From: Udeniomyces pyricola
Lineage: Eukaryota > Basidiomycota > Tremellomycetes > Cystofilobasidiales > Mrakiaceae
Length of the DNA: 64,000 nucleotides
Assembly: GCA_039545295.1 (NCBI GenBank)
Contig: BCIK01000013.1
Location: forward strand, 310,001 to 374,000
Direction of reading: 5' to 3'
Below are positions 1-64,000 of the stretch, piece by piece. The translations under genes were made by a program, and so were the position numbers. The notes beneath the pieces are model-generated. The model was not told the DNA's origin and searched no databases. It worked only from the letters and a program-made list of their open reading frames with translations. The stretch's first letter is position 1. Each line of letters begins with the position of its first letter.

Positions 1-51
1 CCCCAACTGATGTATTGGCCCCATCCATCGGCACATACTCACTTCCTTCAG

Positions 52-1073
52 AAAGTTCCTCGAGAGTTTACGTGAATGGGAGACGGAGAGGGCAAGGGAA
101 GAGTTGCTGAGGTATCTGGGGGTTGGGCGGAAAGTCGCCGATTGTGTACTTCTCATGTCGATGGACAAAGTGAGTGTACTACTCGTATCATCTCACCAAC
201 ATATAGATCCCTAGCGATAACTTTCTCTCAACTGACGCGTGACTCTCTTGTTGTTCTCTCACATCTTACAGAAAGAAGTGGTCCCCGTCGACACTCACGT
301 CTTTCAAATCGCAAGCCGACTCTATAATTACCGCCCTTCAGCAACCGTGCTCGGTTCGAAACGAAGGTCCTCGGGTGAAAAGATCTCCATGACCCCGAAG
401 CTCTATGACTCGGTAACTTCCTTTCTCGGGGATCTTTGGGGACTTTACGCTGGGTGGACCCAAGCCGTTCGTATCGCTCATTTCTCTCTTCCTCTCTTTC
501 TCTGCCTTCTTTGCTATCTTGACTTGGGCTTTGGAGAGCAACTTCCATGTGTGCTCTATCTGATCTTCTGCATCGACATCTGGTATGATTTAGGTTTTGT
601 TTGCGTCTGATCTACCCTTCCTCCTCGAGACAATATCCTCTACAAACGCAAAACCGTTCAAGACCGTCAAGATCCGTACGCTTGGTCCGGCTTCCCCTCC
701 TTCGGCCCCAACTTCATCCCTCATTCCACCTGGCACGCCTCCTTCCGATATCCATCATCCCTTACCCTCCTTGGACATCAAGCTCGAAGTCAAAAGTGAG
801 GCGGTCGAGACGTTGACGGCCGTTTTGAACGCTACTGCTGCTGACGGGCCCGTCGCGGGATTGAATGTGCGACAAACCGACACAGTGGAGACCGCCGACG
901 ATATTGTGGTTGGAAGAGAGGGAAAGAAAGCCAAAACGACCAAGGTCAAGGTTGAGGGTTTACGACGGTCCCTCCGTGGACGTAATCAGGTGCCGACGTC
1001 GTCGGGTAATACTACGAATGCGACTGTTGCTCCTGCTGCTGCAGTCAAACTGGAAGGATCGCCGGAAGTGTAA
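52..1073 (+). CDS. OGG1: 8-oxoguanine DNA glycosylase, 3' part (5' end outside window)
   Basis: This is the C-terminal part of an OGG1-type HhH-GPD base-excision repair enzyme, a bifunctional glycosylase/AP lyase that removes 8-oxoguanine from DNA. Three exons are visible: 52-169, 272-466 and 594-1073. Exon 1 encodes the helix-hairpin-helix stretch GVGRKVADC, whose Lys aligns with the catalytic Lys249 of human OGG1. Exon 2 carries VPVDTHVFQIA, whose Asp aligns with catalytic Asp268, and the late-domain motif LWGLYAGWTQA. The coding sequence runs on into exon 3 as VLFASDLP and ends at TAA 1071-1073. The last ~130 residues are a basic, low-complexity tail (KAKTTKVKVEG, RRSLRGRNQ) absent from the family core and plausibly carrying a nuclear localisation signal. 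The donor at 467 (GTTCGT) is non-consensus, but the same hexamer recurs at other junctions here. The 5' half, with the substrate-binding domain, lies upstream. Family identity is firm; tail function is inferred. Confidence 0.88.
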
Positions 1074-2092
1074 TTTGCGTCACGCTTGCTACGCGTAAGC
1101 TTCTTCGTGAGATAGTTTATGCATATATAGATTGATAGACATGCGTTGACATGTCGATAGCGTTTTGATGGGGTTTAATCGATTAATCCACCGACCTATC
1201 TAAGGTAAGAATGGCGTCAAAGGTCGAACGTCGACGAATGTTGATTATTTAGCCTTGAACGAACGTTCGACGTGCAAATCACGACGCCTCCTTCAATAAA
1301 AACAATCGACAAGAATGTATCCTCGATGCTGTCTTAACGCATCGGTAAATCAAATGATGAGATTTATGTGAAGCTGAATATCATCACTCTTTGACCATGC
1401 ATCATGTCGCGTGCGCGCTGACTCGACGTGGGCCTAATGCATGCAAGGCGCTGTTGTTTACAATCTAATATCGGTATGGGCGTCGAGACGTCGAGTTCCC
1501 GACTTTTTCTCGTCGGTATCTTCGATCCGGGTACCGGTCGATTGTGGAACCGGCCATAAATTATGCATGGATCTGCAAACCGCGAGCGTGCGAGCTCTCA
1601 AACTGGACCGTGATAATAATGATGACGTTCGACGTTGACCGCGTCATTCAATATTCACGCGTCACGGCCCGTCGCGTCGTCATCCATCGATCCTCGGCCT
1701 TCTCCAGCCCCTTTTTTGTTTTGTTTGGTTTGTCTCGTCCGACTCTCCCGCAGCCTTGTCAAACGTCAACGCATCAATATTAGACTTCAGCGGGGTTGGC
1801 GCGAAATCGAACAACCCAGGGACCAATAGGCATATATGCGTCGTCCCCTTGATCACCCACCGGCCCACCCAACATCTGATTCCCCCCCTTCGCTCGTTTC
1901 CGTCATCGTTCCCTTTGCTGGTTGTTCGCATCTCCCCTGTTAGACAGCGTCAAGCTTCGACGACCACTGAAACGTCAACAGACGCTTTTGCTTTGGTTAG
2001 ACCAGGACGAGGTCCTTTGATTCGACCTCGACGACGACTGCGACTTGTATCTGAGGTGGCTTGATTCTTCCTCTCATCGTCGTTTTGCCGTC
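1074..2092. other. intergenic region downstream of OGG1
   Basis: I see no convincing gene in these 1.0 kb. The small reading frames do not continue across plausible splice sites and match no family I recognise. ACGCGT hexamers occur at 1091-1096 and 1657-1662. The part after about 1640 is pyrimidine-rich on the + strand, as are the leaders of other genes in this window. Confidence 0.5.
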
Positions 2093-3186
2093 ATGAACGC
2101 TCAACTGTGAGTTGCCAACGCCCAGGGTGTTGTACTATGTCTCACGTATGGTGACTAATGCCCTGATGTGACTGTCTTGCTATCCTGCTTGACCTCAGAG
2201 CCCTCGCGACTCGGGACATTTTACAACAACAGCAGCAGCCCCAGTACCGACCATCATCACTCTTTCCCCCTCTCGACGCCAGCTCAACGTCAACGTCGAC
2301 TCTCCGATCCTTGAGCCATCAGAACCGTCCCTGTACCTACTCTCTACCATCAACAACAACGTCCCTTCCACTCTCCTCATCGCTCTCGGCAGCGACCGCT
2401 CATCCTGGACTCGTCGAGAGTCGTCTGCAACCGTCGTTCTGGGACGGCGCGCGCTTCGTCGATGACATCAGCGTCTTCCTGAAATGTAAAGATGCGCCCA
2501 TCCTCTTTCGGTCGCCCAACCCGAGCAGCTCAACGACAACCTCAATACGATCTTACTCTCTGAGAAATAGACCTGTGAGTATTCTGGTGTACGTCGTGTA
2601 GGGTTGGCCGAAGATGAGAGTTGAACGAGGCTGATGTGTGTCCCATGGGTTTGGGGTCATTGCTTCCGTTCTCTTTTGTCGCTCCGGTAGGTCGCGACGA
2701 TGGAACGACGATCCTCTTGACTTCAACTTTTATGTCTCTCATATTCTTGTCATATCTCTTCCGCCATAGAGCTGTCAACGTTTCTACGCTCGGCTCGGAG
2801 GACTGTCTGGTCCCCCTCCGTCATCGTGCGCATATCCTCCTCAGTCTACCCTACTCTGCCAGCATCATCATCATCATCTATTGCATAGCGTCTTCTTCAC
2901 AGACTCCTTCTATTCTTCTTGGTTTTCCATTTCATCTCTCTTTCCGGTTCCATTTTGCATTCCCCACATACGGCATACCCTCTTCCTGTTCATCTTTGCC
3001 CGCCAGCCTCTGGCTTGGCTTTCTTTTTTGGTCCTGCATCCCATGCTTCATCGACACTTCTTTTCTGCTCTATTCACCCACCCCTCACCGATCGTCCATG
3101 CTCTTGTCACACTGTATCGCCAAGTATACCTCTACTTTTGCTTGCTCCCCCCCCAAAACATCCTCTTTCGCCTTCCTCCCTGTTGA
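2093..3186 (+). CDS. doubtful hypothetical gene, two competing models
   Basis: An ATG at 2093 begins a 14-nt exon (MNAQ plus two bases) followed by a canonical GTGAGT donor. Two acceptors two bases apart give two different proteins. Using the AG at 2197-2198, exons 2199-2574 and 2770-3186 join in frame to a 268-residue product rich in Ser, Thr and Gln whose last third is hydrophobic and aromatic. Using the AG at 2199-2200, the frame runs to TGA at 2463-2465 and gives a 92-residue product. No family is recognisable in either. The second half of the longer model lies in a strongly CT-rich stretch that could simply be the long leader of POL1. I infer that a transcript may start here, but coding capacity is unproven. 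Confidence 0.2.
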
Positions 3187-3439
3187 TGTTCCGTACCAGG
3201 AACGTTGTTTGCCTTTTAGTCTTGTCTTTTTCTTTCTGTCATTTTAGTTCCGATCACTTGTCCAATAATCAGCTGGTCCTGCCTTGGCTCTTTGAGTTGC
3301 ATCTGGTTCGCAGCGTACGAGTATCTCAGGGATGAATACAATGTCTCCTTGATAAACGGCCTGAGAGGTAAATAAAAACAGTGAAAAAAAAAACGATTGA
3401 TGAGTGGAGTAAGATTCGTGAGTGACTGAAATATATACA

Positions 3440-3475
3440 TGATATATATATGATATATATATGATATATATATAT
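3440..3475. repeat. short AT tandem repeat (GATATATATAT-like units)
   Basis: Three near-identical units of 11-12 bp built on GATATATATAT lie in tandem about 260-300 bp upstream of the POL1 start codon. Confidence 0.7.
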
Positions 3476-3524
3476 GCACACGATTAACTGCTGAATTAGA
3501 TTGAATCGTGCTGAATCAAATTGG

Positions 3525-3530
3525 ACGCGT
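3525..3530. promoter_or_regulatory. ACGCGT (MCB-like) box upstream of POL1
   Basis: A single palindromic ACGCGT lies 205 bp upstream of the POL1 ATG. In yeasts this hexamer is the core of the MluI cell-cycle box bound by MBF, and POL1 is a classical MBF target there. One hexamer can arise by chance, so function is inferred. Confidence 0.35.
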
Positions 3531-3734
3531 TCGGTTGATGTCTCTCGCGTCGACTTGCATCGACGCTCGAGGTTTCGCGTTTGACCATCATCTACTTTCA
3601 ATCGCCCCTTCGGTTCTCACGCCCAAACATCCTGCTCAACCCTCTCTTTGCTCTTCCCTTTCCCCTCAAATCAATTCAAATCCTTCACGTACCCCTGCGG
3701 CTGATCTCTCTCCACTAATCTTTCTTATTCTACT

Positions 3735-6700
3735 ATGTCGTCGTCGCGAAAGGGAGGCTTGGCCGCACTCAAGGCAGCTCGTGCTGCCGGTGGTCGCGCC
3801 AAACAGTGGGAGGTTCGCCCCCTCACCTACGACCCTCAGTCCACGCTGTTGTTCCTACTTTTGAGTCGATGCTCTCAGGCTTTGTATATCTAACCGTCTT
3901 TTCCTCCTCCTCGTTGATTCTCCGCTCCCTCCCCCCCTTGGTGATGTTACGCCAACGCAGAGCGAAACCGCATCCAACGAAATCTACGATGAAGTCGACG
4001 AGGACGAGTACAAGAACGTCGTCAAGAGCAGACTCCTCAGGGATGACTTCATCGAGGACGACGATGGCAGTGGGTATGCTGATGATGGACGGGAGGATTG
4101 GGGGCATCACGAGAGAAGCGACGAGGATGAGGACGAGGACGATGAAGAAGACGAGGCCGAAAGGAGGAAGCGAAAGGGTAAGTTGAGACAGCAAGTGCTG
4201 GTAGTTATTCGCCACAGAGACCTGATTGGGTAAAAAAAGCGGTCACTTGGGGAGCTTGTGTAGATGGATGGGACCCAGGATCCCAGTGATGAGCTACGCA
4301 TATTGTCGGGCTAGCGTGGACGAGGCGTACCACCTTGACTCCGTTTGACGTCCTGAGTCGCGTCGACTTGCTGATATGATTCACTCTCTGGATTTTAACG
4401 TCATCTCACCGTTCCAGCCCTCAAAAAGGCAGCCAAAGCCAAAGTAGCCAAATCGAAACCTCTCGTACGACCTCCACCTCCCTCGGCAAGCGCCTACCGA
4501 CCCGCCATCGATGAACGCAAGGAGAACGATCTCATGGCTTCGCTCCTCGCAGGTCTTGACGAGGCTCCGACGACCTCGCGTCGACCAATTATTCCATCCT
4601 CGCCCTTGTCCCGCAAGCGAGCATCCTCGCCCGATTTCTTCTCGTCGTCCCAGGGCGGAGGTCTCAGTTCGGACGGCATCGCTAGCGACGATAGCTTCCT
4701 TGGGACCCGCGGGGGCGACTGGCGTGGGGCACCTGATAAGCGAGCTCGACTTGATCGACGACCTCCTCCTCCGCCCCCTCTTCTACACAAGGGATCGTCC
4801 AGTGCAAGAGCCGCTGTCAAGAAAGAAGACCTTGAAGAAATTCCTGTCAAGCTTGAGGAGGATGTCGAGATGGGCGAGAACTTTGGCCTCGAACCTCCCG
4901 GCAGTCCGGACTGGCCTGACGATGACCCCGAGATGGAACCTTCGCCTCCACCTTTGAACCTCGCGGATACGGGCAAAAAACCCAAGAAGGAAGAAGTTTC
5001 AGACGATGATGACGATGACGACGAAATGGTGTTCAAGCCCAAGGTGCGAAGCGCCCAGCAGCAACAGGCAAAACGATCCTACGTCAACGCGTCATCCATC
5101 TCTACCAAGTCTTATCTGCCACCCGCACCGACTACCTCATCCTCCAAGCCCGCGAACAACACCCTTCGCCCCCTGCCCAAGTTCAATGACCCAGATGAAG
5201 CCGCTCCTTCGACTCCTGCCTGGCTCACCCTCGCCAACTCGCTCGCGGACGCGGACTCGCAGGGCCCACCCCCTTCCTCCGACATGTCCGTGCCTTCATC
5301 TCCTCCTCCCGAAGGCTCGCTCGCTCGACGAACTAAGACTCAGAAGAATGCTCCACCTACGACGACCATTGCCGCATTCGAGGCGTCCGATCCCACCACG
5401 CTGCGCATGTTCTGGCTCGACTACTACGAACGGGAGAGCAGGACGGGAGATATCAAATCGACCGACCTGTACCTCATCGGCAAGGTCTGGGACCGTGAAG
5501 GAGGTAACGACAAGCGCGGACAGTGGGTCAGTTGCTGTCTCGAAGTCAGAGGACTCCAGAGAAATCTCTTCGTTTGTCCGAGGCAGACATCTTTCGGTAA
5601 GTCTTGGCTGGCACGACGTCTCGCCACCCATGAGCTTTGAAACATGCCAACGACGAACGAAATTTTCTTCCTTTTTTCCTGTACTTCATCATTTTGCAGT
5701 CGGCGGCAGGTCGACCGACGTCGAAGTCAACCTTGCCGATGTCGAGCGGGAACTTACCCAGAAACGACGCGATGCCGGCATCTCTGCGTGGGCCTCGAAA
5801 TGGGTCGACCGGAAGTACGTTTTTGGTCTCGAGGGCGTTCCGACGGGCGAGTCAAAGTGGCTCAAAGTCGTTTACGGTTTTGATGGTGAGTTGACTTGCG
5901 TCCAGGGACTGAACCAGATTGAGAACTGAGAGAAAGAGAGAGAGGAAAACAGCCGTACTCATCAGAGTTGTCATTTCATGCCCTGTGACAGAGAATGTCC
6001 TCCCGGCCAACCTGTCTGGTAACACTTTCAGTCACGTTCTTGGCACCAACACGGCTGCATTCGAGATGCTTGTCGTCAAGCGCAAGATCATGGGCCCTTG
6101 TTGGCTCGAGATCAAGAACTGTCAGCTTTCCGGCGAGCAAGTGAGTGTCATTTTTACTTTTTATGTTTGGTTCATGGGACCTTCCCGGACTCCAATTCAT
6201 CTTCTGGCCCGTTTTCTGGGAAACTATTCTTGTAGACTTCATGGTGCAAGCTCGAAGTCATGGTCGACGATCCCAAACACATCAGCGTCCTCGACGAGGT
6301 CAAGGAGGTCCCGCCCCTCACTATCATGTCTCTCTCGGCAAGGACTATCATCAATCACAAGGAGAACAACCGAGAAGTTGTGTGCATCTCTGCCCGAGTT
6401 TGGCCCAACTGTCAGTGCATGCATCCCCGCGCTCTCGCAAGTTGGTTTGATACCTTTTTTTTCCTTGACGCTCTGGAGATTGCTGACGAGATACGATGTT
6501 GGTCACGACGATTCCAGCTGCTATCGATGACCCGACGCCTCCCGAGCGACAGCGCAGTCAGATCCATACAGTCGTTCGTCCCCTCGGCAATTGGCCGCCT
6601 GGCTTCAAAGAGAAAGCGGCCATGTCGGGATCCAAGATCTTTACCGCTAACAGCGAGCCTGCTCTCCTTGCCAACGCTTTGGGTACGTGTTCTCTTGAAC

Positions 6701-9700
6701 TTGGATCTTTTCTTACGTCGGCAGGTTCCACGTTTGTGGCGTTGTTACCGTTGTTATTCTTGCTGGTGTTGTTGCTAAAGGTGTCTCTGCTCGCTCGACT
6801 TGGACAGCTAACATCGTCAAGCATGATCCCGACGTCATCGTTGGTCACGACTTCCTTAACGTCTCGCTTGAGGTCATCCTTCAGCGCATGGCCAAGCACA
6901 AGAATGCCCACTGGTCCAAGGTCGGACGAATTCGGAAGAAGGGTACCCCGCCCGCGAGCAACAGGTTCGGAAGCATCATTAGCTCGCTCGTGGGCAGACT
7001 CGTCTGTGATTTGACGAGTGATGGAGCCAAGGTGAGTTCCCGAACCGAGACCAGGACCTTGCTGCTAGGCGTAATTGTCATCTTATTCTGGTGATAATCA
7101 ATTGACAACCCCTTTCTCTGCCCGCTTGTCTCACACTTAGATCATGATCCCCTCGACGACGTGGTCGCTCACGGAGATGTGCAAGAGTCAACTCAAGATT
7201 GATCGAGAGGATATCGATCCAGACGACACGCATACCTTCTTTGACGACACCGTCTCCTCACCCGAGCGACTGCTCCGCTTCGTTCGTCACTGTGAGGTCG
7301 ACGCCTTCTTCCAGATGGCCATCGCCTCCAAGGTCCAGCTACTCCCTCTCACCAAGCAACTCACGGTTCTCGCAGGAAATTCTTGGTCAGTGACGAATCC
7401 CTTCCATCAAGCCCCTTTGGACCGAGTACTCACGCAATTCATCTGCGCCGGGTGCTTTTTTTTTTGCTGCAGGAACCGCACGCTGAATGGAGGTCGAGCG
7501 GAGCGTATCGAGTATATGCTTCTTCACGAGTTCCACCGACTGAAATACATTTGTCCCGACAAATTCAGCGGCAAGAACAAGGCTGCTCTCGTCAAGGCCG
7601 AAGTCGAAGACGGTGATGGCGCCGCTGCCTCGGCTGGCGTCTCCAAAAAGGGCAGCAAGCGAGACAAGTACAAGGGTGGTCTCGTCTTCGAACCGAAGAA
7701 GGGGCTTTGGGACAAATATGTTCTGGTCATGGATTTCAACTCGCTGTATCCGAGTATCATCCAAGAGTACAACATTGACTTTACAACGCTCAATGTTGCT
7801 ACGGAGGAAGATGTCAGTCGTTTCCTCCTCCTCTTCAGTTTGGTACTTTACTTGACTTGCATGCCAAGCCGTGTCGATGACTGAGGGTCGCGTTAGCTGA
7901 TTCGGTTGCTCGCATTTGTGCTTTCGACGATCTAACATCTAATTCTCTAGGAGGACGGCGAAGAAAAGATGCCAGAGGTTCCGTCTCGTGAGGCGACACG
8001 TGGTGTTGTTCCCACCATCATTTCCCAACTTGTCAATCGTCGAAAGGAAGTCAAGAGCCTCATGAAAAAGCCGACCTCGGACACCCAAATGATGCAGGTT
8101 TGTCTCAAAACTCTCAAACGTTCCTTCATGACCCATCTTTGTCGACTTTTTCTGAACATCGACCGTCTTGTTCCACCTTCTCTCTTTCTCGCTTCTGCCG
8201 TTTCGCTCTCTCTGTGATGCGTCGGTTCTCTTTCATGCAGTACAACGTTCGACAACTCGCACTCAAACTGACCGCCAACTCGATGTATGGATGTCTTGGT
8301 TTTGAGTACTCTCGGTTCTACGCTCGACCCCTCGCCGCTCTCACGACCTTCAAAGGCCGAGAGATCCTGACGTCGACCAAGGAACTGGCCGAGTCCATCA
8401 ACCTCGAGGTAATTTGTCTCTCTTCATTCGTGTATACTTCTGGATTATTTAGACCAATCTCGCTGATCCATCGATATCGTATGTTTGCTTCGAACGGATT
8501 CGGGTACTCCCATCTCCCTATCAGGTCGTCTACGGAGATACAGATTCGGTCTTTGTTAACTCCAACGTTACCAATTATGAGGAAGCTATCAAGATCTCCA
8601 ACCTCTTCAAACAGCAGGTCAACGAAAAGTACACCCAGCTCGAGATCGATCTCGATGGCGTCTTCCAGCGGTTGTTGCTCCTCCAAAAGAAGAAGTATGC
8701 CGCCGTCAAGGTCGAGCCGAACGGAGCGACGAGTACCGAGATCAAAGGGTTGGACATGAAACGAAGAGAATTTTGCAAACTGTCCAAAGACGTTTCCCAG
8801 TGGGTTGTCGTCTTCCGAGATCCGGAAGAGAATGCATCCGTACTGCTGAGTGTGTTGATAACGACGCTGACATCGTGGTGTGGGACTCCTTCGACTGTGT
8901 GGGTGTTACTCGTAGATATGTCCTTGATCGTGTCCTTTCTGGGGAAGATACCGAGGTGTGCATCAGCAAGATCCACGACTACCTCGGTTCCATTAACGAG
9001 AAAGTTCGCGAGGGTCGCGTCGACGTCGACGACTTCATTATCAACAAAGTGCGTAGTTGCTTTGACCGAGGCACATGCGACGCTCTCATCAAAGAGTCGA
9101 GTGCTCGAAAGCCATGCTCACTACAATTCCATCACGTTTCCTTTTGTCGTCTTCTCTCGCTTCCTCCTTCCTGCTCTTTTCCAGAGACTTGGTAAGAACC
9201 CTGAGGAGTACCCTGATGCCAAGTCCCAGCCTCAAGTCCAAGTTGCCCTCCGCATCAAGTCACGCGGAGGCTCGGCTCGTGCTGGCGATGTTATCCAATA
9301 CATCTTCTGTTTGCCGACCGACGGACGAACAGCAAGGTCGGCTCAGGCTGAGAACGCTTACCATCCAGACGAGCTGAGAAAACAACCCGAGCTCAAGATT
9401 GGTACGCACGCCGTGTCTCCCTCGCATGAGAACAGCCCGTAAAACAAAGTAGAGCAAGTGCAATCGATGGTGAAAGCTCACACGTCTTTCCTACTCCTGA
9501 ATCATCGATCAGACTACGAATACTACCTCTCTCTACAAGTACTTCCTCCGATAGAACGTCTGTGCGAGCCCATCGAAGGCACAGATCGAGCTCGACTGGC
9601 CGAATGCCTTGGTACGTTTCTCCGTGAACCGAACTGGTCCTCCGTCGAGCCCGCTGTCTGGGCCGGACTAACTTCCGCCTGCCATTGCAACTCTCTTGCC

Positions 9701-10933
9701 CCTTTTCTTTCTTCGCTTTTCTTTTCTTGTCCTTTAGGCCTCGATCCTGAGCGGTACGCGGTGAAGACTGCGGGAGGCGATGTCGAACGCGAGTTCACGA
9801 CGCTCGGTTCCAAGATCAACGACAAGGAACGTTTCGCCGACTCTACGCCGCTCGAGGTCAGGTGTATTCAGTGCGAACATACTTCGGTCTTTGGAGGCCT
9901 TCTCGACGATCCGGTACGACCCGAATCTTGTTCATTTGTTTATTTTTGTCTTTCTTCCGTTTTGCCTCGTTCCTCTCGGACGCTGCTAGAGAGAGGAGAT
10001 GCGGCCAGTGGGGCTCGTTGCATCCGTATGCAGTGGAGATATCTCTATTGATTCTCTTTAGCTGACTGTTTCACTCTTACCCCATGTAATCTTCGTCCCT
10101 CCTGCTCTCCTCTCCGTTCGCGTCCCTGTCGATTCTGCCCCATGCGCCCTGTTAGGACAAGGTCATCCGTCCTACTGGTTCCACCTGTCCCAAATGCTCC
10201 TCGCTCTACCCCTTGCCTTCGCTAGCAATCCAGCTCGAGAATCAAATCCGAGCCCACGTCTCGCGATACTACCAGACCGTCATGGTGTGTGACGATCAGA
10301 GCTGTGGTAATATCACAAGGGCGATGGGTGTCTATGGAAGGAGGTGTATGGTTGCCGGTTGCAAAGGCTCAATGAACCTCGAGGTGAGTACGAAAGACCC
10401 ACACCTGAGAAGGCAAGGAGAGTGAGATAGAATGAAGCATGCTGGGCAGTGGCGAGGAACTAGGATCGTTGGCTATTGCTTGTTGCTGATCTTGACCCCG
10501 ATTACGGCATGTCTCGTTTCTCCTTGAACATCAGTACACCGACGCCGCCCTGTACACTCAGCTGTTGTACTTTGCTTCTCTTTTCGACACCGACAAAGCC
10601 TTGGCAGCGGCTAAGTCGACTTCCAGAAATGGTTCGTTCATCACCACTTGACTTTATTTCCTCGCTTCCGCATCATGGAGTAGTCAAGAATGGGGTGGAC
10701 ATGTTCCTCGAGCTCACGCACTCACAAACTGACCCCTGCGTCTACTACCCTTCCCCCTGTTCCCTCTTTTCTTTCTCTCCAATTGTTCTCATCCTTCATC
10801 AGACGAGATTGTCGCGCTCGCTGGCCTGAACCGAGCGCCCTTTGACGAGCTTCGAGCAGTGGTCCAACGGTACATCGCCAAGAACGGTCGAGGTTGCGTC
10901 GAGATGGGATCCATCTTCTCCTTTATGCGTTAA
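3735..10933 (+). CDS. POL1: DNA polymerase alpha catalytic subunit
   Basis: This is the catalytic subunit of the polymerase alpha-primase complex, which extends RNA primers at origins and on the lagging strand in the nucleus. Twenty exons join to 4629 nt (1542 residues), all in phase: 3735-3812, 3961-4177, 4418-5596, 5700-5885, 5992-6140, 6236-6410, 6518-6682, 6808-7031, 7141-7385, 7473-7812, 7951-8097, 8241-8408, 8525-8799, 8916-9048, 9185-9401, 9513-9611, 9738-9913, 10156-10383, 10535-10631, 10803-10933. The N-terminus has the family motif [20 protein letters not shown]. Family B motif A ([11 protein letters not shown]) is near residue 960, motif B ([13 protein letters not shown]) near 1045 and motif C (YGDTDS) near 1095. 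Two C-terminal zinc modules follow: CIQC/CPKC, then CDDQSC and CMVAGC. The protein is slightly longer than yeast Pol1 because of a Ser/Pro-rich linker in exon 3. The start is the first ATG and its residues resemble other Pol alpha N-termini. An ACGCGT box lies upstream. Confidence 0.96.
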
Positions 10934-12437
10934 TCAATCCTGCAGGCATAATCTCCCTCTTCACGTTCTCCCCAGATCCTCATCTCCCCCTGATCTCTCT
11001 TTTTGCTTCCTCTATGGGCTCTTGCATCGGTTCATTTCTCTTGCTTCTTGATGGTGTTCTCTCGTGCTACGTTTTACCAATATCTTCAACTTCTCGTCAT
11101 TCAGTCCATCTCGACCCTTTTGGTCCTTTCCTTCCTCTTTTTCGTCTCACATATTGACTGCACCTAAGTCTTGTACGCTCTGATTGCTCGATCTTCTCAT
11201 TATCCACAAGGGAACTGCTCTCGTACGCATCCAATAATTCACTCTATATCAATCTGTGCTTTCTCCGCTCAGCCTTTGCAGGCATGATACCGTGCTATCA
11301 TTTTTTAAACAGAGTCGAGCTTATGGAAAAGATATCGCAATGACGCGATGCGATCGTATAAGTACTCGAACGTGCAGACGACTGATAATATATAAGCATG
11401 CGCGGATCAACCATGCACGTACATACGTCTTTTGGTCGGAGACTGCGCGCAGCAGTACGCGCGTACGTACAGGGATTGCATATTTCTTCATCACCAAGCG
11501 AAGATAGGTTTCTACGTTCGGTAACCAATTGGATCTCCGGCTTATGTAAATCAACGCCGGATGATCGGCTTGAACGTCGACTACAGTTCAACGTGCGCGC
11601 GATGGGCCGGGAGGGAGGATACTCTCGCGATCGATATCAACATGCATACATGAACCATGGCTGAGAACAGTGAGCATACTGATTGTCGTATGTATATGTA
11701 TGCATGGATAGTTAATCCGCGAGCTTCGAAACACATACTATATACGAAAGCCAACAGCGGCCAAATATATATGACCTGTGAGTCGGTACTTGCCGTATGC
11801 TGATGGTACCGCGTGGGCTGTCTGTTGGGATCTGAGATTGTCTTCGGTTCATCTTCGGTCATGAGGTCAGATTCATGAAGCGTTGATATATGATCGATGC
11901 ACGCATGATGCATGATGGCTGGGCGCTGGGCGCTGGGCGCTGGACGGCTTAAATCGCGCAGCTAGCGCAGAATCACATTGAGTTGGACGTACACACTGTA
12001 CATAGAGCTGTGCAAGAGCCATGCAACCTCGGCCAATCACAGCTCATGCGCTCATGATCGAGCTCAACACCTATATATGGACAAACATATATTTGTAGAT
12101 CAACGATCAACGACGGCTCTTGTGCATGGCCGGGTGATTCCCGTGATGATCCGAGCTGATGAACTCAATCAACTATTAAGACAAAAGCTTCCTTGCATGA
12201 GCACACCTGAAACGAAGGAGTCAAGGAAGCCCCCCGTCAGCGCAAGGAGAAAATTCGGTCTATCTCTGGACACAGATCGACCGCACCGGGCCGGAGCTTC
12301 GCTAGAAAAAGTACGCGGCGCGAGGCGATCCATTCTCTTTTCCTCTCACCATCATCCCCTGCGCTTCGACTCCCTCAATCTCCACCTTGCACAGTCACCT
12401 CACCTCGTATACCCTCCGACACTCATCTACGCCTACC
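10934..12437. other. intergenic region between POL1 and the transporter
   Basis: These 1.5 kb hold no gene I can support. The first part is CT-rich POL1 trailer. From about 11250 the sequence is rich in ATATAT, CGATCG and CATGCA-like palindromic words. A short GGGCGCTG tandem repeat lies at 11918-11943. The last 150 bp become pyrimidine-rich and presumably hold the transporter leader. Confidence 0.5.
11918..11943. repeat. tandem GGGCGCTG octamer
   Basis: The 8-bp unit GGGCGCTG is repeated about three times without interruption in an otherwise AT-leaning intergenic region. Confidence 0.6.
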
Positions 12438-15400
12438 ATGTCCCCTACCTCGGCTGCAGCTGGCGGCGTTGAAATTCCCTCTGCTCTCTCCGAGCACGTC
12501 TATCGAGGTCCGTGGTGGAAGCATGGAGGTCAGTACTAGCCACTACATAGTCTCATCAGATCATGGGTCAACCCAACTCTCATATAGGCTGCATGTAGCG
12601 ACCGACCGCTTACCTCCGTCTTTTTGCCTCAACATCGATCGACCCCATCAACTAACACAATTTATCCACGCTGCTTGACTTGTATTCTATCAAGGTATCC
12701 GGTCCATTAACTTATTGCTCATGGTCGCTCTCATCACTTCCTCAACAAACGGGTGAGACGCTTTTCTCTGTGCTTGCTGTCTCACGCTCTCTTGGGACTA
12801 CCCCGAAGTACCGCCGCTGATGATCTTTCTCTCCCTTTCTCTCTAATCACCTTCCCGCCACCACGATCGCCCTCGCACCCCGATCTTTGGATGACATCCT
12901 CCCCTTGAATGTGGTCGCACTGATATAGTTACGATGGATCGATGATGAATGGACTTCAGTCGTTGACCAACTGGCAGAACAAAGTAAGTTTCGCATGCCG
13001 TCTCGCCCGTCGCTTCGTTGGGTCTCGGACCGAAATCGCTGTCGCTTACATCCGACTGCGCCTTTCTTCTCTTCTTTTTATCAGTTCAACCACCCTGAGG
13101 TATGCATCTGTGCTCTGGCAACGCGACTGATCGACAGCTATTACTGAGCTCGCTCATAGTCGAGATCGACGCTGATATATTTCGATCTCTCTCTCATCAG
13201 GGTTCTACCAAAGGGTGAGTATATATACTTGTAATCGCGTCTGATATCTGCCTGCATTGGAGGCCGCATGGACTGACCGTTCTCCCCTTTCCTCGTCCCC
13301 TACCACGCTCATTCCCCTTCTTTCCATCACTTTCCTTCGGCCCCCGCTCGCTTTCGCAAAAAAAAAAAAAAAAAAAAAAAAACCGCCGCCACATCAGTCT
13401 TCTCAATGCCATCCAAAACATTGGCGCCTTGATTGGACTTCCCTTCTGCGCTTATGTCACCGACCGATTCGGACGACGGTTCGGCATCTTGTTCGGCTCT
13501 ATCATCATGCTCGCTGGTGTCGCCATGCAAAGCACTTCGAATACCATCGGTGTCTTCATTGGTCAGTTCGAAAGTCTTCTCACATAGCTCAATGATACTG
13601 ATACCGGTATCAACCCGAATGCGACGTCTCGCGTATTGACACTTGTACGGGCTGTGACTGATCTATGGACTGTATCTCACATTTACCGACAGCCTCGAGA
13701 GGAATCATCGGCTTTGGACTTACTTTTGCCCAGGTATGTGATCGGGCTGGCAGATAATGATAAAAAAGCACGGATGCGTATGATGCAATCATCGTGCTCA
13801 CAATCTCGTGCCTTTGTTTCTGCGACCTCTGCCGAAATAGAACGCTGCTCCTATCCTCGTCAGTACTTATCATCACCAAGGCAGTCTGCCTCGGCAACCG
13901 TCTGACGATGTAGCCGAGCCAGTGGTACTGATGAGTATGGACCTACGTTTACTCTGTCTCTTTCTCGACAGATCACCGAGCTCGCCTACCCAACGCAGCG
14001 AGCTCAGCTCACCTCCCTCTTCAACTCTCTCTGGTATTCTGGGTCGATCATTGTACGTTTGGTCTGGCACTTTTACCTATCATTTTTCCCCTCTACCAAT
14101 TCGTTCATTTCAGTTGCAACATTTCTTAATGCAGCCCTTCTAACCATCGCGTGATTTGGTGATTTTGGCAGGCCGCTTGGACTACATTTGGAACGTTCAG
14201 AATCGGTAACTCGATGGCGTGGCGAATTCCATCCATCCTCCAGGCGATCCCGTCTGTCATTCAGGTCGCTCTCATCTGGTTCGTGCCGGAGTCTCCTCGA
14301 TGGCTCATCTCCAAGGGTCGCACGGAGGAGGCCCGTCGAATTTTGGCCCGATACCACACCGAGGACAGCAACGAGTCGGACCCTCTTGTTGAGTTCGAGA
14401 TGGCCGAAATCCAGACTGGCTTGGAGCTCGAGAAGCGCAACTCCACATCGTGGAAGTCATTGGTCTCCACTCCTGGTAACCGACGCCGACTGAGGATCGT
14501 CCTCGGCATCGCCTTCTTCTCTCAGTGGTCGGGCAACGGATTGGTCTCTTGTGAGTGTGACGACTCGCCATAAAGTTCCTCGGCGATTGAATCCGCAGTG
14601 CACTCCTCTTTCCTTATTGACTGACCCGTGGCTTTCCCGATAACTTTTTCCATCACACCTCCGTGTGTTCTCACCCACCAAGACTGTGAGTTTTGTCTCT
14701 TAGTGGTGCTCTTTGCTCGCACGAATCATGTCTCAACCTGGACCGATTTACTGACAAATTGACGTTTCGTTTCTTCGTCTGGTGTTCGCTCTTTTGACCG
14801 ACATACGTTGTCTTTAGACTTGAACGACGTGCTGAACCAGATCGGTATCACGAGTCAATTCGTTCAGACCCTCTACAACGGTTAGTAGTTCGAGATCCGA
14901 AGAGCAACCCTGGATCCAGGGTCGTTCCACCTTTTGCACGATCTCACCTTTCTTTCGCTCTTTCTATGCTCCAGGTATTCTCCAAATCTTCAACCTTGCC
15001 GTCGCTGGTGTGTAACATGATTCTTTGACCTGTTGAGCACTGATTGTGTGTGATCTGTGGCGCTGACCTTTCCGCTTCCTCCAGTTCTGGCTGCCTTTTT
15101 GTGTGACAAGTTTGGTCGTCGCCGCCTTTTCCTCGCCTCCAACGTGGGAATGTTGGTTGCCTTCGTGTTCTGGACGCTATGCGAGGGCCTTTACGCACAT
15201 GATACCTCCAACAACTCTGCCGGCCGCGCCATTTTGGCCTTCATGTGAGTCATTCATCTTTTCTTGACCCCATCGTATCAAAGCAACAACTAAAATGATG
15301 CTTCACTTGCGTTATCCAGCTTCGTCTTCTACTTTGCGTACGATATCGCCTACTCACCCCTTCTCGTCGCGTACACGGTCGAAATCACGCCCTACGAGAG

Positions 15401-16098
15401 TGAGTCTGCTTAGGAACTCAAGCCCCTGTTGACCTGCTTGTCCAATCTGACGTCCGGATCGTTCATTTCTTCCCAGTCCGAGCCAAGGTCCTGTCGATCA
15501 TGAACCTGGCCGTCTCGGCTAGTTTGGTCTTCAACCAGTATGGTTCGTCCAATATCTACCTCTTTGCTCCCGTGCACCAAGTTTTTTGCGCGTACGGCTT
15601 TCGGGCTTACGTGATCAATCATCTGTCTTTATCTTGCATATCGTCTTGCCTCTTCCTCTGCATCCTTGTTGCGTTCCCCTTTCAGTCAACCCGATCGCCC
15701 TTGGCTCTCTGAAATGGAAGTACTACATTGTCTACTGGTAAGTCTCGTCTCACAATCTTGGGCGTCTCCCATGGTACCTGCTGGTCCACCGTGCCCTGAT
15801 GCTCATCTTAACTGCTTGACTTACTTTGAACCAACTATCTTTGGCCTACCCCTCCAGCTGCTGGCTGGCATTCGAGCTCGTGTTCATCTACTTCTTCATG
15901 CTGGAGACCAAGGGCCTCTCACTGGAAGAGTCTTCGGTCCTGTACGATGGTGCGTCGGCCGTTCAACAGGTCGCCGAGCTGCACGTACAAGGCGCCGGTT
16001 CCGACGGCGGTAGCGGCCATGGCGAGAAATACGAGGTCTCCAAGGGCCATGAGAAATTTGGGGGAGGCATCGAACTCGAACATGTCGAGAGGGTTTGA
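12438..16098 (+). CDS. MFS sugar transporter (hexose/lactose-permease type)
   Basis: This is a 12-helix plasma-membrane sugar porter of the Major Facilitator Superfamily. Sixteen exons join in phase to 530 residues: 12438-12528, 12695-12752, 12929-12983, 13085-13099, 13201-13214, 13398-13561, 13693-13733, 13972-14052, 14172-14550, 14818-14880, 14975-15007, 15085-15244, 15320-15399, 15477-15542, 15686-15737, 15858-16098. Sugar-porter signatures are in order: YDGSMMNGLQ after helix 1, DRFGRR (100-105), PESPRW from residue 212, DKFGRR in the second half, and ETKG (467-470) after helix 12. Two consecutive microexons of 15 and 14 nt encode FNHPEGSTK in the first external loop. The intron before exon 6 contains 25 consecutive A. 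The C-terminus is cytosolic and hydrophilic (about 60 residues). The substrate cannot be read from sequence; the YDGSMMNG and FNHPEGSTKG region resembles fungal lactose/hexose permeases. The nearest gene, an esterase, is convergent. Confidence 0.92.
13358..13382 (+). repeat. A25 homopolymer inside a transporter intron
   Basis: Twenty-five consecutive A residues lie in the intron between the 14-nt microexon (ending 13214) and exon 6 (starting 13398), ending 16 bp before that exon. A sense-strand A tract this close to an acceptor is unlike the CT-rich introns elsewhere in the window. Confidence 0.9.
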
Positions 16099-17357
16099 GG
16101 ACTTAAATCGGTTTTAGTTGTAGTAGTATTTTTCACCTTGACTTGTCTCTTTTCTCTCTCTCTGTTTTTTTCTCGTTGGTATTGCAACTTCTGGTGTTTC
16201 TTTTCTTTACCCTTTTCTTTTCTTTCTGGAATGCCTTGTTCCGGAGTTTTTACCGCATCCACGACCTTCCCTTTTTTTCTACGAGCCTACCAACTCTATT
16301 ATGTACTATCCTGCAACGTTTAAACTCTCAATATAGCGTAACTCTTCCTCCTCCCCTTCCGACTTCGGGTGGAGCTTGATCAGCTTCTTGGAGTCGGCTG
16401 ACGATCACTCTTATGCCTTTATCCTCTTTGCTACCTTAATCTTTTTGAATATCTTCTTTTGACCGGTCCTTGGTTGTATGATGCGTTTGAACGATATTGT
16501 TGTCTTTTTGTCGGGTACGTGAGAATACATAATAGGATGTTTTTGCATGTACCTTCGGATACGATCTGGCTTGTACTCGTCTTCCTATCATCGTACTGCA
16601 ACTTTTTTTTTTTTTTTTTACTCACAGGCTTGACTCATGTCATCAACCACGTTAGCTGATATGCATACATCCCACGACGCGTGCATCTAGTGCTTGCATG
16701 CACTTATAAGCATAATCATGCGTCTATTGGCCGTTTGCCTGGGGTTCTTTTTTATGTGCTACCCATCTCAGATGTAGTGGATGATATATACCTCAGATCG
16801 ATGACCTTATGAGATCCGAGCACTGACTTCTTATTCCGATGCTGCATAGGCTTATGTTGTGTCCCCGCTCATACAGGCCCGACCTGGAAGGCGGAACGAA
16901 GGGGGAAGAAGGGAGAGGGGGGGGAGGGAAAGGGTTGAAGCGAAGGGGAAAAATTGATTATGATGATTCATATCATGTAATACAGAAGAAGTCACGTGCG
17001 AGGTTATGGACCAATGACCGAGTTCAGAAAGTATCGATTCAAAAAAGGGGCAAAAAAAAAGAGGGGGGGGGGGGGGCAAGCTACAGAGAGGTGGAAGAGG
17101 GGCTATGGAAGTCGACAAAGTGGAGCGAGAGAATAAACCGAAGAAACGAAAAGAAGCAGAAGAAGGAGAAGAAGAAAAAGAAGAAGAAGAAGACAAAAAC
17201 ACAAAGCCAAAAACAGTGTCAAAAAGGAGTAAGAGTACAGTTTACAGAAGGGCCCTTATTGGGTACATACATATATACATACATATATACATACATAGCC
17301 GACAACGGGGAAAATATTTGACAAGTCACAGTTTATACTAGCTGCCTAATTAGCTCT
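16099..17357. other. convergent intergenic region
   Basis: This interval separates the 3' ends of the transporter and the esterase. The left part is T-rich (transporter trailer, with a T run near 16602-16619). The right part, 16890-17320, is almost purely G/A on the + strand, with a G run near 17065, which fits a pyrimidine-rich sense strand for the minus-strand gene. I see no gene. Confidence 0.5.
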
Positions 17358-17787
17358 TTACGCTTTCCGGGCAAGGAACGAAGCGACCGCATGGCCAAGG
17401 ATCTCGTGGATGGGCCAGGTTGGGTGATACGAATTCCTGGTCATGCCGCGTTGGTCATCACGGAAGGCGACAAATAAAAGAGAAGAACAATGAGAGAGAG
17501 AGAAAGAGAGAGAGAGAGACGAGCCAAGAAAAAGGTTTGGGGGAGAGAGGAGAGAAGATTAGTCACGTGCTTTGACTGCTGCGTTCAGAGGTGACGGTGG
17601 TGGAAGCCGTGTGTTCGAGGTATAATCGTTCGGACGAGATGACTTACCGCCAGTAGTAGTCGCTGACGGGGTACCCGGGAAGTTCCTGCGTATTGAAGCC
17701 GGTGGAGTTGTATGCGTAGGGCGCGTAGCCGGTCACGTTGAGGAACCCGAGGGTGTCGGCGTTGTCGAGAAGGTTCTGTCAGGAACG

Positions 17788-17823
<36 letters not shown>

Positions 17824-19194
17824 ATAAGAAGAAAAAAAAAGCAAAGAAGCGTTCAGTAACTTGGCAGGGACGAAACGAATGGGATCGTACTACCGAGAGT
17901 GGAATTCAAGATGACAAGTAATAGAATGAATTCACTGAAAAAACGGCGCCGTCATCGAACCACCCGACGTATCCCTCATCCGCGACTTCTCCTCTGAACG
18001 TGTCGACCATCTCCTTGAGGATCGTGTTGAAGAGCTTGACGGCTGATGCGACCTGGGATACGGTAGGTTCGCCCATCTCGAGGATCATGGGCGTGCGCGA
18101 GGTTTCGGGCACATTGAGGAGAAGGAAGTTTCGGGCCCCAAGCGTGTAGAGACGGGTGAGGTGGGAATGGTATTCATCTAGATCGAACGGAAAGATGATG
18201 ATCTATAAACGTGAGACAATTGGGTCTTCCATACGTGTGCATACCTTCAACATATATCGAAAGAAGTCTGGAACGAATGGACTTTGGTGACTGACCGATT
18301 TCCTGTTGATAAAACTCTGAGAGCGAAACGTTGGTCCAGTCGTAAGTGTTACCTACGTCGTTGATGCCAATGAAAAAGGAAAACAACGAGCTGGAAGCGT
18401 CCCAGTCCGCTTCTGCCGGTGCCGGAGAAAACAAGGCTTCAAAGGAATTGACTTGATCTACATGTCAAACCGGCCACGCAGAAAACCAAAGCCAAAAAAA
18501 CGATTTAATTATCTCAGATATCATCAAGCCCAATCAACCCGAAACGATCAATCAGATAGACATGCCTACTGACTCTTAATGGACTGTACGATTGCCGTGT
18601 AAGGCACGACGAGATCTTCGTCGATCGTCGCACCCGCCCATGCAAAGTTGTAGAGCTTCGTAGCCATGACGTTGTATCGCGAAGCAAGAACGCTGATCCA
18701 AGGAGGCCCTGACGCCTCGGCCTGTATCGACAATGCAATCCACGCAGACGATATGTCAGACGATTAGTGAGTCAATACTCAATATATCACTCATCGAGTG
18801 GGCTTTAGGATGCGTGCCGAGAGCAGCATCTTACGCTAAACGCAGGGTCGACATCTCGGACGGTGCTGTTCTGAGTAACCCTCATTCCACTATCCGTGTA
18901 CGAGTCTCCGAACGAAAAGCTGCCAGCAGTACATTTATCAAACCCCGATTCAGCTACACAATCTCCTTCTTTTCCAGTACACCATAACGTGAAGATAACG
19001 TAGACGACTAACATGTAGGAGTTGTTGGCCCACTGCCAACCTCCGGTTGGTGCCGGACTTAGCGTACCAGTGGTGTTGCTACAATCGGTACCGTCGTTAT
19101 TGCGAGCGTCGAGGGCGCCAACGGGTGAGGCGAGGGTAGCCGTTGCAGCGCTGATGATCAGGACGAGGCACGATGTGAAGGCGAGGGGAAGCAT
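17358..19194 (-). CDS. secreted GDSL/SGNH esterase (CE16-like)
   Basis: This is a predicted extracellular SGNH-fold hydrolase resembling fungal CE16 acetylesterases, which deacetylate plant cell-wall sugars. Seven exons on the minus strand join in phase to 341 residues: 19194-19013, 18919-18835, 18721-18574, 18457-18296, 18177-17936, 17775-17648, 17436-17358. Residues 1-23 form a signal peptide (hydrophobic core LAFTSCLVLIISAATA). Block I is FSFGDSYTDSG, with nucleophile Ser67. Block III is GINDVGNTYDW near 169. Block V is NSYHPTWPIH near 317, with catalytic-type His320. Potential N-glycosylation sites (NNS, NST) are present. In many SGNH enzymes the residue three before the His is Asp; here it is Asn317, and I cannot say whether Asn is usual in this subfamily. 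The intron before exon 6 contains a run of 32 T on the sense strand. Family assignment is strong; substrate is inferred. Confidence 0.85.
17790..17821 (-). repeat. T32 tract (sense strand) in an esterase intron
   Basis: Thirty-two A on the + strand correspond to T on the esterase sense strand, just upstream of the acceptor of the 17648-17775 exon. It acts as, or has expanded from, the polypyrimidine tract. Confidence 0.85.
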
Positions 19195-20307
19195 GGTGCT
19201 GTTCCTGTTGTGAGAATGAAGGAGGGTGGTGATGGAAGCTGGAGAAGGAAACGAAGAAGGGAGCTAGTCCCATTCTAGTACGTAAAGATGATAGGCCGGC
19301 AGAATTAAATCGAGGAAGATCCTCGGAGAGTCTGAGGCTTGAGGTCGTCCGACGTCGTGAGACGGAGTTATACCCGCATATAATGATCATATATACAAAG
19401 TCAGCTGGTGCCAAAGAATCCCGTTCGCGGCGGGTTCCGACCTGACGTAAGTCATCGCATGAGATTAGCTGTAAGGTGGGCGGTAACTCGTCTTACTGTA
19501 ATGATAACCACGCGGATGACAAGTCTCCGATACGTCAAGGGGCACATGATGGTGGTCGAACGCTGAAATGGGATGAACAGAACTCGAATGTTATGAATAC
19601 TGTGACATGAGTACTCAAGCAGGGCCACCCTCGAAACGTGCGTGCATCAGCCCTATTGCAAATTTGACGATAGGTGTTAATCGATCAATCATGCAGGCCT
19701 AGTGTATGTTGATTGCGGCGATCCGGCGTGTCGATTGACATCGCATGAAAAGAGTCTAGAAAGTTGTGTTGGACCAGGCCAGCAGATGTATAATAGTAAA
19801 AAAAAAAGAAAAAAATGAGGAGAGCGAGTCGTCCACCAAGAAGAAATATAAGAAGAAAAGGAGGGACAGCACAAGTACATGTGTGAATATGGGAAGTGAA
19901 CAGAGAAACAAGAAAAGAGACTCGGAGCGAGAGAACCGTCGGACAGAAAGTCGAGAAAGAAGAAGAAGAAAACAGAAGAAAAAAGCCGGCACAGGGAGAT
20001 TAAAGGAAAAGAAAGTGGAACAAGAGCAAGAATGACACAAAAAAATATATATGAAGAAACGCCGATGGGTTGAGGAGACAAGCTGAAGAGAAACGAAAAA
20101 CGAAGAGAGAAACGAAGACTTGAAGCATAACAGGCAGTCGTATAATTGGTCCGTGAGAGACGTATCAGACCAGATGAGAGTGACAGAGAGCGGAAGCCAT
20201 AAAGACAAGAGCGGGAGAGGGAGAAAGAAGGGAAAAAAAGCCCAAACATGGAGAAAGCGGGAAAGAGATCCGGGCGAGAAGAAACAAGTAGTATGGAACC
20301 GTGGAGA
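19195..20307. other. intergenic region with a polypurine stretch
   Basis: The first 500 bp are the upstream region of the esterase. From about 19795 to 20300 the + strand is strongly G/A-biased, so the sense strand of the upstream minus-strand gene is C/T-rich, consistent with a long trailer. Open frames here are compositional artefacts (Phe/Ser/Leu repeats). I see no gene. Confidence 0.5.
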
Positions 20308-23300
20308 CTAGTTCTGAATGAGGCCCCTGGTCGCATTGGGAAGCATGCGGATGGCAACCTTTCTCACACCCGTGAACTGAGTTGCCAAGACAGAACGAAA
20401 CGTACGGTCAACTGAAGGCGCTCGCAAGAACAGGTATGGGCGGCGAATACAACCAAGACCAAAGAGGAGAAGCAGAGAAAAACTCACGATCAAAGGCAAA
20501 TGCGACAGAAGTGTGTAGCAGATGATGACACACATGATAGGCAGCCAGAAGAGCCAGAGCCTGAGAAAACCGACGAAAGTGATAGTCAAGAATCAGCCAA
20601 ACAAGCTCAGACACGCCGAAGCGTGTCAATCGCCCTACATACGCGAGCAGAAGAAAAGCAAAACGTACATTCGATCGGCTTTCGCCTTTGCCTTGCGCCT
20701 AGCAGCGGCATCCCGGCCTTCCTTGGCGATAACGAGTGAGGTGGATTTACCAGTAGACGACTTGGACGAGAGCTCGCTGTGGGCCGAGCGGCGTCGAAGG
20801 GAGACCTTGGCCGTCGGCTGCTCGAGGAGTGGCATCGTCTTAACGTCACTCGGCATCACGGAATGGGCCGAGCGAGACGGTCGTGACTGTGGGTGCTGGA
20901 GCTGAAGCTGCTGCTGCTGCTGCTGCTGGTGATGTTGCTGCTGCTGCTGCTGCTGGTGGAGAAGCTGCTGTTGATGCTGCTGCAAAAGCTGATGCTTCTC
21001 CATATCCATCGACTGCTGTTCGATCGACACTTCCTTGCCCGAAGGCGACGGACCAACGCCACCACTCGACGCACCGGCAGGTCCAACCTCCTTGAGCCAT
21101 GTGGCAAGAGCGAACGGTAGCCAGGGGTAGACGGCTGTCAGATGAGCCCAGGTCGGTACAGTCGCAGGTCCAGCGTCGCCACCCTCGGTCGGTCGGCTCC
21201 AAGGATTGAGTTGAGCGGGCAGGAAGGGGATATTGTTGGTGATGGCCGTTGGCAAGGGAATGTCGGACAAGTGTCTGGGAAGGGCGACAGGAAGGTGCGG
21301 GATGAGGCGGTTCGTCGGCGGAAGCGAGGAAAGCGTGCGTCGGACCCAGGACTCGACGTTGGGCTTATGAACGGGGAGTGACGCGAGTTGGTCCGTGTTC
21401 GAGCCTGATGCGGCGGTGGAAGTCGAAGCAGTAACGGACGAGTTGTCAACGATGGTGGCGGTTGGAATCTCGAGTTGGGAAGAAACGGGCGGGGAAGGAG
21501 CAGAGACAGTGGGATCGGGCGCATCGTCGTGCGGCGACAGGGTTTCAGACTGAAGCAAATGTGGACTCGTTGCACCGTCGGAAAAGTACGAGGGGGGCTC
21601 GCCTGAAGTGACGCGAGTGCCGTAGACGGGTTGCTGCTCCGTGCGTTGCGAATCAATCGAGAGTCGACGCCTTGTGAGTCCCGGAGCCGTCCGCGAGCGC
21701 CCGAGAGGACCGAACCGACCACTTCTACTTCGCATGAGCGGAGTAGCCGTTCCCTCGGCGTCTTCGTCGTCGCTGCCAAGGCGATCGCCATCCTCTTCTC
21801 CGCTCGAGAGCGTGACGACCTTAGACGAGGAAGCAATGGCAGCAACCGTCCGTCTGCTGTGTCCCACGCTCTCCTCGGTATCCGAATGATCGATCTCGTC
21901 TTCGGAGCTCGGGTTATCGGCATCGATGGAGCTCTCGCTGGCCTCGGATCGTTCCTCAACGCTTTTACGAGCCGAGGCGGCCGCTGGACTGTCCTCGAAG
22001 AAACTCAAAAGCGCACTGCGCTGAACGAGGAGACCTTCGACGTCGACCTGGTCTCGCTCTCGGGCGAGGTCAAGAGGACTCTTGCCATCCGCAGTGACGA
22101 CCTCGGGCTCGGCTCCAGCGTCGAGGAGCAACCGTGTGCAAGCGAGCCGACCGCAGAGGGCGGCAAAAGCCAGAGCCGTGTATCCGTTGCGATCGCGCGC
22201 GTCAAGATCGGTGCCAAGCGAGATAAGACGCGCAACGAGTCGGTGGAAACCAAGCATGACGGCGAGATGGAGGAGCGTCTGGCCTTGAGGATTCTTGTGC
22301 GAGATCGTGGCGGCCATCTCGAGCGAGGGTGAGCCAGGGATGGTCGGCGCATCGACCTCGACGAGGGCAAGGAAATTGATGATAGTATCTTGGAAGTTGC
22401 TTCCGCGCGAGGCGTTGGACCAGGCGAGACTTGTCGAGTCGGTTGAGGCACGTCCGGGGGCGATAGTCTGGGCTGAGCGCGAGGTACCAGCGTACGGTGA
22501 GGACGCCGCTGAGGAGCCTCCCCCGCTTCCGCTGTGTGAAGGCGTCTGCCCGACAATGCGGAGAGCGACATTCTTGGCATCTTCGATGCGACCAGTCATC
22601 TTGAGGCCGACAACTTGGAGGGCGAGTTCCATCCTATGAAAAAGGGGCAATGTCCACAGGTAGAGAGAAATCAATTGCGGTCAGCAACAGACAAAGCAAG
22701 AGAGGGCACTGTCAAAGCGAGGAGAGAGAGAGACCCGCCAACGTACAAAGCTCGATCAGACATATCCAGGTAGGTGAACAGCTGGAGGCCCTCGCCGCTT
22801 TGGTCGTGATGGCTGCTGTTATCGTCGTCCAGCTCGATCGCTTGATCGTCATGCTTGAAGCTGACCACGACCGGTCCCGGGCAGGAACTCGGCGGGAGAA
22901 GGCAGACGAGGGTATTCGAAGACCAGAATTGAGTACTAGTCGATGGGCAGTCACCGAAGATGCAGGTGAGACCCTCGACAAAGTTTTGGCCGAGAATGGT
23001 GACCTCGACCCCGCCCGACATCGGACCCTCGCCCGGGATGAGACGCGTGATGAGCGGTCTGGGCGCTGGCGGTGGTGAGGGCGGCATGGCGATAAGATGA
23101 GAAAGTTGGGTTGGGTAGACAGCTTCCTGCTGCTCGTGCTGAGGGGAGAGAATGGTCGAAGGCGCACCAAACGTGGAGAGATGAGGCTCGTAACCGTCTG
23201 GGCGGGGCGTAGAGATGGAGGGAGGGTAATAGAGCGGGTTTGCATCTGACCACGGAAGGTGAAGTTCGGGTTGATGAGCGTACGAGGGCTCGGGAGGAGT

Positions 23301-26300
23301 GCGAACATGAGTGGAGGTCGGCAAGCTGACACTGGCAAGCAGTCGCGGCGAAGGGAGCGAGCTCGGCGGCGAGTCAGCGGAGGGAAAGAGGGATTCGAAC
23401 GTCATGGGCTCCGAGGGGGGCGTGAGGATTGCGTCCTCGTCGTCGAACTCAAATCGGTCCGGCAGTGACTGATGGTCCGGCGAAGGTTCCGAGGGGAACT
23501 GAAAAGCCTCGAAGTCGACCATCTGGTCGAACACGAGCTGCTCCTCGACACGGGCATGCGTGGCGGCGACTTCAACTGTCATGGCGTCGTCAGGAGGGAA
23601 TAGACCTTCGCCTTCCATGCTCAAGACCTCCTCAAGTTTGATGCCCCCTTGCTGCTGCCCTTGCGAAATGTCCGACTGCTGCTCGTGGTGATGATACGCG
23701 ACCTCAGCTTCGGGCTGCTGCTTCTGCTGCTGGATAAGGGGGTGGTCGAGGGGAGGAGCGACATCAAACTCAGCCTCGAGCTCCATGGCGACGTCGAGCA
23801 AGGAGTCTGGAACATCATTCGCCGCCTTTGCGTCGTCCTCGGACGATGAGAGCGGAGCATGTTGCGCCAGGTGCGAGGCAAGTACCTGAGGATCGAGTGC
23901 CGAAAGATGAGTGGCGTTCGAAGACGAGTCCGAGTCGCGGTCGAGACCGCGCAGGCCAAGGCTCGCTCGACGGTTGGATGCCTCGCTCGCGCGTGAGAGC
24001 GAGGGTGCTGGGGAGGTCATTCCGTTGATCGTCGAATAGATGGGAAGATTGTCGATGGTGAGGCGAGGTTGATGGCAGGCAAGGTCTGCTGACATGGGTC
24101 CGCGTAGAGCATGATCGAACGCCTCGCGAGGGGACAGGTTGGATGAAGCAACCGAGGGCGATGAGTGAATCGAGGCTGGAATCGACAGCGGCGTCATGCT
24201 GAGTGCGCGTGGAGTCGGGGCCACGGACGAACTCGCACTGCTTGCCGCCGAGACCTTGCGGTCGTACGGTTTACTCTTCTTGTGGCTCTCCTCGGCCGAA
24301 ACGCTTGACTCACGCTTTGCCGGGCGCTGGCGGGACTTGAGAGACTTAGCGTTGGGAGGTGGCGGCTGGGTGTGCGATGGCATGATGATGGCTTTAGGAA
24401 GACTCAGGGTCGGGACGGAAGTGGCGGCAGGCGTCGTAGCGGGCGTTGGCTTAGCCGTCGACGACTTGTGATCATCAGTGATAAGGATGGGCGGCGTGCA
24501 TCCGGAAGCGACAATGTTACCGAGGTAGTCCTTGACGACGAGCTTGAGGCTAAAGAGAGTGAGGAGACGCAACCAACAACATGAGCAACACAACCACACA
24601 TTGACCCGAGCCCTGAAAGAAGTCAGTCACACGAGACCGCCTACTCACATGAATCCCGTCTTCTCGCGGTGGTGACGGCAATAGCAGGTGATCCTCGCCG
24701 GGAGCGTCGCCTCGCCTTGGGAGAAGTCCAAGACAGTACCACAGTTGTAGAGGACAATCTTGTGTCGCTCGTCTTGAGCGGCTGACGCAGCCTCGCCCTT
24801 CTTGACCATGCTAGGCGTGTCGAGATCCGAGTCAGACAGCGTCGGGCGGATACGCGTTTCGGCCTTGCGTTGAAATCGCTTGACCTAGGTACATTCACAA
24901 CAGGACAAGATGTCAGTTGGAGACAGTGACATAGTCAACTATTTCAACAGAGACATTGTCGAAAAGCCGTTCCAAATCTCACCTCTCTCGTTCGACAACC
25001 GGCACACGCAAAAACCCTCAGCCCAAGCGAAGGATCACCTTCCACCGGTAGCTGCTTGACTTGCTCCCCCTTTTTCGCCTTTTTCGCCGTCTTGGGCACG
25101 ACACCTTCGGTCGCACAGTAAACCTCGGTCTCGAGGAAGAGCATCTCCTCCTGCTTAGGTGTCGGCATCTTTGCCATAGACGCGGCTTTCTTGGACTTTC
25201 GCTTCGTGGCCGTCCCTCGCTGGAGCTTGAGATGGGTAAAGTTGGAGATGTAAGCAAGGTCGCTCTCGGACGAGGAAGCTGAAGTCGACGACGAAGCCGC
25301 CGATGCGGAAGGTGTCGGTAGCGGGAGGGTCGAAGTCGAGGCATGTTGCGAAGCGGTGGCAGCCCCGGCGGGAAGGGCGAGTGCGATGCGAACTTTGACT
25401 TGAGTCTCGACTCGAGACTTGGCCCCGACCAGGGGAACGCCCGTAATAGTGAGGGGAAGACTAGATGCAGCACGATCGGGACGGAAAACAAGGGGAAAGA
25501 GGGTGGGGGGAGTAGAGGGCGGGGGACGATACAGGGGAACACACCGGCGGGCGAAAATAAAACGTGTCAGCCAGCTGGCCCAACAAACCGGCAAGGCAAG
25601 TGCCGAGCCTGCAATGAGGTTGCGACTCATCGTCAACTCAGCAACCAAGGTTCAACATTTGAGGACTCACTTGCGAGCACGTTCGGAGGGGATGTGGACA
25701 AGGTTCCTCCCCTTAACGGAGGACAACTCCATCTTGTTGCCCATCGAGCTCGAGACTGAGACTGAAGCAAAGGAAGTGCTCGCCGACAGAGACGGTTGTG
25801 GTTTGGGTTGCTTTTGCTGTTGCTGATACGTGGGGGCGAGGGCAGCACGCGATGGCATCTGCTGAAAAATCTGATGAGAAGGTGTCGGTAGCGAAGACGA
25901 GGGTGAAGGGAAGGGGGGGAAGGAGGTATGCTGGGCGAGGAGAGGGTGGGAGGAGTGATGTTGATGCTGGGATAGACTTTGGAAGGGAATAGGCAATACG
26001 GCCGAGAAGGAAGGGAAGACAAGATCAGTAAGGGGCCCTTCAGCGTCATGAAGAGTGGAGAGACTGGAGAGCGAGTAGAGTGTGAGGGCGGGTCCGCAGG
26101 GTGAGATGGGGGGAGTGCGAGAGCGAAGGCAATTATCAATCAAGCGATAAGCTTCATGCAGTCGGTCCTCATCATCGCGTGGGGAGGAGGTGTAGAGGGG
26201 CAAGACCGGCCTAGCCCCAGACCATGGGAAGCTCGGGCCGATAGCAAGCATTCTGACGATATGACGATCATAAATCGATCTCGAGACGTCGTATCTTAGC

Positions 26301-27101
26301 GACGATGATCGCTCGAGACAAGGACAGAAGAGGCAAGGTCGGATACTAAGCCCGTTCGCTCGGCGATGGCGGCGAGGAGGAGGAGAGTCCTTCACAACCC
26401 TCTGCTTCTCGATAGATTCCTTATTACTATTGAGTGCTCCTTTGTTCCTTCTCTCCCCTCGACGCGCCGGATCCGAATCCTTCGCAGAGAAGCGCTCAGC
26501 GATATGAATACATCCTTCTCTCGCCACCACTGATCTCCGACGACTTCCAGAGCGAGGCGAGATCGTGTGATCCGAGACGAGACTCGAGAAGGAAACCACG
26601 CCTGGCCTAGATCCCGGAAGGGGGAGCGTGCTGACTCTCGTCCACCCGTTCCTCTGCGCTGGCCGCATACAAGGGACCTCTGGCGTGTCATGCCCCACAC
26701 GTGCAAACCTAGGCGACTGATTTGGCATCCACCCTGTCTATATCCCTGAGAACCACGGCCGTTGCTCGCGTATCGTTTCCCATAGTCATACGGACAGCCT
26801 AGTGACAACGTGGCTGAAACCAAGTGCACAAGAGCGGGTAGCAACTCCCAAAAGGAACTCACTGGTCGAGTCCAACGACTCCCACGGAAGCTCCCAGCGC
26901 TGGGTGGTAGTTCTTGCTGGCAATTGAGCCCGATGCCGAGCCGTAAGAGGACGAGGCAGAAGAAGAGGATGGTGGCGTGCCTTGTTGGTGAACGGCAAAG
27001 GGAAGGAAGGCGGGCGGGTAGCCTGGGTGAGGGAGTCGTTCGTCGGCCGTGTTAACTTGAGACGAAGGGGACGAGTGGTCGGAGGAGGAAGGAGAGGCCA
27101 T
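20308..27101 (-). CDS. MGA2: Mga2/Spt23-type membrane-tethered transcription factor
   Basis: This is a homologue of yeast Mga2/Spt23, ER-anchored factors released by proteolysis to activate OLE1 (fatty-acid desaturase). The proposed exons give 1751 residues in phase: 27101-26863, 26063-25671, 25460-24983, 24884-24649, 24549-22747, 22633-20669, 20560-20488, 20376-20308. The order matches the family: an N-terminal domain with SRVETQVKVRI, CAGCRTRE and a RITCYCRHHREKTGF Cys/His motif; an IPT/TIG domain near 946-1049 (TRLIPGEGPMSGGVEVTILG); two ankyrin repeats near 1163-1252 (GQTLLHLAVMLG, GYTALAFAALCG); and one membrane helix near 1705-1727 (LWLFWLPIMCVIICY) with a short tail. A Gln/His-rich run lies shortly before the helix. 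The protein is much longer than yeast Mga2 because of Ser/Pro-rich spacers. The first junction is least certain: it skips 800 bp and uses a weak acceptor. Mga2 versus Spt23 cannot be told apart. Confidence 0.87.
20900..21000 (-). repeat. CAG/CAA repeat encoding polyglutamine in the Mga2/Spt23 homologue
   Basis: On the sense strand, CAG/CAA codons with a few CAT codons form two or three glutamine runs separated by His and Leu. They lie about 85-120 residues before the membrane helix. The + strand shows this as CTG repeats. Confidence 0.85.
26064..26862 (-). other. probable long first intron of the Mga2/Spt23 homologue
   Basis: This 799-bp stretch lies between the N-terminal exon and the next exon of the transcription factor. 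It is several times longer than typical introns here (50-150 bp). An open frame on the minus strand continues upstream through much of it, so part could be coding in another isoform. I found no better-supported exon. Confidence 0.35.
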
Positions 27102-30100
27102 CCTCGCTGGTCGGATGCAAGGAGGAGATCTTATAAATAAGGAAAGGAAGGTGTCGAGAAGATGTGCAATTGGGCCAAAGGCGAGAGAGAAGAGCGGGGG
27201 GGAAGGGGGGGAGGGGGGGGAGGAGGAATAATAGACTGAAGTTGTTGAAGGAGCAAAGGCAGGCAGTGGAGGCGAGAGCGCGAGGAGGGTTGCCGGAGCT
27301 TGAGAGGTTTGACGTTGGACGCCTGGATCTGGTAGGCTCGTCTCGCTTTCCCTCTCACTCTCTTTCCCTTTGATCATTCTCTTCTCTCCGACCTCTCTTT
27401 CCCCCCCGGATTGCTCGGCCAAGCAGAACCTTTTTCTCTTTTCTTCCAGTCTTTCCTGCGGTTCCTCCCTTCAGCTTCAGTCCTCGGCAATTCGGCACCC
27501 TATCGCACGAGTCCCTTATCTGTTCGGTGCCCCGCGACATGAGCAAGCTTTACACCATAGTCCCATCGATCCTCTCATGAACCGTCGACCCGCGCGTGAA
27601 ACGTTATGGGCCCTCGTCATCATCGCCAGATCTTTGGAACGATTTGTTTGATGCATATACATGAATATATATCTCCCCCGCCTCGCGATCCTGCTTTGCT
27701 CTTCTTCCTTGATGTGGACTCTTCTGCACAGATCACGAGAGACATTTGTGAGCACTAGAACAGTCTGTCGACTCATGACCCACTAAGAGATATGGATGCA
27801 TTAGGTTTTCCGGAACATTATCTATTAGATTCTAAGCCGGATGGTCGGTACGTGATCGAGAATCGAGATCGAGAACGGGTACGATCGAGATTCGAATCCT
27901 GCACGTTGCATGCTCCTCGACTTGTGTCGTCGATGCGACGTCCGGCTGTTAACCATGCACCGAACTCCAACAGCTGCTGCACATGCTCGTCCAACGTTCA
28001 ACTCCTATACCCTTCGACCCTACTCGAGTGTCGCATTCATTGCCTTATACTACCTGAGCTTTGGGTCTATAGAGATCGCCTCCACTTGGGACTCACCATG
28101 CCACCGTCGTTTCGGTTTCAACTCTGCAGATCACTCAGTAGTCTACAACAAGGTACAAATCCAACGCTCAACCGAGCTCCCCCGCCTAGCTAAAAACGCC
28201 TCGCCTCGACGCGATGGCTTCAGTCGAAAGATCGATCATCGACGACCTCGCGTTCAGCTCATCCTCTCAACGTCCGACGCGGTGAACAAAACAAAAACAA
28301 AACAAAACAAAATATTCTGACAAACTTCTTAAATATTGACATTCCGACCTGACTGTTCCTGGGTTGATGCTTAGCTCTGTCCTTGATGCTTGTTCGCCTA
28401 GGAATTTGACCATTTGATGTCCTTTCCTTCCTCTTTCCTTTTTTTTGGTCGACCGGACCCGGAAATATTGCGCCTTAGCCTGCAGCTTGCAACGTATGAG
28501 TTACCGCGCACGCAGCGGATTGCGAAGACTAGCGATCAGCACTGGCTGATATATATACACATCACGCGTTGCTACAGATCAGATCGACGTCGATCATGTT
28601 AGAGTAACGCTGACTACTCACTATGAAATCCCCTGATCATTGCCATGTATCATGATGATCGACATTATACCATCCTCAAATCTCCAAAGCTGATCGACAT
28701 CCTGATCAGCCCTCCACTCTTGTGTGTTTTCGCTGGCAGCCCTAATCGCGGTTGTTCTTGAGTTATTCGATCAGCTGATCGTCTCCACATGACCGGTCGC
28801 GTGCGTACGTATCACCATGATTGACATGCGACCTGACAGTCTGACTGTACTTGTATGGCAAGATCGACGAGCTGGTAGGAGTAGACTATATTACACTCTC
28901 GATTGACATTTATGATCGATAGCTTCAATGACCTATATACCCTTCATTCAGCCTATAGGACCATTCAGGCACTCAAGAAAATCACGAGCGGATTTCAACA
29001 TTCATATATATATATATATAAATATCGACGTCTAGCAACGTCTCGAGCAGTATGAACCACCTGATTTCCATTCATTCCTCGGTAAGCGCGTCGTGACCAG
29101 ACGGACAAGTTCTCAGACTATCGACTATGAATTGAGTCTTGATACACACGACCATCCTACTCAACTCACCTAATCACGCACGGATTGGATTCCCTCTTAT
29201 ATATCCGGCGCGCGTGTACACCACAACCGCGTCGACCTCATACAACTTATGCATCTTTAATTTACTGGTACACAGACTTATACTATCATCATCCATATGA
29301 ACAATCAAGCCATCAAGTCTAATGAATTGTATCACATGTCTTGAATCACTGTATCGGTTACAGCTAGTATCAGCGAACCACAATATCCTACGTACATGCA
29401 GATCGAACCCAATCAGAACCTATCAGTGCATGCATTAAACCAGCCAAGATCTGCCAGAGATTCAGTACATATCATATACATATATATACTGTGGACGTGA
29501 TCAAAAAACCCTGATGTCCTGGTTTTGATCTCCGGTCCGTCGCGATCCCATGTCCGAACGAGCTGCACTCTCATGATCATGTGCTCATTCTTCCATGTTG
29601 GGCGCGGCAGCAACTCAAACCGTTCAAACCAACGACTCAATAATATCTATATATTATTTTGATTCGAATCTGCACGAACAAAGACGAGGTGTGCATCTCA
29701 TACTCGATTCCAACAGATCTACGAAAGAAGAACAAGAAAAAAAAGAAGAAGAAGAAAAAACCTTGAAGATTGAGAGACAAATCCAAGAAGAAGAAGAAGA
29801 AGGAGTTAGAGGGAAGGTATCGTTTCAAACAAAGTGATGGCAAACAAACATGAATGACTTGTGAGGAGAGAAAGGGGGGGGGGGGGAGGTTGAAAATCGG
29901 AGGGACGCAGGTGTAAACCTGCAGCAGCAAATCAATCGTCGCCTGCAGTACGCAAAACCATCTCGCGCGCGTTCTATGCCAACAAAGAAAGAAAAGACGA
30001 AAGGGGAGCAAGACAAAAACAAAAAGAAAAAGAAAGAACGAGGTGAATTAATCTGGCGAAGCCGGAAACGTCAAGAACCGAAGAAGCGAAGAATTGAAAC

Positions 30101-30364
30101 GAGAGAGAAAGAGGAAGATCAGGGAGAGATCAAACTGAGAAGCTAAGGGGGAGTCGAATATATAGATATAGATATAGATATAGATATAGATATAGATATA
30201 GATATTCAATGCGAATGATCACTCTACACCAACTGCTACGTCCAACTACGATGTTCCAGACGTTCTAATACGTACTACCCGACCCCTTCTCCTCCCCTAA
30301 TGAGACCAAAGTTGGAATCTAACCATCACCTTCCCCGGGCCCATTTCCTTCCGTACGGAACCCT
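27102..30364. other. 3.3-kb region without recognisable genes
   Basis: Between the 5' end of the Mga2/Spt23 homologue and the 3' end of the coiled-coil gene I find no reading frame with family similarity or a credible exon chain. The first 350 bp are the leader/promoter side of the transcription factor. From 28320 to 29650 the sequence is relatively AT-rich, with many GATCGA/TGATCG words and TATATA runs. From 29690 to 30130 the + strand is purine-rich, fitting the trailer of the minus-strand coiled-coil gene. A TAGATA microsatellite lies near 30160-30205. Confidence 0.5.
30161..30205. repeat. TAGATA hexanucleotide microsatellite
   Basis: About seven uninterrupted copies of TAGATA (equivalently GATATA) lie just beyond the 3' end of the coiled-coil gene. 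Confidence 0.9.
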
Positions 30365-33300
30365 TTACCGCTTCTTCCTGCCCAACCCACCAAGCCCCCT
30401 CGTTCCAATCCCAACCAAGATTTGATCTCCACTCCCTTTGATCGGACTCAAAACCATCGGGATCACCCCATTGCCACCACTCAACCCCTCGTTCCAACTG
30501 AAATTCGGACCTCCACCCATTCCACCGGATCCACCAGCCCCGGCTCCGGCTCCAAGACGCAGCATGCGTTTCTTCTTCTTCGGCACCGGGACAGTCAACT
30601 CGGAATCCTCCTCGTCGTTGTCGTTGTCGTTGTCGACGACGGCGCGTTTGGTGGAAGCAGAAGTGGTGGTGGAGGTGGTGGTCGAAAGGAAATCGGGGAG
30701 TTTGGTAGGTTTGCGTTTTTTGGAAGTCGGTTCGGTCGCTTGGATAGAAGGAGGAGACTCCATTGGAGAAGCAACGATACGAGCAGCCGTCGTCGTCTTC
30801 GTCGAGGTACTCCGTTTGGATCCTGTGGTTGACATCGGCGGTGGCGGTGGCAGGACTTCATTCGAAGCCGAGGTCGTGAGTTTCGATCTGGGTCTCGGTT
30901 TCGGTTTGGAATGATTCATCCGTGGTGCTTCTTCTCCTTCTTCTTCTGGAAGTTCTTCTTCGTCTTGATCTTCTCCTGGATGATCTCTTTTTAAACCCGC
31001 TCGGGTTTTGCCTTTGACGTTCCCGTTGGTACTCGAACCCAATCCCTTACCAACTACCTGCTTGCCCTTAGTATTCTTCCTCGGTTCCTCTACTAACCCC
31101 TCTTGATCCTCCTCCTGTTCTTCCTCCTCCTCCCTCCCAACCCTCCTTAAAGTCTCCGCGAAATCTTCCGCTTCCTGCTCTTCCTCCTCCTCCCCAATAT
31201 CCTCCTCCTCTGCTTTCCTGCTTCTCCCCAAAGTGGCTCCCCTAACGGATGCCAAAGAAGAAGCCTTCTTACTAACTCTCTTCAAAGTCGAAGAGGAAGC
31301 GATAGGTAGACGTCTCCCTTCTTCTTCTTCTGCTCCTTCCATCTCCTCCTCAACATCATCTCCCTCCGATTCAGGTGCTGCAAAGATACTCCTCTTGCCC
31401 ATCTTCAGCTTCCCACCCCCAATCCCACTCCCAATCCCACTGCCAACCACCCCTCCGGAACCAGGACCCGAATCGCCCGTGCCAGCAGCAGCAGCAGCAG
31501 CGGCTGATATCTTCTTGAGCGCGTACACTTCTTTCTCTCTCTCGCGAAGCGCCGCTTGGAGTCGCTTGATTTCGGTGACTTGGTGAAGGAGTTCGTCTTC
31601 TCGCTCGGCGAGGTCCTCGCGGAGTTGGGATTCGAGGGATGAGGTCGAGGTTTTGGAGGTGGCGAGCTGAGGGAAAGGGGGGGGGGGGGGGGGAAGGGAC
31701 AGGAGGGGCTAAGGAGAAAAAAGAAAGCAAACGAACAAATAGAGGAGGGGATGTCGTGAATAATCGATAATCTTGGTCAGCGCCTAAACCCAACCAAGGT
31801 TCTAAAACAAAAAACAAAAACAAAAGAACGAAAAAAAAAGAGAGAATCCCAGCCAAAAATCAACCCCCCCTATGTTGATAAATTTATAAAACGTACCTTT
31901 TCTTTAAACACCCGTTCTTTCTCTTTCGCTCTCTCCATCTCCCCTTCCAACCTCCCAATCTCTTCCCTCAACCCTTCTCCTTCCTCCTCCAAACCCTCAA
32001 CTTTCTCCTCCAACGCCCTCTTTTCACTCTCCAACGTGTCCTTCTCCTTCCGCTTTCGCTTCTCGTCGGCTTCTTTGGTCTTTTCGGATCGGAGCCAGAG
32101 GAGGGATTCCTCTTTGGCAGTAGCGAGTTTGGAAGTGAGGGTTTGGATGGTAGTGAGGTGGGTGGTGCGGAGGGAAGTGAGGGTGGCGACAGAGGTTTGG
32201 AGGGTTTGGGTTTGGTCCGTGAGAGATTGGATCTCGGACTGGAATTTTTTTTTGTCGTGCAGGGGAGGGTGGGAGAGGGAGGGAAATGAGGATTGATAAG
32301 AACATAGAGAAGAAGAAGAAGAAGGAAGAGACCCCAAAATCAAATCAGTTTCCTTTTGGTTCCTTTTTGTTTCCTTTCTCCTTCCCCCCCCTTTTTTTTT
32401 CTCCACTCCATCCAAATCCAACCTCGAGAACCAGAACCCAGCCAAAAAAAAAAAAAAGAAAAAAACAACGACGAACGAAATAAACAAATAAATCGAGAAC
32501 GAACCTCTAACAACCTTCTCTCCTTCTCCCACCCTTTCTCCTCTCCCGCGCCGACTTTCCTCATCCGTTTGAGATCGGTCTCGAGGTGGTCGACTTGTCT
32601 CTGAACATGACCGAGTTGATCGAGCCGATCGGCAAGTTCGAGGGAGTGGGTCTCGGTGAGGGCGGCCAACGTTTCGCGATGGCTTGTTTTGAGACGGGTG
32701 ATATTCGACTGAGGCCAGAAAAGGGAGAAAAAGAAAAAAAAAAAAGAGGGGAAGGGAGGGTGTTGGATGAGCAAGGCGACCAAGATCAAACTTTAGTGAT
32801 CAATCAAGAAAAAGAAGAAAGAGAAATTCTCCCTCCCCTCCCTTCGGTGAGAAAAAAACAAACAAAAAGAACGATCCCAAAAAAATCATGAAATAAAAAA
32901 TAAAATAAACACTCACCGAAAGCTCGTCGTTGATTGCTAAGAGGTCCTGATACTCTCGGTCGCTCGCGAGTTCGGCCGCTTGGAACCGGGCTAGCTTGTG
33001 ATCTCTCTTGACTGATGGATGGAGTGGAGATGAATACAACGAGAGAGAGAGAGAGGAGATAAATGCGAGGAGGCGAAGGGGCGAGCGGGGAGTATAAAGA
33101 AACAGAGAAAGAAAGGTAAGAAGGGAAGGGCCGGAGGGCGGGGCAGGGAGAGAGAGAGAAAGAAGGTACGCGACGATATAAGCGCGTGTTTTAAGGGCTG
33201 AGAATGAACCAAAAAAAAACAAAAAAAAAAAAAAACAATAATATTCCTCCCACACAACACTCACGTCGTTCGATCTCGGTAGACCGCAGGTCTTGGGCGA

Positions 33301-34030
33301 GTTGTTCGTGTAAAAGACGGTCTGTCGCGAGAGCCAAGTTGGAGCGGTGCGTTTGAATCGTTTGATCCCGAATGAGCTACGAAATATGGGGGGGGGGGAG
33401 AGAGTCAGGAACGAAGATGAAATGTGGTCAGTTTGGTTCATGATGTGTGGAGGGGTGGTAGCTGAAGGTTTGAAGGGTTGAGAACAGTGAAGGATCGAGG
33501 TGACGAATGAGATAGAATCGGGTAAGGACGAGAGAGGAGGAGAGGTGCGACGCGTTTCCCATCATTCCTCTAATGGCTAGCGTATATAGCCGTGATGATA
33601 CTCATCAAACCATCCGTCTCGATCTCATTCCTTGTCCCAATCCGAACAGCGATCCCAAACCAACTCATTCCAACACAAAAAAAAAAAACTCTCTACTCAC
33701 TTCTTCCCTTTTCTCCCTCTCCCGCCTGACTTCCTTCTCGCCTTGTTCCTTCCCTTTCCTTCCTTGCTTCTCACCCACCTCGGCCTGTCTCTTCCATTCC
33801 TCTTTCTCCCCCACCGCATCCGCCAACGACGCCTTGATGACCGCCAGCTCAGACCGATGCTTCCTCTCCGCGAGGGACCGGGCGGTGAGGAGTTGGGCGA
33901 TTTGGGATTCGTAGTTGGTGATACGGGCGGTTTGATGGGCAGGTGTTGGAGGAGCGAGAGGGATGGCGTTGGGGTTTCGAACGGGAGAAGAAGGGAGGGG
34001 GATAGGAGCGGGAGGAAGTGGGTTCGACAT
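30365..34030 (-). CDS. coiled-coil protein of unknown function
   Basis: Six minus-strand exons join in phase to 794 residues: 34030-33701, 33376-33265, 33011-32917, 32708-32505, 32238-31897, 31666-30365. The start MSNPLPPAPIPLPSS is followed from about residue 38 by roughly 400 residues of nearly continuous heptad-type sequence, for example YESQIAQLLTARSLAERKH, LEEKVEGLEEEGEGLREEI and LREREKEVYALKKI. The last exon encodes an acidic/basic low-complexity region with Glu-rich blocks, Lys/Arg clusters (KKKKRMLRLG), and a C-terminus FSWNEGLSGG...GLGGLGRKKR that looks conserved in style. Basic clusters suggest nuclear or DNA/microtubule contact, but this is only inference. I recognise no named family. 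Introns are full of homopolymers (A12, A13, G10 on the + strand), which makes automated prediction unreliable here. Confidence 0.78.
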
Positions 34031-34835
34031 GATTGGATGAGAAGGAGTTTGTATCTAGTTGGATGGATTGAGAGAAAGGAATGGCTGGACTAAAAGAAAG
34101 AAAAAAAAGAAGAGAGATAGCGTAGACGAGACAAGGAGTCGCGTGCGGAGCGAAGCGAGAGTAGGATGATCAAGAGAGGAGGCGTAATCAGTCGCGTGCG
34201 TGCAGACGTGTTCCGGTCGGGGGACGGTCGAAGTAGGCTGATAGAGCCAAGGGACGCGTGTGGTTGTTGTTGTTATCGATGATGATGATGATGATGGGGA
34301 TGATGCCCACGGAGTAATGGACTCCGAGAGGGCGTGGACGAGGTCACAGGGAGAGTGCAGAGCGTGGAAGGGTCCAATGGGGGATGACGGTGAGAGAGTT
34401 GAGAGGATGAACGCGTTGATAAGCGACTGGACGTTGTTGATTAATCCAACTGGCGATTCCCTTTGCGCGTGCCTCCACTCGGATGGAATCATTAGCCACG
34501 TCCGATCAAAGTACGTTATTCACTTGCACAACCCACCACTCAACATCACGACTCATCATTCTATTTCATTGTCGAGAACCAAAAAAAAAAAAGAAGAAAC
34601 GGAAAACAAACAAAAAGATTTTCGCCTCCTTCTCCCTCTCCCTCGCTATGTCTTTCACACACACACACACACACTCTCTCTCTCTCTCCGTCTTGATCTA
34701 CGAGCACGCTTGGGCGATGGCCTCGGACGAGCCTAACCTTTCCGCAACCTCCCCTCGCGTCCCTCGTCGCGTCGACATCTCATCCAACGCGCCTACCCAC
34801 CTCCTTTTCCCCACCCCATCCAGTCTCTTCCGTGT
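34031..34835. other. intergenic region between the coiled-coil gene and MPC1
   Basis: The promoter side of the coiled-coil gene meets the 3' end of MPC1 here. It contains (GAT)n at 34275-34296, a CA dinucleotide run near 34658-34672 followed by a CT run, and ACGCGT near 34253. The frames on either strand are low-complexity and I do not support them as genes. Confidence 0.5.
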
Positions 34836-36444
34836 TTACCAAAGAGACCATCCCTTCTTCTTCGCCTCAACCGCCTTAAGCTCAGCCTCCTTCTTGAGCT
34901 CAGCCGCCTTGAGCTCAGCCTGTCCCTCCTTACCCCTGACCCAGCTCTCACCCTCTCGGATCAACCTCTCGCCTTCCTTCTCGAGCTCCATCATCTTCTC
35001 CCTAACCTCCTTGGCGCTCTCGCCGACCAACTCCCGACCCTGGCTGAGCTCCCGCTTGGCCTCCTCGACGATGGCCTTGCCTCGATTCAGCGCATCGAGA
35101 CCACCGGCAGCGGCATGCTGTCGAGCCGAGTCAAGCGATCCCTGAGCAGCGTGAAGAGCGGCGAGGGTCGACGACGCAACTTCGGCAGGAGTCGTGTGGG
35201 CCAACTTGGAAGCGGCCGACTTGGCAGACTCGAGAGCAGAGTGGGTCGTCGAGCTCAGGTCAGCCGCAGCATCCTTGGTAGCCTCTTTGGCGTTGGATGC
35301 AGCAGACTCGGCAATCTCAAGGGGAACCTTGTCCTTGCCTGACCAGATCAAGAGTAATGAGGGGAGAGAGAGAGAAGAGAGAGAGAAGAGAGAGAGAAAG
35401 GAACAAGCAAAAGGAGAGACAAAAGGGTTGGGGAAGTCAAAGGATGATCAGCCCCATCTCCGCAAGACGCGATTCATTAACCCCTTCGCCTGAACTCTCC
35501 AGACGCGTGTACACGTGAACAAAGCAAAAGCAAAACAAAAAAAAAGACTTACCACCCATGTACCAGTAGTTGACGAACCGACCGGTCTGGACGAGTTGAG
35601 CGGCCGCGTTAGTCGCGTGGCACGCAAAGAGGAGGTAGTTTCGAGGTCGAACCTGCCAAGCGAACGCCATGAAGATGGACCTGGGGCAACATGGATTCAA
35701 CAAAAGTGAGTTTGGACAACGAACAGTTATAAGCATCTGGATGTTTGAGAGACTTAAAACAAAGGGGGAACAAGAGGAGCAAAGGGAGATGAAGAAAGGG
35801 ACGATGAAGCGTACGAGTAACCAGCCATGGTGGGGGACATGACACCCGAGATCATGGACTCGTCTTTTCGAATGTCAGCAAGGGCGGCGATAGGGAGACC
35901 CCAGTTGGCGACCTATGGAATGAAAGAAGAATGACGTTGGACCGAATGAAAGCGAGATGATAAGTGAGCGATCAAAGAGAGTGGGATCGTCCCCCCCAAC
36001 AAATACCAGCAGGGTTGTCCAAATCGAGGCAAGGCAAGACGGATAGATAGACGAGGCAGCGGAAGGGAAGGGGGAAGACGGTGGACGGGGAAGGAGGGAG
36101 GGTGAGGAGATTTGCGCGGTATCGTGATTGGGATAGGAAGACGTACGGGACCCCCTGTGAATAGAAGCAGATGAAGAGATAAGGGAGAAAGGTATTAGCT
36201 TCGGGGAGAGGCATGCGTGCAGGACGGGTGAGCAAGTTGAGTCGAGAGTGGCATGACGCGAGACGAACAGAAGTGGGTGCTGAAGAAGTAGGCTCGGCCC
36301 TGGGGCGATTTGATCCTGTAAAGGAAGAGGCGGACGACGATGGGATGAGTGATATAAGTGAGTGAGTATGGGATGACGAGATAAGAGCGGGTAGGTTGGA
36401 AGATTGAGGAACGGGTCGAACCAGTTGACGAATTGGGAAGCCAT
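34836..36444 (-). CDS. MPC1: mitochondrial pyruvate carrier subunit 1 with long C-terminal tail
   Basis: MPC1 pairs with MPC2 in the inner mitochondrial membrane to import pyruvate. Six minus-strand exons join in phase to 268 residues: 36444-36422, 36315-36269, 36154-36147, 35912-35815, 35680-35553, 35338-34836. The core, residues 1-102, is a full MPC1: [17 protein letters not shown], then [19 protein letters not shown] (21-39), then [20 protein letters not shown]. Exon 3 is an 8-nt microexon; with one base from exon 2 it encodes WGP of the signature, so skipping it would break the motif and the frame. Ordinary MPC1 proteins end soon after the last helix at about 110-130 residues. Here one large exon adds about 166 residues rich in Ala, Lys, Glu and Ser ([36 protein letters not shown]), predicted as amphipathic helix and LEA-like in style. 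That exon has no ATG at its beginning and joins through canonical sites, so it is not a separate gene. The tail's role is unknown. Confidence 0.92.
36147..36154 (-). other. 8-nt microexon of MPC1
   Basis: The minus strand reads CACAG, then GGGGTCCC, then GTACGT. Joined to the final T of the preceding exon, the eight bases encode Trp-Gly-Pro of THFWGPVANWGLP. The match to the invariant MPC1 motif and the preserved frame are the evidence. Confidence 0.88.
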
Positions 36445-36777
36445 GGCAAAGGAGGAAGAGGGGAAGTGGGGATGGGTGGGGAGGAAGGAGAGGGAGAAAG
36501 AAGGAGGAGCGAGTGATCAGAGAGGCTCGAAGACTCGGAGATGGTTGGTTTGTTGCTGGCCCAGGCGTTCCCTCTTGTCCTCTGCCCTGCCTCGCTTGGA
36601 CCATAAACTCGATCATCATCATCGCCATCATCGCTTATCCTCGCTTCCAAAAGCAGCCAGCCTCGCTCATGAACCGCTACTAGATCTCTAGATCTCTTGC
36701 TATCCGGCCCGATCAATCACATCACCACACATCCTTCCCTCTCTCTCCATCCTCTCTCTTCATCCGACCCAAACCTC
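36445..36777. promoter_or_regulatory. divergent intergenic region, MPC1 and small mitochondrial gene
   Basis: These 333 bp separate the start codons of two divergent genes whose products are both predicted in mitochondria. The region must hold both promoters. I identify no specific element with confidence. Confidence 0.4.
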
Positions 36778-37993
36778 ATGGCATCCCTCTTCCGAACTGC
36801 CCTCATCACGGGTAGGCCCAACACCGGGGCTTATTCGCCTCTCGCCCGACCCACCAACGCCTTCGCGCGTATGCGATACGACCCGCAAGCCGTTCAAGCC
36901 AGCAAGAGGTTCGCCGGTCATGAACATCCCCTCAATACGCCTTCCGGCATGCTCGATGGTTACCGCGTAAGTCTCATTGGCCCAAAGGTGTTCCAGAGCT
37001 CCTCGAGTATGGACCACATGAGTACGGGGGACCCTTCACTTATCTCCACGCAATCAAATCCTTCCTCGCCTCCTCCCTCATGCTTTCCATCTCGCCTCGC
37101 ATCCTCTCGGCTCCTTCGGGAACTCAGCCGGGCGAAAAGCAACCCATCCACAGTACGTCGCCCTCGACCCCCTTCGCGTACCCTCAAACCTCTCATTGTC
37201 GTCTTGAATTGGCCCTTCAGAGCGATGAACTTTGACGATGGGAAGATCTGACCCGTCTACGCATCGCACTTTTGCTCCGCTCCGATTGTTCGATCCGAAT
37301 AGTCGTCACCTGGCTTGGTAGTGCGTAACGTGCCCCCCCCCCCCTTCCCTCTCCTCTCCTCTCCTCCCCTCCTCTGCCCCCTCTTGCTGATCTCCCTGCC
37401 ATCCTATTCGCTTAAGACACGGACTGACACCTTGCACTCATACTCTCATCAGTCTACCCTCTGTGGTGCTTTACCATCATCTGGCTGACCGGTCTCACCT
37501 TCCTCGGAGACCCGTACGCATTTATCCTTACTCCCTCCTCTATGTCTTCACTTTCAAGGGGATGCACGATAGGCTCGTTCACTCATTCCAAAACAAAACA
37601 AAACAAAACACGTTTTCTTGATCCCTTGGTTCTTGTTTCTTTTTTTCTGTTTTTTTTTTTTGTTTTCGTAAAGGGAGGGCGAATGGGCCAAGATGGAGGC
37701 CGAGAGGAGGCTCGTCGAGAGGGGCGAATACCCTACTTACGTATGTCCTTCTGACTCTCAACTCGTCGCCCTAAACCAACTGGTTGACCTACCGAAACGT
37801 GCAAGAGCGTTCATGAAACACTCACTCATAAATTCTCCTTTCTTCTTTTGGATCGTCTTTCTCTTTTTTTGCTTTTTTTTTTTTTTGCTTTCTCTTTTCT
37901 TTTCAGACCGTTACTTCGCCTGCTTACGTCAACTTCAACCCTCCCCACCCCGATAGGAGGGGTAAGTCTTACAGCAAAGAAAGAGCCTACTAA
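36778..37993 (+). CDS. small mitochondrial single-pass membrane protein, possibly complex I NDUFB11/ESSS
   Basis: The preferred model has exons 36778-36958, 37453-37513, 37674-37740 and 37907-37993, giving 131 residues in phase. The N-terminus (MASLFRTALITGRPN, basic, no acidic residues for 30 positions) looks like a mitochondrial presequence. One membrane helix follows (PLWCFTIIWLTGLTFLG), then a charged helix EGEWAKMEAERRLVERGEYP and a short polar tail. A helix followed by W-x-x-x-EAE-R-x(4)-G-x-P resembles NDUFB11/ESSS of complex I, but similarity is too short to be sure. The donor at 36959 (GTTACC) is weak. A canonical GTAAGT lies eight bases downstream but would put the membrane exon out of frame unless an extra exon intervenes. 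Divergent from MPC1. Confidence 0.55.
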
Positions 37994-40303
37994 ACCTAAT
38001 CGATGCCTCATTTATAATGGGCCGGGCCGAGGATGGATTCGGTGCATGCATGATGCATGCGCTCGCTTAACTGTTCATGATGTGTGGTTTTTTTCTTAAA
38101 ACAACTCCTTTCCTGCTCTTTGGTTTTCTTCTGTTTTTTTTTGTCTTTGCATTGTGTTGTCTTTATGTGTGTGTGTGTGTGTGTGTTTCGTCTGGTTCTG
38201 CTCTGACCATTGGAAGTCGAGGTGCGAAGGCTGTAGATTCAGATTTCAATGGTTCCCATCGTACATCATCATTGACCATACGTAAAAGCATATAGGCGGT
38301 ACTGCTGCATGTTTCAGTGCCGACGACGTGCTCGTGATATTGATGCTACGGACATCAGATCATAAGTGATTACTGAAGGCTTATCACCACGCCATGTAGA
38401 TCGGAGTTGACCGAACTCTCATGAATCAATCACTCTAGTTTGTACAGGTCGATGATGTCGACTTCGGTCGATCATCGAAGGACTTGGACATGTATCTAGA
38501 TTACGGACGACAACGATTGACGGTGAACGAAACTCTGCACTTCATCGACATACATCGATCTACGCCATCTGTCATATATATATGTATAGCAGGAGACGGT
38601 ATGATGCTGATGGTGGTGGCGCATGACGGACTATTAGCACTTGTTTGGACCGTCGGACCAAACACTGCAACTGAGGACTGAAGCGCAGCAGGTCGCTCGC
38701 TGGCGATCAGATGCGGGCCGCAACGCGCAATACCTGGACGACGTTCCATAGAGAAAATCACTTGAAACCGCGACATACATGATATTCGATATGGTGACGT
38801 GTTGATGTTCGATGTTCTCCCTTTTGTTGGTCGTGGGATCTTGGGTATGGGATACTGGAGTCGAGTCGAGGCCGTCAAGGGTGTTTGGGTACGTTTGGTA
38901 CGGTATGGTGCTGAATATGGAGTCGAGGCTTTTCAAAGGGTTGCTATGTGCTATCCTGGATATGGGAACATCATGCGTTATGTCGTGATGAGCTTTTGAG
39001 AGATTGATTGGAGCATGAAATACCAAAGGGAACGACTCGATTCGACAGCACGACCGCGTCGAGGCGCTTGACTGATGTATACGGGTCTGGAGTGTGATTA
39101 TGTGCGCGCAGCTTGGTCTGGACGTCTTGGGATTGGGACGATCTGGACCTACGCATATTGTCATGATGATGGAAGAAGCTAAACGTTTGTTCAATCCGAT
39201 TTATTGCATGCAAAACGGCCTGCAGATGTACGTATCGTATTCGATCTAGAACGAAAAGAATCTAATTACCCTTGAATCTGCAGCCAATCAGACTCATCAC
39301 ATCTCGGCCGGGTTCGGCTCCGCGAGCGCTATCATATCAACCAAGATTCCCAGATCAGAGAAGCATCAAGCCAGGACGGTTGACTGTTCTCTTTGGCACG
39401 CAGATAGTAGTTGCGTGGGTTTTGGCTCTTGATCGAGGTTCGAGATTCGAGGAAGCGCGCGATGATGATGTGACCGGCGCGGGTCAAGGGTGGGCAAGTA
39501 CTGATCTCGATGTGATGTCGGCGGAGTGTGACTGGATCATCTTGGCGAACATGGAACGTTCTCCTTGAGTGCTTAGTCAGCTCAGCTTTATAGGGGAGGA
39601 GCGAGGAGCGGTTAACATGCCTGTCAGCCAGACATCGCATGCATCGACGAGGGCGCCTGCGCGATTTCGATACAAGCTTCAAGATCTCCACGTTCTAGAC
39701 AGCTGCGCCCTTTGTCCGGTCTCCCCTCGTTACCTCAAACATGGTTTTAACCCCTCAGTGGGAATGGTGGGTTCTCCTCAAGCGTTTTCCATCGTGGGGC
39801 CAAGGAGATTGATTGAGCACGAAGGTTAATTCGATAACAATCAATGTTCAATACGTAAGTTGGGCCATGAGTTCTCCTCTTCTGCCTTCCCTTCCTTCGT
39901 CCTCAGCGCCGGCCGGACCTTTGAAGCTTCCAGGCTTCCAAAGTTGCGACTCATTAGACCGCGGTGTCCTTCTTTCTCTCCCAGTCCTGTCCTGTCCTCG
40001 GTCCAAATCTGCTTGACTGCATCTGCTTCTGATCTTCTCCCCCTCGACGTCCTCGGCTCTTCGTCTGCCTACTCCTTTCGGCTCATCGACATCTCTTCCG
40101 CCTTTGACCCCGTCGCGTTCTTGACGACTGTCATATCCATTCCATCCGCCCTAAGCGCTGTCGCTTCGACACCTGACTGATTATCGCCGTCACCCAGCGC
40201 CCAGCTCCTTCTGTCCAGTTTTTTTCTTCTTCTTCTTTCTCTCTGTCTTCCACAGTAACCAAAGTCCATCTTTTGAGCTCTGCATCTCCAGTCCCTCGTG
40301 GTC
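37994..40303. other. 2.3-kb intergenic region without recognisable genes
   Basis: No reading frame here has family similarity or a plausible exon chain. It contains a TG dinucleotide run at about 38166-38187 and CGATC/GATCG-rich sequence around 38400-38600. From about 39870 the + strand turns C/T-rich and presumably carries the leader of the 40304 gene. Confidence 0.5.
38166..38187. repeat. TG dinucleotide microsatellite
   Basis: About eleven consecutive TG units lie in the trailer or intergenic region downstream of the small mitochondrial gene. Confidence 0.9.
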
Positions 40304-43300
40304 ATGCCAGCGTCTCCCACACCGACTCCCCTTGCCACGGCTTCTTCAGCAGCTACCCCATCGACTGCTTCGCCCAGCTCCGCCATCGCAACCGCAGCTC
40401 GCATTATCGCCGCCTCGTCCCACAGTAACCCTGTTTGCCCTCCTCATCCTTTGCCTTCTTCCACTGCTACAATCTCCACTAGCCCTACTGTCAGCTCACC
40501 CATTACGATTGCCCCGTTGGCGTCGTCGCACTCGCGACGCAATTCGCGCTCGTCGTCCTCTGTGTCGAGCTTGAGCGCCTTCTCTCCCTTACTCCCTCTC
40601 ACGCCCCTGAATCCGCTCGTCCACCTTGCATCGCCTTCCCATGCACACTCGTCCTTGAAGTCACCGCATGAGCATCAGCAACCACATCAACGTACCCCCT
40701 CTGCTCGCGATGATGGCGACGAGAACGTCATGGGTAGCGAACTCGTAGACGACGTCGTCGTCGCCGCCGGCACCAATCGCTCAATCAGCAACGGTTTCCA
40801 ACAGCGCCACCATTTGGGCACCGCCGTTGCCGCGTCGCCGCTGCTCGAACCGTCCCCGGCTCTCCTTTCCTCGACCCCTAGACCTCCTCGACTCGTCGCG
40901 ACTGCCCCTTCCCCTGCTTCTCATAGCTCCCCGTACCCCTCGCCTTTGCCGTCTGCCCCTTCCTCACCCGGAAACCCCACCAGTCTCCACTCGACCCGAC
41001 CGAGTCAGCAGCAGCAGCAGCAGCTTCACCGCATTCGCTCTCGTCAAATCCTTGCCAACGCGTCGTCGTCCCCCTCTCCTTCCTTGTCCGCCAGTCTTCC
41101 TTCGACCCTTGGCTCACCTGTTAGCATCAGTAGTACCAGAACGAGTGGCACAAGTACTTTGCAAGCTAGATCCAGGTCAGTAATCTTTCCTCCTTATCTT
41201 TAATCCACGGATAACCCAGGTCTGGTCCAGGCTGAGGTTCTCGAGAGGGGGAGCAAGGGAAAAGCTTCCGACGTGACCCTCGACAGTATACACGGCAACA
41301 GCACGTTTGGTCCGGATGAGCGGACTCTATCCTGTCCATGACTTGGCTCTGCTCTGCTCTACTTCACTCATACGCACACGTCCAAATCGCTGTGGACAGC
41401 ACAAGCTTGTTTGGGCATGCCTGATTGGAGGATGGATGACCGGGGCTCGCTCTGTCTGAGGTCGTGAGCGCGACTGACCTGGAATTCTTTCTGTTTGTTT
41501 CTCGGGGGCTTTCACCATCCACATCAACATCTTTGCCATCGCTGTGTCACCACGCACATCTCAACAGAGCACGCTCCATCTCGACCCAGCCCGTTTCAAA
41601 CTCTGCGGCGCGACCATCCCTCAAGCCAGTCGCGTCGTCCTCGTCCTCTCTTTCCTCGGCTGAACTTGGCCTTGACCGTCGAAGGTCTTCTCTCTCGCCG
41701 TTCTCATCCTACATCACACTTTCCTCACTTGCATCACCGCAACAACCTTCTTCCCAAAACACAGCACTCGCTCCGTTCTCGGGTCATCAGCAGCGCGTAC
41801 GGAGCTCGACAGCCGACGTTCCCTCTTCTGGACCCGTTTCTTTTCCCTTTGACCCCAAGCTTGCTGCATCGACTCAAGTACCGTTCCCAACGACATCACG
41901 AGAGACGGAAGAGTCGTTCAATCCAGAAGCCTCTCGTCGCAAACCCATTCGGTCGTATTCGTCCCCTTCGATTCAAATCGAACACAATCCTCCTACGTTT
42001 CTCCAAAAGCCGTTGATCCGAGCGACCCAAACGACATTTCCCACATCGACCTCACCCACATCTCCTCGGCAGACGCTCTTTAGCAACCCAACGACCCTTC
42101 CACCGGACCACTATCACCCCGATTACACTCCACAGCCCCTCGGAAGCCCCTACTCGAGTTCGAGTTCCCTCTCCTCCCTCCATTCCTCCTCTTCTAACCA
42201 AACGGCTATCACTATCAAGCCCAAGGCTACCAGGTCCAAGACGCTCACCCGGACAACCTCTTCAACCTCCATTCACTCACCTCGAACGACGACGACGACG
42301 ACGTTGCTCTCGGCTTCCCCGACCCTCTCCCAAAACTCCCCATTTTCGCCGCTCCTTCGTCTGACGAGTATCTCTGCAGGTCAAACCAGTGGCAACAGCA
42401 GCATCTCACCCGGCCTCAGTTCCCAAAGCAACAATCTTGGTATGCCATCGCCCCGTCACTACCAACAGCAGCCTGTACTGGGACTCGGCATGTCGCGTCG
42501 CGAGTCGGATCGCGAAGACGACTGGGACCAAGGAGGGGATGACGAGAGCGAAGACGCAAGGTTGAGTGGTTTGAGCATGAGGAGCAGCTTGACGAATCGA
42601 CGGGAAGGAAGTGGGTCGAACGCTAGGATCAGCGGAAACAGTGCTGGGGGTGGAGTGATGACGACAGCAGCATCAAGCAGTAGTGTCGCTCGAAGAAGAT
42701 CGACGAGGGACGGAGGCGAAGGGGGGCAGACAAGCTCCAGGAGAAGCGATCCGCAGCACTCATCGCATCAAACACAGTCGCAGCCTCAGTCGCCCAGCTC
42801 GATAGACTCGCCCCTCGGTTTGGGCCTCAACATGACAAACGCTCCATCCGGCTCCGTCTCTCTGCTGTCTACATCTCCGTCGTCCCATGCTTTGCCTCAG
42901 ATACATCCGTCCTCGGCCCATCCATCCTCTCCTCCACCATACTCTCCACCTCAACCCCAATCAATCCCTGCCTTTCCCTTTCCCTTTCCCTTTCCTCATC
43001 AATTCTCCACAACGGCGGCCTCTTCCGCACCGTCTGCTTCGTCCTCGCTCCCCCAGACTCATCCGAGTTCTGCCGCTGATTCCGCTTCGTCACAACATCA
43101 TCCTCATCCTCATTCTCACCCTCAACAGCAGCACCTTCACCACCCTCAACTGAGACCCTTTTCCAATCCGACATCTCCTACCATCAGCCACCCACAACTG
43201 CCGTTCGACCCTCGTCACTATGCGGCGCACCTATATGGTTTCCCATCATACCAGCAACCGCAGCAGGCACCATCCTCCCAGCAGCAGCACGCAGGCTGGC

Positions 43301-45630
43301 CAGCTGTATCTTCGGCCTCTTCTTCTACCCATCATTTTTCCGATTCGCACGCTCACTCATTCGACCCCTACGGATCTGTCACAGTGCCACCGACCCAAGG
43401 AGAAACCCCATTCTCTCAATCCGCTTCTTCCTCCACCGTATTTGATTCTGTAGCATCTGCCCCGTTGAATCGTCGTCGCTCGACGGGATCAGGCTTTGGT
43501 TACTTGCCGTCTTCTGCTTCGACAATCTCTTTCACGTCACCTTCTTCGACGGGCGCCGGGAGCGGTTGGGAGAGTGCTGGTTCGCCAGAGGGACGGGATC
43601 TGGTAGAAGATGGAAGATGGGATCGTCAGCGGAGGAGACAGTCGATCGAGGTGTATGATACGATCTCTGCTAGTCGGAGAGCGGGACGACGAAGAGGTAG
43701 TGGAGGGGACGGGGACGGTGGGAGGAGAAGACGTAGTGGGAGCGAACATCAGGACGAGACGACGGATGCCGAGGCATACCATGGATCCAGGGGAGCTTGG
43801 GGTAGCACGGTCCTTGGGAGTAGTGGAGGTGGTAGCATCGCGAGACGGAGACGGGGCGAGACGAGTGGTGGTGGCGAACGAGGCTCGTTGTCTGCTAATC
43901 CTTCCCACGCGACGGGACCTTCTGGCTCCAAGATTCCATCGACTGGTATCGTCGCACCAACTGGAACCAATCCATCCAACCACAGCTTTACTTCGACTTC
44001 TCGGGAGCGTGAGCGTGAACGCGAATGCGAACGCACGATTCGACGACATGAAGTGACATCCGATATCAACCCACTTTCCGGAACAGACTTGGACGACTTT
44101 CCTCCTCCTTCCCACCGACACTCATCTTCTTCGGCCCCTTCTTTCCCCATCACCGATATGAAACTGTCTGCGATCCCATCGCTCCTCGTTGCTCTCGCGA
44201 CGAATACGCCACCGTCGTTGCGGCCGAGGATGTCCCGATGGTTAGAGTATCGCGCTAGGGATCGAAGAACGTTGAGGGCATTGAGGATGTTGAGCACTGT
44301 GCCGAGTGTTTGGGGCGGCTTGGGGTTGGCTTGGCGGGTGTTGTTGTGTATCGTAGAGAGGAGGGTTCAAGAAGGGGTTGAAAGAGGGGGTGGAGGTGGG
44401 GCAAGTGCGGGTATGAGAGCGAAGAAAGGGTTGGAAGAAGGGAGTTTGGAAGAATGTGTGGTGGCAGTCGTTTGGGTATGTGTTTCTTGGAACGTTCTGG
44501 TCTGAAAAGCGACAGATTGCTTTCTTGGTTGAGTTCTACGATTGACATTTTCGCGATTCTTCCCTTTTCTTTTTTGAACTTGTCCCCCCCCCCTCCCTCA
44601 CCCTTCCTGTCCCTTTCTCTCACCACCTCTCTGCGTCACCCTTACTCAGACCATTCACTCTGCCCTGCTCTCACACCACCTCTCGACTCACCTCCTCTCC
44701 CGCTGGTTGACCCTCTACCCTCCCCTTCCGACCTTCCTCCGGCTTCTCTCGCTCCAATCTATTTGCTGGCTTGCAACGTCCATCACCCTCGGCGTTATGG
44801 GCCCATCGAGACCCCTCATGGGCTGGGTCGTTGTTTGCTGCGCGACGAGCTTCTGGGTCGGTGTTGGCATCTGGATGAGTGGCGGTAGAAAAGGTGGGAT
44901 GGGTAGTGGCGGGAACAGCGCCAGGAAGTCCAAGAAAGTAGCTAGTGGAGAGAAGGGGTTGGGTAGCGGCGGTGGTGGGAGTGGTGGTTGGGTAGTTGAT
45001 GGAGGTATCAATAGTAGTGGAGGGGGAGTTTCGATCGTTGATCCTCATCTTGCCATCAATCCGAGCGGGACCCACAACTCGAACTCTACCTCGACCGATC
45101 GAAAATCGTTTTTGAGAAGCAATACCCCCTCTGGATCGTCTACCGAGCCCCCAACGGCCCTTGTTTCGGCATCGTCGGCAGTAGACGTAACAGGTGCGGT
45201 GGCGGGAGGAGGGGAAGATGAAGATGAGGGTATGGATTGGGATATGTTGGGCAGACAGGTCGGTTGGCCAAGTTTTGCTTTGTGGGGCCTCATGGGCGTG
45301 TGGTTGGTGAGTAGTTTCTCGTTCCTTTCTTTCTTGGTCGTCTTCCTGCTGTCTTCCCTAGGAGTGGTTTTTCTTCTTCTTTGTTTTCGTTACTGTGTTT
45401 GTTGTGCTTGCGAACGACGTTGGTCTGGGATTGTTTTGAACGCATGGCTGACCTTGGTTTACTTTTTTCTTTGAATGGTCGTTCTTACGTGCCCATCCTC
45501 TCTCTCTCTTCCTCTCTCTTCTTTATTTGTTTGCTGGCCGTCTTTCTTGCGTGGTTGACGAATGGGACAGCTTTTGGAACGCGATGCGACACGTAGAGAC
45601 GCCGGTCTCGCAGGAGGGTTTGGGGAATAA
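40304..45630 (+). CDS. large Ser-rich protein with C-terminal membrane segments, unknown function
   Basis: Four exons join in phase to 1498 residues: 40304-41175, 41568-44475, 44650-45306, 45571-45630. The first ~1100 residues are disordered in appearance: runs of Ser, Pro, Thr, Gln and His with many S-P/T-P sites (SPLLEPSPALLSSTP, SPTSPRQTLFSNPTT). The C-terminal quarter is ordered. From about 1165 (DMKLSAIPSLLVALATNTPP) follow hydrophobic segments near 1203-1220 (VPSVWGGLGLAWRVLLCI), 1291-1310 (RLLSLQSICWLATSITLGVM), 1318-1336 (GWVVVCCATSFWVGVGIWM) and 1466-1479 (WPSFALWGLMGVWL). This suggests an integral protein of an internal membrane with a long regulated cytosolic or nuclear domain. I recognise no family. 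The many S-P/T-P sites suggest proline-directed phosphorylation (inference). A large T tract lies downstream. Confidence 0.78.
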
Positions 45631-45936
45631 ATGGAATCTTTATGTTGTTTGACGCCCAAAACTTCGACCTCAATATCCATATCAAGCATGGAACAAGACA
45701 GCTGAAGAAGAAGGATAAAAAAAAACGAAACCTCTCTGCTTTGCTACCTTGCCACTTGGTGTCTTGTCTCCTCTTCACTATACCAATGATGATATATCTC
45801 TTTGCTCCTCCCCTAGTCCCATCTCGAATCAATTCCGGTCTATACCCTCTGCACTATTTCCATTTACTCGTGTCCTCTTTCCCATCCTGTCTCGGCTCGT
45901 CCACTTCTCGTCCCTCTCTAGCTTTCGCTTCGCCGC

Positions 45937-45940
<4 letters not shown>

Positions 45941-45968
<28 letters not shown>

Positions 45969-45972
45969 CTCT

Positions 45973-46016
<44 letters not shown>

Positions 46017-46037
46017 CTTTCTTTTTTTTTTCTTCTT
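45941..46037. repeat. ~100-bp nearly pure T tract
   Basis: About 97 bp consist of T with only a few C interruptions, in three blocks. It lies about 310 bp after the stop codon of the 40304 gene. On the other strand it is an A tract. Confidence 0.9.
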
Positions 46038-46236
46038 CTTGCCATTGCTCGCTTGCTTGCTTCTGTCCTCTCTATTCCAATGATCCTCTGGCTACGAATC
46101 AATTTTTTTCAATTCTCCCCTCTTCCCCCCCCCCTTTATCCCTCTCCCTCCTCGCCTCCGCCTTGCTGGTTTCCTTGGACCTTTTCTCGTTTCCTCACTA
46201 GTGGTTTCCTAACTTCTCTCATCGCTTGTTGCTGTT

Positions 46237-46267
<31 letters not shown>

Positions 46268-46624
46268 TTTTTTTTTTTTCTCTCGATGCGACACTCTGGC
46301 TCCATAGAAGCCGATCACCTCCTTGCTAGCTCTTCAATATAGTCATCCTTGCATTTTTGTTGGTACATGCTTCATGGGTGTATAAGAGAGAGGTTGCGTT
46401 TTTATTCTACTACGATGATGTAGTATAACCCATGATGCGTCGTCAGTTGTGTGCAGAGCGTACTTGATGGCGGGGTCATCTTCATCCTTGTTGCTAAGCC
46501 ATCGTGATATGTATACCTCAGCTCATCTCATTCCCCCCCCCCCCCCTTCTACCCACCTATTTCTCTCTAAAGTCCACCTGCCTTTGGACCTTGTCATATA
46601 TCGAAAAACAAAATCAAATAGAGT

Positions 46625-46646
46625 CATATATATATATATATATATA
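46625..46646. repeat. TA dinucleotide run
   Basis: Alternating A and T for about 22 bp, just beyond the stop codon of the Sld3-like gene. Confidence 0.85.
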
Positions 46647-46685
46647 AACAAATCAACCAAATCAAACAAAACAAAAAACTCAAAC

Positions 46686-49600
46686 TCAATCCTCATCTTC
46701 ACTTCCTTCCTCGAACAACGCACTCATCACCTTCCTCATTCCTTCCTCTGTCGATGATCCTCCCAATCCCCCTCCTCCTTGCGGCGGAACGACAAACAAC
46801 CTCCTCTTAGCAGAATGACCCCCCTCACCACCACTACTACTACTACTACTATGATCACGACTCTCCTGAGGATTTATAGCCATAGACTCCTTTTCTATGG
46901 CCGATCGCGTGATGAACCCTAGGTCATGAAGACCTTCTTCTCCGAATCGACCTCCTGATCCCGTCGATTGGACGGACGGATCGTCATTCTCTCTTGGATG
47001 ATGCGTCAGCCGAGAGGGATCATCAGTACCACTAGCAGGAGCAGGAGCAGCAGGAGCGATGAAGAAGGGAGGTGGATGAGGAGGCGTTTCGTGGATAAAA
47101 TTCACGGTGTTACGTGAAGATGATCGTGGTGATGCGTATAATTGATGATGATGATGATGATGATGAGTAGAAGAAGAAGAAGCAGTAGTAGAAGGGGGTT
47201 CAGGAGTTGAAGGAACGAATAATAACGTTCCTTCTCTCGTAGTCGTACAGCTTTCTCCACCAAGATGAGCCGGACGAGGACCCCCTTCTGGTCCTGTACT
47301 TGATAGGACGTTGACTCCGCTGGGAGCTCGGGCGAAGGAGGTGGAGGCGATGGGTTTCGTGGGCGTTGAAGCGACTAAAAGTTTACTGCTGCTGCTGCTG
47401 TTATTGGTGGTGGTGGTGGTGGAAAGAGGGAGGTGGGAAGGTTGGAGATGACTTGTCGTCGCCGTCGTCGAGATGCGGGTGGATGAGGTTGAGTTTGGAG
47501 GAGCTTTGGAGGGATCTGGTTTGGGGGAGGGGGGGGGGGAGAGAGAGGGGGAGGAAAGAAGAAAAAAGGGGGGGGGGGAGAGGTGAAGATGGAGAAAGAG
47601 GTGGAAAAGAAGATGAGATGTGATACCGACATCAAACGATCCCCGGAACGAAAGAGAAAAAAAAAACAGAAAAAACAAGGAAAATTAGATCAATCGGATA
47701 AAATAATAATGATAAAACACCGCAACAAAGAAGAATTGACATCTAGATTATAGTTTACTCACCTCCTCCGTATTTCGCTTTACCATTTCCACCTACATAG
47801 TTTCCCCCTCTCTCCCCGCCTTGCTGGAATTGAGATGATCCCTGTGCCCGATGTAACTGACCCAACAAACTTCCACCGCTATTCGCCCCAGTCCCCGATC
47901 CCAACGCGGGAGAGTTCCTCGAAAAACTCACACTCCGCCTCATCAATTTCTCCGCGGTCGATTCTTTTTCTCCACCGGTGTTATGGGCGGGGTGGTTGTT
48001 GTTGCTGTTGTTGTTGATAGTGCTTCCTGCACTTCCAGCTAGACCACCGCTTCCAGCCATGGCGGCTGCAGCGGAGGAGGCAAGGAACGAAGAAGTGGAG
48101 GTGGAGAGGGAACCGGAAAAGATGGAAGATTTGGTAGAGGAAGAGGCCGAAGCGGTGAAACTTCGTTCGATAGGGCGACGGGTAGATGCAGGGGTAGTAG
48201 TGGTGGTGGTGGGGTTGTTGGGCCGAGAAAAGGCAGAAGATGAGATCGAGGAGGAGGAGGAGGAGAGGGAACCGGAACGTTCGAGGGCTCGACGAGAAGA
48301 GGCCGAGAGGGGGATCAGATGGGTCGAGGAAGCAGAAGAAGAAAGGTTGGCGCTTTTCGTCCGACCCAACGAGGTCTTTTTGGCCGAGGAGAACGCGGCG
48401 GACACCGTTGCGGAAGGAAAAGTGGGGGTGGGGGTAGTCGTCGTCGTCGCGGTGCCGCCGGTTGAAGAAGCCTGAAGCTGATGTAGGTCCGATGTGGATT
48501 TGGACATATTTGGGCCGAGGCGGGTACGGGATGATAAGGATGAGGAAGAGGAGGATGACGGGAGGGTCGAAGATCTAGTCGAGGCGGGTTTCTTGGGTCT
48601 CGTAGAGGAAGTGGTGGGATCGAGAATCTGTTTGGCAAAAGGTTTGATCCGGCGAGACGAAGTGGAAGTGGTAGTAGGTTGGGAACCGAGCGTGGAAGAA
48701 TGAGTTATGGATGTGGCTGCAGAAGAAGGGTTCGGCTGGGGATGAAGAGAAGTCATGGACCGAGAGCTGGTATGAGAGTTGAAGGAAGCAGAAACGACGG
48801 GAGGTGGTTGATTGAGGTTGATTTTGGCTCGAAAGGTTGAGCAAAACTGGGGATGGGTTCCAGAGAACCTGGAGTAGTCGGCAAGTGTGAGGATGGAAGC
48901 CAAAAAAAGAAAAAGATGCAAAAAGGAATAATCGTCAGCTCGGTTGACGGTCATGTATGTGTATATAGATCAACGTCTCCATCTCGCTTCCCTGACCGTC
49001 TATCCTCAGAAGGGGGGAGATCAGATCTCACGGATGAAAATCCGAGGACCGATCGAACGACTGACCATTTCTCAACGACATCCTCGTAAAAGATCACAAC
49101 CCAATCTCGTTGGTCCTCCTGGTCTTCCGCTCTACGTGCTTCTAATCGTCCCTTTGGCCCAATCCCATCCGCATGACCCCTCGCTTTGGCCTTTCTCATG
49201 GTCATTTGATGCTGTTGGTGTTGTTGCTGCTGCTGTTGCTGATCCACTTGCTCTGCCTCTCCCGGCCTCAACAGCGTTTCCTCAATCCCCAACGTTCCCA
49301 ACGCTTGCCAGATTGACAACCTATCCGTCAGCTGCTCGAGCGTCTTGACGTGCATGGCGATGAATGAGGAGATTGGCGTCGATTTCGGGCGAGAGCGTTT
49401 CTTGGATAGAGGTGGGGAAGCCGCTAGAGAGGTGGTCGACGGCGGGACGGGCAAGGTTTCGGGAGGCAGAAGGAGGAGATGCAAAATGATTTGGAGTAGA
49501 GTCCTATGCGAGTCAAAGTAAACAGAGGAGATAGAGATATCAGGCGAAAACGAGTCAGTCATCTATGAAAAGATACCCAAGATAGGAATTCGCCTTCACT

Positions 49601-50977
49601 GTACATCGAGGGCATCCCGAGCGCAAATGTGGCGGCTATCACATTTTGGGTATGACTTACTCGCGTCTCTCCAATGCGTCGAGCCATCTTTTTCCTGCTT
49701 GAACCAGCTTCTCTTCTCTCTTGTTCTCCTCAGCCTGCCTCTGCCGTCTTTTCTCTTCAAACACGCCTTGATCTTCTCCCTCTCGCCTATCCATCATGAC
49801 CTCATCTGTCTCTCCGCCTCTCAGTCCGACCAGCAATCCTTTGCTTCCCAACCATATACCTAAGCCGATTCTCAGAGCGAACCATTCGTCCCGACCAACT
49901 GCAGGCGGCAACTCTGCGGGCGGCTGCGGGTGGCCAGAAACCACGAGCGACGGCAAGAGTGGAGGGAGATGGCGTTTGTAGCGTTGGGAAAGAGTGAGGA
50001 GGGGGAGGAGAACAGGCAGTAAAGGGTGTGCCGGGGTAGAGATGAGGGTTGAGGGAAGGGAAAGGGGTGATGGAGAAAGGGAGGTAGGGTCCAGACGAGC
50101 GGAGAAGGTGCTGATGATTTGGGACAGGGGATAGACAGACTGCAGGAAGGAAAGCAAAGGGATGGGTTGTTGAGACATCATATGAGAAATATAAGAAAAA
50201 AACGACGAAAGAACCGGCGAAAGAAGGAAACGATTCAACGACCAGGTTATTCAGGTTCGACAGTGACAGAGATTCTTATTTGTTTGTTTGTTACGGAACC
50301 GCATACAGCTGCCATGATGACGTCGCCCGGTCGTATCCCGCTGGCTCATCAACGCACCTCTGGCATGTACAGCACTTCGCAATACTGCGATCGCGTCCAG
50401 TGAGCAACTTTGGAATCCATATCGATTTCATTGGGGTTGTTGTATGCTAAACTGTTGACAAAAAAGAAAAAGAAAAAGAACACAAAGCAAACGGAGAGGT
50501 CAGGATTAGAGTAACCTGATGGACGCAAGACTGGGCATCTCCTGCCGTCCTCCCTCATTGTTTCCTTTGCCAGATAGGAATTATCGATTGTTCAACTTGG
50601 TATGTTACATTCTCCCTTTCGCACCAGCGTGTCTGCTTTTCTTACCTGGCAGAGATATCTTTCACCCAACCTCTACCACCGGCTTCCAGTCCGCCCACAG
50701 GATGCGGAATCTCGCTTGGCCATGCGAGTGGTGCGGTAGAAGCCAGGACGAACGCGGGGTTGACGAGAAACCGTAAGGGATTTTCTGGTGGAGATCGGTC
50801 CTTGACATCCAGCGGTAGTGGGCGGGTGGTTGTATGTGGAACGGGAGCAGGCTGAGTTGAAGTCGAAACGGCCGAGAGTAGATTGGGTGAGGCCAAGATT
50901 TGAGGAGGTGGTCCAGGAGACAGAGGGGGATGGACCATCGTTGGTGGCTGGAGAGCGCGCACAAGGTCTGAGATCAT
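46686..50977 (-). CDS. SLD3: Sld3-like DNA replication initiation factor
   Basis: Sld3 (Treslin in animals) brings Cdc45 to the MCM helicase and, once phosphorylated by CDK, binds Dpb11. Six minus-strand exons join in phase to 1092 residues: 50977-50646, 50451-50358, 50139-49661, 49503-49066, 48868-47763, 47515-46686. The middle resembles the fungal Sld3 Cdc45-binding domain: ETLLQIILHLLLL near 302, then LEQLTDRLSIWQALGTL, a polyQ insert, and across the next junction DWVVIFYEDVVEKW with FSGTHPQFCSTFRAKI. The remaining ~630 residues are Ser/Thr-rich with several S-P/T-P sites (NSPALG, ASPRSSS, STPEPPS), as expected for CDK targets, and end in an acidic tail. The start is uncertain: the first exon stays open to a splice-like AG at 51029, so a further 5' exon is possible. 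Sld3 diverges fast and my assignment rests on a few motifs. It is divergent from ORC5. Confidence 0.6.
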
Positions 50978-51412
50978 GTTCCAAACGTCGACCAATGAGG
51001 TCAGTGGATCGTTCGAGATGAGTCCAACCTGATACTAGAGACGCGTCAGTGGATGGTTTGGCTGATGAAGGATCAAACGCGTGTCTGTAGGGAGAACGGG
51101 GGAATGAGACTGACGGGATGATGAGAAGAGTGAGCTAGGTGGGATGTTGGGTATAGGGATATGATGTTAGTATATATGTGAATGCGAAACGCGAATGCGA
51201 ATGAGTTGATGGGTGGGGCCTGGGGCCTGTGGCAGGGTGCGCAAGACAGGGCGAGGGATGATGATGATAGAGGATGGATATATGCAGTCCAACTCATGAT
51301 CAGCTGTTTGTCGTCCCGACGCGTCAAGCGCTCAGCTTGACGCGTCGGATTTCTATAATCTTTCCATAATCACGATGAATCCATCATCCCATCAGTCCAC
51401 TCGTCCACCACC
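50978..51412. promoter_or_regulatory. divergent Sld3-like/ORC5 promoter with four ACGCGT boxes
   Basis: The 435 bp between the two start codons contain ACGCGT at 51041-51046, 51077-51082, 51319-51324 and 51340-51345. The hexamer is expected about once per 4 kb by chance at even base composition. It is the core of the MCB element bound by the MBF (Mbp1/Swi6-type) G1/S regulator in yeasts. The last two lie in a perfect inverted repeat near ORC5. Regulation of both genes from here is inferred. Confidence 0.6.
51317..51347. repeat. perfect 13-bp inverted repeat containing two ACGCGT boxes
   Basis: Left arm CGACGCGTCAAGC (51317-51329), spacer of 5 bp, right arm GCTTGACGCGTCG (51335-51347). The arms are exact reverse complements, and each contains one ACGCGT. 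The centres of the two boxes are 21 bp apart, that is two helical turns. It lies 66 bp upstream of the ORC5 ATG. Confidence 0.85.
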
Positions 51413-53639
51413 ATGTCCTCCTTCATCACCATCCCCACATCCCTCCTCGATCTCCTACAGCCCTATCTATCACCCCCAGCTCCGTCAGAAGCATACCCTC
51501 CCATCACCCTCTTCATCCATCCTCACCCCACCATCTCTCGCCTGCTCTCAACCTTTCTCCCGCGTCTCCTCAACCCCACCGATCCCTCGTCGTCATCGTC
51601 GTCATCACCGTCACCCCCACCATCACCGTCGACGGCTCTCATCGATGCCATCGAGTTTGGATCGTCCGTCAAGTCGTTCGCTGAGGAACTCTACCGCCAA
51701 TGGGCCTTACCCGCGGCCAAATGGGATGGTTGGGAGGGCTTTCTCCGAATGCTAGAACGAGAAGAAACAACTCAAGAACCCAAAGATACCGTCTTTACCA
51801 GCAGTGAACACTCCACCAACCACCGTCGAACCGGATGTCTGCGACCAGGTCGTATCCTTGTCATAGACCGGGCAGAGCAACTGAGGGGTCCGATGGGGTT
51901 CGGACCGGGTGGATTGGCGGGTTTGTTTTGCCGGTTGAACGAGATGGTAAGGCCAGCCTGGTCACATTTTATTTACAAGTGTTTTATATATATATATCGG
52001 GTATAAAAAGTTGCCTGTAGCTCTCAACGGCAAGTCCTTCTGACTGATCAGTACTCATGGCTATCTGGTTCGCGTGGGACTGATATCAGACATCGGCCAG
52101 TATCACCGTCGTTTTCGTTTCGACAACGCCCTGGGATTACATTCGTCCTTTGCCCTGTTCTTTCCCCGACCCCCTTATCCTTACCCTTCCCGCCCTCACT
52201 TCCCTCGAGACGATGGCGTATCTTCAATCCTCCTCTCCGCTTCCATCAAATCACCTGTTGACCTCCTACTACCCACCGTTTCTCTCCCTATTGCATTCCA
52301 CTCTCGGATCTTCCCACCCATCTCCTTCGACCCTTCTTCACATGGCTCATCACCTCTGGCCAATCTTCATTGCGCCCCTCCTGGCAGCTCTCGAGACCTC
52401 ATCTGAACCTCTATCTCCGGAATATATTCTTCCTCCGCCTCCATCGGCGACGCTCGTCGAGCTATCCCAACGAGCCAAGGCGGCTTTTACGATGGCTTCC
52501 TTGAACCCTTCCAAACTCGCTACCTCACTCGCTCCATTCCTTCTTCCACCTCTTCAACGTTCTCTCTCCCTAGCCGCTTCGACTAGAGATACGCATCATC
52601 AGCATGTGACCCTTCCGACGCACCTGCCGAGGATGGCGAGGTTCCTTCTGTTGGCGGCGTTCCTCGCCAGTTACAACCCGGCCAAGAAGGACCGCGCGTT
52701 CTTTGGAAGAGCGAGATGGGAAGGAGGTGAAGGGGGGAAGAAGAGAAAGGGTGGTGTAGTCAGGAAGGTGGGAGGTGGGGCAAAGAGGAAGGCAACGACA
52801 GCGAAAGTGAGTCGAAATGAGAGGAGGGAACCCCCCCCTCTTTGTGTTCTCTTCGTCTCTGGTAGTGATTTAGTTCGGCTGCTCTTGTGACAGTTCCTCA
52901 GGAATATGGCTCATACTCGACTTATCTCTCACACCTACTGTCGTCCGCATGTCTCTCTCTCTCTATCGTCTCTTCACCCTTGATTCATCTCATTTCATTC
53001 TCATCGAACTCAGATTCCTCAAACTTTACTCGGGCCCAAACCATTTCCCGTCGACCGTCTCCTCGCCATCTTTGGCGCCCTCCTCGCAGAGCACGATCGA
53101 CCTTCCCTTCTTTCTGAAGATCCCCCGACCTCGACCTCCCAGGCGGGGCTGTTAGGGCCCGCGGCCGTCTTGGGTAAGGCAGGAGAGAGGAGGAGAGATG
53201 AGAATTGGGAGGAGGAAGTTGGGGAGATTATGAATAGTGTCGGCGTGAGGTCAATGGTACGTAAACGATCACGAGAAATCATGAACATAGGAAAAAGAGG
53301 GAGGGAGGAGGGTTCCATTGCTCTGCCTGCTTTCCTTGGGTTTCCTATCTCCTTGAGGGAGAGAGGATATACATTTTTTCTTAGTTTTTTTCTCTTGAAT
53401 GTCGTTTAATTTCTCATATCCATTCGCTTCGCCTTTTTCTCCTTCCTTTCCCATCGCCTTACTCTACCCGTCCAACCCAGATCCCAACGCTCATCTCGCT
53501 GCACCTTCTCCAGCGGACGTCTCCTCCCGACCGACTCGAGGGCCTCATGCTCCGCACAGGACTTGGTTGGGATCAAGCCGTCGCTTTGGGACGCACCGTC
53601 GGCGTGAGGGTCGAAGACTTTTGGGCGGGTGATGATTGA
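51413..53639 (+). CDS. ORC5: origin recognition complex subunit 5
   Basis: ORC5 is an AAA+-like subunit of the six-subunit complex that marks replication origins and loads MCM. Four exons join in phase to 550 residues: 51413-51946, 52090-52806, 53014-53256, 53481-53639. Recognisable segments are a Walker B-like RILVIDRAEQLR (147-157), sensor-like ITVVFVSTTPWDYIRP at the start of exon 2, FLLLAAFLASYNPAKKDRAFF, the family motif LLGPKPFPVDRLLAIFGALL, and a C-terminal winged-helix-type ISLHLLQRTS with a final GRTVGVRVEDF. The Walker A position (FIHPHPTISRLL, 34-45) lacks the G-x(4)-GK-T/S core, and a Ser-rich insert follows, so ATP binding is doubtful. The start ATG sits in a good context (CCACCATGT). 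The Sld3-like gene is divergent and shares the ACGCGT-rich promoter. Confidence 0.9.
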
Positions 53640-54282
53640 GGGGCGGGATGAAGGAAGAGTGTCTTGTATTTTTTTTTTGACCCGTTAGATCGTAGCAGGA
53701 AGGGTGAAATGGAGAAAGGGGAGAGGGGGGGGGGACGTGTCAGTAGGGAGAGGATTGGAAGACGAGTATGACTACTGAGTTCATGGTGCTTTCAAAAAAC
53801 CCTTCGTTTTCCAGTAAGACTGTTGGTCGAACGACGTGACGCTTCTCATATTAGCCTATATCACATAGATAAGCTTACGTTACACGCTTGACATGCATAT
53901 CATGCACATCTCTTTCCCCCATCAATCATGATTCCTTCCACCCGTTGTCTAACTTTCTACCTGACCCTAATCTGTACACTCACACACATCCATTTGATCC
54001 ACCACCCTCTCCATCTCCCATGTGATCCGCGTCTCCTCCTCCAACTCATCCTTATCGCCTTCCTTTTTCACTATCAGTCTTTTGACGCAGGTGGATCAGA
54101 GGGTGAAGGAGTAAAAGAAGAAGGATCGAATTCAAGATAGGGTTGGATCGTCAATTTCGTTTTATCCCACTGTTCGTAGGTTGTTTTTGTTGGAGTGGAG
54201 TGGAGCAGAGTCGGGGGAGAGGGCAGAAGGTCAACGATGGCGTTCATAGGCGAAGAAAGAAAAAGAATTTATAGGGTCATGT
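53640..54282. other. convergent intergenic region
   Basis: The region lies between the 3' ends of ORC5 and the YciI-family gene. A 70-codon frame at 53928-54140 (+) has a hydrophobic start and an acidic end but shows no family similarity, and I do not call it. A G run lies near 53726. Confidence 0.45.
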
Positions 54283-54982
54283 TTAGTTTATGTGAATGTG
54301 TGACGGTAGTGGTTCCGGCCCGAACTTCCAGCTCGACTGTCTTTCCTTTCCCCTACCTTCCTCTTCGATTCCCGGCCCATTCTGACTCGTCTGGCCCCAC
54401 TCAATCGGACCTTCTCGACATCAAGTAATGAAGAGAAAGGCAACGTACGACGTTGTTCGTCCAATACGGATCGGGTTCAATGATGTCTCTCCGAACGGAC
54501 TCTGCGGAATCGGCTTGGACGATGAGGAGGCTGCCAGTGATGGGTGGTGGGTTTTGAGGAGAAGAAGGGTGCTCTGATCCATGGAGAGTCGCTCCACCAC
54601 ATACTAGCAGTTTGGTTGGAGGGAAGGAAGTGAGGAGTAGGAAGAGACAGGGGAGTTAGTTTCAGAGAACATGATTGTGTGGCCCAGAACTGGAACGACG
54701 AGGTACGTGTGGTGTTGCCGATGACAGATGTGGCTCGCCAAAACAGCTAACCAGTTGATGCTGCGGGAATGCAGTGATAGTGGTCGTGCTGCTGATATAA
54801 AGGGCACTGAGTTGCATGGACGTCCACGGCTACGAACCAAAGGTGCCTTGACGATGGTTGGCTTTAGCTCCGGCGAGATGAAGCGGTCGAACGGCCATCC
54901 GTCGGGAGAGGGCATCGGCGAGATCGGGAGCGTAGACGAGGTACTTTCTCAAAGGGGTTGTGGCGTATGAAGAGGGTGACAT
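54283..54982 (-). CDS. YciI-family (YCII-related) domain protein
   Basis: YCII-related proteins are small ferredoxin-fold proteins; a His-Asp pair is thought to form the active site, but functions in fungi are mostly unknown. Exons 1 and 2 are clear: 54982-54838 (MSPSSYATTPLRKYLVYAPD, then MAVRPLHLAGAK) and 54603-54449 (GGATLHG, then GSLLIVQADSAESVRRD, then EPDPYWTNNVV). The first exon holds the N-terminal strand and the His of RPLHL; the second holds the GGA, GS-LLI and DPYWT blocks typical of the family. The third exon is uncertain. After the donor at 54448, two acceptors are possible, one ending at 54283 (PLPSHIHIN) and one at 54288. The total is about 130-150 residues. No signal peptide. 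Divergent from GLN4. Confidence 0.75.
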
Positions 54983-55328
54983 GGTGGATGAAATGGCTGA
55001 GGATCAGGTGGATGGAGTATGAGTCAGCTATATGTTGGAGACACGATTGCTGGAACACGCGACACGTTTGGCGTTGTGACGTGTGATATTTGGATTGTGA
55101 TGTTGAGTTGCGTTGAGGATATTCGATGTTCGGGATGTGATTATTACATTAACATCATTATTATTATCATCATGAGAATGAATTAACAATTGACCTGGAC
55201 TGACAAGTTACGTGACCGACGATCACTTGATCTCATATTACGACTCTTCGACTCGTCTGAGATCTGACATCCCAACCTGCTGTCAACACCACCCATCCTC
55301 CAACTCCTCCCTCTGCCGATCAACTATC
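54983..55328. promoter_or_regulatory. divergent intergenic region, YciI-family gene and GLN4
   Basis: These 346 bp separate two divergent start codons. It includes an AT-rich block near 55138-55172 (ATTATTATTATCATCATG). No specific element is identified. Confidence 0.4.
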
Positions 55329-58300
55329 ATGCCTCCCAAACCTCCTCCTCCTCTTACCCCCGCTCAAGAATCCCTTATCGCCCAATTCTCCACCCTCTTC
55401 TCCTTGCCCGAAGCCCGCGCCACCGAAATCGCGCGCAATCCCAAGCAAAGCGCCGCGCTCTCTGATCTCGCCCAACGTGCCACCACCCAGGGGTCTCAAC
55501 CCTGGTCCGAAGACAAGGGCAAGCTCATGGTCACTCTCATTGGACAGGGTGGTAAACTCGACGCTGACGCGAGGGCAACTGTGAGCGAGGCTATTGACAA
55601 CGGAAAGTTGGCGACGAGCGATCAGGTCATTGGTACGTTCTGCTCTGCTTACCTTGCATGAACGGATTAGAATCCGCTTAGCATATGATGAGAGATGATT
55701 TGACTTGGGGTGTATCCAAGCTTGCTCAACATTACGTTCGCTCGTAAATGAAGCCAAGGTTGCTGAAGACATAGCAAGCTGATCAACGCTTCCCTTCTCT
55801 GCCCAACTCTTCTTCCAACGTTTCTCCATTATGTGTCTTCTCCGTCGGAACCAGCCGGTGTCAAGTACATGGAAACTCATTCCAAGTCTTACAACGAAGC
55901 CGAATTTGACAAGTCCTGTGGTGTCGGTCAGTCTCATCTTACCACTAGCTCTTCGTTCTACTTGATCTAATCGACAGAAGAAGCCCCTTACTTCAATTCT
56001 CTTTGTATGGAAACAACCACTAACGCTCCGGTCATCTCCATTCTAGGTATCAACATTTTGGACTCTGACATTCCCACGATGGTCTCGACCATGTTGGCTT
56101 CGATGAAACCCGCTGGCTGGGAAGACGTTGGCAAGGCGCTTGGCTTGACCAAGACGACAGATCTCAAGTAAGTCTTACGAGACTTGTGGCCTGCTTTTGT
56201 CTCTTGTCTCTCTTGCCCCTTTGTTGAGAACTTGTCGTTAATCGTGTTTGATCTTGTGTTAGGTGGGCCGCCCCTTTGCCCGTCAAGACGGCCCTTGAAT
56301 CGGCATTTGAGGCGCTCTTTGGATCCAAGGAGGCTGCGAAGGAGAAGCGAGCCAAGGTCGGTTTCGCATCGTCGTTGACGCTATACTAGAAAACCCCTCC
56401 TGCCTCATAATACCGACTCGATTGGTACTCTGATGGAAAGTCTAACTCATCACTTGCTGGTCATCATCCATCATTCCGATATAGGACCCCAAACCCGCCA
56501 AACCCGCCAAAACTCCTGCCGCGGCCACCACGACTAACGCGTCCTCTGTTATCGAGCCTGAAGACCCCGCGAAAGTCATGTTTGAATCCGGTTGGCTCTC
56601 GAGACTGCACAAGCCGGGAGAGAATCCTCAAATCAGTGACAAGTTGAAGGAGGAGCACTTGAAGACGACGGGTGGCAAGGTGTTGACGAGGTTCCCGCCG
56701 GAGCCGTGAGTTCTGGAGCGGTTTCTGTTTGGTGTTCTGTGTTCCGGCTCGCTTTGAATTCTTTTGGTTGGGCAGGTAGAAGGAGAGGAGTGGAAGGACG
56801 AACGTGACGAAGTAGCAAAAACAACTGTGGATCAGGAGATTTGCCAGGCTATGATGCAACCTGAGAGTGATCTCTGACCCAATCGCTGGTTCGCTTAACC
56901 CATACTCCTGCCCTGTTGGTTTTTTTTTCTGTCTCGTCCGTTGGTCCTCTCAGGAACGGATACCTCCATATTGGACATTCCAAAGCCATCACGATCAACT
57001 TTGGCTATGCTGCACACAACAATGGTCACACCTACCTCCGAGTAAATCCATACTCTTTCTTTTCCGCTTCCTTCTTGATTCACTCTTCTCTCCTTCATGC
57101 TATGCCTCAGTTTGCTGATTTTCCTTCATGACTTTCGCCTTGGTTCTCGTCCCCCCTTTCTTATTCCTCTTCTTGATCTATAACTAAAGTACGACGACAC
57201 GAACCCGTCGGCGGAAGAAGCTGCCTACTTTGAGTCGATCCTCGAGATGGTCCGTTGGCTTGGGTTCGAACCCTGGACGATCACGTATTCGTCCGATCAC
57301 TTCCAGAGGCTCTTTGATCTTGCGACGGAGTTGATCAAGAAGGATAAGGCGTATGTTTGCCATTGCTCAGGTGAATAATCTCATGTTCTGTTCTCTGAAG
57401 AGAGAAGGGCGGGGCTTTTGGTTTTGCTGTCGATCCTTCTTCTCATTCAATTCTGTGTCTCCATTTATATCAACAGCCGAGGAACAGTTCCATCACCGTG
57501 GCGGTGCTACGTCCCAAGCCCGAACTGCCTGCGCGCACCGTACGCGCCCGATCTCGGAATCTCTCGTCGAATTCGAACGCATGCGACAGGGCGCGTTCAA
57601 GAAGGGTGAAGCGACTCTGAGGATGAAGATGAACCTCGAGAGTGGAAACCCTCAAATGTGGGATCTGGTCGCGTACCGAATCGTCGAGGCCGAGCACCAC
57701 AGGACCGGTGCGGAGTGGAAGATTTACCCGTGAGCGTTTTTGAAGTCTGAATCTCTTGGTTACTGCTGAACACGATCTAGTTGAGGTTGAAATACTGACG
57801 CTTGGTTGGCCTGTTCTTCTTCTTTCATCGTTGGCTTACGACAGAACTTACGACTTCACTCATTGTCTCGTCGATTCCTTTGAGAACATCTCGTGAGGAT
57901 TTCTTGACTTCATCTTTGGATTTCACCTCATCCTCTCATCAGAACACTCCATGTGGTTTGTGTGGTCGATTGAGGTTGTTTTGATTGTGACATTCAAGTG
58001 TTGACGTGCCCCTTGTTTTTCCTGTTCTTACTCAATCCACACCAGTCACTCGCTTTGTACGACCGAATTCATCAACTCGCGTGAATCGTACGACTGGCTG
58101 TGCGATGCGCTCGAGATCTACAAGCCTCGTCAATCCGAGTACGGTCGACTCAACATCCAAGGCACCGTCATGTCCAAGCGCAAGATCAAGAAACTCGTCG
58201 ACGAAAAGTACGTTTCCGGGTGGGACGATCCTCGAATTTACACGCTCATCGCCCTTCGACGTCGAGGCGTCCCCCCGGGAGCCATCATTAGCTTCATTCA

Positions 58301-59396
58301 ATCTCTCGGTGTCTCAACGGCGAGCTCGAACATTCAGCTTGTCAAGTTTGAGGCGTCGATCCGAGCGTTTTTGGAATCGTCGGCGCCGAGGTTGATGTTG
58401 ATCTTGCAACCGCTCAAGGTGACTCTGACCAACGTCCCCGATGACTACCGCGTCATGTGTGAGAAGCCGCTTCACCCCAAGATTCCCGCGTTTGGTGTCG
58501 CTCAGATTGCTTTGACCAAGACGGTCTACATCGACCGGGATGACTTCCGAGAGGTCGATTCGAAGGATTACTTTAGGTTGGCGCCGGGAAAGACGGTCGG
58601 GTTGTTCAGTGCCCCCCATCCCGTCACGTGCACCGAAGTCATCAAGGACGAGCAAGGCAACGTCGTCGAGGTGTTGGTCCGACTTGAGACGGAATCGACT
58701 AAGAAACCAAAGGCCTACATCCGTGCGTTGATCATTCTTGGATCTGATGAGTTGAAACTCAGGTACCGGAAGGAGTATCATCAGCTGACATCCCCCAATC
58801 CATGATATCTTTTATGCCATTCCCAAACGTCATTTGCCTTCCTCTTCCTTGCATCATCTCCATGACATCTACCTTTGTCGTCCCGTTGGCTATCTCCAGA
58901 ATGGATCCCTGTTGACCCTCAAACCTCGTCCCCAACGCGCATCTCTGAGACGCGAATCTTCAATCCCCTCTTCAATTCGGACGACCCTGCTGCGCTCGAT
59001 AACTACCTTGATGACATCAACCCCGACTCGCTTACCCTTCACTCGACGGCTATCCTCGAGCCGGCGTTTTGGTCGCTCGCGAAGCGATCGATCCTCGCTG
59101 CCCGACGCGATGCTAAGGAACGAACGGTCAAGGCGCTCGAGGGCGCCAAGAAGGATGCGCTGCATGGCGAGGGCGATGAGAGTACCCCAGTGGCGAGGGC
59201 AGAGCAGTTGGTTGGATTGGAATGCGTGAGGTTCCAAGGGTTGAGGGTTGGGTACTTTACGGTCGATAAGGACTCGGTCTTGGGTTGCTTGGATGAGGAG
59301 GAAGGCGTCGAGCCAGGGTGGAGGGAAGGTGATAAGTTGGTACTCAACAGGATTGTGTCACTCAAGGAGGATACGGCTAAGAAGACGGTTGGTTAA
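55329..59396 (+). CDS. GLN4: glutaminyl-tRNA synthetase, cytosolic
   Basis: This class Ic enzyme charges tRNA-Gln with glutamine. Eleven exons join in phase to 851 residues: 55329-55632, 55855-55926, 56047-56167, 56263-56356, 56485-56705, 56954-57041, 57190-57370, 57477-57729, 57845-57892, 58046-58722, 58900-59396. Residues 1-200 form the eukaryotic GlnRS N-terminal tRNA-binding appendage ([20 protein letters not shown]). A Lys/Pro/Ala-rich linker leads to the catalytic Rossmann domain, with [12 protein letters not shown] (HIGH at 276-279), [15 protein letters not shown], and the KMSKS-type loop [11 protein letters not shown] near 502. The C-terminal anticodon-binding beta-barrels include IQWIPV and end with [16 protein letters not shown]. 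The overall length is close to yeast Gln4. One acceptor (TAACTAAAG at 57181-57189) lacks a pyrimidine tract but restores the invariant DDTNP. NUP84 follows on the same strand. Confidence 0.94.
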
Positions 59397-59792
59397 GGAA
59401 AAGAAGTGCCTGCCCGAGAGTCGGTGAGGGAAGGAAAAGGGAGAGATCATGTCAGGATATGGACGGAGGAATATAATGGCGGATAAATACATAGTTATAC
59501 GCTCATGATTGTGGCATGGCAGTCGGGGTGGGAAAACGAATTTGGTCAGAGAATAAAAGTTTTATGCTTTATGTTGTTTTGGAAACAGAAGGAAACGCAT
59601 AGGTGAGGTGTGTACGGATATATGATCTATCTATCTGTACGTGTACGTGTACATAAATATATATCCGTGATTCGTCTCGAGATGATGATGATGAATATCC
59701 AGTCAACCCGACATGGACGCGACTCTCTCGACCTCAACCACCGCAAACCCGTGCCTCCTTTCCTATCAACCATCCATCACCCTCCAGCCACC
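59397..59792. other. intergenic region between GLN4 and NUP84
   Basis: These 396 bp hold the GLN4 trailer and the NUP84 promoter. I see no gene or strong repeat; GTAC-rich and TATAT-rich words occur near 59630-59665. Confidence 0.45.
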
Positions 59793-62700
59793 ATGGAGGC
59801 CTCAACCTCTTATCTCCCTCCATCCCACCATTTCGACGCCTTTGCTTCCATCCTCCGCACCTTTGACGCCCAGCAACAGCAGCAGCAATCGCAAGTCCAA
59901 GACGGAGCCGGACGGGGAGGCGAGGATGCCGTCCCACTCTTGTTGGATCAGGACGCCGGAGTCGCCCTCAAATTTGCGGACGTCTTGGAGGACATGTGAG
60001 TGTTCTCTTTAGATCCATATTTCTCGATCGAGTGTTGCAGGGTACATGGGAGGCACAGATCGATACGGCCCTGAAGGCAAGGGGAAGGAAGAAACAGCGA
60101 GGGAGAGACAGTGAGAGGAAGGAAGGAAGGACACTACAGTTTCCTACCTCTTCTATAAGTCAGAGAGGGTTATCACGCACTCTTCTGTTCCTTATCACGT
60201 CCACAAGCTTCCCTCCAGAGGTGTGTTAGTCAAGCACAGCTATAAGCAAGCTTGGATCCAACGAAGAAACAGTTCGAACTGTCTTTCGCTCTCTCTCTCT
60301 CTCTCGCCTGGCTACCTTGCTTGCTTGCCTTGATGGAATCACCCACAATCCGCTTCCTTCACATCCCTTTCCCATCAAAACGACCTAGCCCTCTACAAGA
60401 AAGCCACTCAAAGACAACTCAAAAAGACATGAGAAGATGCTGACTGTGCATCCCTGGGGTTTTTGTTTTTTCTTCTTTGGGTTTCAGCTTGAAATCGCGG
60501 TTGTCGTCGACGTCGTTGGAGTCGAGTACTGAAGATGAGATTGAAGCTCTGACGCTGGAGATGTCAGCGTGGTCGTTGATCCACGCACTCTACTCGTGAG
60601 TTGTTCTGTTGCCGGTAATGACGATGATGATGATAACAATGTCTCAGGGGGACAGGGAGGGCGTTGGGCTTGTGTGTGGAGAGGCCAAGTCGCGTAAGGG
60701 ATAATGATGAGTCGACGTGTTTCCGTTTGGCGACGCGAACGATTCCCAAGAGAGAGACTGATTTCATTCGGTTCTGTACTTCCTTGCTTGCTTTTGACTT
60801 CTTAGTGAACGACTCCTTCCGACTCCTCCTTCTCCAAGCCCTGAAGACCTACTCTCTCGCAATCCTTATACGCCTCCCCTGACGTTGATCCAACACATCA
60901 TTTCTCAGGATGCCGAGCTGGCCGAATGGCAAACGATCCATTCCCACCTCATGTCACCCGATCCGTTCCGATCGCCGTTCGTGCCTGTTGAGCGGAAAGA
61001 AGGGTACCTCGCCCAGACGGCGGGCATGGTCAGGCGGAGGCGAAAGGGCGTTGGGGAAGGTGGTGGAGGTGGACCGAGGGATTTGGTCGGCGCTTTGGAT
61101 CCCGACGCGAGTTTGAGGGAAACGGGATTGAGAGGTGGGGGTGAATTGGGTGCGGAAGATTCGGTTAGTTCTCTGTTTGTTTGTTTGTTTGTTTGTTTGT
61201 TTATTTGTCTATCTGTTTGCTATGTTTTTAAAGGAAGAGGACGAAAGAAACCAGAAGATGGAAGAAGAAAAAAAGAGAAGGGGTTGATGAGGAAGGGCGA
61301 TCGTACCGACACACACGACCAGCTCGGATCAGACAGTGACCTATATGTGGCATCTCCCCCTTTCTTCTGGCTCAACATTTTATTCCCTTACTCCTCCTTT
61401 CCTTCAGAACCATGCACTATCCCTTCTTCCTGCCCTCTTCACGTACCTTCGGTACGGGCGCGCCGCCGACTGCGCCGTCCTCTGCCGTGAGAACGACCAA
61501 TCGTGGCGGGGAGCCTCTCTCGTCGGCGGCGGTTCTGGATGGTGGATCGGAGGGTTGGATTCCAGAAAATCGACGCTTGAAGGAGAGCGAGGTGGAGAAG
61601 GTATGCAGCAAGATGGAATGGACGACGGAGGACGAGAGAAAGACGAGGAGGAGGTGGAGATGCAAGGCTTTGAGATTGGCAATCGCAACAGGGCGTTGTG
61701 GAAGAAGATGGGAAGAAGCGTCGCATCGAATGTAAGTTTTATTTTTCCTCCTTTCGTTTGGTCTGTTTGTTTGATCAGCTCGAGTACAGAGTTAGTCTAT
61801 ATTCCCGACGATCTGTTTCCTGATCAGCATTCCTCTCCTCATTTTGTCCATCTCTGTAACTCTTGACCAATCTTATGCACCATATCACCGATACCAATCA
61901 GCCTAAACTCCCCCTCTACGAGCGAGCCCTCTACGGCACTCTCACGGGTTACCTTCCGGCCGTCTTGCCCGTTTGTCGGAGCTGGGAAGACCACGTGTGG
62001 GCTCACATCAACGCGAGGATCGAAGCGAGGTTCGTCGTTCTGTTCTTTTCAAGCAGCTTTTTGCCTTGGCTGGATGGCGGTTCCTTTTTTTTTTTTTTTC
62101 GGTTCTTGTGGTGACTCTCCTGTTAGGGCACCTTTCTTGCGTCGATCTCACATCTCGATATTGATCATTGCCTCTTCTTTCTCTCTCGTTAATGTTGCCA
62201 CAAACACGCACACACTTATTCCTTGCCCTGTCTCTCCACTATCGTTCTTCCACTCTCTCTGTTACTCACCTTCTCTAGGATTGATCGACGACTGTCGGAG
62301 CTTGGTGGGTTCTGGGCTGATGAATTCAGTGTCGCCGGTCCGGGCGATGGCGAAGGCGAAGGCCTTGGCGGCGTCGGGTTGCAAGATATGTTTGAGCAAA
62401 TCATGAAGACACAGAGGGATAATGTTGCGTGAGTCTGATTAATCCCATACCGCTTAATCGGTGGGAGGGCTTAAGAGGGAGAAGTATGCGGAAGCCATGA
62501 TGCCAGAAGTCGACAGAAGAGATAGAGCTGTAGCTTCTTTCTGGTCTCATCCTAACACGTCCCTTGCTTTTGATGTCTCATCTTTCATTCACTACCCTCT
62601 CCCCACTTCCTCTCTGCCGTCTTCTTTGGTCTGGCGATCGTGCGCTAGGATGTCGGCTCGAGACCCATACCGTATGGCAATGATGCACGTCATCCTCGGT

Positions 62701-64000
62701 CGAACCGATGAGCTCCTTAACCAGTTCGCTGGATCTCTCCCCGTCATGAAGGATTCTATGAGCCCTGAGTTTGTATCATCAAAAACACCATCCCTCTTAA
62801 TCTTGTCTGTCTCTATGCTGTAATGAGAGCTCGCTAACTGACTCGTATAAAATACGCGTCCAATCTCCTTCTTCATTTTGGTTTTTTTTCTTTGTGGACT
62901 TTCTTCTTCTTTCGCCTTCTTTCTTTTCTCCTTCTTTTCACAGACTTCATTCACCTCTTCTCCGGTTCTTTGCCCACCTCGTGTTGTACCTTCGCTTGCT
63001 CCATCAATCCCCACCTCTCGACGCTGCCAACGCCATCCTCCAAGCTTACCTCGACGTTCTCGAGCAACAGGGCAAGACGGAGCTTGTCGCAGTGTACGCC
63101 GGCTCGCTCGGAGAGAGAAACGGAGCAGAGAGTTATGCTAGGTTCTTGAAGTGTCAGTCTTTCTCCCCTCGCTCTTTTTCAGTCTCATTGTATTTTGAAA
63201 ACCTGTCCTAGAGAAAGAACGAAAAAGGACGTGCAAAGACTGACACATTTTGGTGTGTTTCCTTTGGAACGTCATTCAAAATCCATATTGTTCTCTTCTC
63301 TTCTTTCTCTTCTTTCATTTTTGTGTGTGTTTTGTTTTGGTTGATATTTTCTGTTCTTCCTGGTAGCGCTTGACCCGAGGACGACGTCCGAAGAGCGTCG
63401 AATTGCGTTGGTCCGCGCCAAGGAGCACGGTCTCGATCTTGTCGAAGTCGCCAAGTTGACTGTCAATCTCATCATGGCCGAGGCTCACATGGTTCGTACC
63501 CATACCAAGTCTCACCCCCCTGCTTCTCCCGCATCCATGCTATGGGTTCTTCTGTTCCTGCACTTTCCTCTACTTTCTGTGTCATACATGTTGCAGCTTT
63601 TTTTTTCTTTCTTTTTTTTTCTTTCGATATCGCTACTTACATGTGTCCTTCTCTTCTCGACTGATGTTTCTGTTCTTGCTAGGTTCGACCTGCACTCGAT
63701 GACCCCGAGCCCGACATCACGACATATCCCTTGAGTCTCTCGGAGGATACTCCGGACTGGCGTCTCGTCCGATCGTTTGCCTGGCTGACGGCTTCGTCCG
63801 AGACCCTACCGGAAGCACTCGTCCAAGCCAACAACTTACTTCGCTACTTCCTCGCCTCGGGCAAGATCCAAGCGGCGAAAGCCATCTTGACAGCCTTGCC
63901 GAGGGAAGCCTTGGTCGAAGCTGAGAACCATGCGTCGTTAGCTGATCAAGCGCTGGAATACGTCCAACAAGTCATGCTGTTTGAAGTCTTGGAGGATCTG
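59793..64000 (+). CDS. NUP84: nucleoporin Nup84/Nup107, 5' part (3' end outside window)
   Basis: Nup84 (vertebrate Nup107) is a helical-solenoid scaffold subunit of the Y-shaped complex of the nuclear pore. Ten exons are visible and join in phase to 681 residues, still open at the window end: 59793-59995, 60488-60595, 60806-61163, 61408-61731, 61902-62029, 62279-62428, 62649-62768, 62944-63152, 63367-63491, 63683-64000. Family landmarks are SLLPALFTYLRYGRAADCAV with LCRENDQSWRGASL (exon 4), ERALYGTLTGYLPAVLPVC with SWEDHVWAHIN (exon 5), LRFFAHLVLYLRLL (exon 8) and VRSFAWLTA (exon 10). Exons 3 and 4 contain Gly/Glu-rich inserts not typical of the family. An additional small exon between 61164 and 61407 is possible. 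Start chosen at the ATG in CCACCATGG. Reads away from GLN4. Confidence 0.88.
61174..61205 (+). repeat. TTTG tetranucleotide repeat in a NUP84 intron
   Basis: Seven or eight TTTG units lie about ten bases after the donor of NUP84 exon 3. Confidence 0.85.

Follow-up and report, generated by a model that had tools for sequence, protein, structure and literature searches.

A box-rich divergent region between ORC5 and a Sld3-family gene in Udeniomyces pyricola as a candidate MBF-type G1/S promoter

The ORC5/Sld3-family locus

In Udeniomyces pyricola, ORC5 and a gene of the Sld3 family lie head to head, and the 435 bp that separate their start codons hold four copies of the hexamer ACGCGT, the core of the MluI cell-cycle box (MCB) through which fungi switch on replication genes ahead of DNA synthesis. 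This locus falls within a stretch of 64,000 nucleotides from contig BCIK01000013.1 (assembly GCA_039545295.1, positions 310,001 to 374,000), which is referred to here, in its entirety, as the window. The coordinates of all features are collected in Table 1. Both the divergent order and the four boxes had been proposed in an initial annotation made from the letters of the window, and both are confirmed: 435 bp is the exact interval from the ORC5 ATG (51413, plus strand) to the Sld3-family ATG (50977-50975, minus strand), and the hexamers begin at 51041, 51077, 51319 and 51340.

The plus-strand gene keeps the identity first given to it. Its product matches the Pfam family ORC5_C (PF14630) with an E of 1.2e-29 and 104 bits, above the curated cut-off of 28.2 bits, and is 48 % identical to the ORC5 of Mrakia frigida, with the N-terminus of which its start agrees. 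The minus-strand gene was rightly described as Sld3-like, the name being given by homology and not by domain model since its own score lies under the cut-off. The one clear named relative in a protein search is the Phaffia rhodozyma 'DNA replication regulator Sld3' (P0001; E 7e-52, 33 %), the match covering 90 % of residues 1-490, and P0001 itself passes the Sld3 STD model PF08639 with 39.9 bits. Against the same model, residues 1-470 of the Udeniomyces protein score 20.6 bits, below the cut-off of 24.9, and residues 1-817 give no match at 0.01; neither the Sld3 pair nor Phaffia P0001 found anything useful in the PDB. Within the gene model, the final two exons, which are Ser-rich, are the least certain. 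The start is also less firm than that of ORC5; the similar N-terminal length of the Phaffia protein gives no sign of an absent long first exon, a short one being possible, and on the Sld3 strand there is no ATG in the 273 bp upstream of the start. Mrakia frigida and Phaffia rhodozyma, the closest two named relatives, both belong to the Mrakiaceae (Cystofilobasidiales, Tremellomycetes). For Phaffia, the Sld3 and ORC5 entries both give a contig of 2,340,728 bp, which suggests that the two genes are linked there, order and distance aside.

Table 1. Position, strand and description of the features discussed (window coordinates, except for the Mbp1-type gene)
Feature	Position	Strand	Description
ORC5, 550 aa	51413..53639	+	Hand-built; exons 51413-51946, 52090-52806, 53014-53256, 53481-53639
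Sld3-family gene, 1092 aa	46686..50977	-	Six hand-joined exons 50977-50646, 50451-50358, 50139-49661, 49503-49066, 48868-47763, 47515-46686; Phaffia rhodozyma Sld3 homology
ORC5/Sld3-family divergent intergenic (promoter) region	50978..51412		Between two start codons; four ACGCGT
ACGCGT box 1	51041..51046		GACGCGTCA context; 64-69 bp upstream of Sld3-family ATG
ACGCGT box 2	51077..51082		AAACGCGTGT context; 100-105 bp upstream of Sld3-family ATG
Variant box ACGCGA	51189..51194	+	Near middle of 435-bp region
ACGCGT box 3	51319..51324		GACGCGTCA context; 89-94 bp upstream of ORC5 ATG
ACGCGT box 4	51340..51345		GACGCGTCA context; 68-73 bp upstream of ORC5 ATG
Perfect inverted repeat	51316..51348		14-bp arms, 5-nt loop; one GACGCGTCA per arm (boxes 3 and 4)
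POL1 (DNA polymerase alpha)	3335-10048	+	DNA_pol_B and alpha zinc finger; ATG 3735
Mbp1-type gene	G000:C8:584109-589000		KilA-N (at C8:585.6 kb) and ankyrin repeats

Arrangement of the boxes and the inverted repeat

The four boxes form one pair per gene, each lying 64-105 bp upstream of its own ATG, with about 240 bp between the two pairs. Boxes 1, 3 and 4 share the GACGCGTCA context, and these three are all the copies of that nonamer in the 64-kb window, a number reached by 4 of 100 shuffles. Boxes 3 and 4, with a start-to-start distance of 21 bp, occupy the two arms of the only perfect inverted repeat in the window that has arms of at least 12 and a loop of no more than 20, and the mirrored GACGCGTCA pair, searched with a gap of 0-12 bases between its halves, occurs once in the genome. 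Being arms of one inverted repeat, boxes 3 and 4 may not be independent of one another and may descend from one event. The spacing of box pairs was searched across the whole genome, on both strands, as ACGCGTCA followed after 0-30 bases by ACGCGT, giving 59 matches, of which five self-mirrored pairs appear twice. Three distinct pairs, the ORC5-SLD3 pair included, have the 21-bp distance, compared to about 1.7 under a flat spread, so no general phasing of box pairs is claimed.

Box density in relation to chance and base composition

The initial expectation of about 0.1 ACGCGT in 435 bp is correct at even base composition (430/4096). At the rate of the genome, which has 7185 copies in 25,008,836 bp, 0.125 would be expected, and the probability of four or more in one pre-chosen stretch is 9e-6. 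Since the genome holds approximately 57,500 such stretches, some 0.5 clusters of this kind are expected genome-wide at the mean rate, and the weight of the cluster thus comes from its location and not from its rarity. ACGCGT occurs 20 times in the window, where shuffled versions average 10.4; outside the two replication promoters of the window, the 8 sites in about 30 kb of non-coding DNA are near the genome rate by a crude codon model, with no non-coding excess. As a source of the boxes in the region, CpG richness was ruled out by the CpG count (26 vs 26.5 expected) and by the context of CGCG, all five occurrences of which belong to the four ACGCGT and the one ACGCGA, whereas elsewhere in the window ACGCGT accounts for 15 of 222 (Fisher P 1.7e-4, with the rest of the window taken without the POL1 promoter).

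The motif in other replication promoters and across the genome

For comparison, 400 bp upstream of the hand-called ATG was taken from eleven genes of the same genome, namely MCM2-7, POL1 (which is also in the window), POL3, PCNA, CDC45 and ORC2, the start codons of POL3 and MCM5 being uncertain. The individual MCM and polymerase genes were assigned by the features of their families, with the alpha zinc finger as a further match in the case of POL1. Left out of the eleven were a presumably REV3-like polymerase (L086), the start of which was not reached, and a polymerase match at C12:352 kb, and a search of the genome with PF03477 did not find RNR1. ACGCGT is present upstream of seven of the eleven (MCM2, MCM3, MCM6, MCM7, POL1, POL3 and CDC45), with 1.2 expected (binomial P 4e-5 at the genome rate), and in six of nine in a smaller set. 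The exact hexamer is absent from the 400 bp upstream of MCM4, MCM5, PCNA and ORC2, PCNA having a copy at -479, and in the 400 bp downstream of the comparator ATGs it is found in 3/11 (P 0.11). When all hexamers were ranked with ORC5-SLD3 excluded, CGCGTC/GACGCG was the top word that is not a simple repeat, with 19 occurrences vs 3.5 expected in 10 of the 11 promoters, standing third overall behind ATATAT and TATATA; ACGCGT ranked 13th of 1568 (8 vs 1.1). Additionally, among 8-mers filtered for simple repeats, GACGCGTC was third (4 vs 0.07, in 4/11), behind two ATGA-repeat words. Some of these promoters are rich in CGCG as a whole, which accounts for part of the comparator enrichment: CGCGCG occurs 10 times vs 1.1 expected, and ACGCGT makes up 8 of 40 CGCG vs 15 of 222, a difference with a P of only 0.013. 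No comparator exceeds two ACGCGT per 400 bp, compared to four in 435 bp at ORC5-SLD3. Within the window, POL1 has ACGCGT at 3525 and ACGCGA-type variants at 3543 and 3573.

Genome-wide, GACGCGTCA has 598 matches, about nine times the 68 of the reversed pattern. Neighbouring genes were sampled at up to 30 loci per search, covering 84 of 104 and 80 of 92 script-picked ORFs, a comparison weakened by introns, short loci and the absence of a control set. At 26 GACGCGTCA loci of contig C1 (84 ORFs), almost no replication families were seen among 25 of the 26 matched families, and the same was true of 23 paired-box loci (80 ORFs, 21 families), the condensin family Cnd1_N being the sole recognised cell-cycle family across the two sets. 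Three self-mirrored pairs (L008, L061 and L071; 10 ORFs) gave one Pfam match, MMM1. On this sample, the GACGCGTCA motif alone appears not to be diagnostic.

A candidate factor and known systems

The genome encodes an Mbp1-type protein with a KilA-N domain and ankyrin repeats, the one match of a KilA-N search that, run exon by exon, can miss others. Compared with solved Mbp1 DNA-binding domains, its KilA-N piece, spliced by eye, is closest to 4ux5 (E 1.4e-38), which we take to be the PCG2 complex, followed by yeast Mbp1 1l3g (3.6e-28). The protein keeps EKVQGGYGKYQG, which fits the QXGXGXXQ motif, and its CGCG-reading wing is intact; in PCG2, the two glutamines of that motif read CGCG (PMC4333399). 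ACGCGT also occurs around the Mbp1-type gene itself, at C8:587419 and C8:585784.

The history of SBF and MBF in fungi has been reviewed, with data (PMC4862756, in part). In Cryptococcus neoformans, which, like Mrakia frigida and Phaffia rhodozyma, is a tremellomycete, the same ACGCGT core is described in promoters belonging to the G1/S network and to 38 periodic replication genes, and is attributed to an Mbp1/Swi4-type factor; the excerpted text names ORC1, CDC45, POL1, POL3 and MCM6, though not ORC5 or SLD3, and its excerpts describe neither a divergent pair nor mirrored boxes (PMC5137879). In budding yeast, origin-firing and polymerase genes such as SLD2, CDC45 and POL3 are likewise assigned to Mbp1/MBF, in a text with 0 occurrences of SLD3 (PMC2911115). 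A parallel in architecture comes from fission yeast, where, in excerpts of one study, the S-phase genes hta1 and htb1 diverge from a single intergenic region bound by an MBF subunit; unlike ORC5-SLD3, which is known from sequence, those are histone genes with measured binding (PMC2726434). A full-text literature search of limited scope yielded no title on a shared ORC5-SLD3 promoter.

A probable divergent G1/S promoter and its alternatives

We consider it probable, at roughly 0.7, that the region is a box-rich divergent MBF-type G1/S promoter for ORC5 and the Sld3-family gene, operating within a broad replication regulon. The boxes and their geometry, the identities and order of the two genes, the motif shared with other replication promoters and an Mbp1-type gene with an intact wing are direct observations, to which this interpretation would add the binding of the factor, the timing in the cell cycle and the control of both genes and not just one. 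Whether the region is one compact divergent promoter or two that abut, an MBF-type complex would most likely occupy its GACGCGT(CA) sites, with the Mbp1-type protein from G000:C8:585.6 kb as DNA-binding subunit, and ORC5 and the Sld3-family gene would be transcribed in the G1/S wave alongside other replication genes. The mirrored boxes, two helical turns apart, might seat two such complexes on the same face of the DNA.

The initial annotation had read the boxes as MBF-type sites, and that reading gains support from the replication promoters (ACGCGT in 7/11, GACGCG/CGCGTC in 10/11), from the Mbp1-type gene and from the precedent in the C. neoformans excerpts (PMC5137879). Its further proposal, that one bidirectional promoter couples origin recognition to origin firing, is not upheld. 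Because MCM, polymerase and CDC45 promoters share the motif, any co-regulation would belong to the general G1/S regulon, and because each gene has a pair of boxes close to its own start, the sequence accommodates two back-to-back promoters as readily as a single shared one.

The foremost alternative is one of division, namely that the boxes act on one gene only, or that boxes 1-2 serve the Sld3-family gene and boxes 3-4 serve ORC5 in separate promoters placed back to back, with the head-to-head order representing compact packing and no shared element. This has a substantial chance of being right, somewhat short of even. It fits the spacing of the two pairs, each close to a single ATG, and it has a counterpart in fission yeast, where, in the excerpted study, binding seen at a gene that diverges from an MBF target may belong to the neighbour only (PMC2726434). 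Against it, both genes act in replication initiation and each has its own pair, so that membership of the same regulon is expected under either division.

That the cluster is chance or neutral, ACGCGT being common in the genome and two of the four copies stemming from one inverted-repeat event, is unlikely. The half cluster or so expected across the genome, the fact that GACGCGTCA sites mostly adjoin other genes, and the location of boxes 3 and 4 in one inverted repeat all favour such an origin; nevertheless, ACGCGT accounts for four of the five CGCG in the region as opposed to 15 of 222 in the remainder of the window, other, independent replication promoters are enriched for this word as well, and two replication genes flank the cluster. 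A still smaller likelihood attaches to the inverted repeat working as a hairpin in the 5' untranslated region of the ORC5 transcript, or as a binding site for a different factor, with ACGCGT incidental: positions 51300-51415 do fold at -34.6 kcal/mol (z -6.0 vs shuffles) with the 14-bp stem included, and the repeat spans 65-97 bp upstream of the ORC5 ATG, but its arms contain GACGCGTC, which is enriched in other replication promoters (4/11), and six ATGs at 51258-51296 on the ORC5 strand suggest a transcription start downstream of them, which would probably leave little space in the transcript for the whole stem.

Should the divergent MBF-type G1/S promoter be borne out, MBF control of replication genes would be extended to what is apparently another basidiomycete order, and the locus offers a small, exact set of boxes for mutation. 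Sld3 is among the factors that limit origin firing in budding yeast, and a G1/S promoter shared with an ORC subunit would therefore give a simple handle on replication capacity. A more ambitious version of the idea, which we regard as speculative and improbable, holds that the head-to-head ORC5/SLD3 order is an old arrangement conserved in the Mrakiaceae or Cystofilobasidiales, and that the mirrored GACGCGTCA pair is a composite MBF platform that adjusts an ORC subunit together with a limiting firing factor, i.e. a single dial for licensing and firing capacity.

Additional observations in the window

If transcribed upstream of ORC5, the inverted repeat would fold into an RNA hairpin of very high stability. 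From 51250 onward, the ORC5 strand has one ATG besides the six already mentioned, at 51375; it lies 38 bases upstream of the ORC5 ATG, is out of frame and opens a frame of 126 codons that overlaps ORC5, making it a possible upstream ORF, subject to where the 5' end lies. Elsewhere in the window, two long adjoining ORFs on the minus strand (20635-24626) carry a TIG domain, a sub-threshold match to the SPT23/MGA2 DNA-binding region and ankyrin repeats, and probably encode an SPT23/MGA2-like regulator, and the plus strand at 58005-58805 contains a gene for a class I tRNA synthetase of the Glu/Gln type, with catalytic and anticodon-binding domains.
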